Source: a virus. From it: a stretch of DNA of 64,000 nucleotides. Where the stretch lies: positions 62,001 through 126,000 of the IMG/VR virus record IMGVR_UViG_3300017917_002918; one strand, 5' to 3'. The notes beneath the pieces are model-generated. The model was not told where the DNA came from. It saw only the letters and a program-made list of their open reading frames with translations, and ran no database searches. How positions within the stretch are numbered: the first letter of the stretch is position 1; the number at the start of each line of letters is the position of its first letter. Position numbers and translations under genes: made by a program. Below are positions 1 through 64,000 of this stretch, one piece after another.

Positions 1-15
1 TAAACCAAAATTCAT
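1..15 (-). CDS. 5' end of a gene running off the left edge
   Basis: An ATG at 13-15 on the minus strand opens a frame (Met-Asn-Phe-Gly-Leu) that leaves the window after five codons. An AAGGAG ribosome binding site lies 8 bases upstream (24-29) and a good promoter lies upstream of that. The product cannot be identified from five residues. It is listed because promoter, binding site and start codon are all in register. Confidence 0.45.
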
Positions 16-47
16 AGAACCAACTCCTTGTTATTTAATATAATAAT

Positions 48-76
48 AGTATAACATCTTAATGTAAATAATGCAA
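48..76 (-). promoter_or_regulatory. Sigma-A-type promoter for the gene at the left edge
   Basis: On the minus strand the -35 box TTGCAT (71-76) is followed after 17 bases by the -10 box TATACT (48-53). The recurrent AT motif ATCATAATTTAATTA lies immediately upstream (about 92-106). Confidence 0.65.
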
Positions 77-167
77 TACTAATTATCATAATTTAATTAC
101 AAGGAGCTGTTTTATGTTATTAAGGTTAATGTATACAACAAGTATCCATGTTTATAAAATTCTCGTT

Positions 168-299
168 TTAGGCAAACAAAGCGGGGATTAAGAATGCCCA
201 CAAACAAGTGGCATCTTTTGTTATAAACAGAGCAACTAAAATGACTATTCCTGTCACAAGCCACACCACAGCTTCATTATAATTATTTCTTAAACTCAT
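168..299 (-). CDS. Small single-pass membrane protein, 43 aa
   Basis: The ATG at 299 is preceded by GGAAGGAG at ideal spacing and the frame stays open for 43 codons. After a short polar N-terminus (MSLRNNYNEA) comes a hydrophobic stretch of about 19 residues (VVWLVTGIVILVALFI) and then a second weakly hydrophobic tail (WAFLIPALF). This suggests one, possibly two, membrane segments. The family is not recognised. It is the last gene of the long minus-strand run before the promoter at 48-76. Confidence 0.6.
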   Translation of the reverse strand: MSLRNNYNEAVVWLVTGIVILVALFITKDATCLWAFLIPALFA

Positions 300-423
300 A
301 AAAACACTCCTTCCTTTCACACAAAAGTTTGAATTTATCACAATTTGTGATTACTATAAACCTTGATACAAGCCAACTATGAAAAATCAAAAAATTGACC
401 TGTATCACAACTTTAGCCTAAAA

Positions 424-837
424 TTATTTCAACATTGCTTCAATCTCGTCAATTTCTAACTCAATTTTCTTCTCATTTGATAACATCTGGCTTAATTTAT
501 CTTCCATGAGTTTCAACTTTTTCTCTTCTTCTTTCCTTGATAAAACTTCTAGTTTAGCCTTAATATCTTCAATCCAAAGGTTAATGTTGTACCCACTAAT
601 TTTCCATTCTTCTAGTAATCCTAATTCTGTTGCAGAGTTTTTGTATCCAGTTAATACGACTAAGATAAGAATAAGTTGATCCTTTGTCAATGTGTTTATA
701 TTATGACTCTCACCACTTAGAATAAGCATACAGTTTGTTATAGGTGTAAATCTTTTGATTCCATCAATCTTTTCTCTCTTTTCACTAATTTGCTTCTTTA
801 ACAATAGTATCTTTTCATCATTTTTAATATTTGACAT
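424..837 (-). CDS. Coiled-coil phage protein of unknown function, 137 aa
   Basis: The start at 837 (MSNIKNDEK) was chosen because TAGGAGG lies about 10 bases upstream. Longer in-frame starts have no binding site. The protein is charged and helical: heptad-like stretches lie at residues 1-25 and 85-137, flanking a central segment with the phrase SGYNINLWIEDIKAKLEVL. That phrase resembles conserved hypothetical proteins I associate with phages of Bacillota. It begins 2 bases from the stop of the upstream gene, so the two are translated from one message. No function can be assigned. Confidence 0.7.
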   Translation of the reverse strand: MSNIKNDEKILLLKKQISEKREKIDGIKRFTPITNCMLILSGESHNINTLTKDQLILILVVLTGYKNSATELGLLEEWKISGYNINLWIEDIKAKLEVLSRKEEEKKLKLMEDKLSQMLSNEKKIELEIDEIEAMLK

Positions 838-838
838 T

Positions 839-1942
839 TTAATGTATCCTCCTATAAAATTTACCATTCGCAAGATATTCGTTTTTGTACATAGGTTTTA
901 CTATGTTGAAAAGCTCTTCAATGGTTTCAGTTGTTTCAGTTGTTTCAGTTCCCGCACAGTAAGTACCTTTGATTTTACTTTCATATGATCTTGATTGATA
1001 GTAACTTAATTCGCACTCAATCTTCTCAAAATTGTAAAAATAAAACCATCTTCGCTTTTCAAATATTTCAACAACTTCATCTAATGTATATGGGACGTAT
1101 TCATCTTTACTTGCGTCATACGGTGAATAAGCAATATTACTCTCAAGTTTTTCAAATAATTCTGCATAATTTTCTACGCAATCTGTAGATACTACCTCTA
1201 TGAATCTATCACCCAAACCTTTAAGTTGAATAGTAGTCATATGTAATGTATCACTATAATCAGATTTGTGTTCTCTGGTGAAGTAGTGGTGTTTGCCCTT
1301 GTTCACGTTTTTACGAACACACTCAGTGGTAGTGTACGTGCGTCCTCGCCAATCTGTTCTGTTACAAGGTACATATTCATATTCATTCTTATAATAATCA
1401 AATCTACCCATATAAATCCATTCATCATTGTTTTTTGCTCTGTAAGTTGCTCCGATAATTAAATCCTTTGCTTTGATTGTGTTTCTTTCATGCAGGATTT
1501 CATTATATTTACTAATTGCTTGATAGTCTGGGGATTCCACTGGTACTAAAACTAAATCCTTATTGCTCCACGCATAGATGAAATCGCCTTCTAGACCCTT
1601 ACCTTTAGTTGATGTGGCATTTTCTAGAACATACAATAGATTCTCAATTGTAATTTCAAACTCAAATCCTCTGGGATCGTATACTCTTACATAAGCTTGC
1701 CTATGATTCCAGTCTGAAACATAATCACCAACTTTCTTGTTTAACACAAATCCTGAAGTTGGCACATTGTCAAACTCTTGAGGTTCGATCTTCTCATCCC
1801 TCCAACTTTCCCATGATTTCTCTTTACGTAACTTACCTTTTTCATCAAAGTATATTATGTATGCTAATTGCTTAGTGTATGTATCACTTCTGTTTTGGAA
1901 GCCTACTTTAATCTTCTTTGGCACAAAAATATTTGTATTCAT
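839..1942 (-). CDS. Large hypothetical phage protein, 367 aa
   Basis: The start at 1942 is preceded by AAAGGATTA; an ATG one codon earlier is equally possible. The protein is rich in aromatic and charged residues (for example DWNHRQAYVRVYDPRGFEFEIT near residue 80) and looks like a mostly beta cytosolic protein. There is no signal peptide or membrane segment. Near the C-terminus it carries a short threonine/glutamate repeat (TETTETTETIEE), encoded by imperfect 9-base DNA repeats around 920-950. I do not recognise a catalytic motif. It lies 17 bases after the adenine methylase gene. Confidence 0.65.
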   Translation of the reverse strand: MNTNIFVPKKIKVGFQNRSDTYTKQLAYIIYFDEKGKLRKEKSWESWRDEKIEPQEFDNVPTSGFVLNKKVGDYVSDWNHRQAYVRVYDPRGFEFEITIENLLYVLENATSTKGKGLEGDFIYAWSNKDLVLVPVESPDYQAISKYNEILHERNTIKAKDLIIGATYRAKNNDEWIYMGRFDYYKNEYEYVPCNRTDWRGRTYTTTECVRKNVNKGKHHYFTREHKSDYSDTLHMTTIQLKGLGDRFIEVVSTDCVENYAELFEKLESNIAYSPYDASKDEYVPYTLDEVVEIFEKRRWFYFYNFEKIECELSYYQSRSYESKIKGTYCAGTETTETTETIEELFNIVKPMYKNEYLANGKFYRRIH

Positions 1943-1961
1943 CATTAATCCTTTCTTAACT

Positions 1962-2801
1962 TTAATAATTTGTAATTAACACTTCTTGCTCACTCCCGCT
2001 CTTATCTTTCTTTTGGTAATTACAATTTTTATAATTATAATTTAATTTATGTACATTGTATTTCGATGACCAATCTATTAGCCATTCAGTCCGTAGTATA
2101 TTGGACATTGCAAACTTAATCCCACCACTATTTAATTTATCCAAAAACTCAAATAATTCTAAATCTGAATTTTTATTCCAACCACCATTTTCATTATATG
2201 AAGCAATTGTAGCTGAGTAAGGTGGATCTGCGTACACAAAATCATCTTTCTTAATTATGCTAATTGGAAGTGTTACAAAGTCTTTTGATATGAATTTTAT
2301 ATTTTTCTTATTAATATGGTTTACAAAAGTAACAAATTTTTGTTCTAATGTAGCATTAAAACTACTTCTATTTTTTCCAAAAGGCATATTAAATTGTCCC
2401 TGTTTATTGAATCTTATTTGATTATTAAATCCATAACAGATTAAAGTGTAAAGTATATCCCAGTTTTTATTTCCATTATTATAAGCTTCTCTTAATTTTA
2501 GATATCCTTCTTGATTTTCTTTTGATAACGAATATTCATTAATTAAACTATGTATCATATTTGTCATTTCTAAACTACTATATATCTTACAGGCATTCAA
2601 AAATTCAATTAACTGTGGCATAATATCATTTGCTATGATTCTATTAGCATTTACATTTATTGATACATTACATCCACCACAAAATAAATCATAAAATGTA
2701 TCTATGTTTTCTGGGAACAGTGGTATTATTTGTGGAAGCAATTTATACTTGCCACCTGTATAATTTAAACAGGATTTTATGTATTGATTATTGTTATTCA
2801 T
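1962..2801 (-). CDS. Dam-type (D12 class) DNA adenine N6-methyltransferase
   Basis: This enzyme transfers a methyl group from S-adenosylmethionine to adenine N6 in DNA. The 279-residue protein has the class-alpha order: an N-terminal NYTGGKYKLL motif (residues 14-23) and YDLFCGGCNVSIN (motif I, SAM binding) come first. The catalytic FVYADPPYSA (motif IV, DPPY) lies near residue 190. Size matches the Dam family (about 270-280 aa). In a phage such enzymes usually protect DNA from host restriction or mark it for replication control. It is one of six methyltransferases in the window. The recognition site cannot be read from sequence. Confidence 0.9.
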   Translation of the reverse strand: MNNNNQYIKSCLNYTGGKYKLLPQIIPLFPENIDTFYDLFCGGCNVSINVNANRIIANDIMPQLIEFLNACKIYSSLEMTNMIHSLINEYSLSKENQEGYLKLREAYNNGNKNWDILYTLICYGFNNQIRFNKQGQFNMPFGKNRSSFNATLEQKFVTFVNHINKKNIKFISKDFVTLPISIIKKDDFVYADPPYSATIASYNENGGWNKNSDLELFEFLDKLNSGGIKFAMSNILRTEWLIDWSSKYNVHKLNYNYKNCNYQKKDKSGSEQEVLITNY

Positions 2802-2809
2802 TTACCCAC

Positions 2810-3136
2810 CTACCTTTTCATATTTACATTACCACCTGCATCAACTCCACCTTCAACCTTACCACAATGGACATTTCCACCAGCGTCTACATTTTTATAC
2901 ACATCGCCACAGTGTACATTGCCACCAGCTTCAACATCACCTTTAACATTTCCATTAATAGTAGCATTTCCACCTGTTGACAATGATGCTAAATCACCTT
3001 CAAATTTAATTTCCACTATTCCATTATACTTATCTCCAACTTGAGTACCACCAACATATATTGAATTGTTATTTATCACAATATTAGACGAACCGTTAGT
3101 TTCATATCGTACATGATTTATATATATTGCACACAT
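2810..3136 (-). CDS. Repetitive beta-helix-like protein, 108 aa
   Basis: The start at 3136 (MCAIYINHVRY) follows TTGGAGGT. After about 55 residues of unique sequence, the C-terminal half is made of short repeats of the form GGNVxxGxVxxxVDA (GGNATINGNV, AGGNVHCGDV, AGGNVHCGKV, AGGNVNMKR). That pattern is typical of right-handed beta-helix or bactofilin-like polymer-forming folds. No catalytic residues stand out. It lies 8 bases upstream of the Dam-type methylase gene and is probably co-transcribed. Function unknown. Confidence 0.65.
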   Translation of the reverse strand: MCAIYINHVRYETNGSSNIVINNNSIYVGGTQVGDKYNGIVEIKFEGDLASLSTGGNATINGNVKGDVEAGGNVHCGDVYKNVDAGGNVHCGKVEGGVDAGGNVNMKR

Positions 3137-3167
3137 ATTAATTACCTCCAATTTTATATTTTAATTA

Positions 3168-3488
3168 TTAATCATTGATTCGTGTACATTTAAAATCAAA
3201 CATCTTACTCTTCCTATAATAGTCTACCTCATAGCAATCCAGATCGGCTAACTCTAGCAACCTAATCACATCATCACACATGGTGAAACTGAGATATGGC
3301 ATTTTAACGATTACAACGCCCGAACCATATCTCTCACTTGTCCAACCAATATTAGCTTTCTCTTTCTTGATGTTGTCATATACTTCTTTGATTTTAACCT
3401 TATGTAGCTCTTTCTTGTCTTCTGACAGATTTTTAATCCGTTGATGTGACTCTAATAATTTAATTAATCTTGAAAATATATAATTCAC
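3168..3488 (-). CDS. Hypothetical protein, about 106 aa
   Basis: The reading frame opens with GTG (MNYIFSRLIKLLESH) directly behind AGAGAGG, so the start is uncertain and could be a few codons further in. The first 45 residues are helical and charged; the rest (GVVIVKMPYLSFTMCDDVIRLLELA...CYEVDYYRKSKMFDFKC) looks like an alpha/beta domain. No family is recognised. It is the first gene downstream of the promoter at 3539-3566. Confidence 0.55.
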   Translation of the reverse strand: MNYIFSRLIKLLESHQRIKNLSEDKKELHKVKIKEVYDNIKKEKANIGWTSERYGSGVVIVKMPYLSFTMCDDVIRLLELADLDCYEVDYYRKSKMFDFKCTRIND

Positions 3489-3538
3489 ACCTCTCTAATT
3501 TAAATTTGTCACTCCCCTAAAAAAATAATAATATATTA

Positions 3539-3566
3539 ATATTATCATAATTTAATTACTTGTCAA
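3539..3566 (-). promoter_or_regulatory. Sigma-A-type promoter overlapping the end of the lipoprotein gene
   Basis: On the minus strand TTGACA (3561-3566) is followed after 16 bases by TAATAT (3539-3544). The spacer contains the recurrent motif AATTAAATTATGAT. It would drive the genes from 3488 downwards and overlaps the stop codon of the upstream gene. Confidence 0.6.
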
Positions 3567-4102
3567 TAGTCTTTCGTTAAACTCCAATCTTCAACTAATC
3601 TCTTTGGTAACTTACTTTGCTTAACTACAACATTTGGTTCAGCATACATAATTTCACGTTCACCTGTAGTTTCATTGATCATCATTAACCATGTAGCCGA
3701 TAGTCCTTCTGGCATATATAATCCATTTGGATCTGCTTGAGGGATTGTTACATTTCCTCCACCACTTTGACCATATTCTAGAATTTGTTGTGGATTTGTA
3801 TATTGAACACTATAAGGCAATCCATACCCAAAACATTTACCTAAATATATAAACTTACCATTCATTGCCTGTGTGTAAGCAAAACAAACTAATTTACTAT
3901 TATCTCTTAACTCGAATATTTCTTTAGCCATTTTCTTTTCATAAAATTCTTTTATATTTGGCATACCTATTTGATTATTCATTTGATTCAATGCTTGTTT
4001 TGTCTGTTGCGTTTGCTTCTCTTCTGCGGTTGGTTTGTACTCTCCACAACCTACAAACAACAATGATAATACTAAGCTTAGTGCAATAATATATTTTTTC
4101 AT
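3563..4102 (-). CDS. Predicted lipoprotein, 179 aa
   Basis: The protein begins MKKYIIALSLVLSLLFVGCGEYKP: a positively charged start, a hydrophobic core and a lipobox (LFVGC, Cys19). It is therefore predicted to be exported, lipidated on Cys19 and anchored on the outer face of the membrane. The mature part carries the stretch ADPNGLYMPEGLSATWLMM (about 120-140), which I associate with hypothetical phage proteins. It is followed within 2 bases by the small membrane protein gene on the same message. A role in superinfection exclusion would fit a phage lipoprotein but is inference only. Confidence 0.75.
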   Translation of the reverse strand: MKKYIIALSLVLSLLFVGCGEYKPTAEEKQTQQTKQALNQMNNQIGMPNIKEFYEKKMAKEIFELRDNSKLVCFAYTQAMNGKFIYLGKCFGYGLPYSVQYTNPQQILEYGQSGGGNVTIPQADPNGLYMPEGLSATWLMMINETTGEREIMYAEPNVVVKQSKLPKRLVEDWSLTKDY

Positions 4103-4103
4103 A

Positions 4104-4442
4104 TTAATATCCTCCTCTCATTCTTCTTAGAAATTCCTTTAGTGACTCATCTTTTAGTGTCTCAATGTCAAAATCAGCATATTTACTCCTAATTAAATTA
4201 GCTATTGCCATTCTTGCTGTTTCATCTTTTTCTTTTTCCATTTCAAATCTATACTTTGCTAAATCACTTGCCATTCCTTCAATATAAGTTTTATTCTCTT
4301 TAAAGATTTCTCTTTCAACATTAGCTCTTTCAACGCCAAAATATTTGTAGAATTGTAAATCTACCAAACCTAGTCCTGCTGATAAAGCAATTACTAACAC
4401 AAATGCTAAAATTGACAATCCAATACCTTTTAAAATATTCAT
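4104..4442 (-). CDS. Membrane-anchored helical protein, 112 aa
   Basis: The start at 4442 (MNILKGIGLSILAFVLVIALS) follows TCGGAGGAG. Residues 7-28 form one membrane segment. The rest is a charged helical domain (EIFKENKTYIEGMASDLAKYRFEMEKEKDETARMAIANLIRSKYADFD) seen in hypothetical phage and plasmid proteins. The topology is probably N-in with a single pass. It overlaps the upstream S4-domain gene by 4 bases and ends 2 bases before the lipoprotein gene, so the three look like one membrane-associated operon. Confidence 0.7.
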   Translation of the reverse strand: MNILKGIGLSILAFVLVIALSAGLGLVDLQFYKYFGVERANVEREIFKENKTYIEGMASDLAKYRFEMEKEKDETARMAIANLIRSKYADFDIETLKDESLKEFLRRMRGGY

Positions 4443-4795
4443 TTTATCTCCTCCGACTTGATTAATTTGTTTATATTTTTTCCACACTTCAAAACAAAAT
4501 CTTCGCTCATATCGACTTGATAATCCATTTTAGTTACAACTTCATCATTAATTCTAATTGCATTTTGCATTATCATTCTTCTTGCGGATGATTTTGATGG
4601 ACATATTTCTTCCCTTAATAACAATTCAATTATATTCATAGTGTTTGTATTACCATCCTTTCTCTTATCAGTTAGTTTCCACAATCCATATTTATAATGG
4701 AATATTTTATTTTCAGTCTCTATCCTCAATTCAGAACACAAAGCTACAATTAGCATTACAATTGATCCTATTGCCAGATATGTCATATTAATCAC
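4439..4795 (-). CDS. Membrane-anchored S4-like RNA-binding domain protein, 118 aa
   Basis: The N-terminus carries one membrane segment (MTYLAIGSIVMLIVALCSE). Residues 53-115 (MNIIELLLREEICPSKSSARRMIMQNAIRINDEVV and following, ending DFVLKCGKNINKLIK) match the S4 RNA-binding fold in the form found at the C-terminus of tyrosyl-tRNA synthetases: SKSxARRxIxQxxIxIN followed by a K-G-K-like strand. A small S4 domain tethered to a membrane anchor is unusual. The start is either GTG at 4795 or ATG at 4786. What RNA it binds is unknown. Confidence 0.6.
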   Translation of the reverse strand: MINMTYLAIGSIVMLIVALCSELRIETENKIFHYKYGLWKLTDKRKDGNTNTMNIIELLLREEICPSKSSARRMIMQNAIRINDEVVTKMDYQVDMSEDFVLKCGKNINKLIKSEEIK

Positions 4796-4820
4796 CCGAA
4801 CCTTTCTTCCCTTTTAATTA

Positions 4821-5090
4821 TTATTGCACTACGTACCAATCTTCCGCAAGGATACTATCGGTAGATGGAGTATAAGGACTAACTTTGCCATCAACATTCC
4901 TAATTGCAAAATATGCATTGTACTTAACCATATCTCCAAATTCCTTTTTTGCTACTTCTGTCCTAGCGGGATAAGAATTTTCAGGTACATAATACACAAA
5001 TACGTCTTCCCTCCATTGTTTGCGAGATACTTTGAATCCTTGTTTCATAGCTACAACTGCCTCTCCAAATGTTTCAATACAAGGTATCAT
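4821..5090 (-). CDS. tad2: DUF2829 / Tad2-like anti-Thoeris protein, 89 aa
   Basis: The protein has the DUF2829 layout: an N-terminal FGEAVVAMKQGFKVSRKQW helix, a middle strand YNAYFAIRNVDGKV, and the terminal signature PYTPSTDSILAEDWYVV (compare W-x-PSQ-D-xLAEDW in the family). Phage Tad2 proteins of this family are known to sequester the cyclic ADP-ribose-type signal made by Thoeris ThsB and so block the NADase effector ThsA. Length (89 aa) fits. The family also contains members without a tested function, so the anti-Thoeris role is inference from family membership. Confidence 0.75.
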   Translation of the reverse strand: MIPCIETFGEAVVAMKQGFKVSRKQWREDVFVYYVPENSYPARTEVAKKEFGDMVKYNAYFAIRNVDGKVSPYTPSTDSILAEDWYVVQ

Positions 5091-5106
5091 TTCTTCATTT
5101 CTCCTT

Positions 5107-5502
5107 TTAATTTAATTTAACTATATATCTAATCAGAGAATTATTCTCTGCTAACCTAATTAAGTGTTCCAAAATATAATCTTTACTATCATAGAACGCT
5201 ACCAATACAGCAACATCATCGTCTTGTATTACATACTCAACCATTTTTTCATTCCTGATATATCCTGCTCTGGACTTGTGTTCTTCCCATTTAATAGGGA
5301 ATTTAGTAGTCCATATACCAAATTCTCTCCCTAAATCCCAAGCCATGTAGTCTATAGTATATGAACCACCTGTAACAAACTCTAAATTGAACTGTGTGAT
5401 GTTGTGATTACTCTTTTTCAACTCTTTCATAATATCCAATACAGTTTTCCTGAAAAAAGAGTAATCACTAAAGTTTCTTGAACCTATAATTATAATTCTC
5501 AT
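5107..5502 (-). CDS. SLOG-superfamily (DUF2493-like) nucleotide-binding protein
   Basis: The protein starts MRIIIIGSRNFSDYSFF, the GSRxFxD signature of the DUF2493/YspA branch of the SLOG superfamily. It continues with a glycine-rich FVTGGSYTIDYMAWDLGREFG loop and HKSRAGYIRNEKMVEYV, equivalent to the family's AGxxRNxxM motif. SLOG proteins bind nucleotides or nucleotide-derived signals in a Rossmann-like fold. Sitting next to the Tad2-like gene it could act on a signalling nucleotide, but that is a guess from context. The ATG at 5502 is preferred over an in-frame TTG two codons upstream. Confidence 0.75.
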   Translation of the reverse strand: MRIIIIGSRNFSDYSFFRKTVLDIMKELKKSNHNITQFNLEFVTGGSYTIDYMAWDLGREFGIWTTKFPIKWEEHKSRAGYIRNEKMVEYVIQDDDVAVLVAFYDSKDYILEHLIRLAENNSLIRYIVKLN

Positions 5503-5508
5503 ACTCAA

Positions 5509-5718
5509 TCACCACTTCGTCTTCATAATAGGCTTAAACACATTATTGCTAACCAAACTACCTAATACATTGCTTTTCATTTTTGACTTATTGCTACTAA
5601 GGCTCATATCATAATCATAAATACAATGACTACATGTTTGAACAACTTTTCTATTCATTGTATTAGAAGGCTCAAACTCAACATTACCACATGACATGCA
5701 GAACACTGTATCATACAT
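5509..5718 (-). CDS. Small zinc-ribbon protein, 69 aa
   Basis: Two CxxC knuckles (CMSC at residues 7-10 and CSHC at 29-32) indicate a zinc ribbon. The C-terminal half is serine- and asparagine-rich (SLSSNKSKMKSNVLGSLVSNNV) and probably disordered. It lies 6 bases upstream of the SLOG-like gene in the same operon and overlaps the upstream gene. Partner and function are unknown. Confidence 0.65.
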   Translation of the reverse strand: MYDTVFCMSCGNVEFEPSNTMNRKVVQTCSHCIYDYDMSLSSNKSKMKSNVLGSLVSNNVFKPIMKTKW

Positions 5719-6016
5719 AATTTACCCTACCTTTCTCTAGTTCCTCTTTTGCCTTGTAGAGTATACGTTGTGAGTTTCGCAATATATCGCTATCTGTTTC
5801 ACTCATGAATTGCCATTTATCACGAACGTTCATAACTAAGAATACTGCCTCTAAGGCTTCAACTAACTCTTCGTTTTGTGTCTTTAGTCTGTCAATTTCC
5901 ATTCCAGTGTTCATTGCTATAGAATTACTCAAATCAGACAAGCACTTGTTTCTTTGCTCTAGTTGTTTAATCCTTTGCAATAAATCGAACACATCATGCA
6001 TACCATTATCGCTCAT
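5711..6016 (-). CDS. Coiled-coil protein, 101 aa
   Basis: The start at 6016 (MSDNGMHDVFDLLQRIKQLEQRN) follows GAGGTGG. Residues 8-60 form a predicted coiled coil (DLLQRIKQLEQRNKCLSDLSNSI...EIDRLKTQNEELVEALEAVF). The C-terminus (DILRNSQRILYKAKEELE) is also helical. Similar small coiled-coil proteins are common in phage early operons. It overlaps the following zinc-ribbon gene by 8 bases. No specific family is recognised. Confidence 0.65.
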   Translation of the reverse strand: MSDNGMHDVFDLLQRIKQLEQRNKCLSDLSNSIAMNTGMEIDRLKTQNEELVEALEAVFLVMNVRDKWQFMSETDSDILRNSQRILYKAKEELEKGRVNYV

Positions 6017-6036
6017 AACATCCACCTCACTATGTA

Positions 6037-6417
6037 TTATTTTATTTTTTTGAAATCTGTTACCTCTATTGGTGCTTCCAATTCGGCTTTTGAATCTGAA
6101 AATACAACTCTTTTCTTTAACTTATCTTTCATATTCTTTAACTTTTGTCTATCAACTAACTTACCGATTAATCCCTTTTTGTGCTTTGATAAATTGGTAC
6201 TAAGTTCCTTAAAGTATACTTCTACAGCAGCTAATGGAGCTGACAATGCTTCTCTTTCTGCGTACAGTCTCTTATAATCTTCAAATGCAACTTCCTTGTC
6301 TTGATTATTTAGTAGGTCGAAATTCTTGTCGATTAGATTTAATTGATTGTCTAGTTTTACAATCTTCTCGATACTTTCCTCTACCATTTTAACTGCATTT
6401 AGCACATCATTTCTCAT
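6037..6417 (-). CDS. Helical coiled-coil protein, 126 aa
   Basis: The protein is almost entirely charged helix (MRNDVLNAVKMVEESIEKIVKLDNQLNLID and onward), with a basic patch KKGLIGKLVDRQKLKNMKDKLKKR around residues 80-103. There is no signal peptide or cysteine. AGGGGGA lies upstream. It sits in the operon between the transglycosylase-like gene and another coiled-coil gene. No family is recognised. Confidence 0.6.
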   Translation of the reverse strand: MRNDVLNAVKMVEESIEKIVKLDNQLNLIDKNFDLLNNQDKEVAFEDYKRLYAEREALSAPLAAVEVYFKELSTNLSKHKKGLIGKLVDRQKLKNMKDKLKKRVVFSDSKAELEAPIEVTDFKKIK

Positions 6418-6450
6418 AAAAAGTCCCCCTTTAATTTTTATATTATTGTT

Positions 6451-7182
6451 TTATTGTTTCTTGGCATTCATTATTTCTTTATACCCTTTGCTTATTGTGC
6501 TAATTATATAATTTCTAGTTTTTTCACTTGCCCAATCAGGTCTTTGTCCATACCTTGACACATAGCAGGTTAAATCAACTCCCGATAAACCTAGTGATTT
6601 ACCTTTGTTGTAGTATCTAACCAATTCTGGCATTTGATAGGTTGCATTATATGTCACATCATATAGCTTATTTTTATCGGCATTAGGATGTGAAAATGTA
6701 TTAACCTGAAATATACCTCTTGAGTCTTCTTTTGCTGTTAGAGTTCTGCATTTTGGATTAAATGAAGATTCATACTTTGCGATAGGATACCACACCGTTT
6801 CAGGAAGTCCTTCTTTATCTCCAACTTCTTTCAAAGCATCAAACACCCATTGTGGACATGTTAATTTAGTATAATCATAACCTCTTGCTTCCGAACCCCT
6901 ATTAACCAATACTACAACTGGTTTAGACGTTGTACCTATTGGACTAACTAAATTTGATAAGTTTGATGTAGGTGATGGAGCAGGATTTGATACTACTGAC
7001 ATCATAATATTCGTAGGTGTATTTATTGTTTTTGGAACTTCAGAAGCCTTAACCTTATCATCATAATCTGGTAGCAAACCTGCCAATGTAACTCCTGCAA
7101 TCATAGCTGGTACAATAAACTTAAATGAAACACTATTGCTTGGTTTGACGGGTTTACCATTTGCACGTTCTATCTTAATCAT
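6451..7182 (-). CDS. Membrane-anchored lytic transglycosylase-like (SLT fold) protein
   Basis: The start at 7182 (MIKIERANGKPVK) follows GAGAGGA. Residues 15-40 form an N-terminal membrane anchor (FKFIVPAMIAGVTLAGLLP). A proline/serine/threonine-rich linker runs to about residue 95, then a C-terminal SLT-type domain follows. Its key motifs are AKYESSFNP, containing the putative catalytic glutamate, and SRGIFQVN, then a later YxxR motif. Such enzymes cleave the glycan strands of peptidoglycan. The extracellular placement would allow local wall opening during entry, exit or conjugation. The adjacent 7199-7708 gene also encodes an exported protein, so they probably work together. Confidence 0.75.
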   Translation of the reverse strand: MIKIERANGKPVKPSNSVSFKFIVPAMIAGVTLAGLLPDYDDKVKASEVPKTINTPTNIMMSVVSNPAPSPTSNLSNLVSPIGTTSKPVVVLVNRGSEARGYDYTKLTCPQWVFDALKEVGDKEGLPETVWYPIAKYESSFNPKCRTLTAKEDSRGIFQVNTFSHPNADKNKLYDVTYNATYQMPELVRYYNKGKSLGLSGVDLTCYVSRYGQRPDWASEKTRNYIISTISKGYKEIMNAKKQ

Positions 7183-7198
7183 TTTCGTCACATCCTCT

Positions 7199-7708
7199 CT
7201 AATTAAATTCAATTTGTTTAACATCCGATTTGTTGTTCACAATAGCTTCATATCTACGTTGAAAATCTCTTAATGACAAAATTAAATCTTTTTGGTTCAT
7301 GTGAGCCATACCCGTTACCAAATCATCTGCTGTCAATGTTTCAAATTTATATGTATTGAAGTAGTCAGCAACACTTTTGTTACCCTTATATCTAACATAA
7401 GCAAGGTATATATTACCCTCAGACTTTATAAGTGCTTTGTTATATGCTTCAAAAATCTGTTTAAGTGAATCCTCTGTGATTTGCTTCTTGTCTATTAATG
7501 CCAATGCAACATTTTTGTCCAAACCTACTTCATCAGCTTTAGCTTCTATTATTCTTTGTGCAACTGAGCATTCATCGCCTATGGACATTCCAGCTTTGAT
7601 TTGAGTTAATCCTTTGTCACCATAGGTTTCTTGGTAAGAGAATTTGGCTGACAACACAATAAATGCTACTGCTATAATTGTTACAACTGCGATTGATAAT
7701 TTTTTCAT
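7199..7708 (-). CDS. Exported or membrane-anchored protein, possibly degenerate SLT-like, 169 aa
   Basis: The start at 7708 (MKKLSIAVVTIIAVAFIVLSAKF) gives a classic signal or anchor segment. The remaining 145 residues are helical: ECSVAQRIIEAKADEVGLDKNVALALIDKK, then EGNIYLAYVRYKGN. The latter pattern resembles the helical core of lytic transglycosylases (K-A-x-x-x-G-L-D...A-L-A-x-x-x) but without a clear catalytic ES motif. It lies 16 bases upstream of the SLT gene. It may be a wall-binding partner or an inactive paralogue; this is inference. Confidence 0.6.
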   Translation of the reverse strand: MKKLSIAVVTIIAVAFIVLSAKFSYQETYGDKGLTQIKAGMSIGDECSVAQRIIEAKADEVGLDKNVALALIDKKQITEDSLKQIFEAYNKALIKSEGNIYLAYVRYKGNKSVADYFNTYKFETLTADDLVTGMAHMNQKDLILSLRDFQRRYEAIVNNKSDVKQIEFN

Positions 7709-7767
7709 AATTAACACCCCTTTTTATAATTTAATTTAGTTATATTGGTTATATTGTTACTTATGTA

Positions 7768-7935
7768 TTATTTTGTTTTGTTCTTATCTTCCTCATAACA
7801 CTTAGGTGAACATACCCTAGGATTTATAGGTTGTCCTTTACACCAACAATTCCAACCAGAACAGTGATACTCAGCTTCCCATGTGAATGAATTCTTACAC
7901 ACCTTACAATTAGTTATGCACTTTGTCATTGTCAT
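7768..7935 (-). CDS. Cysteine-rich small protein, 55 aa
   Basis: The start at 7935 (MTMTKCITNCKVCKNSFTWEAEYHC) overlaps the TGA of the upstream membrane peptide as ATGA, so translational coupling is likely. It has eight cysteines (CITNCKVC, HCSGWNCWC, VCSPKC), enough for two zinc sites, and a charged tail (YEEDKNKTK). An upstream extension of the frame to 8019 is possible but would bury the overlapping peptide gene. Function unknown. Confidence 0.55.
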   Translation of the reverse strand: MTMTKCITNCKVCKNSFTWEAEYHCSGWNCWCKGQPINPRVCSPKCYEEDKNKTK

Positions 7936-8048
7936 AAACTTTTCACCCACTCTACTGTATAGTATATAATCGCTGCAATAAATACTAGTGTTAGTAAAAC
8001 TGAATTTACAGCTATACACCAGTATAAAATCATTAATATAGACTCCAT
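7932..8048 (-). CDS. Small membrane peptide, 38 aa
   Basis: The ATG at 8048 follows GGTGG at good spacing and reads MESILMILYWCIAVNSVLL and on to VEWVKSL. The sequence is almost one continuous hydrophobic helix of about 28 residues with a charged tail. Its stop overlaps the next gene as ATGA. The coupled arrangement supports it being real. Such peptides in phages can be exclusion or lysis-timing factors, but nothing here shows a function. Confidence 0.5.
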   Translation of the reverse strand: MESILMILYWCIAVNSVLLTLVFIAAIIYYTVEWVKSL

Positions 8049-8051
8049 GAT

Positions 8052-8270
8052 TTACACCACCTTTTCACGAAGTATTGGAATTAATATATTCTTGCCCATA
8101 GTTCGTATGTAATGTGCTTCAGGATCTCTCTTGCTTATTGTATACATTATGCTTAATGCGTTTTTAACAAGTTCCTCTGGTGTTCGATTATAGTGCTCAC
8201 ACATTCCAAAAATCAGCCTTTCCTCATCTTCATTTAATTTGACATTAATCTCCATTAGCTCAATCATCAT
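8052..8270 (-). CDS. Possible ribbon-helix-helix-like small protein, 72 aa
   Basis: The start at 8270 (MMIELMEINVKLNEDEERLIFG) follows TTGGAGGG. A beta strand INVKL followed by two helices (NEDEERLIFGMCEHYN, TPEELVKNALSIMYTISKR) is the layout of ribbon-helix-helix DNA-binding proteins such as small phage repressors. The match is by shape rather than by a diagnostic motif. It overlaps the upstream gene by 11 bases. Confidence 0.5.
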   Translation of the reverse strand: MMIELMEINVKLNEDEERLIFGMCEHYNRTPEELVKNALSIMYTISKRDPEAHYIRTMGKNILIPILREKVV

Positions 8271-8619
8271 AATTATCCCTCCAATTCCTTTGAAAACTCT
8301 TACCTCTTCTTGATATTCCAAGTTCTGCGCTATATTGTCGTAACCTCATTGAATACTCTGGAAACATCTTTGTTTGTTCTTTACTCTCAAAAATATTAGT
8401 TATAAGACACCTTTCATCATCTACAACTACTCTCATATTACCTATTAAATAAACAGATTTTGTTGGACTAATATCTCTGTATAATCCGAGTTCATCACAG
8501 GTTTTTATATGTGCAGTCAATCTTCTTTTTGGTAATTCGCCAGTATGGTCGATCAATGCTCCATTATGCAATCTCTCATACTCCTTCAATGCTTTAAAGC
8601 TAATTTTAAATGGTTGCAT
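8260..8619 (-). CDS. Hypothetical protein, 119 aa
   Basis: The protein (MQPFKISFKALKEYERLHNG...) has a basic C-terminus (LGISRRGKSFQRNWRDNYDD) and a central strand-rich part (KSVYLIGNMRVVVDDERCLITNIF) that looks like a small alpha/beta domain. The N-terminal FKISFKALKEYERLHNG and middle strands recall toxin-like or nuclease-like small proteins, but no catalytic triad can be named. AAGGAG lies upstream. It overlaps the ribbon-helix-helix-like gene, which would fit a toxin-antitoxin arrangement; this is only a suggestion. Confidence 0.55.
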   Translation of the reverse strand: MQPFKISFKALKEYERLHNGALIDHTGELPKRRLTAHIKTCDELGLYRDISPTKSVYLIGNMRVVVDDERCLITNIFESKEQTKMFPEYSMRLRQYSAELGISRRGKSFQRNWRDNYDD

Positions 8620-8624
8620 AATTA

Positions 8625-8723
8625 TCAGCTCCTTATTGGTTGATTTTTCATTACTGGATTTTTAAACAATAACCACAAAGTTACAACTACCACTATTACC
8701 TTTAAAACTAGAGCCTCACTCAT
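8625..8723 (-). CDS. Small membrane peptide, 32 aa
   Basis: The ATG at 8723 lies 5 bases after the stop of the upstream gene, behind GGGGTGA. It encodes MSEALVLKVIVVVVTLWLLF followed by the polar tail KNPVMKNQPIRS, a single membrane helix. The position between two tightly packed genes supports it being translated. Function unknown. Confidence 0.45.
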   Translation of the reverse strand: MSEALVLKVIVVVVTLWLLFKNPVMKNQPIRS

Positions 8724-8728
8724 CGTAA

Positions 8729-8926
8729 TCACCCCACCAATCTTTGTTCTTTGCACATATTGAGTGCTATTCCAAAAACCCTTATGAAATCTCGCATTGT
8801 CGGATTTGAATAATGATATGTAATATCTGCATTTGCACTTCTTAAAGCAAATTCATATTGTCCCTGTGTCATTTGACCAAATTCACTTTCCATTATTGAT
8901 TTTGAAATATTCCACTTTCTAATCAT
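8729..8926 (-). CDS. Hypothetical protein, 65 aa, first gene after the long leader
   Basis: The ATG at 8926 follows GGAGGTGG, the strongest binding site nearby. The sequence MIRKWNISKSIMESEFGQMTQGQYEFALRSAN... is a small polar helical protein of no recognised family. It is the first cistron of the transcription unit starting at the promoter at 9139-9167. Confidence 0.6.
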   Translation of the reverse strand: MIRKWNISKSIMESEFGQMTQGQYEFALRSANADITYHYSNPTMRDFIRVFGIALNMCKEQRLVG

Positions 8927-9138
8927 AAGCCACCTCCATAATCATAATTTAATTACAAATTCTTTTAAATTAATTGAAAACAATTCATACTATCCAATTA
9001 ACCCACTTTATAACTTGATTACTTTACATTGCTATAGTTTGCTAATTCTTCTGTCGATTTAAAAGAATATCTGAAGGGTCTTTTCACCCGAACATAGAAT
9101 TAAATCTATTTAAAGAGTTTTCTTAACTCCATAATTTA
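8927..9138 (-). promoter_or_regulatory. Long untranslated leader with several hairpins
   Basis: About 200 bases separate the promoter at 9139-9167 from the first gene (start 8926), and no credible gene lies in between. The leader contains small stem-loops, for example GAGTTAAGAAAACTC (about 9118-9132), GGGTGAAAAGACCC (about 9074-9087) and AATTGTTTTCAATT (about 8970-8983). I cannot match it to a known riboswitch class. It could be a structured regulatory leader. Confidence 0.4.
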
Positions 9139-9167
9139 ATTATACAGCATAGGAAATATATTGTCAA
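9139..9167 (-). promoter_or_regulatory. Strong sigma-A-type promoter for the 0-9 kb operon
   Basis: On the minus strand TTGACA (9162-9167), 17 bases, then TATAAT (9139-9144), followed directly by TAAATTATGGAG. An AATTAAATTATGAT-like motif flanks it on both sides. It lies just behind the terminator of the ligase gene and should drive the genes from 8926 downwards. Confidence 0.8.
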
Positions 9168-9190
9168 TACTATTATCATAATTTAACTAT

Positions 9191-9224
9191 ATAAAATAAA
9201 AATAGGGAGAATAATTCTCCCTAT
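9191..9224 (-). terminator. Intrinsic terminator after the DNA ligase gene
   Basis: On the minus strand the perfect 10-bp stem ATAGGGAGAA/TTCTCCCTAT (9202-9224) with a 3-base loop is followed by TTTTTATTTTAT. It lies 12 bases after the ligase stop codon. Confidence 0.9.
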
Positions 9225-9236
9225 ACCTTACCATGA

Positions 9237-11234
9237 TTAAAATAAATCAATTCCGACAAACTCCATGAATTCAATTTCATTCATGATTTGTACACCATGC
9301 TTCTGTGCATCTTGACTCTTTTTACTACCCGAACCCTTATCATTTGATACCAATATGTTTGTTTTAGCTGATACAGATCCAGTATTCTTCGCTCCAAGTG
9401 AAACGATTAATTCTTCAAGTTTCTTCCTTGGTTTATAATGAACAAAATCACCTGTGATACAAATAACCATACCTGATAAGTCCTTTAATCCTGTATTCTT
9501 GTTCTCTACAGGTTTCTTTATATTAACAATACCTGTCAATTCTATAAGGTCTTGAATGTATGTGTTAAAGTACCAGTTATATATGGAATCATGTGTCGTA
9601 GTACCAAAATCCTCTATAACAGTAAAGTCAAATCTATTAACTAAGGCACTCAAGAATTTGTCCATATCATGATTCAAATGTTTTGCAATTGCCTTAGATG
9701 CTGACCTACCGATTAATGGTATACTTTGCGAATAGATTACTCTATACATTTCAGTATCTTTAGCTTTTTCAATTGATTCAATTAATTTATTGTATGATTT
9801 AGTTCCAAATCCATCCATTTTAATGATTTGAGCCTTGTATTGTTCGAGTTTAAATATATCATTAAATTTCTTAATAAAGCCTTTCTCAACTAATTTTTCG
9901 AGTGTCTGTTCACTCAATCCATCTATGTTCATTGCATCCCTAGAAACAAAGTGTGATAATTTCTTTATAAATTTAGCTGAACAATTTTCATTTGTACAAA
10001 TTAATACTTTACTCGCATTGTCTTGTCTGATCTCTACCTCACCTTTACAAACAGGACACTCACAAGGAATAACAATGTTATTGCTTCTCGTACTATTTTC
10101 TACAACTTGAGGTATGATTTGATTTGCCTTAATTACACCAATTGAATCACCTATACCAAGCTCTAATTCTTCCATAATACTAATATTATGCAGACTTGCT
10201 CTAGACACAGTAGTACCATCTATTTCAACTGGCTCAAATATAGCAACTGGTGTGATATAATTCTTGCCACAACTCCACTCTATATCTAACAATTTGGTTT
10301 CGCTTACTTCATCCTCAAACTTATATGCTAGACTATCTAGTTTGTGATGTGAAGTTGCACCCAACGTCTCACTATACGACACTGATTCATAACTAATTAC
10401 TAGACCATCAATGGGTAATCCTCGTTGTTGAGCTATCCATTTCATATCTGCAATACATGTTTCAAGAACTGTTGAATTTGGATCTTTATTGTCTTTTTCA
10501 TACTCTTTATTATACTTCATATTATATATTGTCCAGAATCCTTGTGAGCCTAACCACTCTAATCTTTCTGACTTATAATCGGGTAGTTCCATTTCACATT
10601 CAAGCACACTGAACGCATAAAAGTATACATGTCTGTCAGCACAGTTTTTACTATTTAATTGTCTAACACTACCAGATGTAAGGTTTCTAGGATTTTTATA
10701 CTTTTCTTCGTCAGGCAACTTAGAATTAATCATTTCAAAATCATTGTAATGAATTACTGCTTCACCTGTTACAACAAGTCTACCTTGATATGGTATAGAT
10801 AATGGGATGTTTTTAAACGTCTTTACATTCTGTGTGATTTCTTCGCCAATTGTTCCTGAGCCTCGTGATGATCCTTCAATTAATTTCCCATTCTCATATA
10901 CAAGTTTTACAGTTAGTCCGTCAGCTTTAGTCATAACGAGCACATCTTTATCACCTATAAACATTGACAAAGCATCTATTGATTTTGTTTTGTCTAGACT
11001 CAAAAGTGGCACAGAATGTTCTATTTTGTTTAATTTACTTGTCACTTCGTAACCCACGGTAATTGTTGGGCTATTAGAGATTACATAACCTGTTTCTTTT
11101 TCAAGCTGTGATAGTTCGTCAAAAAGCTTGTCATAGTCGGAATCACTAACTGTCGGTTGTGCAAGGTTATAATACTCGTGACGATATTGATTCAATTCAT
11201 TTGCCAATTCATTAATTCTCTGTATTTTCTCCAT
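9237..11234 (-). CDS. ligA: NAD-dependent DNA ligase LigA
   Basis: LigA seals nicks in double-stranded DNA using NAD+ as adenylate donor. The 665-residue protein has the full bacterial layout: an Ia domain (YYNLAQPTVSDSDYDKLFDEL), then the adenylation site KADG with Lys103 as the nucleotide acceptor and SSRGSGTIGEEIT. An OB fold, a four-cysteine zinc finger (CPVC...CTNENC near residue 405), helix-hairpin-helix repeats and a C-terminal BRCT domain (about 585-665) complete it. Length equals chromosomal LigA. It starts behind AAGGAG and is followed by its own terminator. A phage-encoded enzyme would serve replication and repair. Confidence 0.95.
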   Translation of the reverse strand: MEKIQRINELANELNQYRHEYYNLAQPTVSDSDYDKLFDELSQLEKETGYVISNSPTITVGYEVTSKLNKIEHSVPLLSLDKTKSIDALSMFIGDKDVLVMTKADGLTVKLVYENGKLIEGSSRGSGTIGEEITQNVKTFKNIPLSIPYQGRLVVTGEAVIHYNDFEMINSKLPDEEKYKNPRNLTSGSVRQLNSKNCADRHVYFYAFSVLECEMELPDYKSERLEWLGSQGFWTIYNMKYNKEYEKDNKDPNSTVLETCIADMKWIAQQRGLPIDGLVISYESVSYSETLGATSHHKLDSLAYKFEDEVSETKLLDIEWSCGKNYITPVAIFEPVEIDGTTVSRASLHNISIMEELELGIGDSIGVIKANQIIPQVVENSTRSNNIVIPCECPVCKGEVEIRQDNASKVLICTNENCSAKFIKKLSHFVSRDAMNIDGLSEQTLEKLVEKGFIKKFNDIFKLEQYKAQIIKMDGFGTKSYNKLIESIEKAKDTEMYRVIYSQSIPLIGRSASKAIAKHLNHDMDKFLSALVNRFDFTVIEDFGTTTHDSIYNWYFNTYIQDLIELTGIVNIKKPVENKNTGLKDLSGMVICITGDFVHYKPRKKLEELIVSLGAKNTGSVSAKTNILVSNDKGSGSKKSQDAQKHGVQIMNEIEFMEFVGIDLF

Positions 11235-11271
11235 TTTTAAATCTCCTTATTTTGATTATTATTTTATATTA

Positions 11272-12225
11272 TCATAAATTAAATACTAGGTCAATTATTT
11301 TATCCTTTACATTTCCATTAATTGGATTTCCTCCAGCCGAAAAATGACCTCCACCGCCCATTTGTTTGGCTACGACACTCACATCCACCTTACCAGTACC
11401 TCTATAGCTTACTGCATAGGATGGATTAATCATTGCAACAAAATCTATATCAGGATTTAACTTACACAATGTGTTACCTAATTCAGATGTATACATCTCA
11501 GAGAATACAATTCCAACATTATAACCCATTATTTCTCTCTTGATTATGTATTTGTTTTTAGTTTCAATATACTTGTCAATATCACGTTGTCTATACTCTA
11601 ATAGTTTTAAATCAAATTTATTCAACTTTACAGCTACTTCATTTTTGATCTGTATCTCAATTTTAGACACAAACTCATCTCTACCAATTATGTACAATAA
11701 ATCGTTAAATTGTTTTGGTGTTACATCGTTATATTTTGTTTGCCATAACCATGTGTCATATTTTCTAACTATTTCACAATATGAGCGCAATCTGTCATAC
11801 ATATCTTTGTTCATTTCACTTAATTCCCACATGCGATTAAGACAATTGAGAAACAAACTAGTACCACATGTCAATTCACCATTAACTTCAACAAGAACTC
11901 CTGCCCAATCATAGTTATTCAAGTATTCTGCTGTTTTGTGGTGATCTCGTAATGTTACCATATTGCACAGTCTATGTACTTTATTTGGTGTTATTGTTAC
12001 TTCAGATTCTATTAACTCTGCTACTTCCACACTCACCGACAAATCAGTTATGTACACATGATCATAAGCTAAATATTCTTTGTTAGTAATGAATCTTTGT
12101 ACCTTTTCATTAATATCTCCTGGATGTGCATATTCAATGTCTACATCTTTGTTGTAGACTACTTTTGCAACAATTCCACATGAAATACCATCTAAATCGC
12201 TGTCTGTAAATAATTTAACTTTCAT
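11272..12225 (-). CDS. DHH-family phosphoesterase (NrnA-like), 317 aa
   Basis: The protein has the DHH signature order: FTDSDLDGIS (motif I), YITDLSVS (motif II), LRDHHKTAEY (the DHH motif) and a C-terminal DHHA1 domain ending GGGGHFSAGG. Members hydrolyse nano-RNA, pAp or cyclic-dinucleotide products with Mn2+. The size fits NrnA-type enzymes. In a phage it could recycle short oligonucleotides or degrade nucleotide alarm signals; which substrate it prefers cannot be told. It has its own promoter upstream and ends 38 bases before ligA. Confidence 0.85.
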   Translation of the reverse strand: MKVKLFTDSDLDGISCGIVAKVVYNKDVDIEYAHPGDINEKVQRFITNKEYLAYDHVYITDLSVSVEVAELIESEVTITPNKVHRLCNMVTLRDHHKTAEYLNNYDWAGVLVEVNGELTCGTSLFLNCLNRMWELSEMNKDMYDRLRSYCEIVRKYDTWLWQTKYNDVTPKQFNDLLYIIGRDEFVSKIEIQIKNEVAVKLNKFDLKLLEYRQRDIDKYIETKNKYIIKREIMGYNVGIVFSEMYTSELGNTLCKLNPDIDFVAMINPSYAVSYRGTGKVDVSVVAKQMGGGGHFSAGGNPINGNVKDKIIDLVFNL

Positions 12226-12271
12226 AAAGTCACCATCCTTTTCTTTGTTATAGAAAAATTCTCTTACATTA

Positions 12272-12299
12272 ATTATAACATAAGAGAATTTAAAGTCAA
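12272..12299 (-). promoter_or_regulatory. Promoter for the DHH phosphoesterase and ligA genes
   Basis: Minus strand TTGACT (12294-12299), 16-base spacer, TATAAT (12272-12277). The recurrent motif AATTAAATTATGATAAT lies directly upstream. Confidence 0.75.
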
Positions 12300-12318
12300 T
12301 ATTATCATAATTTAATTA

Positions 12319-13980
12319 TCAACTAATTTTAAATAAATTTTCAAATATTTTTTCTAAGACATCGACCACTATACTGTTTCCTGCGCACTTATACATTTGT
12401 GTCCTAGACATACCGACCGCCTTACACTTTTCCACATCTTCGTCCGTAAAGCCCATCAAACGCCATGCTTCTTTTTCTGTAAGTTTTCTAATCCTGTATT
12501 GTGGAGTTAAATATTTAAGAGGATCTTTGTATTCTCTTGATGATATGCATGGTAGAATATGTTCACTACTATAAACCCTGTTGTTATGTTCGTATCCATC
12601 TCCTAATGAGCCAATTTGTTTGCAGCTATTAGTATGGTCTATTATCTTTGGAGAATCAGTTCTGTTAAGTATTGTAGGACTTATACCATTCGAACTATAA
12701 ACCCTACGCTGACGTTCATTGTCGTTTATTATATCTAGTGGTATATCAAACTGCTTAATAATTTCATTTGGTTCAAGTATCTTAATTTCCTGATTGCCAC
12801 CAGTTACGGTGGTTATTGTTGGTGAACATCCTTCAGAGGAGTATACACGTTTTAGATAATCATGACCATTGATATTATCTAGTCTACCAATGCAATCACA
12901 CTCGTTATCATTAAGTAATACACCATGTCTATCTTGTGCCGTAAGTGTAAACATGGAATCACCATCTTCCTTAAATCGTCTACCATTTTGTCTTTTATTT
13001 ACTCTGTCTGGTGTTATACATGGAATAGCAATATGTGTTCTTTGTCCATGATTATCTAGTCCTTTATGATAATTTGAATCAATGCAATTTGATATGTCGC
13101 TAGTTTGAATCCTTAACTTTTCATGGTCTTGTAATACTGGTGATTGATTGTGTAATTGATCCTGCTGTTTTAAAGTTTCTATTAATTTCTTAGTTTTTTC
13201 TTCGCTTATGTAATATTTTTCATCTACTTCTTTTTCAAGAAAATCTTTAAGTCTTAATCCATTGTCAAAAGGTTCTGGGAATTGAAATGTACCATCATCT
13301 ATATCTTTTCTAATACTAACTATGTAAATTCTTCTTCTATTTTGTGGTACGCCATAATTTTTTGAATTTAAGACTTTGTGATAATTGTTATACCCAACTT
13401 CTTCTAAATCAAATAAAATTGATTCAAATTCATTTTTAAATTTCTTATGTGTCAAAGCTTCTACATTTTCAATAATTGAATACTTAGGTTTATTATATTT
13501 TAATATTCTCAATCCATCGTAATATAATCCGCTTCTTGTTTTATTACCTTCTTCGTCTACAAATCCTTTTTGTTCCCCCGCAATGCTGATATCCTGACAA
13601 CAAAATCCCCATGACATCAAATCAAATTCGGGCAATATTTTTTCATCAATATCAATTATGCTCCCTAAATTTTTACTTCTTTTGTTTGCATTATATAATT
13701 GTCTAAGTTTATCAGGCTTTATTTTATTTTTATCACATGGTTTTTTACCATCTGTTGTAAATGTAAAGCTTTCTAATTCCTTCAATATTTCATCTTTGCT
13801 CATATCTCTAGAATAATCAATACCATCATTTGTATGTATTGCATCATATGATATTATTGCATTTACATCCCATTCTGATATACCAATCATTTCATAATCA
13901 ATGTCTAGGTTTGTCAAAGATCGTTCGAACGCTCCAATTCCTGAAAAAAGAGATAATACTTTTAATTTATTTAACATCAT
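12319..13980 (-). CDS. DNA cytosine-C5 methyltransferase with repeated C-terminal module, 553 aa
   Basis: The enzyme methylates cytosine C5 in DNA. Motif I is LFSGIGAFE and the catalytic loop is WGFCCQDIS, where the usual Pro before the catalytic Cys is replaced by Cys. ENVEAL is motif VI, QNRRRIYIVS motif VIII and AGNSIVVDVLE motif X. Between motifs VIII and IX the target-recognition region carries at least three copies of a unit with RVYSS..SPTI (around residues 390, 435 and 470). It starts behind GGAGGATGAA. It probably protects the element from restriction. Confidence 0.9.
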   Translation of the reverse strand: MMLNKLKVLSLFSGIGAFERSLTNLDIDYEMIGISEWDVNAIISYDAIHTNDGIDYSRDMSKDEILKELESFTFTTDGKKPCDKNKIKPDKLRQLYNANKRSKNLGSIIDIDEKILPEFDLMSWGFCCQDISIAGEQKGFVDEEGNKTRSGLYYDGLRILKYNKPKYSIIENVEALTHKKFKNEFESILFDLEEVGYNNYHKVLNSKNYGVPQNRRRIYIVSIRKDIDDGTFQFPEPFDNGLRLKDFLEKEVDEKYYISEEKTKKLIETLKQQDQLHNQSPVLQDHEKLRIQTSDISNCIDSNYHKGLDNHGQRTHIAIPCITPDRVNKRQNGRRFKEDGDSMFTLTAQDRHGVLLNDNECDCIGRLDNINGHDYLKRVYSSEGCSPTITTVTGGNQEIKILEPNEIIKQFDIPLDIINDNERQRRVYSSNGISPTILNRTDSPKIIDHTNSCKQIGSLGDGYEHNNRVYSSEHILPCISSREYKDPLKYLTPQYRIRKLTEKEAWRLMGFTDEDVEKCKAVGMSRTQMYKCAGNSIVVDVLEKIFENLFKIS

Positions 13981-14183
13981 TTCATCCTCCGATGTGTTGT
14001 TATACTACTTATTAATTTTAATGCCTCAGAACGCCTCGTAGGGCTTCCTAAATTTTTACAAAATAGATTTAAATTAATATAATTTATCATAATTTAATTA
14101 TTAATTATTTTACAAAAATTTCATGTAAAACTGTTAATTTAGCTGAATTTTTGTGACCTAAAACCGTTGACACATCTATGTTG

Positions 14184-15200
14184 TTAAATATTACCAATGT
14201 CACTATTTAATGAATTTTTGTGATTTTCTATCCTAATATTTGCCAAATTAAAATATGTTTCATCCATTTCAAACCCTATGTAATTTCTATTAGTATTAAC
14301 ACATGCAATGGCTGTAGTCCCACTTCCCATAAATGGATCAAATATTGTCATATATTCATCACTGCTGTGTTTTATTATATTTTCAATTAATTCAACTGGT
14401 TTTGGTGTAATGTGTCCATGCTTGGGTGCAGGAGGATATAACCATACATTACTATTAGCCCTCAAATCTTCTTTAACTGTAGCTGTATTAAATTTATATC
14501 TTAAATCTTCATATTCTCTTCTTAAATCTTCATATTCTCTAAACCCAGCCCATTTATTAATATTTAGTTTGTCTACCATTTCTTGATAAACTTCTTTTGT
14601 GCCTAAATCCCATTGGGTTGTTTTCCAGTAAAAAGAATGTTCGGCTTTTCTATGTCCTAATTGCTCATTGATTTTTTTTAGTCCCAACCCTATGTATTCT
14701 TGTAAATCTTTAAAATATTTTCTTAATGAAGAGAAGTTATTGGTGTCCAGCATCACAGTATTTAATCCAGTTTCATCTTGAAAGGTATAATACAATATAT
14801 ATTCGGTGAAACCATTATAATAATTTCTCATCATATCAATACTTAATCTTTGCTGAACATATCCGTAATTTTTAAAATTTGGATCAATTTTATTCCATGT
14901 TATCAATTGTTTAAATACAAATTTACTATTTTTATTCAGCCAATTTTGCAATTCTACAATCTGCATAAAATCATTGTGAAAGAAATAAAAACTACCATTG
15001 TCTTTCAATACTCTTTGACATTCAGTAAACACCTTACCCATAAAATCTATGTAATCACTTTTATTTTTCCATTTATCCCATCGCTTATCTTTCCCAATGT
15101 TATATGGAGGATCTGCAACTATTAAATCGATACTCTTGTTTGGCATCAGTTTCATACCCTCTAAACAATCCTGATTATATATTTTATTTATCTCTAACAA
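14184..15200 (-). CDS. Class-beta DNA methyltransferase (DPPY; N6-adenine or N4-cytosine), 338 aa
   Basis: Motif IV is near the N-terminus (DLIVADPPYNIGKDKRW) and motif I near the C-terminus (FDPFMGSGTTAIACVNTNRNYIGFEMDETYF), the circular order of class beta enzymes. DPPY favours N6-adenine methylation. Residues around 215-230 contain a tandem REYEDLRYEDLRREYEDLR-like repeat encoded by an 18-base direct repeat (about 14,499-14,537). It is the second methylase after the 12,319 gene, separated by about 200 bases. Confidence 0.88.
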   Translation of the reverse strand: MLEINKIYNQDCLEGMKLMPNKSIDLIVADPPYNIGKDKRWDKWKNKSDYIDFMGKVFTECQRVLKDNGSFYFFHNDFMQIVELQNWLNKNSKFVFKQLITWNKIDPNFKNYGYVQQRLSIDMMRNYYNGFTEYILYYTFQDETGLNTVMLDTNNFSSLRKYFKDLQEYIGLGLKKINEQLGHRKAEHSFYWKTTQWDLGTKEVYQEMVDKLNINKWAGFREYEDLRREYEDLRYKFNTATVKEDLRANSNVWLYPPAPKHGHITPKPVELIENIIKHSSDEYMTIFDPFMGSGTTAIACVNTNRNYIGFEMDETYFNLANIRIENHKNSLNSDIGNI

Positions 15201-15236
15201 ATCAATTCACCTCATTATTATTTTTTGATTACATAA

Positions 15237-15485
15237 TCAAATACTCGTTTTATTTCGATTTCCCCTACTAAGCTCATCGAGGTTATCTTTTAAATTACAA
15301 TAATGAACATTAGAAAAACTAAGTTTTACCATACCTTCATGTCTTAACCAGCCTGTATTTTTCTCTAGTAATTCAATATCATATGATGTTTCACCATTTA
15401 CTTTATTAATTTTTGTTATTTTACACTTTTTGCCATAGTATTCGTTATCCATATTGATATAAAGTATATCGCCTATATTCCTCAT
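15237..15485 (-). CDS. Small beta-rich hypothetical protein, 82 aa
   Basis: The sequence MRNIGDILYINMDNEYYGKKCKITKINKVNGETSYDIELLEKN has the strand pattern of a small SH3-like barrel, followed by a polar tail. A binding site (GGAGGG) lies upstream, and a short AT-rich hairpin lies just before it. No family is recognised. It is part of the methyltransferase operon. Confidence 0.6.
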   Translation of the reverse strand: MRNIGDILYINMDNEYYGKKCKITKINKVNGETSYDIELLEKNTGWLRHEGMVKLSFSNVHYCNLKDNLDELSRGNRNKTSI

Positions 15486-15515
15486 AATAACCCTCCTATA
15501 AAAATTCGATTTTAT

Positions 15516-15722
15516 TTACAATCTTCTTCCACACATAGGACAAAAATTTATTCTTTTATCTATACCAAAATTTACTTCTAATTCATTGCTATCAACTGTT
15601 TTAACTCTTATATGTCTTAATTTTGGAATAAATATTATATCTAAACTTCTTATAGTTCCATCTGATGATTTATAATCTTCAAGAATTGTTTGTTCAACAT
15701 TACAGTAATCGCAGTCACACAT
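15516..15722 (-). CDS. Small zinc-ribbon protein, 68 aa
   Basis: The N-terminal MCDCDYCN and C-terminal FCPMCGRRL provide two cysteine pairs of a zinc ribbon that brackets a strand-rich middle (SLDIIFIPKLRHIRVKTVD). GGAGGA lies upstream. It sits between an 82-aa gene and a methyltransferase gene. Function unknown. Confidence 0.65.
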   Translation of the reverse strand: MCDCDYCNVEQTILEDYKSSDGTIRSLDIIFIPKLRHIRVKTVDSNELEVNFGIDKRINFCPMCGRRL

Positions 15723-15752
15723 TAATATATTTCCTCCTCATCAAATCTTACC

Positions 15753-16598
15753 TTATTGTATTTCTGGTATTTGTTCTTTTATGTATTTATAAACGTGCCA
15801 TTGTAATAAATTCGGAGTAGCAGTCATTGGATATATTTCTTCCCAAATGACATCTTTTAATAGGCTTATTATTATTTCTTTATATTCTTTTTTATTGATT
15901 TTTATAAAAAACTCTTTAGCGTATTGCCTATCATTGTCTGATAAGAACCCACCTAATTTCAGTCCATTTTGACCAGTTCCCCATGCAAGTATTCTAATGT
16001 CATAATCAAAAATATCTTTAGTTATTACTTTTTGTCTTTTGGGGTTGCTATTTTTTATACTTTCCCTTATTTCCCTTATTTCCATTATTTCCATTATTTT
16101 ATAATTTTGTTTTTTATTTAATCCATTGTAGGGTCTTTTATAAATATTAAAACAACAATGCACTTTTCGATCACTATATTGTCTTATTCCCAAATCCTCA
16201 CTATGTATTAAATCAAATTTATATATTGATTGAGTGTTATTTAATTGGCTAATTGGAAGTATAAATGCCACATAATCCGACAATTCAAAAGACTTATTAC
16301 AAAACGCCTTAGTTAAATTATTTTTATTCCCATATGGGGGATTTCCGATTACACACCTTCCAGATTTATATTTCAAATCATTTATTAAATAATCTTGTTT
16401 AATAATTCTATCGTCTTCTGGTTCTATATCATAAGCTAAAGTTTCTTTTGGCAAATAATTCAGAAACACACCTGCTCCTGCACTCGGTTCTATGTATTCT
16501 GATATATTTTGCTCACCTATTATTTCTTTTGTTTTATTAACTATGTATTCTGCTAACTCTTGCGGAGTATAATATTTATCATTCAATATTTTAGCCAT
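15753..16598 (-). CDS. N6-adenine-type methyltransferase (NPPY), first of a tandem pair, 281 aa
   Basis: EPSAGAGVFLNYL near residue 42 is SAM-binding motif I and VIGNPPYGNKNNLTKAF near residue 92 is the catalytic NPPY motif IV. VAFILPISQLNNTQS follows, typical of Eco57I/TaqI-like and phage solo methylases. It is clearly paralogous to the gene at 17,081-17,878, sharing DKYYTPQELAEY, LIHSEDLG and CCFNIYKRP and the same C-terminal ending PEIQ. A run of six-base near-repeats encodes the IMEIMEIREIRE stretch near residue 175. Confidence 0.82.
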   Translation of the reverse strand: MAKILNDKYYTPQELAEYIVNKTKEIIGEQNISEYIEPSAGAGVFLNYLPKETLAYDIEPEDDRIIKQDYLINDLKYKSGRCVIGNPPYGNKNNLTKAFCNKSFELSDYVAFILPISQLNNTQSIYKFDLIHSEDLGIRQYSDRKVHCCFNIYKRPYNGLNKKQNYKIMEIMEIREIRESIKNSNPKRQKVITKDIFDYDIRILAWGTGQNGLKLGGFLSDNDRQYAKEFFIKINKKEYKEIIISLLKDVIWEEIYPMTATPNLLQWHVYKYIKEQIPEIQ

Positions 16599-16667
16599 AA
16601 TATACCTCCATTATTATTTTTATTCTTATATTTTGATTATTTAACTTCTGATCAAATCTTACTTTTA

Positions 16668-17051
16668 TTACCATGTGATTGTGGGATAAATTTCTTCACA
16701 TTTTCCATTTTTAAAAACCCATCTCCACAAATTATCATCTTCTCCACTCATTTCAATATATGAATCCTCTTCAACGTAAGGAGCTATAGAATTAAATATT
16801 TCTAAATCATCACCTAGTTTTTCTCCTGAGAAATAATCAATTTTATAATCGCCATTTGTATTTTCAACTAGAGGGTATCTAATTTCTTCAAATGCTTCTT
16901 CTATGGTTTCACAATCTAAAATTGTATCAATATCTACCCACATTAATTTTTCCTTAGTTTTAACAAAATCTTTTAATGCTTTCAAAACAAAATTGGCATT
17001 TTCTTTCTTTATAACAAATCTAATTTCGTTACTTTCTATACAATATCCCAT
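16668..17051 (-). CDS. Acidic hypothetical protein, 127 aa, between the paired methylases
   Basis: The protein MGYCIESNEIRFVIKKENANFVLKALKDF... is acidic and ends with aromatic strands (DDNLWRWVFKNGKCEEIYPTITW). The pattern of a beta strand, a helix with KALKxF and later strands with aromatic residues resembles small immunity-like or phage accessory proteins, but I cannot name a family. AGGAGA lies upstream. It is sandwiched between two paralogous methyltransferases, perhaps carried along by the duplication. Confidence 0.55.
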   Translation of the reverse strand: MGYCIESNEIRFVIKKENANFVLKALKDFVKTKEKLMWVDIDTILDCETIEEAFEEIRYPLVENTNGDYKIDYFSGEKLGDDLEIFNSIAPYVEEDSYIEMSGEDDNLWRWVFKNGKCEEIYPTITW

Positions 17052-17080
17052 AATAAACCTCTCCTTATAAATACTTAAAT

Positions 17081-17878
17081 TTATTGTATTTCTGGTATGT
17101 ATTTTTTCAACACATCATTAATGTGAAATTGTTGAATTTTTAACATTGCAATACAGTTTAATTCTTTTTTCCAGTCTACATTTTTCAAAACATTAATTAT
17201 TTCGTTTTCTAAGACTTTGTTGTTGATAATTATTTTGTATTCAGCAGAATAACTCTCATTATCATTTAATATTTTTCCTGCGGAAGAATCTCCCCAATAA
17301 CACATTCTAATATTGTAATCTTTGATTGCATTAAACTTTTTACTATCTTGTCTTACTATGGTGATGTCTTTTAATTTATTTTTTTGCTTTTTATTAAACT
17401 CTCCGTTTTCAGGTCTTTTATAAATATTAAAACAACAATGTAAATCTATATTAGAATATGTTTGAACTCCTAAATCTTCACTATGTATTAAATCAAATTC
17501 ATATAAACTATTTGTATTATTTAATTGGCTTATAGGTAGTATAAAAGCTACATAATCACTGAGTTCTATTGCTTTTTTGTAAAATTTTTGTGCCATATGC
17601 ATATTTCTTCCGTATGGAGGATTTCCTATAATTAATCTTCCCCATAAATATCCGCACCCCAACTCCAAAAAATCTTGTCTTTTTATTGTAGGATGCTCAG
17701 GTTCAATATCATATGCCCAACATAATGACGGAACATTTAAACTAAAGCTTCCATTCCCTGCCGATGGTTCTATAACTTCAGAAATATTTTCTTCACCTAT
17801 GATTTCATAGGTTTTATCAATACAATATTGTGCTAAATCAACAGAAGTATAATATTTGTCTAATGCTATTTTGCTCAT
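17081..17878 (-). CDS. N6-adenine-type methyltransferase (NPPY), second of a tandem pair, 265 aa
   Basis: Motif I is EPSAGNGSFSLNV (residue 40 region) and motif IV is IIGNPPYGRNMHMAQKF. Compared with the copy at 15,753 the N-terminal catalytic half is conserved while the C-terminal half has diverged, although both end in PEIQ. This is expected if the two enzymes recognise different DNA sites. It starts behind AGGAGAAGTA and opens the operon section ending at 15,237. Confidence 0.82.
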   Translation of the reverse strand: MSKIALDKYYTSVDLAQYCIDKTYEIIGEENISEVIEPSAGNGSFSLNVPSLCWAYDIEPEHPTIKRQDFLELGCGYLWGRLIIGNPPYGRNMHMAQKFYKKAIELSDYVAFILPISQLNNTNSLYEFDLIHSEDLGVQTYSNIDLHCCFNIYKRPENGEFNKKQKNKLKDITIVRQDSKKFNAIKDYNIRMCYWGDSSAGKILNDNESYSAEYKIIINNKVLENEIINVLKNVDWKKELNCIAMLKIQQFHINDVLKKYIPEIQ

Positions 17879-17939
17879 ATTACTTCTCCTATCATTATTT
17901 TTATATTTTGATTATATAAAATACAATAAATTCCACAAT

Positions 17940-18167
17940 TTATTTACTTCTAAATTCTTTCATATATTCAATAGTTTCTTCTGTTAAGGGCTTACCATTT
18001 ACCATGTGATTTAAAAATTCTTGTAATTGTTCTATTTTTACCCAATATTTAGATGGGGCTTTCAACCACCAATTAGAAGTCTCACATTTCTTAAATTCAT
18101 TAATAACATCCAATGCTATCATTAATTCTTTTATGTCTCGTTTTGACTTTAGAAAGTCAGTAATCAT
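17940..18167 (-). CDS. Small helical hypothetical protein, 75 aa
   Basis: MITDFLKSKRDIKELMIALDVINEFKKCE... is predicted to be mostly helical, with a WWLKAPSKYWVKIEQL segment rich in tryptophan. It has an AAGGAGGT binding site behind a small AT-rich hairpin (AATTGTGAATT region near 18,180). No family recognised. Confidence 0.6.
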   Translation of the reverse strand: MITDFLKSKRDIKELMIALDVINEFKKCETSNWWLKAPSKYWVKIEQLQEFLNHMVNGKPLTEETIEYMKEFRSK

Positions 18168-18196
18168 ATAAATTACCTCCTTATAAATTCACAATT

Positions 18197-18595
18197 TTAT
18201 ACACTCTTTTTTATGGTTTCCAAAATTCTATCGCTCAAAGAATACGAAAGGGCTTCTATTATTTTATCATTATAAGAGTCATCTTCGATTTGTTGTATTT
18301 TTGTAATTAATAATTCAGGATTATCTTGTAAGTATTTTTCTATTATTGCCCCACCCCCACACTCCATAACTTTAAAAATAAAATAACTTTCTTCTTCTAT
18401 TGATTCTTTCACCCTATTACTCAGTTCCTCTTTATACAATGGGATTAAGTCACGAATTAACCCATCTCTTATGCTTTCTGTGATAAGTTCAGCCAAATAC
18501 TTTTGTCCTATATTGGCAATTTTGTTTCTCAATTCAGAAATTATTATTTCTTTAATTTCAAACCTGTCTAAGTAATTTTCGATATTTATATCCAC
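18197..18595 (-). CDS. Helical hypothetical protein, 132 aa
   Basis: An all-helical acidic protein (MDINIENYLDRFEIKEIIISELRNKIANIG...). Repeated isoleucine/leucine heptads suggest oligomerisation. AAGGATGGTG lies upstream. No cysteine clusters, membrane segment or catalytic motifs are visible, and no family is recognised. Confidence 0.6.
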   Translation of the reverse strand: MDINIENYLDRFEIKEIIISELRNKIANIGQKYLAELITESIRDGLIRDLIPLYKEELSNRVKESIEEESYFIFKVMECGGGAIIEKYLQDNPELLITKIQQIEDDSYNDKIIEALSYSLSDRILETIKKSV

Positions 18596-18625
18596 AAATA
18601 TTCACCATCCTTATAAATTCATAAT

Positions 18626-18892
18626 TTATCTATATTCCCATTCATTTGTTTCCTCGTTAAATATCATAAAAGCTCTATCCATAATACACTTCTTATCATC
18701 TAAATTCCAAAGTTCCTGTAAATTATCTCTTTCAGAATTAGTATCTGTGTCGATAGACGTTAATTTATTGTCTTTTTCGGACTCTTCTCTTACTTCAATG
18801 AGAATTTTTAATGCATCCAATACATCTCCGTTAAAATCATCTGGTAAATTTAGCACTAACTCCCTTATGTAAAATATTTTTTTTGATTTCAT
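18626..18892 (-). CDS. Acidic hypothetical protein, 88 aa
   Basis: The start at 18,892 (MKSKKIFYIRELVLNLPDDFNG) follows AAGGAGG. The frame stays open upstream into the end of the preceding gene but without a better start. The middle is low-complexity and acidic (EVREESEKDNKLTSIDTDTNSE), and the end is WNLDDKKCIMDRAFMIFNEE. Function unknown. Confidence 0.6.
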   Translation of the reverse strand: MKSKKIFYIRELVLNLPDDFNGDVLDALKILIEVREESEKDNKLTSIDTDTNSERDNLQELWNLDDKKCIMDRAFMIFNEETNEWEYR

Positions 18893-18902
18893 ATTATCCT
18901 CC

Positions 18903-19226
18903 TTATTCAATATCTGGTAATTCGATAGTCTTACCAGCCATCATATGTGTACAATCTGACAAGTATTCAATTATCCCATCTGTTACGAATGAATGACAAA
19001 CTTCTGTTACATACTCACCTTCCCACCCTTTAGGAGCTGGATTTTCATTACTGTAACCTTTAGGATGTTTCCATTTAACTAACATTGATGCCCTAAATGT
19101 TGGGTTATTAACGTCACCATTAAACGCCCATCTACTATCAAACATATGGCTTCTTCTACAAGCAGGACATTCTATTAGATAGTAAATTGTGCCGTCATTG
19201 TTGATTCCTTTTAATACTTTTGACAT
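18903..19226 (-). CDS. DUF6527-like phage protein, 107 aa
   Basis: The sequence contains YLIECPACRRSHMF, WAFNGDVNNPTFRASMLV, CHSFVTDGIIEYLSDCTHMMAG and a final TIELPD. This cysteine/histidine arrangement is seen in small phage proteins often annotated as DUF6527 or, misleadingly, ammonia monooxygenase. The CxxC plus CH...C..H residues suggest a metal site. Its biochemical role is unknown. AAGGAGAA lies upstream. Confidence 0.7.
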   Translation of the reverse strand: MSKVLKGINNDGTIYYLIECPACRRSHMFDSRWAFNGDVNNPTFRASMLVKWKHPKGYSNENPAPKGWEGEYVTEVCHSFVTDGIIEYLSDCTHMMAGKTIELPDIE

Positions 19227-19252
19227 GTTGTTCTCCTTATAAAGTTCATGAT

Positions 19253-19354
19253 TTATTGCATCCCTACATATCTGTATTCGGCAAGATCATCTAGTGCCTT
19301 CTTTGTTCTTTTACACTTATTTTTATATCTACTAATATTCCTCTTATAACTCAT
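19253..19354 (-). CDS. Small basic peptide, 33 aa
   Basis: The ATG at 19,354 follows AAAAAGGTGATATTTG, which overlaps the stop of the upstream gene. The product MSYKRNISRYKNKCKRTKKA then LDDLAEYRYVGMQ is strongly basic in its first half. It is probably real because it fills the gap exactly, but no function can be inferred. Confidence 0.45.
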   Translation of the reverse strand: MSYKRNISRYKNKCKRTKKALDDLAEYRYVGMQ

Positions 19355-19360
19355 CAAATA

Positions 19361-19609
19361 TCACCTTTTTCTATACAATTTAGCTATTCCCAGTATCTTT
19401 TTATTCAAATCAGCTCTTTTCTCATCAGAAATAGTATAGCTATATACTGTCATAAAATCTCCAACCATAATCTCTGTGTTTCCATATTCAAATGTTTCAG
19501 AGTATAAATTACAATTTGTACAACTATATTTAAACTCTACTTCTGATTGTTCGTCTGAATAACTATAAACTTTTATTAAATCTTTATCACATATTGGACA
19601 TTTAATCAT
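19361..19609 (-). CDS. Zinc-ribbon protein, 82 aa
   Basis: CPIC at residues 4-7 and CTNC at 30-33 form a zinc ribbon. The spacer (KVYSYSDEQSEVEFKYS) and tail (TVYSYTISDEKRADLNKKILGIAKLYRKR) are typical of small phage zinc ribbons. Its start overlaps the stop of the upstream zinc-ribbon gene by 4 bases. Role unknown. Confidence 0.65.
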   Translation of the reverse strand: MIKCPICDKDLIKVYSYSDEQSEVEFKYSCTNCNLYSETFEYGNTEIMVGDFMTVYSYTISDEKRADLNKKILGIAKLYRKR

Positions 19610-19797
19610 CGCAATTCTCCCAAAACTCTATCATAACTATTCCATGTAAGTTTAATTACTCTTCTATCACCATTAGTTGAATATACAACTTCTGCTTCTG
19701 AGCTACACTTTGAACATCTTAGCCAATCTATTCTAACTGAGATGTCATTCACATCATTATAGCAAGCCATTTCTGTTTTACATTTTATACATTTCAT
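19606..19797 (-). CDS. Zinc-ribbon protein, 63 aa
   Basis: MKCIKCKTEMACYND and LRCSKCSSEAEVVYST provide two CxxC knuckles of a classic zinc ribbon. It overlaps the next zinc-ribbon gene by 4 bases (ATGA), suggesting coupled translation. Function unknown. Confidence 0.65.
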   Translation of the reverse strand: MKCIKCKTEMACYNDVNDISVRIDWLRCSKCSSEAEVVYSTNGDRRVIKLTWNSYDRVLGELR

Positions 19798-19837
19798 GAG
19801 TTCGCATCCTCCTGATCAAATACTTCATTTATTGTTA

Positions 19838-20143
19838 TTACTTATAAAATATCTTTCTACAATCTGGACACTTCCACATCTGTTTGATTACTGAGTCACT
19901 AAACTTCTCACAATAACCTGTATTAAAAATGTTTTCATGATTACACATCTCTTGTGTTAATCGCCTTAATTGTTCAGTTCTGTTTTTTATTCCATTTTGA
20001 ATCTCTTCAATGTGATTTTCTAATTTTGGAATGATACTATCTAAGTGTTTCTTTGCACAAATAGGGCACAGTGACTTTTCTTTGCAACGTCCAATAGGAT
20101 AAATCTTCTTTGTTTCAGTGCCACACCAATTACAAAATACCAT
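19838..20143 (-). CDS. Zinc-binding coiled-coil protein, 101 aa
   Basis: The start at 20,143 (MVFCNWCGTETKK) is preferred because GGAG lies 10 bases upstream. An in-frame GTG three codons earlier sits on top of the binding site. Cysteine pairs CNWC, CPIC and CPDC bracket a helical segment (KLENHIEEIQNGIKNRTEQLRRLTQEM), so the protein has zinc knuckles around a coiled coil. The family is not known. Confidence 0.6.
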   Translation of the reverse strand: MVFCNWCGTETKKIYPIGRCKEKSLCPICAKKHLDSIIPKLENHIEEIQNGIKNRTEQLRRLTQEMCNHENIFNTGYCEKFSDSVIKQMWKCPDCRKIFYK

Positions 20144-20182
20144 TAATCTCACACTCCAATCAATTTGTTTTATCTTGTTTTT

Positions 20183-20350
20183 TTAATACTCCCAATGTCC
20201 CCAGTAAAATGTTACCAGATAACTCCCACAGTCTTTACAATAAAGACTGAATTCCACTTCGATTGTATCATTTTCGTCTTTAGTTGTTTTAATGTTTCTT
20301 TTTTCATGATTAGTAGAATTGCATTTATGACATGTATAAGTATCTATCAC
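20183..20350 (-). CDS. Small zinc-ribbon protein with GTG start, 55 aa
   Basis: GTG at 20,350 lies behind AAGGAGATG. The product contains TYTCHKCNSTNHEKR, then SLYCKDCGSYLVTFYWGHWEY, a two-knuckle zinc ribbon. The coding frame is clean over its full length. Function unknown. Confidence 0.55.
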   Translation of the reverse strand: MIDTYTCHKCNSTNHEKRNIKTTKDENDTIEVEFSLYCKDCGSYLVTFYWGHWEY

Positions 20351-20406
20351 ACAACCATCTCCTTATAAAACATAGATTTTACTTGCTTTTACGATCTCTA
20401 AAACTC

Positions 20407-21342
20407 TTATGTATCAACATTATTATTTTTTAATAAATTATCTACAATGAGCTTAACGACATTTAAACTCATAGCATTTCCAAATAGTCTATATGCCTGT
20501 GTATCACTAACAACAATCTTATATGTATCGGGCAAACCCTGTAGTCTAGCACATTCTCTAGGAGTTAATCTTCTTAGATTCGTCTTGCCAATTGGGTTGT
20601 ATTCTGTGTGATAATAATTGTCTTGACTTGCCCTGTGCATTTTGAATAATGTTGAACATAGCGGTCTTGCTATTTTTAAATCTGTCTCTGGGTTTGCATC
20701 CCAACCACCTGTCCCTCTGCTTAAAACTGTTTTTAACATTTTTTCTGTAAGATAGTATTTATCATCTACCTTTGGTTCAAGTAAATCTTGAACACTCAAA
20801 TTGATGGATTGGTGTTTAGGAAACTCAAAATTAAATTCACCAAAATCTTTATGTTGTCCAATAATATAAACTCTCCGTCTTGTGTGTGGTATTCCGTAAT
20901 CCGAAGTATTTAAAATTTTATAACTAATATTATAATTTAATTCAAACAGTTCTTTTACAATTTTAAAATCATTTTTATTATTTGAAGTTGTTAGTTTTTG
21001 AACATTTTCAAATATAAAATATCTAGGTAATTTATAATTTAGTATGCGTATGTAATCATAAAACAACTTACTAGCACTCCCTTTTAATCCCATCCCATCT
21101 TTCTTCATTAAAGATATGTCAGTACATGGACTTCCACCTATCAAAATATCAAAATCAGGCAATTCCTTTTCATTAATTTGTGTAATATCCCCATAATTTT
21201 GTCTATTGGGGAAGTTTTCATTATAATTTTTTTCTGCATAAATATCTATTTCAGAATATCCAACGCAATCAGCATATAAATCTAAAGCCATACCACCTAT
21301 TCCAGTACCAGAAAATAATTCAAAATATTTTAATTTACCCAT
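20407..21342 (-). CDS. DNA cytosine-C5 methyltransferase, 311 aa
   Basis: A compact C5 methylase. ELFSGTGIGGMAL is motif I and IGGSPCTDIS the catalytic loop, with Thr after the catalytic PC where Gln is usual. FENVQKL is motif VI, HTRRRVYIIG motif VIII, LTPRECARLQGLPDTY motif IX and LFGNAMSLNVVKL motif X. Its size matches phage solo Dcm enzymes. It starts at the ATG behind AGGAGAAAAGTG. With the 12,319 gene it is the second cytosine methylase of the element, probably of different specificity. Confidence 0.9.
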   Translation of the reverse strand: MGKLKYFELFSGTGIGGMALDLYADCVGYSEIDIYAEKNYNENFPNRQNYGDITQINEKELPDFDILIGGSPCTDISLMKKDGMGLKGSASKLFYDYIRILNYKLPRYFIFENVQKLTTSNNKNDFKIVKELFELNYNISYKILNTSDYGIPHTRRRVYIIGQHKDFGEFNFEFPKHQSINLSVQDLLEPKVDDKYYLTEKMLKTVLSRGTGGWDANPETDLKIARPLCSTLFKMHRASQDNYYHTEYNPIGKTNLRRLTPRECARLQGLPDTYKIVVSDTQAYRLFGNAMSLNVVKLIVDNLLKNNNVDT

Positions 21343-21395
21343 CACTTTTCTCCTACTATCATTTTTTAACTCACCATCCCAATAAAATATTCCTT

Positions 21396-21653
21396 TTACT
21401 TATTTTTTAATTCTTGCAATAAATAACTGTAATGTATTATAAGAGCTTCATTTTCTGCGATTTCTTTTTTGTATTTTTCATTATCTCTAATACAGATATC
21501 TATAATATCACTATACTGTCTTATTAAATCATCTTTATTGGGTTGAATTGTTTCGATTCTCACATATTCTTTGTAGCACGTTGGACACATATTGTAGGGA
21601 AGCCTACTTGTCATATATTGAAAATATTTATTGCAAATTTTACAATGACACAT
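21396..21653 (-). CDS. Zinc-knuckle coiled-coil protein, 85 aa
   Basis: The start at 21,653 (MCHCKICNKYFQYM) is supported by GAGTGG upstream; a longer TTG start would overlap the upstream gene. CHCKIC and MCPTCYKEY give a zinc site, followed by a long helix (NEKYKKEIAENEALIIHYSYLLQELKNK). Function unknown. Confidence 0.6.
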   Translation of the reverse strand: MCHCKICNKYFQYMTSRLPYNMCPTCYKEYVRIETIQPNKDDLIRQYSDIIDICIRDNEKYKKEIAENEALIIHYSYLLQELKNK

Positions 21654-21675
21654 AAATAACACCACTCTTTTATTT

Positions 21676-21855
21676 TTAATTTGATTTATTCTTGCCAAAG
21701 TTACCAGAGCAATTCCATACTACACCCACAGAACCGAATACTCGCTCAATCTTCTCATTACCACACTTAGGACATTGTTTTAGCGGAATTTGACTCATTT
21801 TTAACTCTAACTCTATTTCACCACAAGTCTCGCACTTAAACTCATATGTAGCCAT
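21676..21855 (-). CDS. FmdB-like zinc-ribbon protein, 59 aa
   Basis: ATG at 21,855 follows GTGAGGT. The protein MATYEFKCETCGEIEL...CPKCGNEKIERVFGSVGVVW ends NCSGNFGKNKSN. It reproduces the FmdB family pattern: (M)PxYEYxCxxCG, CPxCGS, and xRVFSxVGVVFKGSGF. FmdB-like proteins are putative regulatory zinc ribbons of unclear function. A phage copy is common in large genomes. Confidence 0.65.
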   Translation of the reverse strand: MATYEFKCETCGEIELELKMSQIPLKQCPKCGNEKIERVFGSVGVVWNCSGNFGKNKSN

Positions 21856-21864
21856 CTTTTTACC

Positions 21865-22083
21865 TCACATTTCTTTCATATTATAATTATCTCTAACATG
21901 GTCACTAATGATTTGTATTTGACTCATCACAAATTCATCATTGGCTATAGTAGGATGCAATCTCGCCGTACAAGTTAATTCCTTACCCATTTGTTTGTAT
22001 TTGCCATAATTAAACAGCAGTATCACCAGTGGTATTTCTGTACGATTCTTTGTCAATAGTTTTTGCAATAATTTAAATATCAT
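21865..22083 (-). CDS. Hypothetical protein, 72 aa
   Basis: MIFKLLQKLLTKNRTEIPLVILLFNYGKYKQMGKELTC... has a short hydrophobic stretch (IPLVILLF) that is too short for a certain membrane helix. The rest is helical (HPTIANDEFVMSQIQIISDHVRDNYNMKEM). GAGGTTAATT lies upstream. No family recognised. Confidence 0.55.
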   Translation of the reverse strand: MIFKLLQKLLTKNRTEIPLVILLFNYGKYKQMGKELTCTARLHPTIANDEFVMSQIQIISDHVRDNYNMKEM

Positions 22084-22123
22084 AATTCAATTAACCTCGT
22101 TTCAAATTAATATTATTGTTTAA

Positions 22124-22297
22124 TTATGTCCTACAGTCTATATAGCCCTGTTTTACAATAGTATCAAACTCTTTTTTGCTTAGAGTCATGTAATATTCGT
22201 TAGAGTGTTCAAATTGCATATAGTACACGACAATTCCGAAAGCTCCGCCACGATAATGGCTTGTTAGTCTTAATTTAGAATCAACTATTGTTATCAC
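22124..22297 (-). CDS. Small hypothetical protein with uncertain start, 57 aa
   Basis: The frame (VITIVDSKLRLTSHYRGGAF, GIVVYYMQFEHSNEYYMTLS, KKEFDTIVKQGYIDCRT) is open and protein-like. The only in-frame start is GTG at 22,297, which sits immediately behind TTGGA, too close for normal spacing. Either an alternative start such as ATA is used or translation is coupled to the gene upstream. Function unknown. Confidence 0.45.
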   Translation of the reverse strand: MITIVDSKLRLTSHYRGGAFGIVVYYMQFEHSNEYYMTLSKKEFDTIVKQGYIDCRT

Positions 22298-22316
22298 TCC
22301 AATCTCATGAGCAGTT

Positions 22317-22631
22317 TTAATCTACAAATTCATAATCTGTCCATCCAAGTTCACAATATTTCTGCTTTATTTTTGCAATCTCCAACCATCTAGTTTCATT
22401 ATTTATCCTACGTGGTGTATAAACACGCCAATTTGCCACATAATCCGAATCTTCACACATATATTCGATTGAAAATTTAGTCTTGCGATGTCCCTTTAAA
22501 TAGAAAAACTTATTGCCAATCTTCTCAACGGTTGCTTCTTCAATATGATCAATGATATCGTCTGTTATATATCGAGATTTATTATTTATTGGTTTCAAAT
22601 ATACTATTTGACCAACTTTGAGTTTTTCCAT
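22317..22631 (-). CDS. Beta-barrel-like phage protein, 104 aa
   Basis: The N-terminus MEKLKVGQIVYLKPINNKSR and TVEKIGNKFFYLKGHRKTKFSIEYM resemble a family of phage proteins beginning VGQxVYLKPxGNxAR. The rest is helical (RRINNETRWLEIAKIKQKYCEL). A nucleic acid or small-ligand role is possible but unproven. AAAAGGATGATG lies upstream. Confidence 0.6.
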   Translation of the reverse strand: MEKLKVGQIVYLKPINNKSRYITDDIIDHIEEATVEKIGNKFFYLKGHRKTKFSIEYMCEDSDYVANWRVYTPRRINNETRWLEIAKIKQKYCELGWTDYEFVD

Positions 22632-22668
22632 ATCAACATCATCCTTTTTAATCTATTTTAACACATGT

Positions 22669-22920
22669 TTATTTACCAGTGAGATAATCTAATCTAGATT
22701 CCACTTCGTCCCATTCACCACAATTATTGTCTTCTGCCCATTCATCATCTGGATTCCATTTAAAACCATCGTCATCTATTACCAATACAGATATTTTTCC
22801 GCATTCATTAATATTTCCAAACGAATAATAAGCATTAAGAATATGTTCGTCTACTTCTGATTGTAGGCATTCCTGATTGTATACTTCTTCATTAAATAAA
22901 TACCCTATAACTCTCGCCAC
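22669..22920 (-). CDS. Acidic hypothetical protein, 83 aa
   Basis: MARVIGYLFNEEVYNQECLQSEVDEHILNAYYSF... is strongly acidic (WNPDDEWAEDNNCGEWDEVESRLDYLTGK). Such acidic small proteins are sometimes DNA mimics, but no homologue comes to mind. A GGGGGT-type binding site lies upstream. Confidence 0.55.
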   Translation of the reverse strand: MARVIGYLFNEEVYNQECLQSEVDEHILNAYYSFGNINECGKISVLVIDDDGFKWNPDDEWAEDNNCGEWDEVESRLDYLTGK

Positions 22921-22965
22921 ATTTATACCCCCAATATTCCAAATAAAATTTAGTTTTTACACACT

Positions 22966-23163
22966 TTAAATTTCAGCTTCATCGAATCCATTCTTAATTA
23001 CATTGTCACTAAAGCTAACGCCCTTTAAAAAATCTACAAATAAATCTACAACATCATGAATATCCTCATATTCATCAAATGTCTTTGATACAGTTACAAC
23101 TCTACCATCTGCCTCTACATATTGAAAGCTATAAGTTGTTCTATTGTTTTCCATCTCAATCAT
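22966..23163 (-). CDS. Acidic hypothetical protein, 65 aa
   Basis: A short strand-rich start (TTYSFQYVEADGRVVTVSKTFDEY) followed by an acidic helix (DIHDVVDLFVDFLKGVSF). GGATGGTG lies upstream. No family recognised. Confidence 0.55.
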   Translation of the reverse strand: MIEMENNRTTYSFQYVEADGRVVTVSKTFDEYEDIHDVVDLFVDFLKGVSFSDNVIKNGFDEAEI

Positions 23164-23184
23164 TTTTACACCATCCTTATATAA

Positions 23185-23361
23185 TTATTTATCACCTGTT
23201 TGCCATAACCACGCCAAACAATAACCCAAAAATCCAAACGCTCCGAACGAAAACACACCAGTGTTATAAGAAATTAACGCATCAAATATGTAAAACAAAA
23301 GCCATAATGTTAAACCTTTTGCTAGTGAGTATTTACGTAATTTATCCAATATGATTTTCAC
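23185..23361 (-). CDS. Two-pass membrane protein, about 58 aa
   Basis: GTG at 23,361 lies behind GAGGTGATTTTT. Residues 15-30 (GLTLWLLFYIFDALISY) and 35-52 (VFSFGAFGFLGYCLAWLW) are hydrophobic, so a two-helix inner membrane protein is likely. It forms a cluster of three membrane protein genes with the next two entries, all downstream of the structured leader at 23.8-24.1 kb. Confidence 0.6.
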   Translation of the reverse strand: MKIILDKLRKYSLAKGLTLWLLFYIFDALISYNTGVFSFGAFGFLGYCLAWLWQTGDK

Positions 23362-23382
23362 AAAAATCACCTCACTCTTTAC

Positions 23383-23622
23383 TCAGTCATATAAGTTAAT
23401 AACCCACCATAACAATACCAACATTGCCATTAGAAAATATACAATGATTAATACTAAATTTGCATATGCAATTATAATAAACGGGAACAGCATATAACTA
23501 TACTTTCTGAAGCTATTTAGATTGTTGGTAGGTGTGTGCAGAAAGTGAATTAAATTATGTATTACCAAGAATCCTACTGCACTTAGTAATATTCCTGCAA
23601 AATACAAATCGTAATACATCAT
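23383..23622 (-). CDS. Two- or three-pass membrane protein, 79 aa
   Basis: Hydrophobic segments occupy residues 5-25 (LYFAGILLSAVGFLVIHNL) and 45-76 (YMLFPFIIIAYANLVLIIVYFLMAMLVLLWW). It overlaps the upstream gene as TGATG, indicating coupled translation. Function unknown. Confidence 0.6.
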   Translation of the reverse strand: MMYYDLYFAGILLSAVGFLVIHNLIHFLHTPTNNLNSFRKYSYMLFPFIIIAYANLVLIIVYFLMAMLVLLWWVINLYD

Positions 23623-23819
23623 TCACACACCTTTGCAACAGTAAATATTATTAAAATAAGAACAACTAATGCTATTGGAATCAATATTGGACTTAATACC
23701 CACCACCATGACCAAGCTATGAAGTTTGTTAACTTCAGCCCAATGAATAGAATTGTGAGTAATCCCAAAAATCCTATTCCACCACTATTATTGCTACTAT
23801 TATTGTTTGATGTCGCCAT
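23619..23819 (-). CDS. Transmembrane Fragile-X-F-like phage membrane protein, 66 aa
   Basis: The start at 23,819 (MATSNNNSSNNSGGIGFLG) follows AAAGGAG. A polar serine/asparagine leader is followed by GGIGFLGLLTILFIGLKLTNF, then IAWSWWWVLSPILIPIALVV, two membrane helices. This WSWWWVL-P pattern is typical of small phage proteins annotated as transmembrane Fragile-X-F protein. Their role is unknown. It is the first gene after the structured leader at 23,829-24,115. Confidence 0.65.
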   Translation of the reverse strand: MATSNNNSSNNSGGIGFLGLLTILFIGLKLTNFIAWSWWWVLSPILIPIALVVLILIIFTVAKVCE

Positions 23820-23828
23820 GAAAATCAT

Positions 23829-24115
23829 CTCCTTTACCTTGTTATGTGGCTATATAATCATAAGTTAATTACAAACCCTGAATCTCTGCACGAGCTAAAG
23901 CTCGGCAGGTTCTTACATACTATTCAACTTCTATAATAAATCTCGATTTATTATCACTTTATTATCACTAATTGATTTCTGTAAGACTTTCACTAACAAG
24001 AGTTACAACTAACTCATTGACGTTAGTATATAGGCTCAATTCAAAACCTGTTTCATATCTATATTACATTTTTCAACGCATTATTTAAGTAAATCACATA
24101 GCCACACTTGGTTAT
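23829..24115 (-). ncRNA. Structured leader RNA of about 280 nt closed by a 9-bp end stem
   Basis: From the promoter at 24,122-24,150 to the next start codon (23,819) there is no credible gene. The RNA ends pair perfectly: TGTGGCTAT (24,098-24,106 on the minus strand) with ATAGCCACA (23,845-23,853). Inside are a 10-bp AT hairpin (23,933-23,954) and a GC-rich hairpin CTGC-CGAGC-TTTA-GCTCG-GCAG with one bulge (23,886-23,908). The layout looks like a riboswitch-type leader or an independent RNA. I cannot match it to a known class. Confidence 0.5.
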
Positions 24116-24121
24116 ATATTA

Positions 24122-24150
24122 ATATTACACTACTTATGTTGAATTGTCAA
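24122..24150 (-). promoter_or_regulatory. Promoter for the structured leader and membrane-protein operon
   Basis: Minus strand TTGACA (24,145-24,150), 17 bases, TAATAT (24,122-24,127). The recurrent motif AATTAAATTATGATAATTATA lies just upstream. Confidence 0.75.
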
Positions 24151-24176
24151 TATAATTATCATAATTTAATTATAAA

Positions 24177-24368
24177 TCACTTATTTTTACCAATTCCCAT
24201 GATTTTACCTGTAATGAACGACATAACAAGCACATACACAGTAACGGCAACCCATGTCGGAAGTATGTACAGTAATTGAGCTACACCCATAATGATTGCT
24301 AGAATTGGTACAGTAACTAACAAACCCATACCTGTTGTTTTGAAAAATGACTTAATTTTATTCATCAT
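24177..24368 (-). CDS. Two-pass membrane protein, 63 aa
   Basis: MMNKIKSFFKTTGMGLLVTVPILAIIMGVAQLL... has two hydrophobic segments (GLLVTVPILAIIMGVAQLLYI and WVAVTVYVLVMSFITGKIMGI) and a basic end. It starts one base after the stop of the upstream gene. It is the last gene before the promoter at 24,122-24,150. Function unknown. Confidence 0.6.
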   Translation of the reverse strand: MMNKIKSFFKTTGMGLLVTVPILAIIMGVAQLLYILPTWVAVTVYVLVMSFITGKIMGIGKNK

Positions 24369-24369
24369 A

Positions 24370-24741
24370 TTACTTTTCTCCTTTCGGGTTTAATTTATAA
24401 AACTCTTTAATTTCGTTATATGTACTACCAATTACATTTTTAAAATCATTAACTTCATTAATCGCTTTCTTGAATAGCTTCTCTTTAACTGTCAGGTTAT
24501 AAGCACCAATTGATATTGCTAACCAATCACCATAATATCCAGTCCATTTCCACGTGTTAGTATTTTTATCAAGCAATTCTAATTCCATTTGTGAATCTTT
24601 AACTACAGCTCTAACATAATCATTAAACATTACAATAGTTGACCTAGGTTCAACTTTTTTTCTTTTAACTTCACCATCTTCAGTTATTTCTTCCATATCT
24701 TCAATTTCAACTTGATCTAAATCATCTCTTTCATCATCCAT
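24370..24741 (-). CDS. Hypothetical protein with acidic N-terminus, 123 aa
   Basis: The start at 24,741 (MDDERDDLDQVEIEDMEEITEDG) lies 7 bases behind GGAGG. After an acidic disordered N-terminus (residues 1-35), the rest (IVMFNDYVRAVVKDSQMELELLDKNTNTWKWTGYYGDWLAISIGAYNLTVKEKLFKKAI) looks like a compact domain with aromatic strands. No known family. Confidence 0.55.
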   Translation of the reverse strand: MDDERDDLDQVEIEDMEEITEDGEVKRKKVEPRSTIVMFNDYVRAVVKDSQMELELLDKNTNTWKWTGYYGDWLAISIGAYNLTVKEKLFKKAINEVNDFKNVIGSTYNEIKEFYKLNPKGEK

Positions 24742-24764
24742 AACCATACCTCCATAGTCTTATT

Positions 24765-25298
24765 TTAATTACAGCATTTGCATTTTACGTCAAACAAATC
24801 ATTTACAAATATTTCAGCGGAGTCCTTTAGTTTACTTAAATCTCCGTCGTTTTGAACTATGTAATCATATGCGAAGTCAAACACATTTGCATCTGCTTCG
24901 TTGGTTAAAATCTGTGATATTCTTGAGTTTACCACAAGCACTGTCACAACTTCATCCTCATTGAATTGGTCTTTTAGTTTTTGAATCTCAATTGGTTCAC
25001 GAATATGAACGCATATGATTGACCTATCTGAATTGAGTCTCACCAATCTAAAATCAGATATTCTTTTCATCATATACTTCAATGGTGAATCATAATATTT
25101 TGTTGCTAAGTCCTTTAGCTCAGCTAAGAAACTTCTATCACGCTCATATTTACAACCATTCCACCCTAATATTTTTCCTGCAAACTTCACTTCGTCTACA
25201 CTTGAATAGTTTTCTACATAGCAGACCTCGCCTAGTAGTTTCGAAAATGTATCTTTACCTGTACCACCAGAACCATTAAGTATTACAATTTTTTGCAC
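24765..25298 (-). CDS. P-loop nucleotide (deoxynucleoside monophosphate) kinase-like protein, 177 aa
   Basis: The GTG start at 25,298 (VQKIVILNGSGGTGKDTFSKLL) follows AAAGGATGTGATAAT. GSGGTGKDTF is a Walker A motif of the dNMP-kinase/AAA type, and ICVHIREPIEIQKL and TVLVVNSR are later P-loop kinase elements. The three-cysteine end KCKCCN is unusual. A nucleotide kinase feeding DNA synthesis is likely; the exact substrate is unknown. Confidence 0.65.
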   Translation of the reverse strand: MQKIVILNGSGGTGKDTFSKLLGEVCYVENYSSVDEVKFAGKILGWNGCKYERDRSFLAELKDLATKYYDSPLKYMMKRISDFRLVRLNSDRSIICVHIREPIEIQKLKDQFNEDEVVTVLVVNSRISQILTNEADANVFDFAYDYIVQNDGDLSKLKDSAEIFVNDLFDVKCKCCN

Positions 25299-25311
25299 AT
25301 TATCACATCCT

Positions 25312-25542
25312 TTACAAGAATAAAATATCCAACCTCTCAATCATTTCATTAATACTTAGTTCCTTGTTCAGTCTTTCCCTGAAGATAGCTCGCAAGCTAT
25401 CACCTTCAGTTCTACTTACTCTTACATCTAACCAACCATCCTTTTGCCTTATTTCAGCGTACTCATCTTTTTCGGTTATTACCCTAATCTTCTTTAACTC
25501 AACTTCTTGAACAATCTCAATTATATGTTTAACACTTACCAT
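25312..25542 (-). CDS. Small hypothetical protein, 76 aa
   Basis: MVSVKHIIEIVQEVELKKIRVITEKDEYAEIRQKDGWLDVRVSR... has strands followed by a helical end (LRAIFRERLNKELSINEMIERLDILFL). GGAGGT lies 13 bases upstream. It is the first gene after the promoter at 25,588-25,615. Confidence 0.55.
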   Translation of the reverse strand: MVSVKHIIEIVQEVELKKIRVITEKDEYAEIRQKDGWLDVRVSRTEGDSLRAIFRERLNKELSINEMIERLDILFL

Positions 25543-25587
25543 TACTATTGTTATACCTCCATAATCATATTTTAATTACTATAACTA

Positions 25588-25615
25588 ATTATAACATAAT
25601 TGCGAATGTTGTCAA
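25588..25615 (-). promoter_or_regulatory. Promoter for the 24.2-25.5 kb genes
   Basis: Minus strand TTGACA (25,610-25,615), 16 bases, TATAAT (25,588-25,593). It lies immediately downstream of a terminator. Confidence 0.8.
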
Positions 25616-25623
25616 GAGAAAAT

Positions 25624-25661
25624 GAAAAAAACAACAACATATTTCAATTATATATTGTTGC
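25624..25661 (-). terminator. Intrinsic terminator after the 90-aa gene
   Basis: On the minus strand CAACAATAT pairs with ATGTTGTTG (25,632-25,660, one G-T pair) and is followed by TTTTTTTC. It lies shortly after the stop of the gene at 25,674-25,946. Confidence 0.75.
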
Positions 25662-25673
25662 TTTTTCGTGATC

Positions 25674-25946
25674 TCACTCAGAAAACACAATCACGCTTCC
25701 ATTTAATAGTACCAATGTTACAGCATTTAACATATCATCATATTCACACTTTACAATGTCACTAATGATAATACTCATGTCTGCGTAATCCTTCGTACTT
25801 CCAAAATACAGAATCAAATCTTGAACATCATAATAGAAATCTTCCAAAATAATGTTACCCATAATTCCTGTTACTAAGTTCATTGTTACTGATTTTCCTT
25901 TAAGGTTAGACAAACCTTCTGACAAAATCTTCTGATATGTAGTCAT
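25674..25946 (-). CDS. Small hypothetical protein, 90 aa
   Basis: MTTYQKILSEGLSNLKGKSVTMNLVTGIMGNIILEDFYYD... shows a strand-rich pattern with a VTMNLVTGIMGNIILED motif reminiscent of small Sm-like/SH3 folds. It follows the MrpR-like gene and precedes a terminator, so it is probably the last cistron of that unit. Function unknown. Confidence 0.55.
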   Translation of the reverse strand: MTTYQKILSEGLSNLKGKSVTMNLVTGIMGNIILEDFYYDVQDLILYFGSTKDYADMSIIISDIVKCEYDDMLNAVTLVLLNGSVIVFSE

Positions 25947-25986
25947 AATAACACCTCTTAAATATTATATTTTAATTATATGTAAA

Positions 25987-26003
25987 GAAAGGCAAAGCCT
26001 TTC
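25987..26003 (-). terminator. Possible terminator or attenuator after the MrpR-like gene
   Basis: The 7-bp hairpin GAAAGGC-TTT-GCCTTTC sits next to the stop codon and is followed by TTTACAT on the minus strand. The short U-run makes it a weak terminator. The next gene starts about 40 bases further, so read-through is likely. Confidence 0.45.
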
Positions 26004-26948
26004 CTATAGCATCTCTTGTAGTCTCGCCTTAGTCTTCGTCCAGTAACCAGCACTATAGCCAAATCTCTCATTAATTACAATCCAATCTTCCTTGTCTAGC
26101 TCGCCTTTCTCTTCCTTGATTTGTTTAGCCATGTCTAGCATACCTGAGTACCACATTCCTGTAACAGTCCAGTATTGATTTCCCCAATATTGCTTAATTC
26201 TATTCAACCTTGCAGTTATGTTTGTTGCTTTAATTGCTCCTTCACATTGTCTAGCGGCAACTCTCAACACGTAATCTGTTTTTGTTATGACATAATGATT
26301 AGATTTAAGATCTGGTGAATCCTCCCCATTATTCTTATAGTAGAATTCCTCATCTAATGCTCTCCTAATGTAATCTATAGCCAAATCGGACACTATAATC
26401 TTTCTAGTTTCACCATTGTTTTTAGTTAACGTCAATTCATTTGAAATAAATCCTACATCTGACTCTTTTAAGTTGATAATCTCTTCTGCATCTTCACCTT
26501 TAACACCTTCAAATGGCAATATCAAACATAATGCATCCTGTGCATTAACACATGAACCTGCAATTTCTTCTAATTCTGCACGGGTAACGTATTTCTTTCC
26601 CTGTATATTTACATCTACATACTTTAATAAATCTTCATAACCACCTATGCCTTGCAAATAATTAACTTTTGTTTCAATATATCCTTCTTTGTTCGCAAAG
26701 TCTAGGTATATTTTTAACACAGATAATACACTTGCTACAGCCTGAACACTACCATTACAATAACTTTTCAACAAAGAATCTAATTCATTATTGTCCATCT
26801 CATATATGTCTTTATTAAGCATTGATTCTGTTTCATAAGATTTTTGAAGAATGTACTTATAATAAATTTGTGTACTTGCAGAGTAATTTTCCAAAAATCT
26901 ATTTTTAAAATCTTGATTATACAAGACTTGACTTAAATATTTGTTCAT
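26004..26948 (-). CDS. mrpR: MrpR-like (SPbeta repressor family) integrase-fold DNA-binding protein, 314 aa
   Basis: The sequence has features I associate with the SPbeta master repressor MrpR (formerly YopR): MNKYLSQVLYNQDFKNRFLENY, NAQDALCLILPFEGVKGEDAEEIINLKESDV, DYVLRVAARQ and WYSGMLDMAKQI. MrpR has a tyrosine-recombinase fold but lacks recombinase activity and represses SPbeta lytic genes by binding repeated operators. Here too the usual R-H-x-x-R...Y catalytic set is not evident. If the role is conserved, the recurrent intergenic AT motif or the GTGTCAAAT cluster are candidate operators. This assignment is from remembered family features. Confidence 0.65.
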   Translation of the reverse strand: MNKYLSQVLYNQDFKNRFLENYSASTQIYYKYILQKSYETESMLNKDIYEMDNNELDSLLKSYCNGSVQAVASVLSVLKIYLDFANKEGYIETKVNYLQGIGGYEDLLKYVDVNIQGKKYVTRAELEEIAGSCVNAQDALCLILPFEGVKGEDAEEIINLKESDVGFISNELTLTKNNGETRKIIVSDLAIDYIRRALDEEFYYKNNGEDSPDLKSNHYVITKTDYVLRVAARQCEGAIKATNITARLNRIKQYWGNQYWTVTGMWYSGMLDMAKQIKEEKGELDKEDWIVINERFGYSAGYWTKTKARLQEML

Positions 26949-26973
26949 AATTTCAAATCCCTTCTATACTATA

Positions 26974-28242
26974 TTAGTTATTATTAATATTTTCAGATAT
27001 AATATCGACCAATTTTTTCATGCTCTGTTTATTGATACTTTTTATATCACTAATATTAATTTTGCTATTTAACGAATCGTTGTCTAGCAACTCTAATATA
27101 ATATCTTCCCAATTCCCCATTTCATAAGTAGCATATATTAAACAAATATAATATGCCCAAGTAGTTTGTTCTACTGCCACCTTGATCAAATCTTGTTTCA
27201 ACTCTATAATGTGATTCAATCCATCAATGATACGCTTACTATACTTTACAATATCTAGTCTTTCCTTTGGTTCAAAAGTATATTCAATTGCATCAGCTAG
27301 TATATCAAATGCAACAAATGCTTTACCTTTTTTGATCATGAAGTCATCAAACGATACTAAACCTTTGAGGTATGAATTAGAATTCTCATTGATCTTCTTA
27401 ACTATTAAATTTGAAATACTATCTGAGTTCAATGATTTAATATATTTCTTATTCATTTTGTTCTTCTTATCTTCTTGAACAATATACCTTCTTGCCTTAT
27501 CTAAGTCAAAATTTGTGATACTCACACCTGTTCTAAACTCAACATTAGGATTCTCTTGTACAGCATAAATCATGCCTAAACTTCTATGGAATCCATCAAG
27601 AATATTTGTTTCTCCTGCATATATAGTAAGAGTTTTTTCTTTCTCATTATATTCAAATTGTTCCTCGCCACTTTGCATTATGTTAAAAGTGATATAGTTT
27701 GATATAAATTTAGAAGAAAGAATATCTTTCTTTATTTCTTGAATAGATGTCTTATTGATATCTATTTCTTCGATAATCTTGTCTTTATATTCCTTCTTCT
27801 TCAGTGCTCTCTGTGTTTCGGGATTGTATATGATAACTCGTCTACTATATAGTTCAGCTATCTCTTGAGCAGTCATATATGTTACCCACATGTCTGAATT
27901 AATCTTCTCTACATTTTTAAATACAATCGGATATTTTGACTTTCCCTCAATATCAGCCTTCCAATTGTCACCTTCCTTGATTTCAAGTTCTGTAAAGAAC
28001 TTTTCTGGATTGATTCTTTCTTCACTCGTAGCTTCATATAATGATTTTGTAAATATATACAACATAACTTGACTAATTGTATTAATTGGTGTTAGTAACA
28101 TCAAAATCGAATTAGCATCACCAGCTAATAAGTTATGTCCCTTGAATATGTCTGCTACCTTCATTTTAACATGCCTATTCTTTGCATATTCACTAATCAT
28201 TATTGTTAATTCTTTCTCTAATACGTCTCTTTTTGTTCTCAT
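26974..28242 (-). CDS. DGQHR/DndB-like ParB-superfamily protein, 422 aa
   Basis: The start at 28,242 (MRTKRDVLEKELTIMI) follows GGAGGATATA. ETNILDGFHRSLGMIYAVQENP near residue 215 matches the DGQHR core of DndB and related proteins (here DGFHR). MWVTYMTAQEIAELYSRRVIIYNPETQRAL in front of it also fits. DndB regulates the DNA phosphorothioation (dnd) operon; DGQHR proteins are ParB-like with possible nucleotide-hydrolysing activity. No dndCDE genes are nearby. It is adjacent to the MrpR-like gene and may have a regulatory role. Confidence 0.65.
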   Translation of the reverse strand: MRTKRDVLEKELTIMISEYAKNRHVKMKVADIFKGHNLLAGDANSILMLLTPINTISQVMLYIFTKSLYEATSEERINPEKFFTELEIKEGDNWKADIEGKSKYPIVFKNVEKINSDMWVTYMTAQEIAELYSRRVIIYNPETQRALKKKEYKDKIIEEIDINKTSIQEIKKDILSSKFISNYITFNIMQSGEEQFEYNEKEKTLTIYAGETNILDGFHRSLGMIYAVQENPNVEFRTGVSITNFDLDKARRYIVQEDKKNKMNKKYIKSLNSDSISNLIVKKINENSNSYLKGLVSFDDFMIKKGKAFVAFDILADAIEYTFEPKERLDIVKYSKRIIDGLNHIIELKQDLIKVAVEQTTWAYYICLIYATYEMGNWEDIILELLDNDSLNSKINISDIKSINKQSMKKLVDIISENINNN

Positions 28243-28402
28243 AATTAATATATCCTCCATTATTAAATTTGCATCTATAATTAGTTTATAATATTATTGG
28301 CACTAAGTCAATAATATATGTATAAAAAAGGAAAATTAATTTATGTTCATAGATTTACTAATTGACATATTATCATATGCTCGTATATTGCGTCAAGAAT
28401 AA

Positions 28403-28705
28403 TTAAATCATAGCGTACAATTTAATTAATTTAGTATCCATTCCCTTACGATTTAAGACATAATCATCATGACGTTGTATGTAATCAAATACATCTGACA
28501 AATCATAATACTCTCTGTCCCACATGTGCTGATAATGATATTCTTTTGTGTTTCGTCTTGTATTCTTATGCATTAATTGAAATATATCATCATATATATC
28601 CACTTTCCACGAGTCTAATTTTGAGGACACAAGAACTACGTTTTGTAGCACTTGCACCCTAAAACCATAACTCATTGCTAATGTTACAACATCTGTCTCA
28701 CACAC
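28403..28705 (-). CDS. Hypothetical phage protein, 100 aa
   Basis: MCETDVVTLAMSYGFRVQVLQNVVLVSSKLDSWKVDIYDDIFQLMHKNTRR... has the strand order (W-x-x-x-I-Y-D-D-x-x-x-L-x-H-x-N) and YHYQHMWDREYYDLSDVFDYIQRHD seen in small hypothetical phage proteins. A binding site AAGCAGGTG lies upstream. Function unknown. Confidence 0.6.
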   Translation of the reverse strand: MCETDVVTLAMSYGFRVQVLQNVVLVSSKLDSWKVDIYDDIFQLMHKNTRRNTKEYHYQHMWDREYYDLSDVFDYIQRHDDYVLNRKGMDTKLIKLYAMI

Positions 28706-28726
28706 AATATAATAAACACCTGCTTT

Positions 28727-29314
28727 CTATACATATACTAATTCTTTTGTTTTAAAATACTCTTTAGTTTCCTTTATAACTTCTTTATAATCTCTGCCTA
28801 ATTTTGCACAATACTCCATTAATTCTTTCATTAGTAATTGTTTAGCTTTTATTTGTTGATTTAATTGTTTAGCCAATATATCCAACTGCCTAATACTAAG
28901 CATTATTTCCCTGACATATTCAAAATTCAAACTCATAATTTGATTATTGATACCGACTTGAATCATTACTGCATTTTCAAGTTGTGCCATGGTAGTTTCT
29001 GTAACTTCGCCAATTTTAAATTTTAATCTAGATTTGTCTATAGTTTGTGATTGTTCACACAACGCTATTGATTCTGATTTCAAACCCGAATCTAAACCCA
29101 CTAACACATGAGTTGGAACTTTTTTCATTTTATTTATGTTTGATGATAATGGTATCACCGTAATTGTTGGACTATAAGTATTACATTTATTGTTGCTTAA
29201 ACAAATTACTGGTCTTAAACCTTGTTGAATACTGGTTTTTTCTGAACTACTCATATAATTCAAATCTGCAAACCATATTTCACCCCTTTTTATTGTTGTA
29301 ATTGTGCTGCTCAT
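28727..29314 (-). CDS. MazF/PemK-type endoribonuclease toxin with long C-terminal extension, 195 aa
   Basis: Residues 1-115 have the MazF/PemK fold: IKRGEIWFADLNY, QQGLRPVICLSNNKCN, TITVIPLSSNINK and ALCEQSQTIDKSRL. These enzymes cut RNA at short sequences. Residues 120-195 form a charged helical extension (QLDILAKQLNQQIKAKQLLMKELMEY) that normal MazF (about 110 aa) lacks. No recognisable MazE antitoxin precedes it, as the upstream gene lies behind this gene's own promoter. The extension may substitute for the antitoxin, or the gene may be an antisense weapon against host RNA. Confidence 0.8.
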   Translation of the reverse strand: MSSTITTIKRGEIWFADLNYMSSSEKTSIQQGLRPVICLSNNKCNTYSPTITVIPLSSNINKMKKVPTHVLVGLDSGLKSESIALCEQSQTIDKSRLKFKIGEVTETTMAQLENAVMIQVGINNQIMSLNFEYVREIMLSIRQLDILAKQLNQQIKAKQLLMKELMEYCAKLGRDYKEVIKETKEYFKTKELVYV

Positions 29315-29371
29315 ACTACCAAACTCCCTTCAAATCATCTTATAATTAATTTATTGTTGCTTCTTGAAACT

Positions 29372-29400
29372 ATAATACCACCAAATTATTACAATGTCAA
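29372..29400 (-). promoter_or_regulatory. Promoter for the MazF-like gene
   Basis: Minus strand TTGACA (29,395-29,400), 17 bases, TATTAT (29,372-29,377), close to consensus. The recurrent motif lies directly upstream. Confidence 0.75.
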
Positions 29401-29440
29401 CAAAAAAGATCATAAATTAATTATAAGATTTTTAATTTTA

Positions 29441-29743
29441 TTAAATTAACTGTTGAAGCTCCTCTCTAACATCGTCATCGAGGATATCTCCGACCATATC
29501 ATTTAATTTAACTAACATCGACTTGAGTTTATTATATGCAATAATTGAATCGTTATACATTAATTTGGCAGATTCAACATCATTTTTTAATTTTATAACT
29601 TCTTGCTGAAGTTGATACATTTCTAAAGTTTTGAAGGGTAGATATGATTGTAATTGCAATTGCAATTGATATATGTGAGATAATAGCTCATGTTCTCTAT
29701 CTGCTGTTATCTGTGGTGATTTATTCTCTAATTCTTCTGACAT
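29441..29743 (-). CDS. Coiled-coil protein, 100 aa
   Basis: MSEELENKSPQITADREHELLSHIYQLQLQLQSYLPFKTLEMY... is helical with heptads (LYQLQLQLQSY, QQEVIKLKNDVESAKLMY, YNKLKSMLVKLNDMVGDIL). It begins 2 bases after the upstream gene. No family. Confidence 0.6.
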   Translation of the reverse strand: MSEELENKSPQITADREHELLSHIYQLQLQLQSYLPFKTLEMYQLQQEVIKLKNDVESAKLMYNDSIIAYNKLKSMLVKLNDMVGDILDDDVREELQQLI

Positions 29744-29745
29744 AG

Positions 29746-29949
29746 TTACATCACTTCCTGTACTTGATTATTCATTATTTTAATATGTTCTTTGTCATCT
29801 TTCCAAACATATTCGACTCTGTAATCGCATTTGACACACCATCCTAATTTACCATTCGTTGCAATTTGATTCAAGCAATTAGGACATTTTTCGTTTCTGT
29901 ACCAACAAGTATGCAATGTATTGTCCATTACTTTATCACTCCAATTCAT
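29746..29949 (-). CDS. Zinc-ribbon protein, 67 aa
   Basis: CPNC (residues 18-21) and CVKC (35-38) form a zinc ribbon (NEKCPNCLNQIATNGKLGWCVKCDYRVEY). The start lies 3 bases after the upstream stop, in one operon with two other small zinc proteins. Function unknown. Confidence 0.65.
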   Translation of the reverse strand: MNWSDKVMDNTLHTCWYRNEKCPNCLNQIATNGKLGWCVKCDYRVEYVWKDDKEHIKIMNNQVQEVM

Positions 29950-29952
29950 ACT

Positions 29953-30156
29953 TTATTTATTCCACGTCTCGGATATTTCACCCGTTGCACCACAATTATT
30001 GCAATAAACAGGGTAGGTTTCCACATCTTTTGCCATGCCTTTTAAATATGTAATTTCACCGAATTTTACTTTTGGACTTTTGCATTTAGGACAATATATG
30101 AGAGTCCCTTCGAATCCAAACCACCAATTACTAATTGCTTTATATATTGATTTCAC
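29953..30156 (-). CDS. Zinc-ribbon protein, 67 aa
   Basis: CPKC and CNNC knuckles (IYCPKCKSPKVKFGEI, VYCNNCGATGEI) with a WWFGFEG N-terminus. It is part of a run of small zinc ribbons in this operon. Role unknown. Confidence 0.65.
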   Translation of the reverse strand: MKSIYKAISNWWFGFEGTLIYCPKCKSPKVKFGEITYLKGMAKDVETYPVYCNNCGATGEISETWNK

Positions 30157-30167
30157 AGATAATACAC

Positions 30168-30335
30168 CTACGCTTTCACATTTAATTTTGCAAAACTGTT
30201 CTTGCAGTAATCTTTAGCCTTTTTTAATGCTATTTTCCTATCTTTATCACCAATCCCGAAAACTTCGATATGGGAATATCCAGTCCTAACCAAACAAAAC
30301 CAACCATTTTCATTGATAAAATCGTACTGTCTCAT
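30168..30335 (-). CDS. Small phage protein, 55 aa, paralogue of the gene at 63,702
   Basis: ATG at 30,335 follows GAGGTG. The product MRQYDFINENGWFCLVRTGY, then HIEVFGIGDKDRKIALKKAK, then DYCKNSFAKLNVKA is about 65% identical to the plus-strand gene at 63,702-63,869 (both contain IEVFGIG.KDRKIALK.AK.YCKN.F.KLNV.A). The pair shows the family is real and has been duplicated or exchanged within the element. Function unknown. Confidence 0.6.
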   Translation of the reverse strand: MRQYDFINENGWFCLVRTGYSHIEVFGIGDKDRKIALKKAKDYCKNSFAKLNVKA

Positions 30336-30401
30336 AGCTTTATCACCTCATAAATTTCTCATTTTATTATCCTTTTATCTAATAAAAGAAATAATTTATT
30401 G

Positions 30402-30554
30402 TTATTTCAACCTACCCAATATTGATAATATTGTCCATATACACACTATAGTTCCAGCTAAATAAATGTAAGACGAAATATAATTTTTTCTTAAACTATA
30501 TTTAATGGCAAGTATGCTAAAAATTAATTGTAATATAAATAATATAAATACCAT
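30402..30554 (-). CDS. Two-pass membrane protein, 50 aa
   Basis: ATG at 30,554 overlaps the stop of the upstream gene (TGATG). MVFILFILQLIFSILAIKYS, then LRKNYISSYIYLAGTIVCIW, then TILSILGRLK has two hydrophobic helices joined by a basic loop. Coupled translation supports it. Function unknown. Confidence 0.5.
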   Translation of the reverse strand: MVFILFILQLIFSILAIKYSLRKNYISSYIYLAGTIVCIWTILSILGRLK

Positions 30555-30793
30555 CACTCAACACTCCCATCTTCAATTTTAACATCCCATGATTCTGAGT
30601 CTGTTGAATAAATCACAAATTGTTGCTGAAATTCATCTTCAGGCACTTCTATTACTAACACATCAAGTTTAATACTACGTATTACGGCGTAATCTCTAGG
30701 TAAATATCCCTTGAATTTAAATGATACTTTCATTCCTACTTTTAATATGTCCTCATCCCAAACTAATATAGGTATCATTTTTTGCTTAGTCAT
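30554..30793 (-). CDS. Small beta-rich protein, 79 aa
   Basis: MTKQKMIPILVWDEDILKVGMKVSFKFKGYLPRDYAVIRSIKLDVLVIEV... suggests a small barrel. Its start overlaps the upstream gene's stop, and its stop overlaps the start of the following membrane gene. No known family. Confidence 0.55.
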   Translation of the reverse strand: MTKQKMIPILVWDEDILKVGMKVSFKFKGYLPRDYAVIRSIKLDVLVIEVPEDEFQQQFVIYSTDSESWDVKIEDGSVE

Positions 30794-31011
30794 TACTCAC
30801 CACGCTCCTTATCCTTCTCTGCCTTACAAAACTCTTCAAAGCTTAGTACATCGGTATCAATCAAATCATCTATACCTCCAGTTAATAAGTCCAACAAATA
30901 TGCATCATACTTGTCTCTCATTACTATAAGATCGCCTCTCTTACTTAGTGTACCTTTTTCTGCTGAATCAATTGTTGTGATTGAGCTTCCATTTACAAAT
31001 TCTATTTTCAT
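30793..31011 (-). CDS. Hypothetical protein, 72 aa
   Basis: MKIEFVNGSSITTIDSAEKGTLSKRGDLIVMRDKYDAYLLDLLTGGIDD... continues into an acidic helical end (SFEEFCKAEKDKERGE). AAGGAG lies upstream behind an ATTTTA hairpin. Similar short openings (KIEFxNGSxIxxI) occur in phage proteins. Function unknown. Confidence 0.55.
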   Translation of the reverse strand: MKIEFVNGSSITTIDSAEKGTLSKRGDLIVMRDKYDAYLLDLLTGGIDDLIDTDVLSFEEFCKAEKDKERGE

Positions 31012-31045
31012 ACATACTCCTTATAAAATCAGCATTTTACTGTAG

Positions 31046-31237
31046 TTAATTTGTTCTCTTTTCATAAAATTTAATGATGTTGTATATCATTTTTAAAACA
31101 TTATCGGCTGTTATTTCTTTTTCTGTAGCTTCAAGCACAAGAGACATAATTGTTGTTCTAAAAACATAGTTTTTTTCAAAAAATTCCTTGTAATCATTAT
31201 TAGAATTAATTAATAGCTCAACTTCAGAAGTTTTCAT
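31046..31237 (-). CDS. Small helical protein, 63 aa
   Basis: MKTSEVELLINSNNDYKEFFEKNYVFRTTIMSLVLEATEKEITADNVLK... is helical throughout. AAGAGATGTGAATT lies upstream. No family recognised. Confidence 0.5.
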   Translation of the reverse strand: MKTSEVELLINSNNDYKEFFEKNYVFRTTIMSLVLEATEKEITADNVLKMIYNIIKFYEKRTN

Positions 31238-31240
31238 AAT

Positions 31241-31462
31241 TCACATCTCTTTTATATTACTGACTAATTTGTTTTTTACAAGAGATAGTCCGTAAAGATT
31301 CAAATTTTCAAAATCCACAGGTGAACTATCTAGGTACTCAAAATATTTTGCTTCCGCACAGCTAGGAGAACAATAAAATTCAGTCAACCATTTGCTATAC
31401 TCAACTTCCATACCTTTAACCAATACAACTTTACATTGTCCACATAATATATTTTTACTCAT
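31241..31462 (-). CDS. Zinc-finger-like protein, 73 aa
   Basis: CGQC (residues 7-10) and CSPSC (32-36) give a treble-clef or MYM-type zinc site (LCGQCKVVLVKGMEVEYSKWLTEFYCSPSCAEAKYFEYL). A similar CxxC...FCSxxC pattern is present in the next gene, suggesting related small zinc proteins. Function unknown. Confidence 0.6.
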   Translation of the reverse strand: MSKNILCGQCKVVLVKGMEVEYSKWLTEFYCSPSCAEAKYFEYLDSSPVDFENLNLYGLSLVKNKLVSNIKEM

Positions 31463-31549
31463 ATTAATTATTAACCCCCTGTTTTATCTTCTTTTACAGA
31501 ATAATATTATATCAATTTAATATTGAATATTAAACTACCAATAAATTAA

Positions 31550-31738
31550 TTAATTTGGAATTTCACAGAGTCTATTTACTATTTCGTAAAACATATTAAG
31601 ACATTCAGAGCTACAAAATTTTCCATGAGATAATATTTCAACATAGTTAGTTTCATCATCACACATTAAGCATTTGTCATATTTGTCTTTTTTCATTAAC
31701 ATATATATCCCCATATCATTATCTGTAAATTTCAACAT
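31550..31738 (-). CDS. Zinc-finger-like protein, 62 aa
   Basis: The start at 31,738 (MLKFTDNDMGIYM) follows AAGGATGG. CLMC and FCSSECLNMF resemble the zinc site of the neighbouring 73-aa protein. Function unknown. Confidence 0.6.
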   Translation of the reverse strand: MLKFTDNDMGIYMLMKKDKYDKCLMCDDETNYVEILSHGKFCSSECLNMFYEIVNRLCEIPN

Positions 31739-31760
31739 TATCACCATCCTTATTATTAAA

Positions 31761-32021
31761 TTATACCTTATAAACCAAGTGTCTTATTTCCTTGTGTGTT
31801 ACAGTGGTTATGATACAGCTTAATTTATAATTAGTTACTACTAAATCTGAAATAATACATTCTTTGGGAATACTAATTCCATAACAATGACCAATTACAG
31901 ATGATCTTTTTATTGCTATTTTATTTTTAATCTCTTCAACATAACTTTCCCAACTCTCCACTTCAATTACTCTTGATTGAAAATCTTGATCATATATATT
32001 TGTTTCAATGACCATAATCAT
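31761..32021 (-). CDS. Hypothetical protein, 86 aa
   Basis: MIMVIETNIYDQDFQSRVIEVESWESYVEEIKNKIAIKRSSVIGHCYGISIPKEC... is an alpha/beta-like small protein. GGATGGTGATT lies upstream; either of two close ATG codons may be used. No family recognised. Confidence 0.5.
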   Translation of the reverse strand: MIMVIETNIYDQDFQSRVIEVESWESYVEEIKNKIAIKRSSVIGHCYGISIPKECIISDLVVTNYKLSCIITTVTHKEIRHLVYKV

Positions 32022-32054
32022 CTAAATCACCATCCTTATAAATTCGTTCTTTTA

Positions 32055-32318
32055 TTACAATTTTAGCTTCTTTAGTTCCTTTATTAATTTGTTTACTTCT
32101 TTGACACAAAATTCTTCTAATCCACCAGCTTCTTCGATCTCATCGCTAGAATCTAATTCAGAATTATATATCTGAATTCCTATGAACTCTATTATAGACA
32201 CAAACCCATCTGTTATTAGATCAAATCTAAATCTACTAAAATTATCTTCTTTTCCAAAAAGTCTTATTTCAAAAAGTCTATCATTTAAATTAGATACCAC
32301 ATCTACTTCATTTATCAT
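32055..32318 (-). CDS. Acidic hypothetical protein, 87 aa
   Basis: MINEVDVVSNLNDRLFEIRLFGKEDNFSRFRFDLITDGFVSIIEFIGI... has a strand-rich start and a charged helical end (LEEFCVKEVNKLIKELKKLKL). GAGAGGTGATTTAA lies upstream. Function unknown. Confidence 0.5.
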   Translation of the reverse strand: MINEVDVVSNLNDRLFEIRLFGKEDNFSRFRFDLITDGFVSIIEFIGIQIYNSELDSSDEIEEAGGLEEFCVKEVNKLIKELKKLKL

Positions 32319-32350
32319 TTAAATCACCTCTCGATCAAATCATGTTTTTA

Positions 32351-32806
32351 TTACGTTATTTTGCGAAAGAAATCCCAAGGTAAAGACTTTGTTTTAACTG
32401 TGGTAGATGGTGGAACTGGTTCAGATTTCTTTGTTTTTTCTTTATTAACAAAATCCAATATCTTCTCAGTTAATTGCATTGCTCCTTCTGTTGTGTGAAA
32501 AACCAAACCTCGCTCATAATTCCTATTATCAAACCCATCATCCTGCCAAGTAAGCTGAGTATAACCTTTATTATCGTCAATGCTTGTAAGATAATAAATA
32601 TCCCCTACTTTGGGCTTTCCGATTTTTCTTACCGTTATAAAGCCTCTGATTAAATCCAGTAAAACATCATCGTTTCTATCGCCATTTTTATCTTCTACTC
32701 CATCTTCGGTCATTTTAAATATTAAATTATCCATAAACTCATTGATTCCAAATAATTCTCCTAATTCTAAATCAAACATTTTGGCTATTTGTTCCATTCT
32801 CTCCAT
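32351..32806 (-). CDS. Phage protein with MERMEQIAKMFDLELGE module, 151 aa
   Basis: The N-terminal MERMEQIAKMFDLELGELF, a middle FKMTEDGVED...LDLIRGFITVRKIGKPKVGDIYYLT and a W-rich LTWQDDGFDN...GLVFHTTEGAMQLTEKIL form a layout I know from hypothetical proteins of Clostridium phages. It is followed by a proline/serine-rich tail. AAGGAGATGG lies upstream. Function unknown; the gene ends without a terminator. Confidence 0.6.
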   Translation of the reverse strand: MERMEQIAKMFDLELGELFGINEFMDNLIFKMTEDGVEDKNGDRNDDVLLDLIRGFITVRKIGKPKVGDIYYLTSIDDNKGYTQLTWQDDGFDNRNYERGLVFHTTEGAMQLTEKILDFVNKEKTKKSEPVPPSTTVKTKSLPWDFFRKIT

Positions 32807-32832
32807 CTAAACCATCTCCTTTTAAGTACTTT

Positions 32833-32985
32833 TCATAATATTCCTGCTTCTAAATATGCCTTACTTATGTTTTCAGCATTATTAACTATATTAATCATTT
32901 CTTTTGCTCTTAGCTCAATTTCTTCGTTTGACTTACATTGTTCAAGTATTTCTAAAATAATTTTCATAAAATCATGTTTATCCAT
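32833..32985 (-). CDS. Small helical protein, 50 aa
   Basis: ATG at 32,985 follows AAAGGAG. The product MDKHDFMKIILEILEQCKSN, then EEIELRAKEMINIVNNAENI, then SKAYLEAGIL is a single amphipathic helical protein. The frame also stays open upstream through the repeat at 33,013-33,059. No family recognised. Confidence 0.5.
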   Translation of the reverse strand: MDKHDFMKIILEILEQCKSNEEIELRAKEMINIVNNAENISKAYLEAGIL

Positions 32986-33012
32986 AACAACAATCTCCTT
33001 TATACCCTCTTC

Positions 33013-33075
33013 CCGATCTGAATGTCGGAAACATATTTTGCTACCGATCTTAATGTCGGGAGCACACTTACCGAT
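33013..33075. repeat. 31-bp direct repeat with internal CCGA/TCGG hairpins
   Basis: CCGATCTGAATGTCGG (33,013-33,028) and CCGATCTTAATGTCGG (33,044-33,059) recur with a 31-bp period, and a third partial copy CCGATAAAAT starts at 33,071. Each full copy can fold by its CCGA/TCGG ends. The region lies between two small genes. Confidence 0.6.
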
Positions 33076-33096
33076 AAAATGAAAGTTTTACAATAT

Positions 33097-33285
33097 TTAC
33101 TTCACATTACTTGAAGCATTAAACTCACGATTCTCATTAACTATTTTCTCCATAATATGTAACAATGCTTGATAATTGCATTTACCACATGACTTATTGC
33201 TACTTCCGAACTCGCATGGTAAACATTGCTCATTAACCACTTGATTAAACAATAAATCCATTTTTTCTTTAATGTTCTTTTCCAT
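33097..33285 (-). CDS. Small cysteine-containing protein, 62 aa
   Basis: MEKNIKEKMDLLFNQVVNEQCLPCEFGSSNKSCGKCNYQALLHIMEK... contains CLPC and CGKC, a possible zinc site within a helical protein. GAGGTG lies upstream. It is the first gene after the tRNA-like RNA at 33,320-33,431. Function unknown. Confidence 0.6.
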   Translation of the reverse strand: MEKNIKEKMDLLFNQVVNEQCLPCEFGSSNKSCGKCNYQALLHIMEKIVNENREFNASSNVK

Positions 33286-33319
33286 AATTCACCTCGTTAT
33301 CATGATTTAATTATATATT

Positions 33320-33431
33320 GAGAGTAGAAGGGATTCGAACCCTCACTATATGCACCTTACCCTACTAACCACCTGTGCATATCGCCCGTGCAGACCCACG
33401 CAACTGCTTTTACCATTTAGCAACTACTCTC
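33320..33431 (-). tRNA. tRNA-like RNA with long variable arm and non-standard anticodon arm
   Basis: On the minus strand GAGAGTAG (5') pairs perfectly with CTACTCTC (3'), an 8-bp acceptor-like stem. A D-like arm with TGGTA in its loop follows, and the T-arm is canonical (GAGGG TTCGAAT CCCTT). A variable-arm-like hairpin (ATATGCAC/GTGCATAT, 8 bp, 19-base loop) makes the whole 112 nt long. The 8+5 bp acceptor/T stack recalls tRNA-Sec. The anticodon arm is odd: CGTG/CACG with a 6-base loop GGTCTG, so no anticodon can be assigned. No CCA is encoded. It has its own promoter. Confidence 0.6.
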
Positions 33432-33449
33432 ATATATAATCATAATTTA

Positions 33450-33477
33450 ATTATAAACTATTTAATTAAAATGTCAA
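33450..33477 (-). promoter_or_regulatory. Dedicated promoter of the tRNA-like RNA
   Basis: Minus strand TTGACA (33,472-33,477), 16 bases, TATAAT (33,450-33,455), ending 18 bases before the first base of the tRNA-like stem. Confidence 0.8.
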
Positions 33478-33517
33478 TAGTTTATGCTGTTATTTTTACG
33501 GTTTATCATTATTCCTC

Positions 33518-33766
33518 TCAACCATAGATTGCATTAAATTCACTTTCCCATTGTTGACAGTTAGAAATACCACTACCTTTCACAAATATCTCTAATCCTG
33601 TTAAACCACATATAGTTTTGTCATGCAATATCATATTAATACATGTTGCACATGATTTTGTAGCTTCATTATAGAAACACTTTTCCTCATGCTTTTGTGC
33701 TTCTTTTTCTTTTGCATAAGATTTCTTACAAAAATCACATTTAAATCTAATGATTTGTTTCGGCAT
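33518..33766 (-). CDS. C2H2-like zinc-finger protein, 82 aa
   Basis: The start at 33,766 (MPKQIIRFKCDFCKKSYAKEKEAQKHEEKC) follows GAGAGGAG. The N-terminal CDFC...KHEEKC looks like a C2HC/C2H2 finger with the family-typical spacing, and CATC/C residues follow (CATCINMI, CGLTGLEIF, CQQW). The small size and finger suggest nucleic acid binding. It overlaps the upstream gene by 20 bases, downstream of the RNA-repair genes. Confidence 0.65.
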   Translation of the reverse strand: MPKQIIRFKCDFCKKSYAKEKEAQKHEEKCFYNEATKSCATCINMILHDKTICGLTGLEIFVKGSGISNCQQWESEFNAIYG

Positions 33767-34331
33767 TATGAATCTCCTCTCTATTGTTGTATGTATCTCT
33801 GTACTCAGCACCAACCCATATTAAAAACGCAACCATTTTCCATCCATGTTGCTCAATATCTGTAACAAGTAGATCCACCAACTTCCATGTGTCAGGATGC
33901 ATTTTAAACTTATCTTTGTGCCTGTCCCAATATTTCTTAGGATCTGCGTTTGTCCATGGATCTTTATTATACGCTTGACCTGCTGCTTTCCAGTCACAAA
34001 TCAGCTCAATAACATCCCAATATGGCATTTTATGAACCATAATTTCACCACTAACTGGCTCATAATCTATCCAGTGCGTCCAATGGTGGGTATTTCTACC
34101 CTTATGATGCATCCATGCTTTAGAGTAACCATATTTTTCTTTTGCAACATCTACAGGACTCTTGCCTGCAACATAATTTGAAGCATACTCAATAAATTCA
34201 ACTGGATTAAGTTTTGACATATCATGCTTGATACCACGCCACGTTATACCACAGTCTCTACAAGCCAAGAATACATAATACTTATGTCTGCATATTGTCC
34301 AAAAGTGTTTAAAATAGTTTTTAATATTCAT
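33747..34331 (-). CDS. DUF5662 family protein, 194 aa
   Basis: The sequence contains LACRDCGITWRGIKHDMSKLNPVEFIEYASNY, MHHKGRNTHHWTHWID and MPYWDVIELICDWKAAGQAY, the histidine/aspartate-rich signature of DUF5662. It appears in many phages and is often mis-annotated as catalase. The KHDMSK and H..NxHHxxHW motifs suggest an HD-type metal phosphohydrolase, but no activity is established. It directly follows the kinase-HD gene (22 bases), so it may belong to the RNA-repair operon. Confidence 0.75.
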   Translation of the reverse strand: MNIKNYFKHFWTICRHKYYVFLACRDCGITWRGIKHDMSKLNPVEFIEYASNYVAGKSPVDVAKEKYGYSKAWMHHKGRNTHHWTHWIDYEPVSGEIMVHKMPYWDVIELICDWKAAGQAYNKDPWTNADPKKYWDRHKDKFKMHPDTWKLVDLLVTDIEQHGWKMVAFLIWVGAEYRDTYNNREEIHNAETNH

Positions 34332-34353
34332 TTACACATCCTCCATTCATTTT

Positions 34354-35277
34354 TTAATGTGCTAATTTATCGGCTTCATGTAAAATCATTAATTGATTAT
34401 AGAAATTTTGACCCATCAAATTAATAATTCTTTCTTTGCTCTTGTAAGAATCACAATTATACGGTCGCATATGCCATCTAATTAGTTGACAAATATATAA
34501 CAAGTCCTTTGTACTACAACGATTTTGCAAATAAAACAAAGCCATATAAGCAGATATTTGTTCGTGATTATAATAGTGAGCCATACTTGTTGTTTCACCT
34601 TTTTGATTCTTGAATTGCTTCACAAAAGCCTTTCCTGCATCATGTAGCAATCCTGCTATAGCTAAGTCACAATCATCTGTCATTAGTTGAACATGTCCTG
34701 AACATCGCAAGCAATGCTCACCAATGGTATATTGATGATTGATATTATCTTGATTGACACTGTTCAAGCCATTAACACCATTAAACAGCTCATGTAACGC
34801 ATTAATATTATATTGTTTCGTATTATTATAAATTATCTCTATTTCATCATAGCCCTCGAAGTAGGCAGGCACATCGAAGTTTAAATACATACGTTTAATA
34901 ACTTCTTCTGGTACAACTCGTTCTCTTTCCTTGTTTTGCTCCAAACATTGTTCATAGGGAGTTGCAAGTAAAAGGCAAATTTTATCACAAGGTACTTTCT
35001 TTAGCTCATACAACAATGCCATGCGTTTTTTATAGCTTACATTTGTTGCGTCCATGATTACGTTCTTTCCACTTATTAAATCGTTTTTGACTCTTTTATG
35101 TAACTCTGCAAATATATCTTTATTGGCTGATTGGTCATTTATATTATTTAATAATTCAACTCTTAAATCATCTGAGCTATGAATAGTTGCACTATAGTCA
35201 AGATCTAATTCTTTTGCCCATACTGACTTACCGCTTGCGGGCAGTCCTACTAGAAGGAAAAATTTATTATTCATCAT
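34354..35277 (-). CDS. Polynucleotide kinase-HD phosphatase fusion (RNA end-healing), 307 aa
   Basis: The start at 35,277 (MMNNKFFLLVGLPASGKSVW) overlaps the end of the RNA ligase gene. The N-terminal half is a Pnkp-like kinase: Walker A GLPASGKS, then HSSDDLRVE, IMDATNVSYKKR and a lid with NKERERVVPEEVI. The C-terminal half is an HD phosphohydrolase: HCLRCSGH, AGLLHDAGKAF, HYYNHEQIS and LIRWHM. HD-Pnk enzymes in other bacteria carry HD first; here the order is kinase then HD. Such enzymes phosphorylate 5'-OH and remove 2',3'-phosphates so that broken RNA can be ligated. Confidence 0.8.
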   Translation of the reverse strand: MMNNKFFLLVGLPASGKSVWAKELDLDYSATIHSSDDLRVELLNNINDQSANKDIFAELHKRVKNDLISGKNVIMDATNVSYKKRMALLYELKKVPCDKICLLLATPYEQCLEQNKERERVVPEEVIKRMYLNFDVPAYFEGYDEIEIIYNNTKQYNINALHELFNGVNGLNSVNQDNINHQYTIGEHCLRCSGHVQLMTDDCDLAIAGLLHDAGKAFVKQFKNQKGETTSMAHYYNHEQISAYMALFYLQNRCSTKDLLYICQLIRWHMRPYNCDSYKSKERIINLMGQNFYNQLMILHEADKLAH

Positions 35278-36595
35278 CTTCACCCACGCTCTCTGCTTCT
35301 TCCATATCAAGAACATCAGATGTTTTAATAATTCCTTCCAAAATTTTAAACGACACGTTTTTGTGTTTATATGCCTCAAATTTATTAGAATTTTCTTTAC
35401 GAATACAAACTCCCTCCCTAACGTGTACTTTTCCTATAGGATCTGGACCATCAGAAAACTTATCAACCCTCTCTTCTAAGTCTTCAATAGATGTAAAGAA
35501 AAACTTATCTAATACTGGTACGCATTTAACTGCCATTTGCTCACATCTTGCTTTAATTTGCTCTGTAGAGTACTCAAATACCACACCATCTTCATTTGTC
35601 ATCGTCATCCTATAAACATAAATATCATTTTGTCCTTGCTCACAACCATATGTAAATCTTGTAGTATTCCCGTATTGTTTTATAAATTCTTTATCCTTAG
35701 TTTTAGAGTTTTGACACTCTGGCATTATAAGTTGATTAACATTTACCCATGCAACTATCTCATAATAAATCGTCTCGCCTTTATGTAACTTACCAACGAA
35801 GTAATCGTGCCATTTCTTCCTGAATTCAGCACTACCATAGAACCCACCATCAAAGTTTTTCAATACTACTCTTCTTGATCCTGATACATACTTCCAAGTT
35901 TTTGTTGGCTTTGATTCAAGTTTTAAAAATTTCAATGTCCTATATAACCAATATGGTAATATACGCTTCTTTTCTTCAATCGAACGGGATGTGCGGGCAC
36001 TCGTGCCATGGCATTTGAGGGTTATGTATAATAAATCTCCTTGCTTAAATTGATGCTTATTATATGCAAATTGTTGAGTATCAACATGTTCTGCAAACAG
36101 TGGATAAGATGTAGGCTCTATACTTTTCGTTCTACCAGAATTACCACTATTATTTTCACCACTTCTATTTCTTCTTGGAATGTATTTTTCACAAATAACA
36201 ATTCCATTTAATACCGATATTGCATCCCCTTCTTTTAATTTACTTACATCTGTAAATGTTGATAAACTGTCAATTGACATAAACAAACCATCACTTATTT
36301 CCCCACGTAGTTTTAATGTTGATATATGACGTTTGTCTTCATCGAGATAGCCATACAAATGATTGCCATTTTCATCTTTAGTTCTGATTAACTTATTTTC
36401 TTTTGCAAACTCTAATCCAACTTTTGAATCCGTTGGAAAATAAATACCTAATTCACCTTCATAAACATCTAATCCAACAATAACTGAATTACTAAAGCAA
36501 CTACCAACCATTAATCTATCAGCGTTGATATGCCTTCTTAAATCTTTAATTCTTGTTACATATGCAACTACACTCACTTCAACCATACCTTTCAT
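35267..36595 (-). CDS. RNA ligase, DRB0094 (Rnl5-like) family, about 442 aa
   Basis: The ligase joins RNA 3'-OH and 5'-phosphate ends through an enzyme-adenylate. Residues 1-165 form the N-terminal OB-fold region of this family (VSVVAYVTRIKDLRRHINADRL, LRGEISDGLFM). The nucleotidyltransferase domain begins with the KxHG-type motif I KCHGTSAR (Lys194 as the AMP acceptor). Motif III-like YYEIVAWVN and motifs IV/V (REGVCIRKE, KFEAYKHKNVSFK) follow. The ATG at 36,595 lacks a good binding site; GTG at 36,577 behind AAAGG is an alternative. It overlaps the kinase-HD gene, so healing and sealing are coupled. Confidence 0.85.
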   Translation of the reverse strand: MKGMVEVSVVAYVTRIKDLRRHINADRLMVGSCFSNSVIVGLDVYEGELGIYFPTDSKVGLEFAKENKLIRTKDENGNHLYGYLDEDKRHISTLKLRGEISDGLFMSIDSLSTFTDVSKLKEGDAISVLNGIVICEKYIPRRNRSGENNSGNSGRTKSIEPTSYPLFAEHVDTQQFAYNKHQFKQGDLLYITLKCHGTSARTSRSIEEKKRILPYWLYRTLKFLKLESKPTKTWKYVSGSRRVVLKNFDGGFYGSAEFRKKWHDYFVGKLHKGETIYYEIVAWVNVNQLIMPECQNSKTKDKEFIKQYGNTTRFTYGCEQGQNDIYVYRMTMTNEDGVVFEYSTEQIKARCEQMAVKCVPVLDKFFFTSIEDLEERVDKFSDGPDPIGKVHVREGVCIRKENSNKFEAYKHKNVSFKILEGIIKTSDVLDMEEAESVGEDDE

Positions 36596-36604
36596 TATTA
36601 TAAT

Positions 36605-37039
36605 TTAAATTATAGAATTACCTTTGTTAAAATTACATATTGTACACATAGTTTGATAATTGTCTACAATACATTTACCACCTTTACTCTTAGGTAGAAT
36701 ATGATCCTTAGTCATTAAGACTTCTTCACCACTTTTATCTTTTGCATATAGATTTAAATGGTACTTGTTTGTTTTTGATATTGCGTCTTTTTCCAATGCA
36801 AAATATTCGCCCTGTATCCCACATGTTACACATTTATAACCCTTGGTGAAAAATGTCTTATATCTATCACTAAGAGCATTTATTTTTTCACCCATTATTA
36901 TTGTTGTAAGCTTAGTGTTTTGCTTGGACTGATTTAAATTTGAACAAACCAAATTCTTTAATGTGTCTTCTACATGCTTAATATCTACTGTACACTTTCT
37001 TACATAAGGCTGTAACTTGATTCCAATGTCCTTGTTCAT
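36605..37039 (-). CDS. HNH endonuclease, 144 aa
   Basis: LMTKDHILPKSKGGKCIVDNYQTMCTICNFNKGN at residues 108-141 is a complete HNH motif (DH, later N, and N-x-x-K). A preceding CVTCG and later CTIC supply the zinc ligands. The N-terminal half is helical and basic. HNH nucleases are often homing or defence enzymes; here the gene sits inside the RNA-repair cluster, between zinc-ribbon and ligase genes. Whether it cuts DNA or RNA cannot be told. Confidence 0.85.
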   Translation of the reverse strand: MNKDIGIKLQPYVRKCTVDIKHVEDTLKNLVCSNLNQSKQNTKLTTIIMGEKINALSDRYKTFFTKGYKCVTCGIQGEYFALEKDAISKTNKYHLNLYAKDKSGEEVLMTKDHILPKSKGGKCIVDNYQTMCTICNFNKGNSII

Positions 37040-37094
37040 TTTAATACCACCTTACATCATCATAAATTAAATATTTACACACCGAATTAAAAAA

Positions 37095-37532
37095 TTATTC
37101 GGCAAATTTACTTTTACTAAACAATACCCATTTATTATTTTCCTCATCAACTAAAACTTCATAATGCCCGTACATATTAGCTTCTTTAACTTTATATATA
37201 GCACCTTTTCTCAAAAACGCTTTACATTTATCATCGTTTATACATTTTTTCGACATTATAGTAACTTTATCGACTTTTTTAAAGGTGTTATCTCTATTCC
37301 AACTATTACCACCGAAGTCTCGCCAATCGCAATCGTCACAATAATAACATGACATAATTAATGGCGTGGAATTTGTGGTTGTGGTGAACTCTGAAACATT
37401 GATTTTACCATCAACTTCAACAGAATAATGCCTTCTTACAGACACAAGTGTTTGTTCACTAAATACTATATTTTTGCTGTCGCATTCAGGACAACGCTTG
37501 TACCATCTTAACTTTGTAATATCGTAACTCAT
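37095..37532 (-). CDS. Double zinc-ribbon protein, 145 aa
   Basis: KRCPECDSKNIVF and MSCYYCDDCDWRDFG give two zinc knuckles separated by a strand-rich insert. The C-terminal part (KCKAFLRKGAIYKVKEANMYGHYEVLVDEENNKWVLFSKSKF) looks like a small barrel. It sits between the CCA-adding enzyme and HNH genes. It may bind RNA; no family is recognised. Confidence 0.6.
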   Translation of the reverse strand: MSYDITKLRWYKRCPECDSKNIVFSEQTLVSVRRHYSVEVDGKINVSEFTTTTNSTPLIMSCYYCDDCDWRDFGGNSWNRDNTFKKVDKVTIMSKKCINDDKCKAFLRKGAIYKVKEANMYGHYEVLVDEENNKWVLFSKSKFAE

Positions 37533-37564
37533 TTAATCACTCTTTCTTATACATGATTAGTTAA

Positions 37565-38908
37565 TTATATCACAGGTTTTAACTCATCTTCAGCAATTTT
37601 AATTAGCCTTTCCCTATCGTTTAATTCTGGTGACTCTATGACCATATCAACTAAAACATTTATTAATCTTCCTACAATTTTACCCTCCTTGAATCCCAAT
37701 TTAATCAAATCACTACCATTTATGGCTAAATCTTTTTTACTAAAACATTGATTGTCTGCTATTATTTCATTTAACAAAACTTCAATCTGCACCAAATTAT
37801 CCTTCTTTCTGTCATAGGCTAATTGACTCTGTGCTATCATATCAGCATATTTAAATTTCAGTAAGTCTCTAAAGTTTTCTTCACCAATTTTATTCAACCA
37901 CTTCTTAATACTTCTCTTATTAACTGAAATTTCAGCATCGTGATGAAGAACCAAGTTCCTAACTTTCATTATAATGTGATTGTCGTATCTTAATCTCCTT
38001 AATATTTCAACTGCCATATCAGAGCCAACAATAGGATGATTGTAAAAATGATCAATTCCGTATTCATCGGTAGTCTTGCACAGTGGTTTTGCTATATCAT
38101 GCAATAATGCTGTGAGTCTCAAATGTAACGTAGGCTCAATAGCAATTACAGATTTGATAATGTGATCAAATACATCGTGGTTGTGATATGGATTGTTTTG
38201 TTGAACATTGATAGTTGTATTTAATTCTGGGAGAATATACTTTAATATATTTGACATTTCCAAAAGTCCAAACCCATAGCTTACATTGTTACTTAATAAT
38301 ATTTGATTTAACTCACTCATGATACGTTCTTTAGAGACAACCATAATTTTATCTGCATTTTTATAAATAGCGTCCAACGTGTTTTCGTCAATTATAAACC
38401 CAAACCTCGAAGCAAATCTAACTGCTCGCATCATCCTCAATGCATCTTCGCTAAATCTTTCGTTTGCATTTCCAACACATCTAATCACGTTGTTAATTAA
38501 ATCCATACGACCACCAAATGGATCAAACAAGCCTTCTGTAAAGTTAAATGCCATAGCTCCAATTGTGAAATCCCTTCTGCTCAAATCCTCAACTAAATCA
38601 TCTGTAAAAGTGACTTCATCTGGATGCCTATTGTCGCTATATTTCCCTTCTTTCCTGAATGTTGTAATTTCATAGCCGATACCATCTGCCATTACTGTTA
38701 CAGTACCATGATCAATTCCTGTTGGAATAACATTATGATCTCTAAATACATTCATAACCTGTTCTGGTAACGCATTTGTAGTTATGTCCCAATCCTTTGG
38801 TGTTATGCCCAATATCATATCTCTTACACATCCACCGACTACAAAAGCTCTAAATCCTTTGTGTTGTAACGTATCTATTATATACTGTACTTGATTTGGC
38901 ATATACAT
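37565..38908 (-). CDS. cca: CCA tRNA nucleotidyltransferase with HD domain
   Basis: This class II enzyme adds or repairs the CCA end of tRNA. AFVVGGCVRDMILGITPKDWDITT holds the GGxxRD loop and the DxD metal site. RRDFTIGAMAFN and RRDF-type nucleotide-recognition elements follow, and LDPFGG-like FDPFGGRMDL lies beyond. A C-terminal HD domain (LTALLHDIAKPLC...HDAEIS) gives phosphohydrolase potential. Length (about 447 aa) matches bacterial Cca. The start is ATG 38,908 or GTG 38,914. It is 2-8 bases downstream of the nucleotidyltransferase gene. It could finish the element's CCA-less tRNA-like RNA or repair cleaved tRNAs. Confidence 0.92.
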   Translation of the reverse strand: MYMPNQVQYIIDTLQHKGFRAFVVGGCVRDMILGITPKDWDITTNALPEQVMNVFRDHNVIPTGIDHGTVTVMADGIGYEITTFRKEGKYSDNRHPDEVTFTDDLVEDLSRRDFTIGAMAFNFTEGLFDPFGGRMDLINNVIRCVGNANERFSEDALRMMRAVRFASRFGFIIDENTLDAIYKNADKIMVVSKERIMSELNQILLSNNVSYGFGLLEMSNILKYILPELNTTINVQQNNPYHNHDVFDHIIKSVIAIEPTLHLRLTALLHDIAKPLCKTTDEYGIDHFYNHPIVGSDMAVEILRRLRYDNHIIMKVRNLVLHHDAEISVNKRSIKKWLNKIGEENFRDLLKFKYADMIAQSQLAYDRKKDNLVQIEVLLNEIIADNQCFSKKDLAINGSDLIKLGFKEGKIVGRLINVLVDMVIESPELNDRERLIKIAEDELKPVI

Positions 38909-38915
38909 ACTCACT

Positions 38916-39683
38916 TCACCACCTCTCTGTTAATGCTCGTTTATTTAGATCTATCAACCATTCATTTATTTTATTATAGTCAGGATTTTTTGGAATTACA
39001 TTACTATTATCATATAGTTCATTTAATTCCTTGTCTAAATCGTCAATAATAACCAATATTTGCTCAAGTGTGTATTTACCATTTCTAATTGCTATTAATT
39101 CATCTCTATTAGGTCTAAATGTTGAAAACGTACCAGTTTTTAGTATTTCTATTGCAGAAGTTAACAATCTAACAGAATGTGCTCCAAATTTTACATCATA
39201 ACCATATGTTTCTACTAAGTCACACCTACCTGTTCCATTGCTACTTTTTGTTTTGAGTTTCTGTATTTGTGAATGAGCATAACCACCCATTTTGTGTTTT
39301 ATTACTTTAGATAAAAAATCTTGTCTGTGACTTATTAATTCCTTTCCAAATTGGTTGATTTCAATGATATGTTCCTCATTAACAAACAGTATCTCAATAT
39401 TATTAGGAACTCCTTGCATTGCATCATTTACAAATTTATTGATATGCATTATAGAAACGTCTACATCATCCTTGGTGTTTTTATAGTTCTTACCACCAGT
39501 GTTGTTATATTCATTAAATGTCTTTAATCCAAAGAAATACTCTTCAGGAGGAATACAAACGCCCTTATAATCTATATCGCTACCATCTATGTTTGTACCA
39601 TATGCATGTGAACCTGTGGTTGTAAGTAATATTAATCTATCACTTATCCAAGGCTGTGAATCTTTTGATATTTTAAAAGTCAT
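38916..39683 (-). CDS. Predicted nucleotidyltransferase (YbcL/COG3541-like), 255 aa
   Basis: TTTGSHAYGTNIDGSDIDYKGVCIP at residues 22-46 is the GS-x10-SDxD nucleotidyltransferase signature, with the two metal-binding aspartates in SDID. The rest matches the COG3541 layout (FLSKVIKHKMGGYAHSQIQKL; FGAHSVRLLTSAIEILKTG; LIAIRNGKY). These proteins are predicted to add nucleotides to RNA or protein, mostly without a tested activity. As first gene of the RNA-repair operon, right after its promoter, it probably modifies RNA ends. Confidence 0.8.
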   Translation of the reverse strand: MTFKISKDSQPWISDRLILLTTTGSHAYGTNIDGSDIDYKGVCIPPEEYFFGLKTFNEYNNTGGKNYKNTKDDVDVSIMHINKFVNDAMQGVPNNIEILFVNEEHIIEINQFGKELISHRQDFLSKVIKHKMGGYAHSQIQKLKTKSSNGTGRCDLVETYGYDVKFGAHSVRLLTSAIEILKTGTFSTFRPNRDELIAIRNGKYTLEQILVIIDDLDKELNELYDNSNVIPKNPDYNKINEWLIDLNKRALTERW

Positions 39684-39724
39684 GTTTTATCACCTCATTT
39701 TATAATTTTATATCCCTACTATTA

Positions 39725-39752
39725 ATTATAAACTATTTACATTAAAAGTCAA
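39725..39752 (-). promoter_or_regulatory. Promoter of the RNA-repair operon
   Basis: Minus strand TTGACT (39,747-39,752), 16 bases, TATAAT (39,725-39,730). It lies 35 bases past the rsr terminator, so the repair genes form a separate transcription unit from rsr. The recurrent AT motif precedes it. Confidence 0.8.
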
Positions 39753-39781
39753 TACATTATCATAAATTAATTACGAAACCA

Positions 39782-39818
39782 CAAAAAATAAAGACTTAGT
39801 GTAATCTACTAAGTCTTT
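39782..39818 (-). terminator. Intrinsic terminator after rsr
   Basis: On the minus strand an 11-bp stem AAAGACTTAGT/ACTAAGTCTTT with a 7-base loop is followed by ATTTTTTG. It starts about 22 bases after the rsr stop codon. Confidence 0.88.
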
Positions 39819-39840
39819 ACTGGAGGTGAACCATGAACGA

Positions 39841-41316
39841 TTATTTGAAATAGTAGCCTTCAATTTCTTGAATTAAACTATTTGAACCCTTTTCCACTAA
39901 ATCTATATATTCTAAAGTCTTTTCTGACCATCCAGAAATTATATTAACATTTTTACCCATGAATTGTTGTGTACCATAACCTTGTAAATCAATAGCATGA
40001 ACCCAAACGTCAGGATTTACTTCTTGCCTATACCGATCAACCAATGCTTGACATTGTACAGATCTACTATTACGCCAAAACGAATTTGTCTGAACCCAAC
40101 CACTATTGATTTCATTGTCTGAGAAAATAATAATTCTATCTACAAACATCTTGTTATCTAATGCCCATTTAATTGGTAGTGTTATGTCAGTTCCTCCACC
40201 GTTAACATTAATACTTTTGGCATTTGAAATTATACCGTTTGATGACGCTAGGTTGCATTGATAAAGCTTTGTGTCAAATGCAGTAGTGAACGTATCTTCA
40301 CATATATAATTTGCCATAGACATCATTAATGTTGCAATATCTGAACAAAGTACATCACTTTTTGCACTAATTCCACTATTCATTGAACCCGATACATCGG
40401 CACTCAACAATGTTTTGCCTTGAAGTTTATTTATATTTCTTGTGCTGATTTTAATTGCTTTTTCCAATGTATCGATTACTTTAGAACTTACCAACCCTTC
40501 ACTTGTCAATGCTTTATATGCTGAATAATATCTAAATGGCAACAACTTATTCTTTAACACCTTTTCTTCATCACCAAGAAACTCATATACCTTATCAATA
40601 TTACTTGCTCCTGATTTGATTATATTTCTTAAGTTCCTAATCATTGCCATATAACCGAGTTTATTATCGTTTATTAATTGTTCCCAAACTTCCTTAGTGT
40701 TGCCTTTTGCTGATAACTCTGTTTCCCAAGTCACAGGTGTTTTTAATCTATCTTCCAATAACCTTTTGAACATGTCACTTTGTTCATTTGTTTTAGGCTT
40801 CGGATGTACTAAACACAATATATCTCTAAGTTTAACCGCTTTATTCTTTCCATTATATTTTTGTAAACTATATTCATTAAACCTAAGAAATGAATCTGCC
40901 AACCCCTTTTTCATTGAGTTTGGAATAGGTTTGTTATACTTATTTATATAATATGATAGAATCTCGCTCATATCATCTACACGCTCAACCACTTTACCAA
41001 TAGTTTTTCTTGCAAATGGTTTACCTTGAATACTTTTAGCTAATTCAGCAGTAAGTACATGTGATATTGAACGTAAGTGAAACTCGTTTCTTGCGAATAA
41101 TGCTAAATTAGCAATAAACTTTGGATCATATTCGAGAATACTTTGAATCGTATTTATAATTTCATTATCATTATTGCCATAAAATTTGTTTTCACCAAAA
41201 AATGTAGTGAGAACCTGTGTAACTAACTTTTCCTTTTCATCCATCTTGAATGCTACAACACCAGATTTATTGACAGTTTTATTGACATTCTGTGTTGACG
41301 TATTAAATTTTGACAT
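39841..41316 (-). CDS. rsr: Ro60 orthologue Rsr: TROVE plus vWA domains, 491 aa
   Basis: Ro60 is a ring-shaped RNA-binding protein that holds Y RNAs and misfolded RNAs. Residues 10-290 match the TROVE HEAT-repeat ring (NEIINTIQSILEYDPKFIANLALFARNEFHLRSISHVLTAELA is characteristic). Residues 300-491 are a vWA domain with the MIDAS residues DVSGSMNS, GGGTDITLP and IIFSDNEI. The ATG at 41,316 behind AGAGGAATTAATT is correct; a longer frame up to 41,496 reads through the leader RNA and is not credible. The gene follows a tandem Y RNA array on the same strand and ends in its own terminator. In bacteria Rsr works with PNPase or RtcB-type repair systems. Confidence 0.93.
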   Translation of the reverse strand: MSKFNTSTQNVNKTVNKSGVVAFKMDEKEKLVTQVLTTFFGENKFYGNNDNEIINTIQSILEYDPKFIANLALFARNEFHLRSISHVLTAELAKSIQGKPFARKTIGKVVERVDDMSEILSYYINKYNKPIPNSMKKGLADSFLRFNEYSLQKYNGKNKAVKLRDILCLVHPKPKTNEQSDMFKRLLEDRLKTPVTWETELSAKGNTKEVWEQLINDNKLGYMAMIRNLRNIIKSGASNIDKVYEFLGDEEKVLKNKLLPFRYYSAYKALTSEGLVSSKVIDTLEKAIKISTRNINKLQGKTLLSADVSGSMNSGISAKSDVLCSDIATLMMSMANYICEDTFTTAFDTKLYQCNLASSNGIISNAKSINVNGGGTDITLPIKWALDNKMFVDRIIIFSDNEINSGWVQTNSFWRNSRSVQCQALVDRYRQEVNPDVWVHAIDLQGYGTQQFMGKNVNIISGWSEKTLEYIDLVEKGSNSLIQEIEGYYFK

Positions 41317-41346
41317 AATTAATTCCTCTTTTCTTATTAAATTTTT

Positions 41347-41413
41347 ATTCCAAAGGAAAGCCAAGTTGCTATTTTTTCGCCTATGAAGTAAGCAACTTGA
41401 GCACTGTTGGAAT
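41347..41413 (-). ncRNA. Minimal Y RNA-like hairpin in the rsr leader (RNA D)
   Basis: ATTCCAA/TTGGAAT (outer, 7 bp) and CAAGTTGCT/AGCAACTTG (inner, 9 bp) form a two-part stem with an internal loop, topped by the 20-base loop TACTTCATAGGCGAAAAAAT. The loop contains both motifs shared with RNAs A-C: (U)ACUUCA on the 5' side and CGAAAA on the 3' side. It lacks the tRNA-like insert. It lies 30 bases before the rsr start codon and could be a fourth Y RNA or a site where Rsr binds its own message. Confidence 0.6.
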
Positions 41414-41573
41414 TTAAAACAATATAATAATATGGGGAAATTCGAAGAAATTCTGTAGTGTGACTCATGGAGATCCACACAATAATACTTAGCCAATAGG
41501 TTAAAGTATCCACATAATAATCTTTTTATCTGAAGAAATTTTCTTCTTCACCACCATAGTATTAACAAAATTG

Positions 41574-41712
41574 TCAAGGGAAGAAAATCTGATTGAGATA
41601 TTATCGTGCGCTACCACTGCGCCACACACTGTATTAACATACAGCATGACAGGATTCGAACCTGTGACCCCGTCATCCAAATTGAAGTAGCCCAATCATC
41701 ACTTTCCCTTGA
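41574..41712 (-). ncRNA. Y RNA-like RNA C with permuted tRNA-like module
   Basis: The basal stem is TCAAGGGAA(A)G/CTTCCCTTGA (41,702-41,712 with 41,574-41,583) and the upper stem GATTGGG/CTCAATC. The 5' strand continues CTACTTCA...GATGACGGGGTC. The tRNA-like module is T-arm ACAGG TTCGAAT CCTGT (41,649-41,665), a 9-bp acceptor-like hairpin closed by a loop, then D-arm GCGC AGTGGTA GCGC (41,608-41,623). ACGATAATA and the GATTTTCTT element precede the 3' basal strand. The order is T before D, so this is not an ordinary tRNA. Confidence 0.8.
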
Positions 41713-41719
41713 TTATATA

Positions 41720-41867
41720 TAACAATTGTTAAAAGAAAATCACAAAGTCCATTTGTTCCGATTGCTCTCCCAACTGAGCTATATAGATTTAACTATAGAT
41801 GGACTCGAACCATCGACACATTGGTTTCTTGAAGGATTACTTTGCTGTACTGCTTAACAATTGTTAA
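41720..41867 (-). ncRNA. Y RNA-like RNA B with permuted tRNA-like module
   Basis: Basal stem strands TAACAATTGTTA at 41,854-41,867 and 41,720-41,732 are fully complementary, and the upper stem is CAAAGT/ACTTTG. The module has T-arm GATGG TTCGAGT CCATC (41,798-41,814), a CTATA/TATAG acceptor-like hairpin and D-arm GCTC AGTTGGGA GAGC (41,764-41,779). CCTTCA on the 5' side, TCGGAAC after the D-arm and GATTTTCTTT before the 3' strand match the other copies. Only 7 bases separate it from RNA C. Confidence 0.8.
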
Positions 41868-41877
41868 ATATCAATGT

Positions 41878-42028
41878 GTTAAATCAAGAAAAGAAAATCT
41901 AGCCAAGAGGTTTCGTACTCTGCCAATTGAGCTATATACCATATTAATATGATATAGTGGGACTTGAACCCACAACCCCGTCATTAAAAGTGAAGTATCT
42001 TGTCTATTGCACTGCAACTTGATTTAAC
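41878..42028 (-). ncRNA. Y RNA-like RNA A with permuted tRNA-like module
   Basis: Basal stem GTTAAATCAAG (42,018-42,028) pairs perfectly with CTTGATTTAAC (41,878-41,888), 11 bp; upper stem CAAGA/TCTTG. 5' side ATACTTCAC..., then T-arm GTGGG TTCAAGT CCCAC (41,957-41,973), an acceptor-like hairpin CTATAT...ATATAG, D-arm GCTC AATTGGCA GAGT (41,917-41,932), ACGAAACC and GATTTTCTTTT. An additional 6-bp helix GGGGTT/AACCTC takes the place of the anticodon stem. It is the first RNA after the promoter. Confidence 0.8.
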
Positions 42029-42053
42029 AAGGTTTAATCAACCTTATATATTT

Positions 42054-42082
42054 ATCATACCACACATTAAATCAAATGTCAA
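42054..42082 (-). promoter_or_regulatory. Promoter of the Y RNA array and rsr
   Basis: Minus strand TTGACA (42,077-42,082), exactly 17 bases, TATGAT (42,054-42,059). A small AAGGTT/AACCTT hairpin follows the expected start site, before RNA A. Confidence 0.85.
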
Positions 42083-42123
42083 TAGTTTTGAACAAATTTA
42101 TAATTTAATTACATCCAATAACA

Positions 42124-42146
42124 AAACCGCCAAAACTCAGCGGTTT
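42124..42146 (-). terminator. Intrinsic terminator after the 97-aa gene
   Basis: AAACCGC/GCGGTTT on the minus strand with a 9-base loop, followed by TTGTTATT. It separates the 42,161 gene from the Y RNA promoter. Confidence 0.75.
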
Positions 42147-42160
42147 ACTCATTCCCTAAA

Positions 42161-42454
42161 CTAATTTAACTCAACATCTGCACATAATGTTATAGTATCA
42201 CCATTATCCATGTCAAACTTAATATAACCCCATCCAATTTCAAACTCCACTATTCTGTGCTTAAATATACGGTAACTAACAAATGCTTGTCCTTTTTCAG
42301 AAAAATCATAAACGTAATCTCCGCAATGTAATTCAAGATCTTCAAATATCATTGTAATATTGCAATCTACATCTTTCTTTTCCAATGTAACTACCTTGCC
42401 ATGTATAGTACTCAAAATATTTTCGATACTTGCGACACTAGAAGAATAATCCAT
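42161..42454 (-). CDS. Hypothetical protein, 97 aa
   Basis: MDYSSSVASIENILSTIHGKVVTLEKKDVDCNITMIFEDLELHCGDYVYD... is strand-rich and acidic with aromatic strands (VEFEIGWGYIKFDMDNGD). AAGGAGAG lies upstream. It reads away from the GTGTCAAAT repeat cluster, which probably contains its promoter and operators. No known family. Confidence 0.55.
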   Translation of the reverse strand: MDYSSSVASIENILSTIHGKVVTLEKKDVDCNITMIFEDLELHCGDYVYDFSEKGQAFVSYRIFKHRIVEFEIGWGYIKFDMDNGDTITLCADVELN

Positions 42455-42537
42455 ATTTAATCTCTCCTTAATTAAAATAAGATAATATTAAACATATATA
42501 ATTTATTGTTTGCATTAATATAATATCACAAACAAAA

Positions 42538-42684
42538 GTGTCAAATATAGTGTCAAATTTGGGTTTAATGTGTCAAATTTAGTATTAAACAAGGCTAATT
42601 CTACTCAAAAATACACCATTATTATTGCCAAAAAGTATCAAATATGATTTGTCAAGTATCAAATGATTAAAAAAGGTGTCATTT
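42538..42684. repeat. Cluster of six GTGTCAAAT/GTATCAAAT repeats between divergent genes
   Basis: GTGTCAAATAT (42,538), GTGTCAAATTT (42,550), GTGTCAAATTT (42,570), GTATCAAAT (42,635), GTATCAAAT (42,656) and GTGTCATTT (42,676) all read in the same direction. The first three are spaced 12 and 20 bp. They lie between a minus-strand gene (42,454) and the plus-strand acetyltransferase (42,777). Likely binding sites of a regulator or initiator. Confidence 0.65.
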
Positions 42685-42715
42685 TTACTTGAAATTATCA
42701 CAAGAATAAAATGTA

Positions 42716-42742
42716 TGGACATACTTATTGTTTTGATATAAT
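42716..42742 (+). promoter_or_regulatory. Extended -10 promoter of the acetyltransferase gene
   Basis: Plus strand TGGACA (42,716-42,721), 15 bases, TATAAT (42,737-42,742) preceded by TGA (extended -10). The last GTGTCA repeat lies about 30 bp upstream. Confidence 0.6.
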
Positions 42743-42776
42743 ATATAAATAAATATTAATAAAAAGGGGTTTAAAA

Positions 42777-43241
42777 ATGGAAAATTTGTATATTGTTGAC
42801 TACGATGACGAATATAAGGATGAATTTCAAAAATTATCTCTTGAATGGCTTATAAAATATGCTTCCGTTGAACCTGAAGATGAACGTATTTTAGAAAATC
42901 CTCGAAAAGCAATATTGGATGACGGTGGACATATCTTCTTCGCAAAATATAATAATGAAATTGTTGGTACGGTTGCTCTAATTAAAATCGATGAGAACAC
43001 GTATGAGCTTGCTAAATTAGCAGTAACGGAGAGATATAAAGGTTTGGGAATAGGAAATGAATTAATGAATAAGTGTATGGAACAAGCCGAGAAAGATTTA
43101 ATTACAAAAATGATTCTGTACACCGCAGATTTTTTAATTCCTGCTGTAGCATTATACAAAAAATATGGATTTACGCCAGTTCCATCAAAAGATAATAAAT
43201 ATATAGAATCCAACTTAATAATGGAAAAATATTTTTTATAA
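42777..43241 (+). CDS. GNAT-family N-acetyltransferase, 154 aa
   Basis: The middle carries the acetyl-CoA binding motif of the GNAT fold: ELAKLAVTERYKGLGIGNELMNKCMEQA (R-x-x-G-x-G/A), and the end ALYKKYGFTPVP is the typical second motif. It is on the opposite strand to its neighbours, with its own promoter and terminator, so it behaves as a cargo or autonomous gene. The substrate (antibiotic, small molecule or protein N-terminus) cannot be told. AAAAAGGGG precedes the ATG. Confidence 0.85.
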   Translation: MENLYIVDYDDEYKDEFQKLSLEWLIKYASVEPEDERILENPRKAILDDGGHIFFAKYNNEIVGTVALIKIDENTYELAKLAVTERYKGLGIGNELMNKCMEQAEKDLITKMILYTADFLIPAVALYKKYGFTPVPSKDNKYIESNLIMEKYFL

Positions 43242-43251
43242 ACAAATAAAT

Positions 43252-43284
43252 AAAAAACAGGTTCAAACTTAATACCTGTTTTTT
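43252..43284. terminator. Bidirectional terminator between convergent genes
   Basis: AAAAAACAGGT/ACCTGTTTTTT on both strands (11-bp stem, 11-base loop) with A and T runs on both sides. It ends both the acetyltransferase gene (plus) and the HTH gene at 43,326 (minus). Confidence 0.85.
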
Positions 43285-43325
43285 ATTTATTTGTTTATAA
43301 AACTTAGTCTAAAACCATTATATAT

Positions 43326-44465
43326 TTAAGATTGAGTATTTATTTCATATCCGATTTTATCTAAATTATCAATTGAGTATTGATATATTATTTTATCTTT
43401 AAAAATGTCTGGATAGTAGTCATGATTATATTCTTTTTTAAAATTTTTAAACTCTTTAATTGCTGGCTGATTATTCATTTTAATGCTATCTGCATTATCA
43501 TCTATATAACATAAACATAAATTGTCATTATAATCATCCACTGCTACGCAAAGATGAGCTACATCCATTCCTGTATGATTACCAAACACAAGATAATTAT
43601 TAAAGGGCGCTAAAGGGTTGATTCTAGCTGTGCTATTTTTTTCTGTATAACATACACAAATTTCTTCATATTCACCTGGATTTAAGTCATCTTTTAAAAT
43701 TATATATCCATGATAAGTTGCTGTTACGGATTTACTAGAAATTATTTCAATGTCTAAGCTCGCCCTGTGTTTTATTGTGTATACTGATATATCAAGTTTA
43801 TCAACGGGATAGGGGAAGTCGCAAAAAAACTTCCATTTTATTCTTTTTGATTTTTTATTTGATATATTTTTAATTTTAAACTGTGAAAACGTTGTCCAAC
43901 TGAAATCTTGCGAATTATAATATACTATCTTGGTGAAGCACTCATAATACAAATCTGTTTCGGCAATATGAGATTTAACATCTTGGTTGCGATTGAAAAA
44001 TATTGTATTATATTTGGATGAATATGCTCTAATTTTTAAGTCAACAAATACATCTTTTTCATGCTCGTTTACATCAGTTTTAATTATTTTACTTTTATTA
44101 TTCTGGACTTCTCCTGTACCTAAAAACATATGGGCTATTTTGCAATTTTCATCTAAGTGATTCGAATTTATATTTTCTATTATTGTATTGTATAGTAATT
44201 TTAATTTGTTTTCTTTTTCTACTTGACTCAACTTCATTCTCATTATTGCGTCATATAACATTTTTGCAATCTTATGTATTTTCTGTGTTCTAAAATTGTC
44301 ATCATTATCAAAGTTTTTTCCAAAATCACCTCTTTCATATCTCATTACTGTAGATTTGCTTATTTGCAAAAAATCCGCAAATTCATTCGAACCCATATTA
44401 TACAAAGTTCTACGAATTAATTTTAACAATTGAGAAATAGTTTTATTTGATATAGGATTAGTCAT
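43326..44465 (-). CDS. XRE-type HTH protein with large C-terminal domain, 379 aa
   Basis: The start at 44,465 (MTNPISNKTISQLLKLIRRTL) follows AGGGGGAATTAAA. Residues 10-55 form an XRE-type helix-turn-helix (SNEFADFLQISKSTVMRYERGDFG). The remaining 320 residues contain many beta strands with no recognised domain, including SKYNTIFFNRNQDV, KRIKWKFFCDFPYPVDKL and PFNNYLVFGNHTGMDVAHLCV. A DNA-binding sensor protein is likely; the ligand is unknown. Its own promoter is at 44,513-44,540. Confidence 0.7.
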   Translation of the reverse strand: MTNPISNKTISQLLKLIRRTLYNMGSNEFADFLQISKSTVMRYERGDFGKNFDNDDNFRTQKIHKIAKMLYDAIMRMKLSQVEKENKLKLLYNTIIENINSNHLDENCKIAHMFLGTGEVQNNKSKIIKTDVNEHEKDVFVDLKIRAYSSKYNTIFFNRNQDVKSHIAETDLYYECFTKIVYYNSQDFSWTTFSQFKIKNISNKKSKRIKWKFFCDFPYPVDKLDISVYTIKHRASLDIEIISSKSVTATYHGYIILKDDLNPGEYEEICVCYTEKNSTARINPLAPFNNYLVFGNHTGMDVAHLCVAVDDYNDNLCLCYIDDNADSIKMNNQPAIKEFKNFKKEYNHDYYPDIFKDKIIYQYSIDNLDKIGYEINTQS

Positions 44466-44512
44466 TTTAATTCCCCCTAATAGAAGCAATAATAAACTAA
44501 ATTAATACATAT

Positions 44513-44540
44513 ATAATACCACAAACTGTTGCTTTATCAA
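44513..44540 (-). promoter_or_regulatory. Promoter of the HTH gene
   Basis: Minus strand TTGATA (44,535-44,540), 16 bases, TATTAT (44,513-44,518). Confidence 0.65.
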
Positions 44541-44605
44541 TATATTTTTCTAAATATATTGAAATTTAATTACTGAATTTTGCAATATTAATATATAATT
44601 ATAAT

Positions 44606-45034
44606 TTACATATCACTAATTACAACCATATTGACTTCACCAAAATATTGAACTTTCATACCTAATGTTTCACTTATAAATCGCAATGGCACATATGTAA
44701 CCGCGTCAATTTTAAAAGGTTTAGCACTCATTGTTTGTACTTTACCATTAATCATTACTTTATCACTACCTAATGTCATTTTAACATTTAATGAATCATT
44801 CTTAAGTGTCACACCTAATGTTTTTGCGTCCCAACCAACTTGCATACCAAATGTCTCACATGCTTTGCGCACAGGAATATAAATCCTTCCCTGTTCCATT
44901 ATTGGATATTGAGAAAAATGAATTTCACGATTATTATATACCACTCTAATATAATCTTGCTCAGTTATTGCACTAACTGTAATGCCCGAAACAAATATAA
45001 CCACTACTATTAAAATTGCACTAAAAATTTTCAT
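44606..45034 (-). CDS. Secreted stalk-domain (copper amine oxidase N-terminal-like) protein, 142 aa
   Basis: The start at 45,034 (MKIFSAILIVVVIFVSGITVSA) follows GGAGGT and gives a signal peptide of about 22 residues. The mature part has two copies of the Cu-amine-oxidase_N1 stalk unit: GRIYIPVRKACETFGMQVGWDAKTLGVTL and VTYVPLRFISETLGMKVQYFGEVNMVVI. These domains are frequent in secreted proteins of Paenibacillus, Brevibacillus and Clostridia and are not catalytic. It is probably a wall- or surface-associated factor of the host-modifying kind. Confidence 0.8.
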   Translation of the reverse strand: MKIFSAILIVVVIFVSGITVSAITEQDYIRVVYNNREIHFSQYPIMEQGRIYIPVRKACETFGMQVGWDAKTLGVTLKNDSLNVKMTLGSDKVMINGKVQTMSAKPFKIDAVTYVPLRFISETLGMKVQYFGEVNMVVISDM

Positions 45035-45107
45035 AATAACAACCTCCATAAATTATTTTATTTTAATTATACTTACCGAAATACCAAATAACTTAATCAC
45101 CACTATC

Positions 45108-45575
45108 CTATCTGCCATTCAACATACTATTATTTTCCAACTCTACACTAAATCTATCGTAATATAGCATAGTAGTTTTAATACTTAACTCAAATTTCTT
45201 TGCTGTTGCATCCAATCCATTTTCTTTATAATACTCCACAAACCTCTTTTTTCTTGGTACAGTCCATAGCAAATTCATATTACCTCTAAATTTCTCGTCT
45301 GAAACTTCACTCTCGACCAATAATTCGTCATATGGAATGTTCAAAGTGCCACATATTATTACTATATTCTCAAACATCACTCTACTTGGATGGGACACAT
45401 TAACCATAGATTGAAAAGTTGACCTTGTGAGTCCTGTCGTTTCAATTAAAGCATCTCTACTTTCAAATTCTGAATATCTAGCTTGTACCGCTACCAATAA
45501 ATTATACTTCAGTGTCTTTGTTTCAATATTCATAAACTTTTTGTAAATCTCCAAAATGTCTTGTTCTATTCCCAT
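45108..45575 (-). CDS. Predicted HTH regulator, 155 aa
   Basis: The start at 45,575 (MGIEQDILEIYKKF) lies 11 bases behind GGGAG. Two helical DNA-binding candidates occur: DALIETTGLTRSTFQSMVNVSHPSR (residues 42-66) and FVEYYKENGLDATAKKFELSIKTTMLYYDRF (115-145), the latter resembling a homeodomain-like HTH of sigma or YlxM type. A phage regulator is likely. It lies about 75 bases upstream of the stalk-domain gene. Confidence 0.6.
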   Translation of the reverse strand: MGIEQDILEIYKKFMNIETKTLKYNLLVAVQARYSEFESRDALIETTGLTRSTFQSMVNVSHPSRVMFENIVIICGTLNIPYDELLVESEVSDEKFRGNMNLLWTVPRKKRFVEYYKENGLDATAKKFELSIKTTMLYYDRFSVELENNSMLNGR

Positions 45576-45605
45576 TGTAATCAAATCTCCCTTAAAATTA
45601 AATTA

Positions 45606-46127
45606 TTACTTCAATTCGTTCCATAATACTTCTGGACTTCTGTATCTCTTGTACATGACTTCTTTTGCTCTGTCAAAGTCTTGCATTGACCATTCTGGAG
45701 CTTCCGCCAATATATCTGCTATCTTATGCAACTCATCCTTGATTGTGTTGTGACACAATATTTGTCGCACACATACATTTTGCTCATTAAACATATGCGT
45801 AACTAGGAAGTCTTGATTTTTCCATAGATTCATAGCATGCTTGTTATCTGATATTGCGCAATAATTAAAATATCCTTCATACAACATCTCAAAATCATTG
45901 TTAATAAGCAACATAATTGGCACTACCAATACTTTATCCATCTTTATTATACCTGTTTTAAGATGCATTTTTGGCTTATCATGCCTAATTATATAGTTTG
46001 TATCTTCTTTGATTAATAGTGCGAATTCCTCAACATTATTTTCTGGATTGTACACTACACTAGACAACATCACTCCCGATGTTGCATTAAACTGTTCAAA
46101 TGGATTTGTTCCTGTAAAATTACCCAA
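45606..46127 (-). CDS. Hypothetical protein with TTG start, 173 aa
   Basis: The frame begins with TTG at 46,127, well placed behind GAGGTGATTTATT. MGNFTGTNPFEQFNATSGVMLSSVVYN continues into an alpha/beta protein (EEFALLIKEDTNYIIRHDKPK; VLVVPIMLLINNDFEMLYEGYFNYCAIS). No family recognised. It lies downstream of the 12-bp inverted repeat. Confidence 0.6.
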   Translation of the reverse strand: MGNFTGTNPFEQFNATSGVMLSSVVYNPENNVEEFALLIKEDTNYIIRHDKPKMHLKTGIIKMDKVLVVPIMLLINNDFEMLYEGYFNYCAISDNKHAMNLWKNQDFLVTHMFNEQNVCVRQILCHNTIKDELHKIADILAEAPEWSMQDFDRAKEVMYKRYRSPEVLWNELK

Positions 46128-46154
46128 AATAAATCACCTCAATTAATTATTGTA

Positions 46155-46196
46155 CAGGATTGTGAGCAAATATTCAATAACCATCTCACAATCCTG
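46155..46196. repeat. Perfect 12-bp inverted repeat with 18-base loop
   Basis: CAGGATTGTGAG (46,155-46,166) and CTCACAATCCTG (46,185-46,196) are exact inverted copies between two co-directional genes. There is no U-run, so it is not an ordinary terminator. It may be an operator, an RNA processing site or a translational regulator. Confidence 0.6.
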
Positions 46197-46204
46197 CATA
46201 TGTA

Positions 46205-46402
46205 TTAAACTCTGTCCAATATATATCTTTCAACTCCTTGCCATATAGCTAGTACACTATACTCTTCTGCTTCTGAACCAGTTAAATTACCCTTAATAAA
46301 CTTATCATAACCTGTTCTTTTAATATTAAGCAACGCATTATTTCTTGAATTCCTTAACTCAGTTTCACCGAAAAATCTTACTATCTCGTTCATTGTTCTC
46401 AT
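46205..46402 (-). CDS. Small hypothetical protein, 65 aa
   Basis: MRTMNEIVRFFGETELRNSRNNALLNIKRTGYDKFIKGNLTGSEAEEY... is helical and mixed-charge. AAGGAG lies upstream. Function unknown. Confidence 0.5.
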   Translation of the reverse strand: MRTMNEIVRFFGETELRNSRNNALLNIKRTGYDKFIKGNLTGSEAEEYSVLAIWQGVERYILDRV

Positions 46403-46640
46403 AATAACATCTCCTTATCATAAATTAATTATAAAACGATTTGTTATGTTCATCTCAGATGTGGATTCAAGTGTTTCGATGTAAATTAATAACTCTAAAT
46501 TAGTGTTTTCAAATTCGGTAAATCGCCACCTATTTATAAATTAATTATCTCCTACTATTAAATCATAACATATTTTTTATTATATTGTCAATATATTTTC
46601 ATAAATTAATTATATACTAATTTCCCATACTATTTTAATT
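46403..46640 (-). promoter_or_regulatory. Promoter region and long leader before the 65-aa gene
   Basis: The promoter is TTGACA (46,586-46,591), 18 bases, TATGAT (46,562-46,567) on the minus strand. About 150 bases of leader follow. They include a frame encoding a protein-like sequence (TEFENTNLELLIYIETLEST then SEMNITNRFIINL, about 46,414-46,518) behind AGGTGGCG but with no standard start codon. This may be a decayed gene or one using an unusual start. Confidence 0.45.
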
Positions 46641-47153
46641 TTACTCGCAATCTTCCCAACTTTTACTAAATTCATTATTTGCAAACGCCTCTTTAAGACC
46701 TGTAATTTGTTTGAGTCTAAGTATTTCATCGAGATCCATACCTAGATGTTTTGCTATCCATTCATCACTTCTACCTATGTTGTGTATTTCTGCAACTATA
46801 TTACTCATTAAATCTACATCATGCGATCCTCTTGCTCTATTATGTCTTATAGTTGAAGCCATTCTTTCTTCCAAAGGTTTATCTATTATTGAAACAGGAA
46901 GCATACCATTTTCTCTATCATATATATCCTTATGTTTTAACATTATTGTATATCTATGAAATCCATCTACTATAACATATTTATCAATTTCTTTATCATA
47001 ATAACAAACAATAGGCATTGTATATCCATCTTCCTTAATACTCAAATATAATAGCTTCATTTCAGGTGGCGCAACTGAATTGGGATTATATTCATTTGAT
47101 ATAATTTTGTCAATTGGAACTGAAATAATATTATAAACTGGACTTTTAAACAT
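46641..47153 (-). CDS. IbrB-like ParB/sulfiredoxin-fold protein, 170 aa
   Basis: IISVPIDKIISNEYNPNSVAPPEMKLLYLSIKEDGYTMPIVCYYD...YVIVDGFHRYTIM is the ParB/Srx N-terminal domain with the nucleotide-binding DGFHR (GxxR) motif. MASTIRHNRARGSHDVDLMSNIVAEIHNIGRSDEWIAKHLGMDLDEILRLKQ follows, with an HTH-like end. IbrB-type proteins pair with IbrA-type PAPS reductases, and here the next gene (13 bases downstream) is that partner. The pair is thought to act in gene regulation or DNA modification; mechanism not established. Confidence 0.8.
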   Translation of the reverse strand: MFKSPVYNIISVPIDKIISNEYNPNSVAPPEMKLLYLSIKEDGYTMPIVCYYDKEIDKYVIVDGFHRYTIMLKHKDIYDRENGMLPVSIIDKPLEERMASTIRHNRARGSHDVDLMSNIVAEIHNIGRSDEWIAKHLGMDLDEILRLKQITGLKEAFANNEFSKSWEDCE

Positions 47154-47166
47154 AATAAATCCTCCC

Positions 47167-48477
47167 TTAAATATTTTTATATTTTTCCTTTATTACTTTT
47201 ACTTTCTCTTGTTGTTGTTTGGTTAAACCGAACCCCATAAATTTACACATATGATCATTTTTCAAAATACAGAAACACATTCTTTTCCATGATGGAATAT
47301 CAATTGTAGATTTTACATCATCCGTATCATCTGGTATTTCCCCGTCAAAGATTATTCTTGTTTTTCCATCCTTACTATAATTTGAAATTCCATTTTTACG
47401 AATCCTGTATCCACATTGTTCTATTTCATCTATAACATCTTGAGAGAAACCTCCTCCCGTTTTTTCCCAAAACTCAGCTGAAGTTTTAAACTTATCTAAA
47501 TAGTTATTCCTAACATGCGCTGGAAGTGTACTTAATAAAAATTCCGTATAAGATTTCCACGTGTGACCTGCTGGTAAAGAAATTTGCCTATATCCTAAAG
47601 CTTTTGTTCCTCCATATATAGCTCCAAAATTCGCCCCTTTAACTCTTCCTACTAATTTCGCCCATGTTCTTGGTTCTATTATTCTGTAAAGATTGAGACT
47701 ATCTATTGCCCATTCGTTAAATGGAGATGCAACTCTCATTTTATCTATTGTTACACCTGCTTTGTAATATAAATCATATAATTTATTATAATCAAAATCA
47801 AATTTACCATTTGCAATCCATATATCTTCAACAGTCCAATCATAAAGGGGAGAAGCACTCCATACATTTTTGTGACCTTCTGTTATATATTTTTTACCTT
47901 TATAATCGTATTTTTTATTTATAATACCACTATAACGATGAAGTGACTCATCTGCTCGTATTCCTATAAGCCCAATTGTCTTACCACCACCATTTTTGTT
48001 TTTATACCATCTCCCAAATTGTTTATATAAATCTTCCTGATGCATTTTTAAGGTATAAAAATCAAATGGATTATTATTTAAATTTATAACATACGAATGA
48101 GTAGGCATATCTCGTACCCATATATCTTTTTTCTCTTCATCCCAAGGATACCAAAACATTTCATAATTACTTAGAGGCGTTTTAGAAGCCATGGGTAAAC
48201 ATACCCAATATGGTTCAACTTCATCATGTAATCGCTCGAATGTTCTTGTTACATATTCAGTTGTTTTTTCGTATTGTGCTTCAAAATCCTGATGAAATAA
48301 ACCTATTTTTTTAGTTATTCCATTTTCTTTTTTATATTTCATTACTAAATTAAGTAAAGTACCGCTATCTTTGCCACCAGAAAAAGAAATATAAATATTA
48401 TCAAATTCTTCAAATATAAATTTTAGTCTTTCCTGTAACGCTTCATATACACTTATATTTTTATATATCTTCTGCAA
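47167..48477 (-). CDS. IbrA-like PAPS-reductase-family (PP-loop) protein, 436 aa
   Basis: IYISFSGGKDSGTLLNLVMKYKK at residues 28-50 is the PP-loop (SGGKDS) of adenylyl/PAPS reductases and tRNA thiolases. IGLIGIRADESLHRY and VWSASPLYDWTVEDIWIANGKFD are further family elements. The long C-terminal part (PRTWAKLVGRVKGANFGAIYGG to the end) is the DUF3440 region of IbrA proteins. Cysteines CFCILKNDHMCKF may bind metal. It forms a tight operon with the IbrB-like and SNF2 genes. Confidence 0.8.
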   Translation of the reverse strand: MQKIYKNISVYEALQERLKFIFEEFDNIYISFSGGKDSGTLLNLVMKYKKENGITKKIGLFHQDFEAQYEKTTEYVTRTFERLHDEVEPYWVCLPMASKTPLSNYEMFWYPWDEEKKDIWVRDMPTHSYVINLNNNPFDFYTLKMHQEDLYKQFGRWYKNKNGGGKTIGLIGIRADESLHRYSGIINKKYDYKGKKYITEGHKNVWSASPLYDWTVEDIWIANGKFDFDYNKLYDLYYKAGVTIDKMRVASPFNEWAIDSLNLYRIIEPRTWAKLVGRVKGANFGAIYGGTKALGYRQISLPAGHTWKSYTEFLLSTLPAHVRNNYLDKFKTSAEFWEKTGGGFSQDVIDEIEQCGYRIRKNGISNYSKDGKTRIIFDGEIPDDTDDVKSTIDIPSWKRMCFCILKNDHMCKFMGFGLTKQQQEKVKVIKEKYKNI

Positions 48478-48479
48478 TT

Positions 48480-49853
48480 TTATCCCTCCGCTCCATCAAT
48501 CCATTTATACAAATCTTTTTTATCCTTCATTTGTTCGATCAACTCTTTAAAACTATCAACAAGTCTTTCTTTTCTATTCAAACATTTTATAATTCTTTCA
48601 TCTAATGTAAATTTAGCACAAATATCAGTTATATAAACATCTAGATTTTGTCCAATCCTATGCACTCTATCTTCAGACTGTATTCTAGTTGCATAATCCC
48701 AATCATTAGAGTAGTATATAATATTGTTACAAAATTGTAAATTTAAACCATAACCTGCACAAGTTTTATTTGCTATAAAAAACTGAGCTTTATTTTCGAA
48801 CTTTTCTAATGATCGTTGCCTTTGTTTTTTACTTATTTCACCATAAAACTCAACTACAGAATCATTACCATATTTATTAAATAATACTTCACTAATTATT
48901 TTTATTTCTGAAGTATATTTGCACCAAATTATTGTTTTTTCATCATCTAAAATATCTAAAAGTTTAATTATTCTGGGATTCTCCAATGGATTTTTAAAAA
49001 ATGGCTCTATTTTTATAGACTCGGTATTTTTTGAAATAATCTTATTCCCACTAATAACATGTTGACAAGCTGTAAATAGTCTATATATGGTTGATGGTTT
49101 TAATTCGTCTAGTAACATTAAAAATTCATTTTTGACATCCTCATAATGTTTTTCTTGCTCATCTGTAAGATGAAAATATTTTTGATTATATATTTTTTTA
49201 GGTAAGTTAAGACACTCTTCCTTTTTAACTTGATATGTGTATGGTGCAATTTTTCGCACTAAATAATCTGTATTTAAAGTCCTTGTAATTCGACCTTTAA
49301 TTCTTTCATCATATTCAAGATGATTAGCTGCGAAACTCCAGAATGACTTGTATCCAAGAATTCTCCAATCTAATATGTACCATTGAGCAAAAAGATCTTT
49401 TTCACACTTTGAAATTGGAGTTCCGTTTAAAATAAGTTTATAACTACAATATTCAGCAAGCCTTTCAATATTCATTGTGCGTTGTGCTCTGTGATTTTTA
49501 ACCAAATTACTTTCATCAACAATTAAATAAACTTTCTTAGATTGTACTAATTTTAATAATTCAAAATTTAAATTAATACTTGAAGATAAACTTTCGATAC
49601 CTTCAATTCTAAAGTATTCTATTCCATTTTCAATATGTTTTTCAAGTTCTTTCTTTATAGTGCTTTTAACAGAACATGGACAAAGCCACAATACTGCTTC
49701 TACTTTTTCAGCATCAATACGTTGTTTGATTAACTCTAAAGTTGTTCTTGTTTTACCAGTACCCATTTCCATATATAATGCACCAATTTTAATTTTTGAT
49801 AATTTTGTTACCGCTGCAAGTTGATGATGTTGCAATTTAGTCTTTAAGATCAT
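48480..49853 (-). CDS. SNF2-family helicase/ATPase, 457 aa
   Basis: The start at 49,853 (MILKTKLQHHQLAAVTKLSK) lies inside the end of the upstream gene. Walker A is MEMGTGKTRTTLEL, motif II is VDESNLVKNHRAQRT (DES-N, a variant of DEAH) and motif III is ILNGTPISKCEKD. The C-terminal helicase lobe has FFIANKTCAGYGLNLQFCNNIIYYSNDW...QSEDRVHRIGQ. It is an ATP-driven DNA translocase, typical of phage SNF2 proteins. It overlaps the 49,837 gene and lies 2 bases from the IbrA-like gene. Confidence 0.88.
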   Translation of the reverse strand: MILKTKLQHHQLAAVTKLSKIKIGALYMEMGTGKTRTTLELIKQRIDAEKVEAVLWLCPCSVKSTIKKELEKHIENGIEYFRIEGIESLSSSINLNFELLKLVQSKKVYLIVDESNLVKNHRAQRTMNIERLAEYCSYKLILNGTPISKCEKDLFAQWYILDWRILGYKSFWSFAANHLEYDERIKGRITRTLNTDYLVRKIAPYTYQVKKEECLNLPKKIYNQKYFHLTDEQEKHYEDVKNEFLMLLDELKPSTIYRLFTACQHVISGNKIISKNTESIKIEPFFKNPLENPRIIKLLDILDDEKTIIWCKYTSEIKIISEVLFNKYGNDSVVEFYGEISKKQRQRSLEKFENKAQFFIANKTCAGYGLNLQFCNNIIYYSNDWDYATRIQSEDRVHRIGQNLDVYITDICAKFTLDERIIKCLNRKERLVDSFKELIEQMKDKKDLYKWIDGAEG

Positions 49854-50916
49854 CAAGAATATCATCTCCTGAATTCAAAATATCTTTTAATCCATCTTTA
49901 GGTTTATTAATTTCAACAATGTTAGCCACCACAATATTTTTTTCTTTAGTTTTTTCATTATTTATTATTTCAAACGCCATTTCGCTAATTTTAAAATCGT
50001 TTAGTTCCGCATACTCTTCAATTTCTTTATAATGTTTAGGATTTATTAATATAACTGGATTATCCCAAATCGAACCTTTAATTCTTCGTGCTAATTGATA
50101 TAACCTATCATTTCTTTCTTTGAACCAAATTGCAAACCAACCTTCGTATTTTCCGTTAGTTCTAACTAAAATCCATCTGGTACATTCTGCTTCAAAGTCT
50201 CCTGTAATTGCATTTTCTCTAATTTCTTTATCATAAATTGTTATTCCAAAACCATTATTAAGAAGTTTATTGCCTAATTCTGCAACTCTATCTTTTATTT
50301 TTCCACTTGTTTTATCAATTTTTCTACTCCAAACACCATTCCACTTATATTCAAGACTCTTAATGATTTCTATAAACTTATCATTTTTTTCAAAAAATAC
50401 TTTAATTGTATCGTTTTCAAACTTAATTTCTACTGGTACATTTGAGATTACATTTTCTGGGTATACAGTTGATTCTTCTTTTAATTGATCTAATATAATT
50501 TTTTCTTTATCTTTTTTATATTTTATATTCATTTCTTCTTTTATATTATTCAAATTCACTATATTAAATATATTCGTATTTCTATTGTCTATCCACCAAC
50601 TTGCGTTGGTTTTATTTGTAATAATATATTCTAATAAATCAATATTTTCGTTTTTTGCTATAGTATTTTCAATTATTTTTATTCTTATTGTATTTGCCCA
50701 AACTATTTGTTTTTCTGTTCCCTTCAATTCAGGTAATTCCATTTCAATTGCCTTCATCATATTTATCTCATTTTCTTTGTCGGCTTGTATTTTAAAGCAA
50801 GCTGGGCAAATTTCTGAAAAATATTTTTCTATTTTCCATTCTCGTACTTTATGTGGTCCAATTAAATCTACATTTCCATCATGTCCACAAGAGTGAGTAC
50901 CTTTATAATTAGCCAT
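49837..50916 (-). CDS. Hypothetical SNF2-associated protein with N-terminal zinc motif, 359 aa
   Basis: The start at 50,916 is MANYKGTHSCGHDGNVDLIG. CGHDG...HKVREWKIEKYFSEICPACFK suggests a zinc-binding module near residues 10-45. The rest is helical/alpha-beta with ECTRWILVRTNGKYEGWFAIWFKERNDRLYQLAR near residue 250. Similar proteins often sit next to phage SNF2 helicases, as here (17-base overlap). It is likely a partner of the helicase; not demonstrated. Confidence 0.65.
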   Translation of the reverse strand: MANYKGTHSCGHDGNVDLIGPHKVREWKIEKYFSEICPACFKIQADKENEINMMKAIEMELPELKGTEKQIVWANTIRIKIIENTIAKNENIDLLEYIITNKTNASWWIDNRNTNIFNIVNLNNIKEEMNIKYKKDKEKIILDQLKEESTVYPENVISNVPVEIKFENDTIKVFFEKNDKFIEIIKSLEYKWNGVWSRKIDKTSGKIKDRVAELGNKLLNNGFGITIYDKEIRENAITGDFEAECTRWILVRTNGKYEGWFAIWFKERNDRLYQLARRIKGSIWDNPVILINPKHYKEIEEYAELNDFKISEMAFEIINNEKTKEKNIVVANIVEINKPKDGLKDILNSGDDILDDLKD

Positions 50917-51058
50917 AATGCACATCCTTTTTAGTATTTAATACAAAAATTACTACTTAATCTTAACATGTTATACAATATATTGTCAATATATTATCAT
51001 AAATTAATTATATGAACTTAACTTTTCTGAATTCTTGTTTTGTTGTGATTTTCTCAAC

Positions 51059-51145
51059 CTATCTATTACATCCATTTCGACTATAATCTAAATTATAAAG
51101 CAACTTAACATATTTATAACGTGCTTTTGCTTTTTTGATTGTCAT
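51059..51145 (-). CDS. Small basic peptide, 28 aa
   Basis: ATG at 51,145 follows GGAGAGTGATTAAA and the product MTIKKAKARYKYVKLLYNLD then YSRNGCNR is strongly basic. It fills the gap between two genes with proper spacing. Tiny; function unknown. Confidence 0.4.
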   Translation of the reverse strand: MTIKKAKARYKYVKLLYNLDYSRNGCNR

Positions 51146-51150
51146 TTTAA

Positions 51151-51474
51151 TCACTCTCCATTTCCAACTTCTTCGGCGCAAAGTGGTAAATACAAAACTT
51201 CATTCTTTACATTCGAAGCAAAACTACACCATGAACATCCTTCATTGTATTCCTCACAATCATCTTGAGCACAGCCATCACACCTAAAGCCAACTTGTGC
51301 AGTTGTGTAATATATTTCATTACCTTGCAAATCTACAAATTGACCATCAAGAATATAACTTCCTGCTTCAGCAATTTCTTGCCAAAACTGTGACACTTTT
51401 GTTATATCTACTTTTATTATCAAAACTGGTGATTCCTCAATACTTCTTTCATAAAATTTAATAGTTTTTAACAT
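51151..51474 (-). CDS. Cysteine-rich hypothetical protein, 107 aa
   Basis: The start at 51,474 (MLKTIKFYERSIEESPVLIIKVDI) follows GGAGGT. The C-terminal half holds seven cysteines, two of them in a CDGCAQDDCEEYNEGCSWCS cluster, a likely metal or disulfide site. Function unknown. Confidence 0.55.
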   Translation of the reverse strand: MLKTIKFYERSIEESPVLIIKVDITKVSQFWQEIAEAGSYILDGQFVDLQGNEIYYTTAQVGFRCDGCAQDDCEEYNEGCSWCSFASNVKNEVLYLPLCAEEVGNGE

Positions 51475-51514
51475 ATTCAAAACCTCCATATATTAATATT
51501 TAACATATAATAAT

Positions 51515-51544
51515 ATAATATCAAAAACAACATTATATTGTCAA
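51515..51544 (-). promoter_or_regulatory. Promoter of the cysteine-rich gene
   Basis: Minus strand TTGACA (51,539-51,544), 18 bases, TATTAT (51,515-51,520). Confidence 0.7.
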
Positions 51545-51567
51545 TACAATATTTAAAATTAGTTCTA

Positions 51568-51903
51568 TTAAATATATCCACATTCTTTGAGATCCGAAGC
51601 ATATAGATCACTAAAGACATCTTGAACATAATATGATTCAGATTCTCTATCATAATGCCATAATTTTAAAGGAATTAAATTAATTATACAATAATTAATT
51701 ACTGATACTAAAGCTACAGTTAATCCAGTTACATATACTTCTAAAGATGTCACATCTCTCAAAGCCTTGTGACACATTTCTGATATCGATCCTTCAACGT
51801 CTATCGGATTAATATTATTTCCAAATATAAATTCGTTGATTTTTTCACCATCATTTGTTATAATTTCATGTCTACCTTCGCACAACCCCATTATCTTTTT
51901 CAT
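51568..51903 (-). CDS. Hypothetical alpha/beta protein, 111 aa
   Basis: The core LEVYVTGLTVALVSVINYCIINLIPLKLWHYDRESESYYVQDV looks like a Rossmann-like strand-loop-helix-strand unit, such as in small nucleotide-sensing proteins. The TGLTxALVSxIN...LWHYDRE pattern is distinctive but I cannot name the family. AAAGGGAAGAA-type sites lie upstream. Possibly a nucleotide-binding protein; that is inference. Confidence 0.5.
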   Translation of the reverse strand: MKKIMGLCEGRHEIITNDGEKINEFIFGNNINPIDVEGSISEMCHKALRDVTSLEVYVTGLTVALVSVINYCIINLIPLKLWHYDRESESYYVQDVFSDLYASDLKECGYI

Positions 51904-51915
51904 AAAATTCCTCCC

Positions 51916-52686
51916 TCACCAAGTATGTTGTCTTTCAATTGTTACTGTGCCATCTGGCATTGCATATTTAATTACTATATCCATATTACACTCTTCGTTT
52001 GCGTCACAACATGACTCGGTAGCTCTGGATAGCTCTTGTTTAATCCCTGTTTGCTTTGCTAATGCAAAAATGGAAGTTCTATGTTGCTCATGTTTATTAG
52101 TTTTAATATTTATCATATCTAAATATGGAGTAACTAGATCCATAAAGTTAACTTGAAACATGTCACCTAAATTTAGACGATTAAAGTCTTCGCCATATTT
52201 GAATTTTGCACAGTTTGCCAAAAAATCACAAGCATTAGTGAATGTTTTAGGACTTACAATTTTAATGGCAGATGCCATTATGTCTTGAACATCAAATGGT
52301 TTTTCAATTTCTTTGATCCATGCTTGATAATGTACATAATCACAACCAACTTGTGAAAAGGTTATATTTAATCTACCTTGAACTAAATCATCTACCAAGC
52401 TATTAAATGTGTTCATAAAATTCAGTTTTTCCGATCTAGCAAACTCTGCAACTTTTACCAATTCGTCAGGTGGTAATTTAACACCATTTACATCTTTTCC
52501 ATTAACTTTAATTTTACACAGCATAGCTTCATTCTTTAAATCAAATTCGCTTCCATAATAGAATCCATCATTACCATGTTTATTCTCACATCCAGTTGCT
52601 TTGTATTCAAATTCAACTTTATGACCGTTATATTTTCCATTTCTAAATTCAAATACAATTCCAGATTTCTCAAATTTCATATTCAT
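51916..52686 (-). CDS. Hypothetical protein, 256 aa
   Basis: MNMKFEKSGIVFEFRNGKYNGHKVEFEYKATGCENKHGN... starts behind GGGAGG. It has a beta-rich N-terminus, a helical middle (NTFNSLVDDLVQGRLNITFSQVG) and a cysteine-containing end (ATESCCDANEEC). Conserved phage protein or not, I recognise no domain. Promoter at 52,729-52,758. Confidence 0.55.
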   Translation of the reverse strand: MNMKFEKSGIVFEFRNGKYNGHKVEFEYKATGCENKHGNDGFYYGSEFDLKNEAMLCKIKVNGKDVNGVKLPPDELVKVAEFARSEKLNFMNTFNSLVDDLVQGRLNITFSQVGCDYVHYQAWIKEIEKPFDVQDIMASAIKIVSPKTFTNACDFLANCAKFKYGEDFNRLNLGDMFQVNFMDLVTPYLDMINIKTNKHEQHRTSIFALAKQTGIKQELSRATESCCDANEECNMDIVIKYAMPDGTVTIERQHTW

Positions 52687-52728
52687 TTTATTCGCCTCCC
52701 ATATATCTAATAATTAACTTATAATAAT

Positions 52729-52758
52729 ATTATAGCATACATTAATTTGTATTGTCAA
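52729..52758 (-). promoter_or_regulatory. Promoter of the 256-aa gene
   Basis: Minus strand TTGACA (52,753-52,758), 18 bases, TATAAT (52,729-52,734), close to consensus. Confidence 0.75.
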
Positions 52759-52815
52759 TACATTGTTTAAAATTTTATTAAACTTATTATATCACAAATA
52801 CTGGAATTACAATCA

Positions 52816-53229
52816 TTATTCTTCAGATTCAACATATCTTTGATTTTTAATATTCGTGAGCCACTGTCCCAAAAATCTATTCAACTCTGTTTTGTACTTT
52901 GAAATGAATTTGCCTGATTCGGGATACACCACTTGATAAATGCCCAAATTATCTTGCTGATATGTTAATGCTTCTGCCATCTTAATATCATGATATACGG
53001 CAATTTCCATGTCTGGATCAACCATTAAGTCACCATTTTGCTCATAATAATGTGATAGGCTATATATCTCTGCTTCTTTCTTGTTTATATCTCTAGTCCC
53101 CAATCTCTCGACCACTAAATCCATGAATCCACTAGACTTTAACCGTTTATGGCAATTGTCCTCAAAATCCATCCCTTTAATCAATGGTAATAATTTTTCA
53201 TAATTTACTTCATACACTGTTCTTCTCAT
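52816..53229 (-). CDS. DUF6908-like phage protein, 137 aa
   Basis: The start at 53,229 (MRRTVYEVNYEKLLPLIKGM) follows GGATGATTGTT. The stretch GDLMVDPDMEIAVYHDIKMAEALTYQQDNLGIYQVVYPE is the family's conserved core (MEIAV...AEAL..Q.D..G.YQ.VY). These proteins are found in many phages and have no known activity. Confidence 0.7.
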   Translation of the reverse strand: MRRTVYEVNYEKLLPLIKGMDFEDNCHKRLKSSGFMDLVVERLGTRDINKKEAEIYSLSHYYEQNGDLMVDPDMEIAVYHDIKMAEALTYQQDNLGIYQVVYPESGKFISKYKTELNRFLGQWLTNIKNQRYVESEE

Positions 53230-53299
53230 AACAATCATCCTTTCACACTCTATAGTAAGCCACTGAGGGCTATTCCGATATTGGTCGAATTACAAAAAT

Positions 53300-53824
53300 C
53301 TAAACACCACTTAAATCAATATCATCTTCAATTTCATATTTCTCTTCCAATTTATTTAAATCGAGTTGAACGTCTTTTCTAGTCTTACAGGTCTCATATA
53401 TAAAATCATATAATTCTTCAGACATTCCGCCTTCGTTTAATTTTATAAGTACAAATCTACCTTTTTCATAATTCATAACACCAACAGTTCTTTCCTTAAA
53501 ATTAATTGTAATATCTTTTTCACCAGCGATTGAAATTGGAAATTGTAAATATGATTTATCATCAAGGCTGAATTTTATTGCAGTTAATAGATTATAACTA
53601 CAAATATCTTTTCCTATACGCTTTCTTACCGTCCAAATAGCGTTTGTGAATTCTAGCAATTTTTCATAGGATTCTTCTTTATTTTCAATAAGGTCAAGCA
53701 GTAAATCTCCAAGTTGCCCATTAATATTTTTTTCCATTTCCGTCCATTCTGTACCTACTTTTTCTAAGCATAAACACCCATCTTCTAATGATTTCCCACA
53801 ATAAGCACAATATAATTTTTTCAT
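53300..53824 (-). CDS. Hypothetical protein with N-terminal zinc knuckle, 174 aa
   Basis: MKKLYCAYCGKSLEDGCLCLEKVGTEWTEME contains CAYC...CLC, a zinc-knuckle-like start, followed by a long alpha/beta region (LLTAIKFSLDDKSYLQFPISIAGEKDITINF). Strong AAGGAG-type site upstream. Function unknown. Confidence 0.6.
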   Translation of the reverse strand: MKKLYCAYCGKSLEDGCLCLEKVGTEWTEMEKNINGQLGDLLLDLIENKEESYEKLLEFTNAIWTVRKRIGKDICSYNLLTAIKFSLDDKSYLQFPISIAGEKDITINFKERTVGVMNYEKGRFVLIKLNEGGMSEELYDFIYETCKTRKDVQLDLNKLEEKYEIEDDIDLSGV

Positions 53825-53876
53825 AATAATTTCTCCTCTAATTTCTATTTTTGGTAAATCACTTGATCACAATTAA

Positions 53877-53906
53877 ATATTACCACACTCGCTACTATAT
53901 TGTCAA
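53877..53906 (-). promoter_or_regulatory. Promoter of the 174-aa gene
   Basis: Minus strand TTGACA (53,901-53,906), 18 bases, TAATAT (53,877-53,882). Confidence 0.7.
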
Positions 53907-53953
53907 TACATTTTATAAAATTATTTTTTAATTATATAGAATGTTTTCTCAAT

Positions 53954-54574
53954 TTACTTAATCACATACGTATTACCTTGTTTACCCTTGATGTGACTCT
54001 CTTTTACCCAAACTACCTTACCACTCTTACATTGTCTATAGTGTCCTCTGCGGTTATGTGGACTCTTTGGTGAGCCTGTAGCATGTTCGTCTCTATTGTG
54101 GTAGTAATACTTCTTTTTCGTAATGTAGATGACTTTAGGTTTCAGCTCATTTGTTTTTGAACCAGATTCCAAATTCCTAGATTTATACACTCTTTCTTTA
54201 ACCTTGTCTAGCAAAGTGTTACTCGATTCTCTCTCAATCACAATAGGTTTGGCATTGATGTAGTCTATAACATACCACACAACTTGCAATACATACTTTG
54301 TGTAGTTTGCTATTTTACAATTTGCTGTTCTAGATGTCCTCAAGCAAAATTGTTTAGGGAATAATTCTGTTGACACATGGTGGTCACAATGTTCAGGACA
54401 CAATACATAGAATCTAGGTAACTTATCAAACTTTATGGACACTGAAGTTATTGTATTCTCTAATGTTTTGTCAAATATTTGTACCGACATTAAGTTGTCA
54501 TCTACTAGTACCCAAACGCCTATGCTATCCACTCCCGTTACAGAAAACTTATAAAAAGTTATAAAAACAACCAA
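53954..54574 (-). CDS. Phage protein with 5' end disrupted by an IS607 element
   Basis: The body (TGVDSIGVWVLVDDNLMSVQIFDKTL...HRDEHATGSPKSPHNRRGHYRQCKSGKVVWVKESHIKG) is a compact protein with a basic C-terminal HRRGHYR...GKVVWV module that I know from phage hypothetical proteins. The first codons (MVVFITFYKF) lie inside the right end of the IS607 element at 54,546-56,567, so the native start and binding site have been cut away. The original promoter and RBS probably lie beyond the element near 56,580-56,660. Confidence 0.6.
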   Translation of the reverse strand: MVVFITFYKFSVTGVDSIGVWVLVDDNLMSVQIFDKTLENTITSVSIKFDKLPRFYVLCPEHCDHHVSTELFPKQFCLRTSRTANCKIANYTKYVLQVVWYVIDYINAKPIVIERESSNTLLDKVKERVYKSRNLESGSKTNELKPKVIYITKKKYYYHNRDEHATGSPKSPHNRRGHYRQCKSGKVVWVKESHIKGKQGNTYVIK

Positions 54575-54720
54575 AACATTATAACTTTAATGTTTCTTTC
54601 CTTGTTCATCATGTTCTTTTTCACATTATCGCTAATGCTACTAGAGTTTGTTTAACACTCCAAAGGCTTAATCTCCCCACTAACGTATGGGTACATTATA
54701 TTTACGCTATTTTATATTCA
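54569..54720 (-). ncRNA. Probable omega RNA (TnpB guide RNA) at the right end of the IS607 element
   Basis: In TnpB elements the guide RNA overlaps the 3' end of tnpB and runs to the right end. Here about 130 bases without any gene follow the tnpB stop and contain stem-forming GC patches (for example TACCCATACGTTAGTGGGGA near 54,670-54,690) before the terminal repeat. The guide would be the bases just outside the right end. Assigned by position and family, not by folding. Confidence 0.5.
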
Positions 54721-55874
54721 TTATAATCTCTTAAATTTAATGAAGCATTATGGTCTCTGTCATGAATTACTCCACAAGAAGGACATATCCATTCTCTATC
54801 ATTTAAATTTAATGCCTTATTTATATATCCACAATCATGACAAGTTTTAGAACTTGGATACCATCGACTCACAACTCTAACTTCAGTGTTATTCCATTTG
54901 CTCTTGTATTGCAATTGTAGTCTAAACTCATATAATGATTGTTGTTGTATTGCTTTTGATAAGTGCTTGTTCTTCATCATACCTTTGATATTCAAGTCTT
55001 CAATTACAATAAAGCTTGGTTTTCGCTTTATTATTTCAGAAGTTACTTGATGATTATAGTTATTCCTAGTTCCATTTAATTTATGTTGTACAGTTTTGAT
55101 TTTTTTTTCAAGTTTAATTATATTTTTAGTTTTTACAAACTTTACACCATCTTTGTTTTCTTCATATTTTCTTGACACTTGACGTTGTAATCTTTTCTTT
55201 TGTTTTTCAAGTTTTCTAATCTTATCAGATTTATTTATATTTTTATAAGTTATATTATCTGAGCATATAGCAAGATCTTTAATTCCAACATCAATACCAA
55301 TTCCATCATTTTGAGGTGTTTCAAGATTATCAGGGAATTCAACACCAACACTTATGAACCAATGTAAACCATCGTGAGATACTCTAGGATTTACATATTT
55401 AACATCTTTCCCGAAAGGAATTCTATTATGTTCAGCTAATCTTACCCAGTTTAATTTCTGCTTGTTTTTCTTGGAACTTTTAGCAAATCCTTCGAATTTA
55501 ACATGTGTAGCGTTAAACTGTATTTTTATATTGTCTTGATAAAATTTGGGTGGAGATTTCTTACGACTTTTAAATTTAGGGAATTTTGCTAATCCTTTAA
55601 AGAATTTTTGATATGCAATACAGGCATCTTTAATTGCTTGTTTTGATACATTATTAGAAGTATCGTTTAGCCACTTAAATTCTTCGATTTTCTTCAATTG
55701 TGTGAACTCTTTTCTTAAATCATTGTCACTTATAAATTTACCACCATTATCATAATTCTCTTTTTCTCTTGCCAGTGCCCAATTATAAGCGAATCTCTTG
55801 ACTCCTGCGTTTTGAAACATTAGTGTATTTTGCTTGTTATTAGGTACTAGCATTACTTTCATTCCCTTTATCAT
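54702..55874 (-). CDS. tnpB: TnpB RNA-guided nuclease of IS607 type, 390 aa
   Basis: TnpB is an RNA-guided DNA nuclease that favours element maintenance. It has a RuvC-like site: GIDVGIKDL (first Asp), FIVIEDLNIKG (Glu) and DHNASLNL (last Asp). A four-Cys zinc ribbon (CHDCGY...CPSCG) lies between the second and third. The start at 55,874 (MIKGMKVMLVPNNKQNT) lies behind AAGGAG and overlaps the tnpA end by 35 bases. The N-terminal helical RNA-binding region (FAYNWALAREKENYDNGGKF) is complete, so the protein is full length and probably active. Confidence 0.9.
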   Translation of the reverse strand: MIKGMKVMLVPNNKQNTLMFQNAGVKRFAYNWALAREKENYDNGGKFISDNDLRKEFTQLKKIEEFKWLNDTSNNVSKQAIKDACIAYQKFFKGLAKFPKFKSRKKSPPKFYQDNIKIQFNATHVKFEGFAKSSKKNKQKLNWVRLAEHNRIPFGKDVKYVNPRVSHDGLHWFISVGVEFPDNLETPQNDGIGIDVGIKDLAICSDNITYKNINKSDKIRKLEKQKKRLQRQVSRKYEENKDGVKFVKTKNIIKLEKKIKTVQHKLNGTRNNYNHQVTSEIIKRKPSFIVIEDLNIKGMMKNKHLSKAIQQQSLYEFRLQLQYKSKWNNTEVRVVSRWYPSSKTCHDCGYINKALNLNDREWICPSCGVIHDRDHNASLNLRDYNEYKIA

Positions 55875-56493
55875 CGTTTTCATCTCCTTCCTCAATTAAT
55901 ACATCAATCATTTTTCTAGCCTTATTGGCTCTTTTACCCTGCAATCTACAACTAAATACTGTAACTATTTGAATTAAATCTTCTACCAATTCCTGTTGTT
56001 CTGTTTTTTCCGTACTATCTAATATTTCAATTTCACAACCATTTAAATTCGCTATATATTCTACTAATTCGAAACCAAATCTCAAAAGTCTATCTTTATA
56101 GAGAATTACTATTTTATCTATCTCTTTGTTATTTATTTTTTTTAGCAAATCTCTAAGTCCCCTTTTTTTATAATTAATACCACTTCCAATATCAGTTATG
56201 ATATCATAAGGTTTGTTAAGAGAGTCTAGATATCTTGTCATGTTTTCAACTTGTCTAGCTAAGTCGTCTTTTTGCTTGTTTGAAGACACTCTACAATAAC
56301 CAATTATTACTTTGGGTTTTGTTGTGTCATCGCTAATATTTAAAACTTCTTTTAATTGTTCATGTGAATAATACCTATATCCACCTGCTCCAGTGTGATT
56401 GGGTTTTAATTTTCCCGAAGAATCCCAATTTCTCAATGTTTGTGGTGTTCTTCCTATAAGTTTGGAAAATTCATGTATGCTATAATACTTCAT
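55840..56493 (-). CDS. tnpA: IS607 TnpA serine recombinase (transposase), 217 aa
   Basis: The start at 56,493 (MKYYSIHEFSKLIGRTPQTLRNWDSSGKL) follows GAGGTGATAATT. An N-terminal MerR-like helix-turn-helix (residues 1-45) is followed by a small serine recombinase domain with the nucleophile in GYCRVSSNKQKDDLARQ and the arginine region YKDRLLRFGFELVEY. This HTH-first arrangement defines IS607 TnpA. It is intact. Confidence 0.9.
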   Translation of the reverse strand: MKYYSIHEFSKLIGRTPQTLRNWDSSGKLKPNHTGAGGYRYYSHEQLKEVLNISDDTTKPKVIIGYCRVSSNKQKDDLARQVENMTRYLDSLNKPYDIITDIGSGINYKKRGLRDLLKKINNKEIDKIVILYKDRLLRFGFELVEYIANLNGCEIEILDSTEKTEQQELVEDLIQIVTVFSCRLQGKRANKARKMIDVLIEEGDENDDKGNESNAST

Positions 56494-56513
56494 AATTATC
56501 ACCTCATAAATAT

Positions 56514-56542
56514 ATTGTAGCATACATGTTATAATTTGTCAA
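56514..56542 (-). promoter_or_regulatory. tnpA promoter inside the IS607 left end
   Basis: Minus strand TTGACA (56,537-56,542), 17 bases, TACAAT (56,514-56,519), next to the terminal repeat. Confidence 0.75.
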
Positions 56543-56567
56543 GTATTTTTATAACTTTTTATAACTT

Positions 56568-57339
56568 ATTTAAAACAGTCGACCACCTCTCATGTTTATA
56601 ATGCAATTATTTAACTTATAAATTAATAATAACATACTTATTATTATTATATTGTCAATATAATTTTATACATTTTTATAAATTAATTTTAATTAATATA
56701 AAGTCCATCTTTTATCGGATAATTTAAAAATACAACTCTTGCAGGACAAGAGTTGTAGGTGTGGGAATTACTGTAATTAATGTGGATGAGATGGATTTGG
56801 ATTAAATTGGAAGTGAAATTTCTAGATTTGTGAGTTATGATTTAGGTCAAAACTTTGCAAAAATAGTAGTACGCAAGAACATAGTAATAGCAAGGTTATT
56901 CATAATTGTGTTATTATATATCATTGATCTTTAATCCTAACACTACTCTAACACATACGTATCAATGGTTATGGAGTGAAAAACGATAAACATATACTTG
57001 TCCCCTCGTGGTAGTTCAAAGTCAAGTACAGCTTTGCACAGCGTAAATGCCTTGGTGGCATTTCCTCGTAGCATTATAAATGCTCTGTGGCGCATTTATA
57101 ATATATACTATTAACTTTTTCTTTCGTCCGTGGAATCCGATGAATGAAGGAATATAATAAATGGATAATTGCACGAAGTGCAAACCAAGCCCATGGGGCG
57201 CGGTAGAACGATTCTTGCTATTGTTGTATTAAATCCGATACCAATTTTCTATTTTTTCAATTTAACTTAATTTACCCCCTCAAAATAGGAAATTACTATT
57301 ATATAGTGTTTTCCTAAAACAGGGGGGTAAATTAAAAAA
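56568..57339. other. Non-coding, structure-rich region between the IS607 element and the helicase gene
   Basis: No credible gene lies in these 770 bases. It contains the orphaned promoter/RBS (TTGACA at 56,653-56,658 and GAGAGGTGG near 56,590) of the IS-split gene. It also holds several perfect hairpins: AAATGCC/GGCATTT (57,045-57,063), an 11-bp ATTATAAATGC/GCATTTATAAT (57,073-57,102) and TTGCAC/GTGCAA (57,169-57,183). A long imperfect palindrome (57,267-57,336; AATTTACCCCC/GGGGGTAAATT with inner AGGAAA/TTTCCT) completes it. It could be a structured RNA or an origin/transfer region. Confidence 0.5.
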
Positions 57340-59010
57340 TCATTCAATAAGTTTCATTATTTTCCATGCACTTTTATATTTTTTCTTTTTTCCATCAATA
57401 ATTCTACTGGTTTCAAATTCTTTAATAGTAAAATTACTATTTATTTCATTTAAATAACTGTTGAGTGTATCAATATTTTTCAATAACTTAATATTATTAT
57501 TTTTAATATTAGAATTATGTGTATCGATTAAATTTATTTTATTTATTAATTCATTCCTATCTTTTGATTCTAACATTACGTGACCGACTATAGAATCAAG
57601 ATATTGTTCAAGACTTTCTAATTCTTCGTTGTCATAAGTATTAGCTATCCAATTATTTTCCATATATCTTCCTCCAATCCATGATAACTGCTCACGAATA
57701 AAAACATTACCATCAATTTCTTTAAATTTCTTTATCATATTTTCGCAAAAATCCTTCAATTTCAAATGTGACAATAAAACCAATCTATTAATTTCCCACT
57801 TTTTGCGTTCTGTTCCTTGTTGTGCCAAATGATCCTCCACAACATAGAATAATCCTTTTGCTAAGTTATGATAGCCTCTATCATACTTCTCAGCAAATTT
57901 TAGTTTATTATCCCTGTACTCTTTTAATTGTCGTTCAGCAGGTTTAATACTAAGATTCAATATTGATTGAAACGTTCGGGCATCTCTTTTCTTTATGTAT
58001 AAATTAACTCTATCAGGATTATTAATATCAATTCTTTTCCTACCAAAGAATTGAATGAAATCAACCTTATTAATACTAATTATGACTATGTGTTTAACTC
58101 GTGGATCTTTAATGTTAACTCCATTATCTAATGCTTTAGTTGCAATTAAACATTTACATTCAAAGAATGATTGTTCAATTATAGTTTCCCTAGTTAATTC
58201 ACACATATGATCTGCATAATTATTATCTTCAGCACAAACAAATTTTGAACCCTTGATCCTGTTTAATAGTGTAATTGCGGTAGTATTAGAGTCAATAAAT
58301 ATCAACCATTTGTCACCAGAAGTATCGTTATTAATAGTGTTTATTATGTCATCATTGTGTTTGAAATAGAATGTATCCACATATGAATAATCTCTTCCAG
58401 TTGAATACTCATACAACTTGTGATTCTTGCATTGTTCACTGAAAAATTTAATCACAGAACCCTTCAAATTATCCATTGTTGCAGATATAAAGATAGATAT
58501 AACTTTATTATTATATTTTCTCATATAATCGAAAAAGAATATATCTGTCATTTCATTAAATGATGCATCTTGAAACACATAATGAGCCTCATCAAATACA
58601 ATATAATCGTATTCAAAGGGCTTTTCATAATCAAATATAATCTGTTCATTATTAGGAGTATTGTGTATAGATTTGTTATATTTTGATTGATATAGATCTG
58701 TAGTTATTTTTTGATAGGATGTAACAGTAATAGAACCTAATCCACTCATCTTTCTTAACTCGTCTTTGGGTAGAGTTATGCCATATTCGGCAAATAGATC
58801 AGTCTTGATTTGATCCTTTAGGTTAATACGGTTACATATGTATAGAATTGATTTGTCATTTGATTCAGCATAGTTTTTTAATTTGTTTATTATGAAGTTT
58901 GATTTACCTGTTCCAGTTTGGGAATCTATAATTATATAGTCTCCTTGATTCCATTGTTTGTATTCTTCACCAATAACTTCTGAAACATATTTTAGATTTA
59001 GTTTAGTCAA
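57340..59010 (-). CDS. DEAD/DEAH-box helicase, 556 aa
   Basis: Walker A is SQTGTGKSNFIINKL (residues 30-44), motif II VFDEAHYVFQ and motif III FISATMDNL. The second RecA lobe has IATKALDNGVNIKDPRVKHIVIISINKVDFIQFFGRKRID, ending in a QxxGRxxR motif VI. The C-terminal 200 residues (coiled and charged) are unusual. Such proteins are common in large Bacillota plasmids and phages and are assumed to act in replication or transfer. A 33-base gap separates it from the DUF5659-like gene. Confidence 0.85.
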   Translation of the reverse strand: MTKLNLKYVSEVIGEEYKQWNQGDYIIIDSQTGTGKSNFIINKLKNYAESNDKSILYICNRINLKDQIKTDLFAEYGITLPKDELRKMSGLGSITVTSYQKITTDLYQSKYNKSIHNTPNNEQIIFDYEKPFEYDYIVFDEAHYVFQDASFNEMTDIFFFDYMRKYNNKVISIFISATMDNLKGSVIKFFSEQCKNHKLYEYSTGRDYSYVDTFYFKHNDDIINTINNDTSGDKWLIFIDSNTTAITLLNRIKGSKFVCAEDNNYADHMCELTRETIIEQSFFECKCLIATKALDNGVNIKDPRVKHIVIISINKVDFIQFFGRKRIDINNPDRVNLYIKKRDARTFQSILNLSIKPAERQLKEYRDNKLKFAEKYDRGYHNLAKGLFYVVEDHLAQQGTERKKWEINRLVLLSHLKLKDFCENMIKKFKEIDGNVFIREQLSWIGGRYMENNWIANTYDNEELESLEQYLDSIVGHVMLESKDRNELINKINLIDTHNSNIKNNNIKLLKNIDTLNSYLNEINSNFTIKEFETSRIIDGKKKKYKSAWKIMKLIE

Positions 59011-59043
59011 GTGTATTCTCCTTTTTGTTTTACTGTTTAATAG

Positions 59044-59241
59044 TTACGGTTTTTTATTAAGACTCTCCATCATTAATTCTCTTATATTACCTTCTTCGCG
59101 AAATGCAAATACCGTTCTTGCAGGATCATATTTATCAGGCTTGATATCTACAATTGTAAAACCCAGCTTTAATAATTGTCGTGCAAGTCGTGATGTGAAA
59201 ATTAAAATTACTTTTTCGTTATTCAAAGTAACTGAAGCCAT
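59044..59241 (-). CDS. DUF5659-like protein, 65 aa
   Basis: MASVTLNNEKVILIFTSRLARQLLKLGFTIVDIKPDKYDPARTVFAF... fits the small plasmid/phage family with the core FTSRxARxLLKxGFxIVDIKPxKxxPxxTVFxF. AGGAGG lies upstream. The function of the family is unknown; it is often next to replication genes. Confidence 0.7.
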   Translation of the reverse strand: MASVTLNNEKVILIFTSRLARQLLKLGFTIVDIKPDKYDPARTVFAFREEGNIRELMMESLNKKP

Positions 59242-59376
59242 TTGTAAATCCTCCTTGTTTGTGTACTTTTTGTTTGAGACATTATAATTTAATTACCTAC
59301 CAATCAAATTAACCACTTTCTTCCATATATCTATATAACAAAAATTAGAGAAAAGATTATACTTTCCCCTAATTAT

Positions 59377-59405
59377 AGTATAGCACACTTTTTATAATTT
59401 GTCAA
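59377..59405 (-). promoter_or_regulatory. Strong promoter of the DUF5659-like/helicase genes
   Basis: Minus strand TTGACA (59,400-59,405), 17 bases, TATACT (59,377-59,382). It is the only promoter in the roughly 240-base gap. Confidence 0.75.
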
Positions 59406-59487
59406 GTGTTTTATGCCCTTGTCATAAATTGATTACATACAAATAAATTCAATTGTCAAGTTTCTAGTTTTTCATATTCCAATGCTA

Positions 59488-59790
59488 TTATCTCCTCAAA
59501 TAATTAATTGAATAAGCATCTGCACAACTTACACCATTGTCTGGAGCATTAACATTACCTCTTGCATGTTTAGCAGGCTTTGCGTAGCAAGCAGGTTTGA
59601 ATATGTCACCAGTTTCTTTGTCTATAAACGCATAAACTGAATCTTGACCATATACAGTTTTGATTACTTTGTAATACTTCTTACCCAATGTTACAGTAAG
59701 TGTTGCAGGGGATGTTGTGTAAACAAGGTCAATCTTCTCTTGTACACCTGCTATAAATTTTTTAACATTATCATATAATTCTGTGTTCAT
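59488..59790 (-). CDS. Plasmid/phage hypothetical protein, 100 aa
   Basis: MNTELYDNVKKFIAGVQEKIDLVYTTSPATLTVTLGKKYYKVIKT... ends FKPACYAKPAKHARGNVNAPDNGVSCADAYSINYLRR. The segment YFKPAxYAxPAKHARGNIN...G.DAY is conserved in hypothetical proteins from mobile elements. Function unknown. GGAGGT lies upstream. Confidence 0.65.
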   Translation of the reverse strand: MNTELYDNVKKFIAGVQEKIDLVYTTSPATLTVTLGKKYYKVIKTVYGQDSVYAFIDKETGDIFKPACYAKPAKHARGNVNAPDNGVSCADAYSINYLRR

Positions 59791-59947
59791 GATTCATACC
59801 TCCAATATATTAGTAATTATAATTTAATTAATAAACACATTTTAGATGCTACTCGACCTCACACAAGGTCACAGGAGCAATTTATTTTACATTGACGTAA
59901 ATTCATACTATTTATTATGTCGATGGATTATACGGTCAATTATGATT

Positions 59948-60658
59948 CTAGTCACGTTGTGACTTCCTAAATGGTAATAGTAATATATCCTGCATTGATG
60001 ACGTAATGAATACTGGATTAACTGGGCTATTAGCAGGTAAATGTAATGTTAGTGTCTTGTCTGTAATTAAGTCTACAGCATCGATCAATAGCTTTAAGTC
60101 ATATGTGTAATCCGAATGTGGTTGCTGATATTTTCGTGATTCATTTGTGTATTTAACATTTATAGTTGAGTGAATTGGTTCTGAATTTGCAATTAGTGAT
60201 TTATCAATTTTCGGTAAATCTAATTCAAATGAAATAGGAATTTCTAGATTTATAATTCTTCCATAATCTGAAATTTCTGAATTTTCAATTTCTAGATTTA
60301 CAAGTTTTCTTGATTTTCTGTGTACCTTGTTTAGTTGCTTCAGATTATCTTGTAACATTGTTAATAGTTCTCGCTTGTCAAAGGTAATTTGGAATGGATT
60401 ACCTGTGTCTAGATTAGCCTTGACATTTATTATAGTGTAGTTCATAAGGCTTTGCATTTCCTTGTCCTCAATTCGGGTATAGTCATTCTTTGTGTTATCC
60501 TTATAGCACATAGCCATCATGAATCTATTGGATGCAATGTAGTATGACTCAGACTCATGTACATGTTGTAACATCGGGAGCTTGGGATCTTCTACTGTTA
60601 TTTTGCTTAGTTTCTTGATCATACGATCGTGTGCTGTTCTGTTAGTGTTATTTGTCAT
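59948..60658 (-). CDS. Possible sliding-clamp-like protein, 236 aa
   Basis: The sequence lacks cysteine clusters and has a strand-helix pattern. Its C-terminus (YDLKLLIDAVDLITDKTLTLHLPANSPVNPVFITSSMQDILLLPFRKS) looks like the last domain of DNA polymerase beta clamps (L-x-x-A-L-x-x-x...P-V-x-I...L-V-L-P-x-R). The earlier ITFDKRELLTMLQDNLKQL would be a second clamp-like unit, giving two of three clamp domains. If so it would be a processivity factor for replication. Assigned by pattern only. It overlaps the 60,648 gene. Confidence 0.45.
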   Translation of the reverse strand: MTNNTNRTAHDRMIKKLSKITVEDPKLPMLQHVHESESYYIASNRFMMAMCYKDNTKNDYTRIEDKEMQSLMNYTIINVKANLDTGNPFQITFDKRELLTMLQDNLKQLNKVHRKSRKLVNLEIENSEISDYGRIINLEIPISFELDLPKIDKSLIANSEPIHSTINVKYTNESRKYQQPHSDYTYDLKLLIDAVDLITDKTLTLHLPANSPVNPVFITSSMQDILLLPFRKSQRD

Positions 60659-60905
60659 TTTCGTTTACCTCCGCAGGTGTAGTAAATACTGGTACTTCTT
60701 GTGATACTGATATTGTTGGATTAGCTGTTTTAGCATAGTGTAATATCTCTTGCTCTATTTCTATTGGTAATGTGTCATAGAACTTCACTTCCCTATCAGC
60801 AGATATATGAGCTATTCTTTTGTAATCACCATGTTGTGTCTCTAGTGAGTTCCAAACTGTAATGCCATTTCCAAAGTGTCCATAACCTAATTTATATTGT
60901 GTCAT
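60648..60905 (-). CDS. Mobile-element hypothetical protein, 85 aa
   Basis: MTQYKLGYGHFGNGITVWNSLETQHGDYKRIAHISADREVKFYDTLP... contains the family core YKLGxGHxGNGITVWxxxxxxxGDYxxIAHIxxDRxVxYYD, widely found on plasmids and phages. Function unknown. It overlaps both neighbours, indicating one operon. Confidence 0.7.
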   Translation of the reverse strand: MTQYKLGYGHFGNGITVWNSLETQHGDYKRIAHISADREVKFYDTLPIEIEQEILHYAKTANPTISVSQEVPVFTTPAEVNENDK

Positions 60906-61173
60906 TGTCGTTTCCTCCTGTTCTTGTTATAAATTTTCCAGTAGAATCACCAAGTACAATTGGTGTTGTCTTTCTCATCTTCTTCTTATACAGTCTACCA
61001 TGTGAGTCCTCAGTTTCAAGTTCCAAAGTCTTGGATGTGACTGCTGTTATGTTAATGATTTTTGCCAAGTAGCCAAAATTATATACTCTGTAATCACCCA
61101 CTTGTGCATATTGTGCTTCTGTAGCAGGACACGAACCAATTGACTGTAACTGTACTGACTTGGTATTTGTCAT
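60892..61173 (-). CDS. Hypothetical protein, 93 aa
   Basis: The start at 61,173 (MTNTKSVQLQSIGSCPATEAQY) lies behind TGGAGATGATAACA. It is a strand-rich protein (VGDYRVYNFGYLAKIINITAVTSKTLELETEDS) ending with charged residues. First gene of the minus-strand replication-type operon after the promoter at 61,219-61,247. Confidence 0.6.
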   Translation of the reverse strand: MTNTKSVQLQSIGSCPATEAQYAQVGDYRVYNFGYLAKIINITAVTSKTLELETEDSHGRLYKKKMRKTTPIVLGDSTGKFITRTGGNDNDTI

Positions 61174-61218
61174 TGTTATCATCTCCATTTCATATATTTA
61201 ATTTATGACTTTATATTT

Positions 61219-61247
61219 AGTTTAGCAGAGTTGAATTGTATTGTCAA
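61219..61247 (-). promoter_or_regulatory. Promoter of the 59.9-61.2 kb operon
   Basis: Minus strand TTGACA (61,242-61,247), 17 bases, TAAACT (61,219-61,224). Confidence 0.7.
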
Positions 61248-61382
61248 TATATTATTTGTAATTAATTTATAATTTATTCATTGTGGTATTGTTTGGTTGT
61301 ATTAGTTAGTGCTGTGTGAGCTTATACAAGGCTACAGAGGGATATATTATTAATTATATGTGAAAATATGTGGGTGAGAATT

Positions 61383-61500
61383 TTGGTTCTGTTCTATAGT
61401 GTGATATAGTTTAATTTTCGGTGGACGCAGAAACCGTTGCTGTTCTATAGGGGATAAATTGAAAAATGTGGGTCAAAAAAGCGTTGCTGTTCTGTAGGGC
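61383..61500. repeat. Three direct repeats of (G)TTGCTGTTCTATAGGG
   Basis: GTTCTATAG occurs at 61,391-61,399 and 61,442-61,450, with a variant GTTCTGTAG at 61,489-61,497. The second and third copies are preceded by CGTTGCT. The copies are 51 and 47 bp apart and are separated by similar AATGTGGGT stretches. Iteron-like. Confidence 0.6.
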
Positions 61501-61514
61501 AATTTTTTGTGATT

Positions 61515-61620
61515 GTCCTCCCTCCTACCCTGTGGGACGGCGTGCCGGTCGCCGGGGCTTGATGCAGCAGCTCCTGCCAGTATACGGGATACGATGTGAA
61601 CAAACGTTTAGGCTGCTGAT
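61515..61620. other. GC-rich island in an AT-rich element
   Basis: A run of about 100 bases starting with CCTCCCTCCTACCCTGTGGG and including GGCGTGCCGGTCGCC and GCAGCAGCTCCTGCC has about 60-65% G+C, far above the surroundings. GGCG/CGCC and CCGG/CCGG elements can fold. It may be a structured RNA, an origin element or recently acquired DNA. Confidence 0.5.
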
Positions 61621-61961
61621 CCAAGGGAAAATATATACAGATGTTTGGACAAATATATACATTGGAGCTATGGCAGGAGATCGGGAAAATACACTAGAAA
61701 CGGAAAATAAAATTGTATATATAAAGGAAGGAATACATATTTTTTTGATCTAGCAGAATCTATATAATTGTATGATGCAGTAATGGCAAGTTATACATGG
61801 TTATTTGATATAATGCATATTGATAAACATAAATAATAAATAATATGTATATAATGAAGCAATTAAATTATAATTATTGTGATATTGGATGAATAATTAA
61901 GATAATAAAAGGATATACTAGTTATATAATTGTAATTGTATTATATCGGGTAATATGTGGA

Positions 61962-61990
61962 TTGATGTATAAAATATAATAGTGTATTAT
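61962..61990 (+). promoter_or_regulatory. Promoter of the first plus-strand gene
   Basis: Plus strand TTGATG (61,962-61,967), 17 bases, TATTAT (61,985-61,990). It drives the gene at 62,115 with a leader of about 120 bases. Confidence 0.5.
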
Positions 61991-62114
61991 AAAAGAGTAG
62001 TAAATATTGTTGTTTGTTCTTTGAAAATTGAAAATTGTTTGATTGTGTCTTTAGTTTATAGCCTATTTTTTTTGTAATACATATAATTAAAATAAATAAT
62101 TGGAGGCGTAAACA

Positions 62115-62291
62115 ATGGATAGATGGGAACAAATATATGAAAATAGTGAAGAATCAAAAGCATTAGGTCGCTTTGAATTTGGTATGAAAGAATTAGAGAA
62201 ATTAATTAAACTAGTAAAAAGAGGTTTAATTAAAAAATCTGAATATAATAAGGCAAGAAAGGAAATTGAAACGCAATTATTAAGAATATAA
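62115..62291 (+). CDS. Small helical protein, 58 aa
   Basis: ATG at 62,115 follows TTGGAGG. MDRWEQIYENSEESKALGRF, then EFGMKELEKLIKLVKRGLIK, then KSEYNKARKEIETQLLRI is helical and charged. First plus-strand gene after the strand switch; the family is not recognised. Confidence 0.6.
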   Translation: MDRWEQIYENSEESKALGRFEFGMKELEKLIKLVKRGLIKKSEYNKARKEIETQLLRI

Positions 62292-62369
62292 TCTATTTTT
62301 TTTGAAATAGGTTATAAATTAAAGACATAATCAAAAAATAAAATAATATTTAATTTTTTAAAGATTATA

Positions 62370-62399
62370 TTGACAGTATATTATTATGTATGATATAAT
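62370..62399 (+). promoter_or_regulatory. Strong plus-strand promoter before a structured leader
   Basis: TTGACA (62,370-62,375), 18 bases, TATAAT (62,394-62,399). Confidence 0.8.
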
Positions 62400-62405
62400 G
62401 AAATA

Positions 62406-62500
62406 GTAAGTTAATGGTCAAACTACTGCAAGAGGTGACTTGCAGATCATCGGTCAATGTGGTGACGTAGGATCAACCGTCACAAAAAGTAATACATAAT
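62406..62500 (+). ncRNA. Structured 5' leader or small RNA with two hairpins
   Basis: Hairpin 1 is CTGCAAG/CTTGCAG with a 6-base loop (62,426-62,445). Hairpin 2 is GTGACG/CGTCAC (62,462-62,483). They are separated by ATCATCGGTCAATGTG and lie immediately after a strong promoter. It is followed by the first of two identical leaders. I cannot match it to a known riboswitch. Confidence 0.55.
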
Positions 62501-62530
62501 TAAATTATAATAGTAAAATCAATATTTTAT

Positions 62531-62571
62531 TAGGTCTAAAGACCTAGAAAGGGTAAAAGGTGGAATTATGA
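62531..62571 (+). repeat. First copy of a 41-nt translation-leader repeat
   Basis: TAGGTCTAAAGACCTAGAAA...GGTAAAAGGTGGAATTATGA, ending at the start of the 62,568 gene. An AGGTC/GACCT hairpin precedes the AAAGGTGG binding site. Identical to 62,769-62,809. Confidence 0.75.
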
Positions 62572-62771
62572 TGTACAAACTAAAACCCTATGAAAATTGC
62601 ATACAAAGGATAATAGATATTATAAGTGTAATTGAGTTGACTCGTGACTATACAAATGTATCAATTACTAACGAATGGGAGACAGAGACTCACGTATATG
62701 AGGAAATAGCATATACTAATGACATAATGCAACCACGACAATTTTATACAACAAAGTCAAAAAAAATATAG
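62568..62771 (+). CDS. Small hypothetical protein, 67 aa
   Basis: MMYKLKPYENCIQRIIDIISVIELTRDYTNVSITNEWETETHVYEE... begins in the repeated leader sequence with AAAGGTGG at proper spacing. An acidic alpha/beta-like protein with no recognised family. Its stop lies within the second copy of the leader repeat. Confidence 0.55.
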   Translation: MMYKLKPYENCIQRIIDIISVIELTRDYTNVSITNEWETETHVYEEIAYTNDIMQPRQFYTTKSKKI

Positions 62772-62809
62772 GTCTAAAGACCTAGAAAGGGTAAAAGGTG
62801 GAATTATGA
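62769..62809 (+). repeat. Second copy of the 41-nt translation-leader repeat
   Basis: Identical in sequence to 62,531-62,571 apart from its flanks, it positions the start of the 62,806 gene. The two copies make the messages share the same hairpin and binding site. Confidence 0.75.
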
Positions 62810-62994
62810 AACAAGAAATTAAAATAGAATATAATAATACATGTGTGTTCTTTTGGCAACATACTTTTAGAACTGCACTTACTCACGCTAATTATTTTAT
62901 TGAAAGAAACAAAGGTAACTTTGAAATGAAAGTATATTTATTAAATGAAAGTTATTTTGGTGAAAAATGGAAATTATTTAAAACAATTAAATAA
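62806..62994 (+). CDS. Small hypothetical protein, 62 aa
   Basis: MKQEIKIEYNNTCVFFWQHTFRTALTHANYFIERNKGNFEMKVYLLNE... is basic, with a strand-helix-strand pattern. Its leader repeats that of the upstream gene, so the pair may be co-regulated. Function unknown. Confidence 0.55.
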   Translation: MKQEIKIEYNNTCVFFWQHTFRTALTHANYFIERNKGNFEMKVYLLNESYFGEKWKLFKTIK

Positions 62995-63042
62995 ATAGGA
63001 AATAAAAGTAAAATTTTATAAAAAAATGGAGGTAATAAAAAT

Positions 63043-63315
63043 ATGAAAATTTATAGTGAAATGTCATTATCAAATTTTGAATTTTGGAGTGGTGCAAAGG
63101 TTAACGCCGAAAAGCTCACTCTAAAAGAGATGGATCAAATTGAAAATATACTCGAAGATCTATATTCTGAGGGTATGAGCGAAACGGAAATTAATGACTT
63201 ATTTTGGTTCGACTTTGAAAGTATTTTGGAATGGATCGGGAAAAAAGAATGTGATCAATGTGGGGAAATATATGAAGGTCATTTTTGTGAATGTGAAGAA
63301 GAAGAAGAAATATAA
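63043..63315 (+). CDS. Hypothetical protein with C-terminal zinc knuckle, 90 aa
   Basis: MKIYSEMSLSNFEFWSGAKVNAEKLTLKEMDQIENILEDLYSEGMSETEINDLFWFDFESILEWIG matches a phage/plasmid family with the core NFEFWSGA...LxxxE...IExxLEDLYPxGMSETEINDxFWFE. The tail KKECDQCGEIYEGHFCECEEEEEI adds a zinc ribbon with four cysteines. GGAGG lies upstream. Function unknown. Confidence 0.7.
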   Translation: MKIYSEMSLSNFEFWSGAKVNAEKLTLKEMDQIENILEDLYSEGMSETEINDLFWFDFESILEWIGKKECDQCGEIYEGHFCECEEEEEI

Positions 63316-63327
63316 AACTACAATTTT

Positions 63328-63351
63328 ACTAGGAGCTTACACGCTCCTAGT
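63328..63351. repeat. 9-bp hairpin ACTAGGAGC/GCTCCTAGT
   Basis: Perfect stem, loop TTACAC, located just after the 63,043 gene. No U-run follows on the plus strand, so it may be a weak terminator or processing signal. Confidence 0.5.
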
Positions 63352-63440
63352 GAGATAATAAAGTTCTGATTTTATTAACAAATAGTTAAAAAATAATAAT
63401 AAAACCTTGAATTTATTGTAAAAGAAGGGATTGATAAAAC

Positions 63441-63662
63441 ATGGTAAAAAATAAAGAGGAATTAAAACCGATCGGATCTTTTTGTATCTCAAACAATATG
63501 GCAATAGTGATTTATGATATAATCTATGGAATAGATGATAGTATTTTAGCAGGTTACAACGATAAAAAACCTAGAAAGTATAGACTTTATTATAATTCAA
63601 AAGGTGCATATTTTAATTTCGGTAAAATAAGGGTATACATGGATCGAGTTATGAGACTATAA
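63441..63662 (+). CDS. Small hypothetical protein, 73 aa
   Basis: MVKNKEELKPIGSFCISNNMAIVIYDIIYGIDDSILAGYNDKKPRKYR... is a strand-rich small protein ending with a basic segment (YYNSKGAYFNFGKIRVYMDRVMRL). AAGAAGGGA lies upstream. No family recognised. Confidence 0.55.
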   Translation: MVKNKEELKPIGSFCISNNMAIVIYDIIYGIDDSILAGYNDKKPRKYRLYYNSKGAYFNFGKIRVYMDRVMRL

Positions 63663-63701
63663 AATATAACATTTATTGTTAAAAATTGGAGGTAAAAAAA
63701 T

Positions 63702-63869
63702 ATGAGAGAATATAGTTTTATATTTGAAAATGGAATATATACGTTAATAAACACTAAATATAATAATATTGAAGTTTTTGGAATAGGACACAAAGATCGA
63801 AAAATAGCGTTAAAAAACGCAAAAAACTACTGTAAGAACACATTTTCAAAACTAAATGTTTTAGCATAA
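63702..63869 (+). CDS. Small phage protein, 55 aa, paralogue of the gene at 30,168
   Basis: ATG at 63,702 follows TTGGAGG. The product (MREYSFIFENGIYTLINTKY then NNIEVFGIGHKDRKIALKNA then KNYCKNTFSKLNVLA) matches the minus-strand gene at 30,168 over its whole length. The two copies on opposite strands show lateral or internal duplication of a small family of unknown role. Confidence 0.65.
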   Translation: MREYSFIFENGIYTLINTKYNNIEVFGIGHKDRKIALKNAKNYCKNTFSKLNVLA

Positions 63870-63886
63870 AACAAAGGAGATCTATT

Positions 63887-64000
63887 ATGAATAATAAAAT
63901 TGAGGCATTGAGGAAATATTTAGGAATTAATGAAGAAGTTGAAATAGTTGAAGGTTATGACACAAATATATTTGAAGTTGAGGGATCGGAGTATCTAGTA
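63887..64000 (+). CDS. Partial gene at the right edge of the window
   Basis: ATG at 63,887 follows AAAGGAG. MNNKIEALRKYLGINEEVEIV, then EGYDTNIFEVEGSEYLV, runs off the window after 38 codons. The N-terminus resembles hypothetical phage/plasmid proteins with KYLGxxEDExxxxxYDxNxFE.xGxEYLVLTDEEA, whose function is unknown. Confidence 0.6.
   Translation, partial: MNNKIEALRKYLGINEEVEIVEGYDTNIFEVEGSEYLV

What the first reader, a model, noticed from the sequence alone, without database searches (positions are those of the whole stretch)
33320..33431. Free-standing tRNA-like RNA with 8-bp acceptor, long variable arm and no readable anticodon
It has canonical acceptor, D and T elements in normal order and its own strong promoter. 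Its anticodon region (CGTG GGTCTG CACG) has a 4-bp stem and a 6-base loop, and the variable arm has a 19-base loop. It lacks an encoded CCA, yet the element carries cca. The 8+5 stack is reminiscent of tRNA-Sec. It may be a decoy for tRNA-cleaving nucleases, a primer, or a highly diverged tRNA.
Basis: partly seen in the sequence, partly recalled or inferred. Interest (0 to 1): 0.72.

Follow-up and report, generated by a model that had tools for sequence, protein, structure and literature searches.

The report
Phage tRNA mimic without an anticodon
A virus of bacteria (probably of Bacillus relatives) carries a gene for a small RNA that folds like a transfer RNA at both ends and the elbow but has lost the part that reads the genetic code, so it probably fools or occupies tRNA-handling enzymes rather than helping to make protein.

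Summary
On the minus strand, 33431-33320 scores 40.4 bits against the Rfam tRNA model (gathering score 29, E 4.4e-5). ARAGORN calls nothing. A 12/12 sigma-70 promoter lies directly upstream. The RNA has a perfect acceptor stem, D arm and T arm, an 8-bp variable-type stem with a 19-nt loop, and a 4-bp/6-nt hairpin where an anticodon arm should be. No contiguous anticodon arm exists, and removing one inserted segment never gives a canonical class I arm.

The '8+5, Sec-like' reading is not supported: the tRNA-Sec model scores 10.4 bits, on the T arm alone. In the canonical frame the RNA is a 7-bp acceptor plus a G-1:C73 pair. Its acceptor and T stems match Bacillales tRNA-Ser(GCU) at 11 of 12 pairs; the twelfth is a compensated flip. 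It also has a serine-type long variable arm, so it most likely descends from a class II tRNA-Ser.

It lies 6 kb from a phage Ro60 gene with three YrlA-like Y RNAs, and near RlaP, Cca, RNA ligase and kinase genes.

No homologue was found, so purifying selection cannot be shown. Best reading: a non-decoding tRNA mimic, function inferred. A decayed tRNA is the main rival.

The parts
33450..33477 (-). sigma-70 type promoter TTGACA-16-TATAAT
   Evidence: 12 of 12 consensus positions; one of 6 such 12/12 sites in 64 kb
33320..33431 (-). tRNA-like RNA (whole element)
   Evidence: RF00005 40.4 bits, E 4.4e-5; alignment
33424..33431 (-). acceptor 5' strand GAGAGUAG (G-1 then positions 1-7)
   Evidence: pairs perfectly with 33320-33327; pairing probability 0.96-1.0
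33405..33422 (-). D arm (UGCU-AAAUGGUAAA-AGCA) with GG and A14
   Evidence: aligned to the D arm of the tRNA model
33387..33400 (-). short hairpin CGUG-GGUCUG-CACG in place of the anticodon arm
   Evidence: pairing probability 0.61-0.65; no U33 at loop position 2, no 5/7/5 arm
33348..33382 (-). variable-type arm, 8 bp with 19-nt purine-rich loop
   Evidence: probability 0.76-0.99; 8-bp stem in 0.4% of shuffles
33328..33344 (-). T arm GAGGG-UUCGAAU-CCCUU
   Evidence: 17/17 identical to Priestia tRNA-Ser(GCU) T arm
33320..33327 (-). acceptor 3' strand CUACUCU plus C73; no CCA follows
   Evidence: sequence
33097..33285 (-). 62-aa ORF directly downstream, no terminator between
   Evidence: ORF list; no terminator found; no Pfam match; no viral relative
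34354..35379 (-). polynucleotide-kinase-like P-loop protein with HD domain (context)
   Evidence: PF13671 and PF01966
35267..36595 (-). probable RNA ligase (context)
   Evidence: PF09414 E 8e-5, slightly below the Pfam cut-off
37565..38914 (-). CCA-adding enzyme (context)
   Evidence: PF01743, PF12627, PF13735
38916..39683 (-). RlaP RNA-repair nucleotidyltransferase (context)
   Evidence: PF10127 E 1.9e-18
39841..41316 (-). Ro60/TROVE protein (context)
   Evidence: PF05731 E 4.8e-33, PF25045; start codon chosen by eye at 41316
41573..41980 (-). three YrlA-like Y RNAs upstream of Ro60 (41914-41980 core, 41739-41845, 41573-41710)
   Evidence: RF02553 E 1.6e-3, 1.6e-6, 5.2e-6, all below the gathering score

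Best explanation
It is a free-standing phage gene for a non-decoding, tRNA-mimicking RNA, most likely descended from a class II tRNA-Ser of a Bacillales host. Shown by sequence: intact acceptor, D and T elements with the canonical elbow nucleotides; a serine-type long variable arm; a consensus promoter; no anticodon arm that could decode. Inferred: the host sigma factor transcribes it; RNase P and RNase Z free the ends; Cca (phage or host) adds CCA. The mature RNA is then bound by enzymes that read the acceptor, T elbow and variable arm but not the anticodon (CCA enzyme, SerRS, tRNA-Ser-directed toxins or nucleases). Because it cannot decode and has C73 instead of G73, it would act as a decoy or sponge, not as an adaptor. 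It lies in a region of RNA-repair genes whose shared theme is protecting tRNAs during infection.
For: tRNA model score over the whole length. Stems and probabilities. Promoter. No contiguous 5/7/5 anticodon arm and no single-insert splice solution with a class I variable loop. Acceptor plus T stem matches Priestia tRNA-Ser(GCU) at 11/12 pairs and Paenibacillus tRNA-Ser(GGA) at 10/12, against mostly 2-6 for other tRNAs. Resampled stems reach 11/12 in 0.14% of trials. The three best plasmid BLAST hits are all Bacillales tRNA-Ser. [quoted passage not shown] Repair genes and Ro60 with Y RNAs nearby.
Against: No homologue in any collection searched, so selection on the structure cannot be shown. 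Serine identity elements G73 and C72 are missing. The tRNA-Ser match was found by searching, so its chance value is optimistic. Expression, processing and binding are untested. The phage's one canonical tRNA (Trp) encodes CCA while this RNA does not.
Confidence: 0.42

Rival explanations
1. A decayed or insert-bearing tRNA gene: a former tRNA-Ser whose anticodon arm was broken by insertions and that no longer has a function, or an unusual tRNA restored by an RNA-processing step not modelled here.
For: Relatives of the phage carry tRNA genes interrupted in or near the anticodon arm: a 49-nt insert in a tRNA whose anticodon without it would be UGU, and a whole tRNA nested in another tRNA (L070). 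The RNA is an orphan.
Against: All remaining stems are perfect, including a compensated acceptor pair relative to tRNA-Ser, and the promoter is 12/12. For this RNA no single-insert removal gives a canonical class I arm, whereas L078 and L070 do have such solutions.
Confidence: 0.27
2. A histidine-accepting tRNA-like RNA: with CCA added after C73, the G-1:C73 pair on a 13-bp acceptor-T stack is enough for bacterial HisRS, so the RNA would be histidylated or would occupy HisRS, like plant-virus tRNA-like structures.
For: G-1 and C73 are encoded. HisRS charges 13-bp minihelices and 8-bp microhelices carrying G-1:C73 (PMC9976931). Besides tRNA-Sec, the only cellular tRNA found with this 3' end is a tRNA-His.
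Against: One extra pair at the end of a stem is a weak signal (about 1 in 4 by chance for a Watson-Crick pair). The source tRNA looks like Ser, not His. The true 3' end is unknown (C73 or the following A).
Confidence: 0.1
3. A tRNA-like leader of the 62-aa ORF: the RNA is cut from the mRNA by RNase P and RNase Z, setting the 5' end or the level of the downstream message.
For: The ORF starts 35 nt after the RNA in the same direction with no terminator between.
Against: A second copy of the motif TATAATTAAATYATGAT stands between RNA and ORF (33315-33299), so the ORF may have its own start. The ORF has no known relatives.
Confidence: 0.12
4. A further Ro60 ligand (Y RNA) of the phage.
For: Ro60 and three YrlA-like RNAs lie 6-9 kb away on the same strand, and a related phage mixes Y RNAs and tRNAs upstream of Ro60.
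Against: The module order is not permuted, and the UACUUC and GAUUUUC stem motifs of the neighbouring Y RNAs are absent (sequence). RF02553 does not hit it.
Confidence: 0.05
5. Phage attachment site copied from the 3' end of a host tRNA-Ser.
For: The 3' 24 nt match Bacillales tRNA-Ser with one mismatch, and the phage has three tyrosine recombinase genes.
Against: The nearest recombinase is about 36 kb away. The 5' half keeps a complementary acceptor strand and a D arm, which an attP core does not need.
Confidence: 0.04

Closest known systems
Bacterial class II tRNA-Ser (Bacillales GCU and GGA isoacceptors)
   Same: T arm 17/17, acceptor plus T stem 10-11 of 12 pairs, long variable arm
   Different: no anticodon arm, C73 instead of G73, extra G-1 pair, no encoded CCA, different D arm, about 20 nt longer
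Irregular allo-tRNA-like RNAs (five-stem junctions, G-1, not chargeable by E. coli enzymes; Mukai et al. 2017 as reviewed in PMC7609411)
   Same: extra acceptor-branch pair with G-1, five helices, apparently non-translating
   Different: those have 8/4 or 9/3 branches; their extra arm lies between acceptor and D arm
Bacterial Y RNAs (YrlA, RF02553)
   Same: tRNA mimicry by D, T and acceptor elements without decoding; Ro60 and Y RNAs in the same phage region
   Different: YrlA is circularly permuted and has a Ro60-binding stem; neither is present here
tRNA-Sec (RF01852)
   Same: 13-bp acceptor-T stack, long variable arm; acceptor resembles Oscillospiraceae selC
   Different: 10.4 bits only, no UCA anticodon, no G73-CCA, canonical D arm
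Plant-virus tRNA-like structures
   Same: tRNA mimic with N-1:N73 pair, not used for decoding (PMC9976931)
   Different: those sit at the 3' end of an RNA genome and serve its amplification; this is a separate gene of a DNA phage

Membership tests
tRNA (RF00005), structural sense | score above the family's gathering threshold over the whole model | tested here: met
   40.4 against 29 bits, positions 1-71
decoding tRNA | 5-bp anticodon stem with 7-nt loop and U33 | tested here: not met
   none contiguous, none after removal of one insert with a class I variable loop; ARAGORN negative
tRNA-Ser | acceptor and T stem of the isoacceptor, large variable arm, C11-G24, G2-C71, R4-Y69 | tested here: met
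   identity set from PMC9976931
tRNA-Ser | G73 discriminator | tested here: not met
   C73
tRNA-Sec | fits RF01852 (gathering score 47 bits) | tested here: not met
   10.4 bits on 16 nt
tRNA-Sec | UCA anticodon | tested here: not met
   no anticodon arm
tRNA-His | encoded G-1 paired with C73 | tested here: met
   33431:33320; mature ends unknown
tRNA-His | GUG anticodon in a 7-nt loop | tested here: not met
   no anticodon arm
YrlA Y RNA | permuted tRNA module with Ro60-binding stem | tested here: not met
   no RF02553 hit at this site
allo-tRNA | 12-bp acceptor branch split 8/4 or 9/3 | tested here: not met
   7/5 plus G-1:C73, or 8/5
nuclease or toxin decoy RNA | binds the enzyme and spares real tRNAs | not testable with these tools
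   needs binding and infection assays

The most novel reading that the evidence does not exclude
A phage-encoded, anticodon-less tRNA-Ser mimic that titrates SerRS or a tRNA-Ser-directed defence toxin through the variable arm and elbow: an RNA counter-defence working beside the Ro60/Y RNA and RNA-repair genes.
Probability: 0.17. Interest if true: 0.8.

Novelty: new variant of a known kind. Interest (0 to 1): 0.45.

Why it matters
If the RNA is made and stable, it would be a non-decoding tRNA mimic made by a phage, testable with one Northern blot and two charging assays. Phage tRNAs are usually explained by codon use or as replacements that resist anticodon nucleases (PMC10264068, PMC11555353). 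An RNA that keeps the elbow but drops the anticodon can do neither and would point to a third role. ARAGORN misses it, and searches show that other phages hold further ARAGORN-silent tRNA-like RNAs, so such genes may often be overlooked.

Tried and rejected
Homology by megablast and blastn in phages and plasmids: almost only T-arm or T-arm-plus-acceptor matches to ordinary tRNAs. Exact and degenerate patterns in viral contigs: two other tRNA-like RNAs (L068, L069), not homologues. Single-sequence covariance model R1 against 24 viral records and nine loci: only general tRNA similarity. tRNA-Sec rejected. Y RNA rejected. Intron or splice reading: no class I solution; four class II solutions exist, but 17% of shuffles have at least one. 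The canonical-position stem GUUGC/GCGAU with a 14-nt loop was not used, because 46% of shuffles have such a stem. Loop-to-mRNA pairing: best match 10 nt. Amber recoding: TAG is used normally as stop. Synteny with amber-suppressor tRNAs downstream of DUF5662 genes in other phages: too loose. The 17-bp repeats flanking the RNA looked like an insertion scar but are two copies of a motif found 17 times in the window. The idea of a histidine identity was kept only as a rival.

Full report
What is there. The minus strand 33431-33320 holds a 112-nt RNA that matches Rfam's tRNA model over its whole length at 40.4 bits (gathering score 29; E 4.4e-5 for the window; alignment). ARAGORN reports no tRNA in the window and one ordinary tRNA, Trp, elsewhere in the 167,401-base viral record. 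Folding keeps the acceptor, T and 8-bp variable-type stems at probability near 1, and the D stem and the short CGUG/CACG hairpin near 0.6. Free energy alone is only mildly unusual (z -1.9). A 12/12 TTGACA-16-TATAAT promoter ends 18 bases before the RNA; only six such sites occur in 64 kb.

Frame. The Rfam alignment places A1-G7 with C66-U72, then C73, with a G at -1 that can pair with C73. In that frame U8, A14, A15 with U48, G18G19 and UUCGAAU stand at their usual places (by inspection). The tRNA-Sec model gives 10.4 bits on the T arm alone. A scan of 257 Gb of genomes for this T-arm plus CUACUCUC end returned five contigs: four from Oscillospiraceae/Eubacteriales (three with an ARAGORN-called tRNA-Sec, one cut off by the contig end) and one archaeal tRNA-His. 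These are the two known tRNA kinds with an eighth pair, so the resemblance to tRNA-Sec is a matter of stem length and one similar acceptor, not of family.

Origin. Paenibacillus tRNA-Ser(GGA) has 10 of 12. The third, an archaeal tRNA-His with 10, had been fetched by that very acceptor sequence. Other tRNAs mostly score 2-6. Stems resampled position by position reach 11 of 12 against the 22 Bacillales tRNAs in 0.14% of trials. The two tRNA-Ser loci were themselves fetched as best BLAST hits among plasmids, so this probability is optimistic. Serine tRNAs have a long variable arm, as here. The nearest relatives of the neighbouring RlaP gene are in Bacillus phages. A tRNA-Ser source is therefore likely, perhaps two in three.

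No anticodon. The 60 nt between D and T arms contain no 5/7/5 arm with U33, and no single excision gives a canonical arm with a class I variable loop. A 5-bp stem at the canonical position with a 14-nt loop exists, but 46% of shuffles have such a stem. An 8-bp Watson-Crick stem is found in only 0.4%.

Surroundings. On the same strand lie a kinase-HD protein, a probable RNA ligase, Cca, RlaP and a Ro60/TROVE protein. Upstream of Ro60, three RNAs carry permuted tRNA modules and match YrlA (RF02553) at E 1.6e-6, 5.2e-6 and 1.6e-3, below the gathering score. A related viral contig (L017, Ro60 61% identical) has ten tRNAs intermixed with such Y RNAs upstream of Ro60. Such repair genes are described in jumbo phages as a counter to tRNA-cleaving immunity (PMC7824862), and Rsr with Y RNAs was proposed for a Listeria phage (PMC12282133). 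The RNA in question is not a Y RNA: it is not permuted and lacks their stem motifs.

Mechanism. The shape predicts processing by RNase P and RNase Z and CCA addition, since no CCA is encoded. Enzymes that read the anticodon cannot use it. [quoted passage not shown] Of the six bacterial serine elements outside the anticodon stem listed in PMC9976931, four are present while G73 and C72 are not. The RNA thus looks built to be bound rather than to decode. A decoy or sponge for a tRNA-Ser-directed enzyme is my best reading; this step is inference. Histidylation through G-1:C73, a leader role for the 62-aa ORF, and plain decay are the rivals.

Limits. No homologue was found by blastn, patterns, or a single-sequence covariance model over 24 viral records, so conservation and covariation could not be tested. 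Nothing here shows that the RNA is made.

Noticed in passing
window 41573-41980 (-): Three YrlA-like Y RNAs directly upstream of a phage Ro60 gene, with an 11/12 promoter at 42082 (-).
   Followed up: partly
L017 3500-6915 (+): Related viral contig with ten tRNA genes intermixed with several Y RNAs (some with, some without a tRNA module) upstream of Ro60; two reach RF02553 E < 0.02.
   Followed up: partly
L070 271-420 (viral record G020 26770-26920): A complete CCA-bearing tRNA nested inside the anticodon loop of another tRNA; the outer halves together would have anticodon UGU.
   Followed up: partly
L078 5172-5293 (viral record G014): tRNA with a 49-nt insert in the anticodon loop; without it the loop reads CUUGUAA (anticodon UGU), an isotype otherwise not called in that cluster. 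Much smaller than a group I intron.
   Followed up: partly
L079 15770-15891; L075 13809-13943; L084 4549-4647: Further phage tRNA-like genes with roughly 25-60 nt extra in the anticodon region, missed by ARAGORN.
   Followed up: partly
L069 12334-12394; L061 5596-5657; L068 7926-8047: Other ARAGORN-silent tRNA-like RNAs in phages; two are about 60 nt and seem to lack an anticodon arm.
   Followed up: partly
window, e.g. 33439-33455, 33299-33315, 24158, 9175, 8941: Motif TATAATTAAATYATGAT occurs 17 times in the window (0.8 expected), 16 on the minus strand and none in the rest of the genome, often just upstream of a TTGACA box or just upstream of a ribosome-binding site: a likely phage regulatory element.
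   Followed up: partly
window 54598-54666 and 54702-55895 (-): RAGATH-18 RNA next to an IS605 OrfB/TnpB-like gene.
   Followed up: no
window 28727-29314 (-): PemK/MazF-like toxin gene.
   Followed up: no
viral records G016 21523, G019 4764, G020 48794, G021 14318, G014 101316: Solitary tRNAs with a CUA (amber) anticodon near DUF5662 genes in several phages.
   Followed up: partly

What the first reader, a model, noticed from the sequence alone, without database searches (positions are those of the whole stretch)
39841..42082. Mobile-element Ro60 (rsr) with a tandem array of three Y RNA-like RNAs under one promoter
An rsr gene encoding a full TROVE/vWA Ro60 protein is preceded on the same strand by three RNAs (A, B, C) packed 7-10 bases apart behind one strong promoter. 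Each has a basal stem, an upper stem, a (U)ACUUCA-like 5' motif, an NCGRNAN-like 3' motif and a tRNA-like module. Y RNAs beside Ro60 are known in many bacteria and phages. A three-copy polycistronic array with such different basal stems is, to my knowledge, unusual. The differing stems suggest copies that hold the ring in the same way but carry different tRNA-like modules.
Basis: partly seen in the sequence, partly recalled or inferred. Interest (0 to 1): 0.92.

Follow-up and report, generated by a model that had tools for sequence, protein, structure and literature searches.

The report
Five-unit phage Ro60 Y RNA array
A phage of Clostridia-like bacteria carries a gene for the ring protein Ro60 behind a run of five small RNAs that share one ring-holding stem; three of them carry a tRNA whose sequence order has been rotated. 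Such runs proved common in related bacteria and phages, but the rotated tRNAs, some with an anticodon arm, are not described in any paper I could read.

Summary
Upstream of rsr (39841-41316, minus strand; TROVE + vWA) there are five Y RNA units, not three, behind one sigma-70 promoter. A, B and C carry tRNA-like modules, D carries two hairpins, and E is minimal and sits in the rsr leader. A covariance model built only from units on bacterial contigs of other species hits the window only at A, C, B (82, 81, 67 bits) and D (27 bits). The 'tRNA-like module' is a circularly permuted tRNA: inserts joined head-to-tail are called tRNA by ARAGORN in 69 of 100 units, against 1 of 100 linear and 0 of 300 shuffled. 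Many, window A and C included, keep an anticodon-type stem with a 7-nt loop, absent from the YrlA description I could read. Multi-unit arrays are ordinary here: 20 of 75 related rsr loci have at least three units, and one phage has more than ten. So 'three copies is unusual' is wrong. Rfam's YrlA model misses this branch at its cut-off. A few phage units carry ordinary, unpermuted tRNAs. Downstream lies an RNA-repair cluster. Most likely function: Ro60 adapters that mimic tRNA. New variant of a known kind; binding and expression untested.

The parts
42054..42082 (-). sigma-70-type promoter TTGACA-17-TATGAT (extended TG) driving the array
   Evidence: 11 of 12 matches; consensus match only
41877..42029 (-). 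Y RNA unit A: basal stem 12 bp, upper stem, UACUUCA, permuted tRNA with anticodon-type loop CUUUUAA, T arm 41957-41973, acceptor hairpin, D arm
   Evidence: R1 82.4 bits
41718..41868 (-). Y RNA unit B: palindromic basal strands, UCCUUCA, permuted tRNA without clear anticodon stem
   Evidence: R1 66.6 bits
41574..41712 (-). Y RNA unit C: UACUUCA, permuted tRNA with anticodon-type stem-loop UCA-AUUUGGA-UGA
   Evidence: R1 81.3 bits
41425..41564 (-). Y RNA unit D: same core (UUCUUCA, GAAUUUCC), insert of two hairpins, not tRNA-like
   Evidence: R1 26.9 bits, E 5e-5
41347..41413 (-). Y RNA unit E: minimal core with 14-nt insert, ends 30 nt before the rsr start codon
   Evidence: descriptor score 37.5; not found by R1
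39841..41316 (-). rsr, Ro60 protein (TROVE + vWA with DxSxS), 491 aa
39787..39821 (-). intrinsic terminator after rsr
38916..39683 (-). RlaP, RNA-repair nucleotidyltransferase
   Evidence: PF10127, 67.5 bits; own promoter-like site 39752-39725
37565..38914 (-). CCA-adding enzyme / tRNA nucleotidyltransferase with HD domain
35267..36595 (-). RNA ligase with OB domain (phrog_968)
   Evidence: 216 bits; Pfam RNA_ligase below cut-off
34354..35379 (-). P-loop polynucleotide-kinase-like + HD domain protein

Best explanation
The five RNAs are Y RNAs of the phage's Ro60 (Rsr), made as one transcript with rsr. SHOWN by sequence: each unit has the same Ro60-type core (basal stem, GUGNN, upper stem, UNCUUC, and in most units GAUUUUCU), which covaries in relatives, and a different insert on top; in A, B and C the insert is a circularly permuted tRNA. 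INFERRED: the core sits on the Rsr ring, and the insert is presented outward as a tRNA mimic that recruits tRNA-binding proteins (PNPase in the known RYPER particle, or tRNA-repair and tRNA-modification enzymes). The array would thus give one ring several adapters: tRNA-type (A-C), other (D) and bare gate (E). In this phage the likely use is handling of damaged tRNA during infection, because an RNA-repair cluster lies immediately downstream.
For: Core motif GTTACTTC upstream of 65 of 75 related rsr genes, 1 on the reverse strand. Descriptor: 139 units against 4 on the reverse strand and 5.3 in shuffles. Covariation: 95% paired against 37-51% in slid controls, 23 of 37 pairs changed on both sides. 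R1 hits only the array in the window. Permuted tRNA: 69 of 100 doubled inserts against 1 linear and 0 shuffled. RlaP, CCA enzyme, ligase and kinase genes downstream, with RlaP, ligase and kinase in the same order in phage L005. Rsr-Y RNA-PNPase tethering is known in Deinococcus (PMC7790460, PMC8394870).
Against: No expression or binding data for this phage. Most rumen-phage records with the same Rsr and Y array show no RlaP, CCA enzyme or ligase relative (several are fragments), so repair genes are not obligate partners. Units without tRNA modules need another role. Partner identity is not testable here.
Confidence: 0.6

Rival explanations
1. Decoys: the tRNA mimics, some with anticodon-type stem-loops (window A: CUUUUAA, the tRNA-Lys(UUU) loop), occupy host tRNA-attacking defence enzymes such as anticodon nucleases, while the ring keeps the decoys stable.
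For: 7-nt loop on a 3-bp stem in 26 of 80 units against 0-8 at other loop lengths, CUUUUAA commonest; the innermost stem pair covaries; loop position kept between three phages. Hughes et al. suggested YrlA may act as a competitive inhibitor of an anticodon nuclease (PMC7790460).
Against: The same forms occur in chromosomal Clostridia loci, not only phages; many units have no anticodon stem; Salmonella YrlA was not cut by the nuclease (PMC7790460).
Confidence: 0.17
2. The tRNA modules are mainly for stability or folding; Y RNAs act as gates over the Rsr cavity and module identity hardly matters, so modules drift and are replaced from nearby tRNA genes.
For: Great diversity of inserts (none, hairpins, T arm only, permuted, linear tRNA); arrays lie in or near tRNA clusters; minimal units such as E are common.
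Against: T-arm and acceptor pairing are kept with compensatory changes and the D arm is nearly invariant, which implies selection on the tRNA shape.
Confidence: 0.13
3. The last unit (E) is a leader element through which Rsr controls its own translation.
For: The last unit ends 17-42 nt before the start codon in 24 of 60 loci, 30 nt in the window.
Against: Short gaps are also expected from compact operons; E covers neither the ribosome-binding site nor the start codon.
Confidence: 0.08

Closest known systems
YrlA RNAs (Rfam RF02553; Salmonella YrlA, PDB 6CU1)
   Same: Basal Ro60 stem, T arm - acceptor hairpin - D arm order, gene beside rsr
   Different: Sub-gathering Rfam scores (27-37 against 69 bits); different core motifs; many units keep an anticodon-type stem-loop, whereas YrlA is described with D, T and acceptor arms only (PMC8394870); array of five
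rsr-yrlBA-rtcBA operon of Salmonella
   Same: Rsr and more than one Y RNA together with RNA-repair genes
   Different: Repair genes here are RlaP, CCA enzyme, ATP-grasp RNA ligase and kinase-HD; no RtcB, RtcA or RtcR was seen among the neighbouring genes examined
Phage TROVE/Ro60 genes (jumbo phages, mycobacteriophages, crAss001, csAssE-Sib, Listeria CKA15/P100)
   Same: Phage Ro60; several have Y-like RNAs next to it
   Different: Of the named phages examined, csAssE-Sib and crAss001 gave arrays of this core type; no array is described in the papers read, although PMC12282133 proposes that abundant Listeria phage transcripts may be Y RNAs

Membership tests
Ro60/Rsr | TROVE domain plus Ro60 vWA domain, full-length ORF | tested here: met
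   PF05731 115.7 bits (cut-off 23), PF25045 56.4 bits (cut-off 27.7)
Ro60/Rsr | Metal-site motif DxSxS in the vWA domain | tested here: met
   D307, S309, S311 invariant in four aligned Rsr proteins
Ro60/Rsr | Binds Y RNA on the ring | not testable with these tools
   needs binding assay
YrlA (RF02553) | Score at or above Rfam gathering cut-off | tested here: not met
   37.4, 35.6 and 27 bits against 69; also no RF02553 hit at cut-off in 14 related loci
Bacterial Y RNA, broad sense | Conserved Ro60-binding-type stem next to rsr | tested here: met
Bacterial Y RNA, broad sense | At least one RNA with tRNA-like T, acceptor and D arms | tested here: met
   units A, B, C
Bacterial Y RNA, broad sense | Expressed and bound by Rsr; tRNA-type base modifications | not testable with these tools
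   needs RNA-seq, pull-down, mass spectrometry
RNA-repair cluster (RlaP/RNA ligase/kinase) | RlaP plus RNA ligase plus end-healing kinase in one neighbourhood | tested here: met
   RlaP, CCA enzyme, phrog_968 ligase and PNK-like + HD within about 5.5 kb; enzyme activities not tested

The most novel reading that the evidence does not exclude
In this branch the Ro60 stem is a general display platform onto which whole tRNAs have been grafted in several topologies (permuted with an anticodon arm, linear tRNA inside the Y RNA, or the core replacing the anticodon loop of an ordinary tRNA), and phages keep arrays of them as tRNA baits or decoys that work with their RNA-repair enzymes.
Probability: 0.25. 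Interest if true: 0.82.

Novelty: new variant of a known kind. Interest (0 to 1): 0.52.

Why it matters
It shows a large branch of Y RNA arrays that the current Rfam model does not see. It gives a simple sequence test that the tRNA mimic of a Y RNA is a rotated tRNA. It finds forms with anticodon arms and forms with ordinary tRNAs inside, so some annotated phage tRNAs (csAssE-Sib tRNA-Tyr and tRNA-Lys) appear to be parts of Y RNAs. That makes the open question of what the tRNA mimic is for directly testable, by comparing modules on one ring.

Tried and rejected
Three-copy array as an unusual feature: rejected. The NCGRNAN-like 3' motif: not the conserved one. Cross-unit tRNA hit 41790-41941: the D arm of A joined to the T arm of B, with an imperfect acceptor; taken as chance. 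TTACTTC alone in the window is at chance level, so the motif means something only inside the structure. The tRNA-like gene at 33320-33430 as a Y RNA: no Ro core seen in its insert. Inverted-order core scan: mostly pairs strands of neighbouring units; only L007 kept, fold z -0.13, supported by Infernal. MFE folds of single units often miss the T/D arms (unit B) or are no better than shuffles (csAssE-Sib unit), so the structure rests on covariation. Rfam below cut-off gave chance hits (Plastid-ycf2, snR57). Key Y RNA papers (PMC4201824, PMC10870794, PMC6047535) are not held, so novelty against them is unchecked.

Full report
WHAT THE WINDOW IS. The window is positions 62001-126000 of a 167,401-bp IMG/VR virus record. 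It encodes phage-type proteins: helicase, ParB-like protein, integrase, NAD-dependent DNA ligase. Its Rsr is closest to Rsr of phages (62-66% identity: L005, L008) and of Clostridia such as Acetivibrio (63-65%), so the host is probably a clostridium-like bacterium (inference).

THE OBSERVATION. rsr lies at 39841-41316 (-) with TROVE and Ro60 vWA domains. Upstream on the same strand, Rfam YrlA hits A, B and C below its cut-off. By eye, and then by a descriptor (basal stem - GUGNN - upper stem - UNCUUC - insert - upper stem' - U-rich internal strand - basal stem'), there are five units: A 41877-42029, B 41718-41868, C 41574-41712, D 41425-41564, E 41347-41413. 300 dinucleotide shuffles of the same 1,400 nt gave a mean of 0.087 and never more than one. 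The descriptor was shaped while reading this array, so the independent tests are the next two.

INDEPENDENT TESTS. (1) In 75 loci (the window plus 74 related rsr loci), k-mer counting without any structure shows GTTACTTC upstream in 65 loci against 1 on the reverse strand. The descriptor finds 139 units against 4 on the reverse strand and 5.3 in shuffles. (2) An alignment of 21 units from bacterial contigs, none from the window or from the viral collection, has 37 pairs, 95% standard, 23 changed on both sides; the slid controls fall to 37-51%. Model R1 from that alignment, run on the whole window at E up to 10, returns four hits only: A 82.4, C 81.3, B 66.6 and D 26.9 bits (E 5e-5). E is not found by R1 and rests on the descriptor (score 37.5) and on the recurrence of the same minimal type in relatives.

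THE MODULE IS A ROTATED tRNA. The order in A, B and C is (anticodon part) - variable loop - T arm - acceptor hairpin - D arm. If an insert is a circularly permuted tRNA, writing it twice in a row restores the normal order. Of 100 inserts of 55-140 nt, ARAGORN called 69 as tRNA when doubled, 1 when single, and none of 300 shuffled ones; A, B and C were all called. End trims of 0-13 nt were tried alike for doubled real and doubled shuffled inserts; the single inserts were tried untrimmed, and with the same trims for a smaller set, where only the linear-tRNA units were called. The junction falls in the D/anticodon region in nearly all. In 26 of 80 units with a T arm, the bases right after the core motif form a 3-bp stem with a 7-nt loop, against 0-8 for other loop lengths; the commonest loop is CUUUUAA, and most end in UAA. 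The inner pair of this stem covaries (UA 6, CG 5, AU 2, GC 2). Window A (UCA-CUUUUAA-UGA) and C (UCA-AUUUGGA-UGA) have it one base earlier; B does not. Unit A has likely orthologues in L008 and L005, the latter with loop AUGUUAA. A review describes the YrlA domain as D, T and acceptor arms only (PMC8394870). I could not read the primary papers, so whether they note anticodon arms or the permutation is unknown to me.

OTHER TOPOLOGIES, IN PHAGES. An ordinary tRNA with encoded CCA sits inside a Y core in L012 (883-955, Infernal 60.4 bits). In phage csAssE-Sib the annotated tRNA-Tyr and tRNA-Lys lie inside two Y units next to a permuted one. In L008 one unit runs acceptor hairpin - D - anticodon - T (z -3.3). 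In L007 an ordinary tRNA body (47.8 bits with a long insert) seems to carry an inverted-order core in place of the anticodon loop; this one is tentative. Since tandem tRNA genes read across their border give the same T - acceptor - acceptor - D order, and R1 partly matches such borders, I infer that the modules were cut out of tandem tRNA genes at different points.

HOW UNUSUAL. 20 of 75 loci have three or more units by the descriptor, which undercounts. Phage L008 has more than ten, L014 about seven, and Bacteroidetes loci have up to five, up- and downstream of rsr. The array as such is therefore ordinary in this branch. At its cut-off Rfam reports no YrlA in 14 such loci.

NEIGHBOURHOOD. The promoter TTGACA-17-TATGAT at 42082-42054 and a terminator after rsr (39821-39787) bracket the array and rsr; no terminator lies between the units. 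Downstream come RlaP, CCA-adding enzyme, HNH, RNA ligase and a kinase-HD protein, with their own promoter-like site at 39752. L005 keeps rsr - RlaP - ligase - kinase, and L008 has RlaP next to the CCA enzyme about 10 kb from rsr. Most rumen-phage records lack these genes, though several are fragments. Association of phage TROVE proteins with RNA repair is already proposed (PMC7824862).

MECHANISM. Shown: a common core, different tops, tRNA shape under selection; co-transcription likely from the layout. Inferred: binding to Rsr, outward display, recruitment of tRNA-handling proteins, use against tRNA damage. Decoy, gate and leader-control readings remain open and are given as rivals. The last unit ends 17-42 nt before the rsr start in 24 of 60 loci, which makes leader control worth testing.

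VERDICT. A real, well-supported Y RNA array; two units more than reported; not unusual as an array; a new variant in its rotated tRNAs with anticodon arms, seen across the branch.

Noticed in passing
33320-33430 (-): tRNA-like gene (RF00005, 40.4 bits) with perfect acceptor stem, D and T arms but about 48 nt in place of the anticodon arm, behind a strong promoter-like TTGACA-16-TATAAT; not called by ARAGORN; purpose unknown.
   Followed up: partly
54598-54666 (-), next to ORF 54702-55895 (-): RAGATH-18 RNA (58.5 bits) directly 3' of a transposase gene (phrog_506); may be the guide-RNA end of a TnpB-type element (inference).
   Followed up: no
L112 3639-3771 and 3784-3915 (phage csAssE-Sib, OR575929.1): Annotated tRNA-Tyr and tRNA-Lys lie inside Y RNA units upstream of its Ro60 gene, so these tRNA annotations may be parts of Y RNAs.
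   Followed up: yes
L012 848-1000: A complete linear tRNA with encoded CCA sits inside a Y RNA core; it might be excised as a working tRNA.
   Followed up: partly
L007 3756-3901: tRNA (47.8 bits) whose anticodon region seems to hold an inverted-order Ro core: a non-permuted counterpart of YrlA.
   Followed up: partly
L113 5513-6233 (crAss001, MH675552.1): Three Y-like units by the descriptor in the gap downstream of the TROVE gene of the cultured crAss001 phage.
   Followed up: partly
L117 about 23091-23600 (-), Listeria phage P100: Three short repeated hairpin units with ACAGCAAnTACTA-like and AAAACG-like motifs directly upstream of gp165, assumed here to be its Rsr; may match the abundant transcripts reported for the related phage CKA15 (PMC12282133).
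   Followed up: no
L008 (182,060-bp record) 181720-182060 and 1-1895: Y array of more than ten units continues over the record end, which suggests a circular map; tRNA genes lie among the units.
   Followed up: partly
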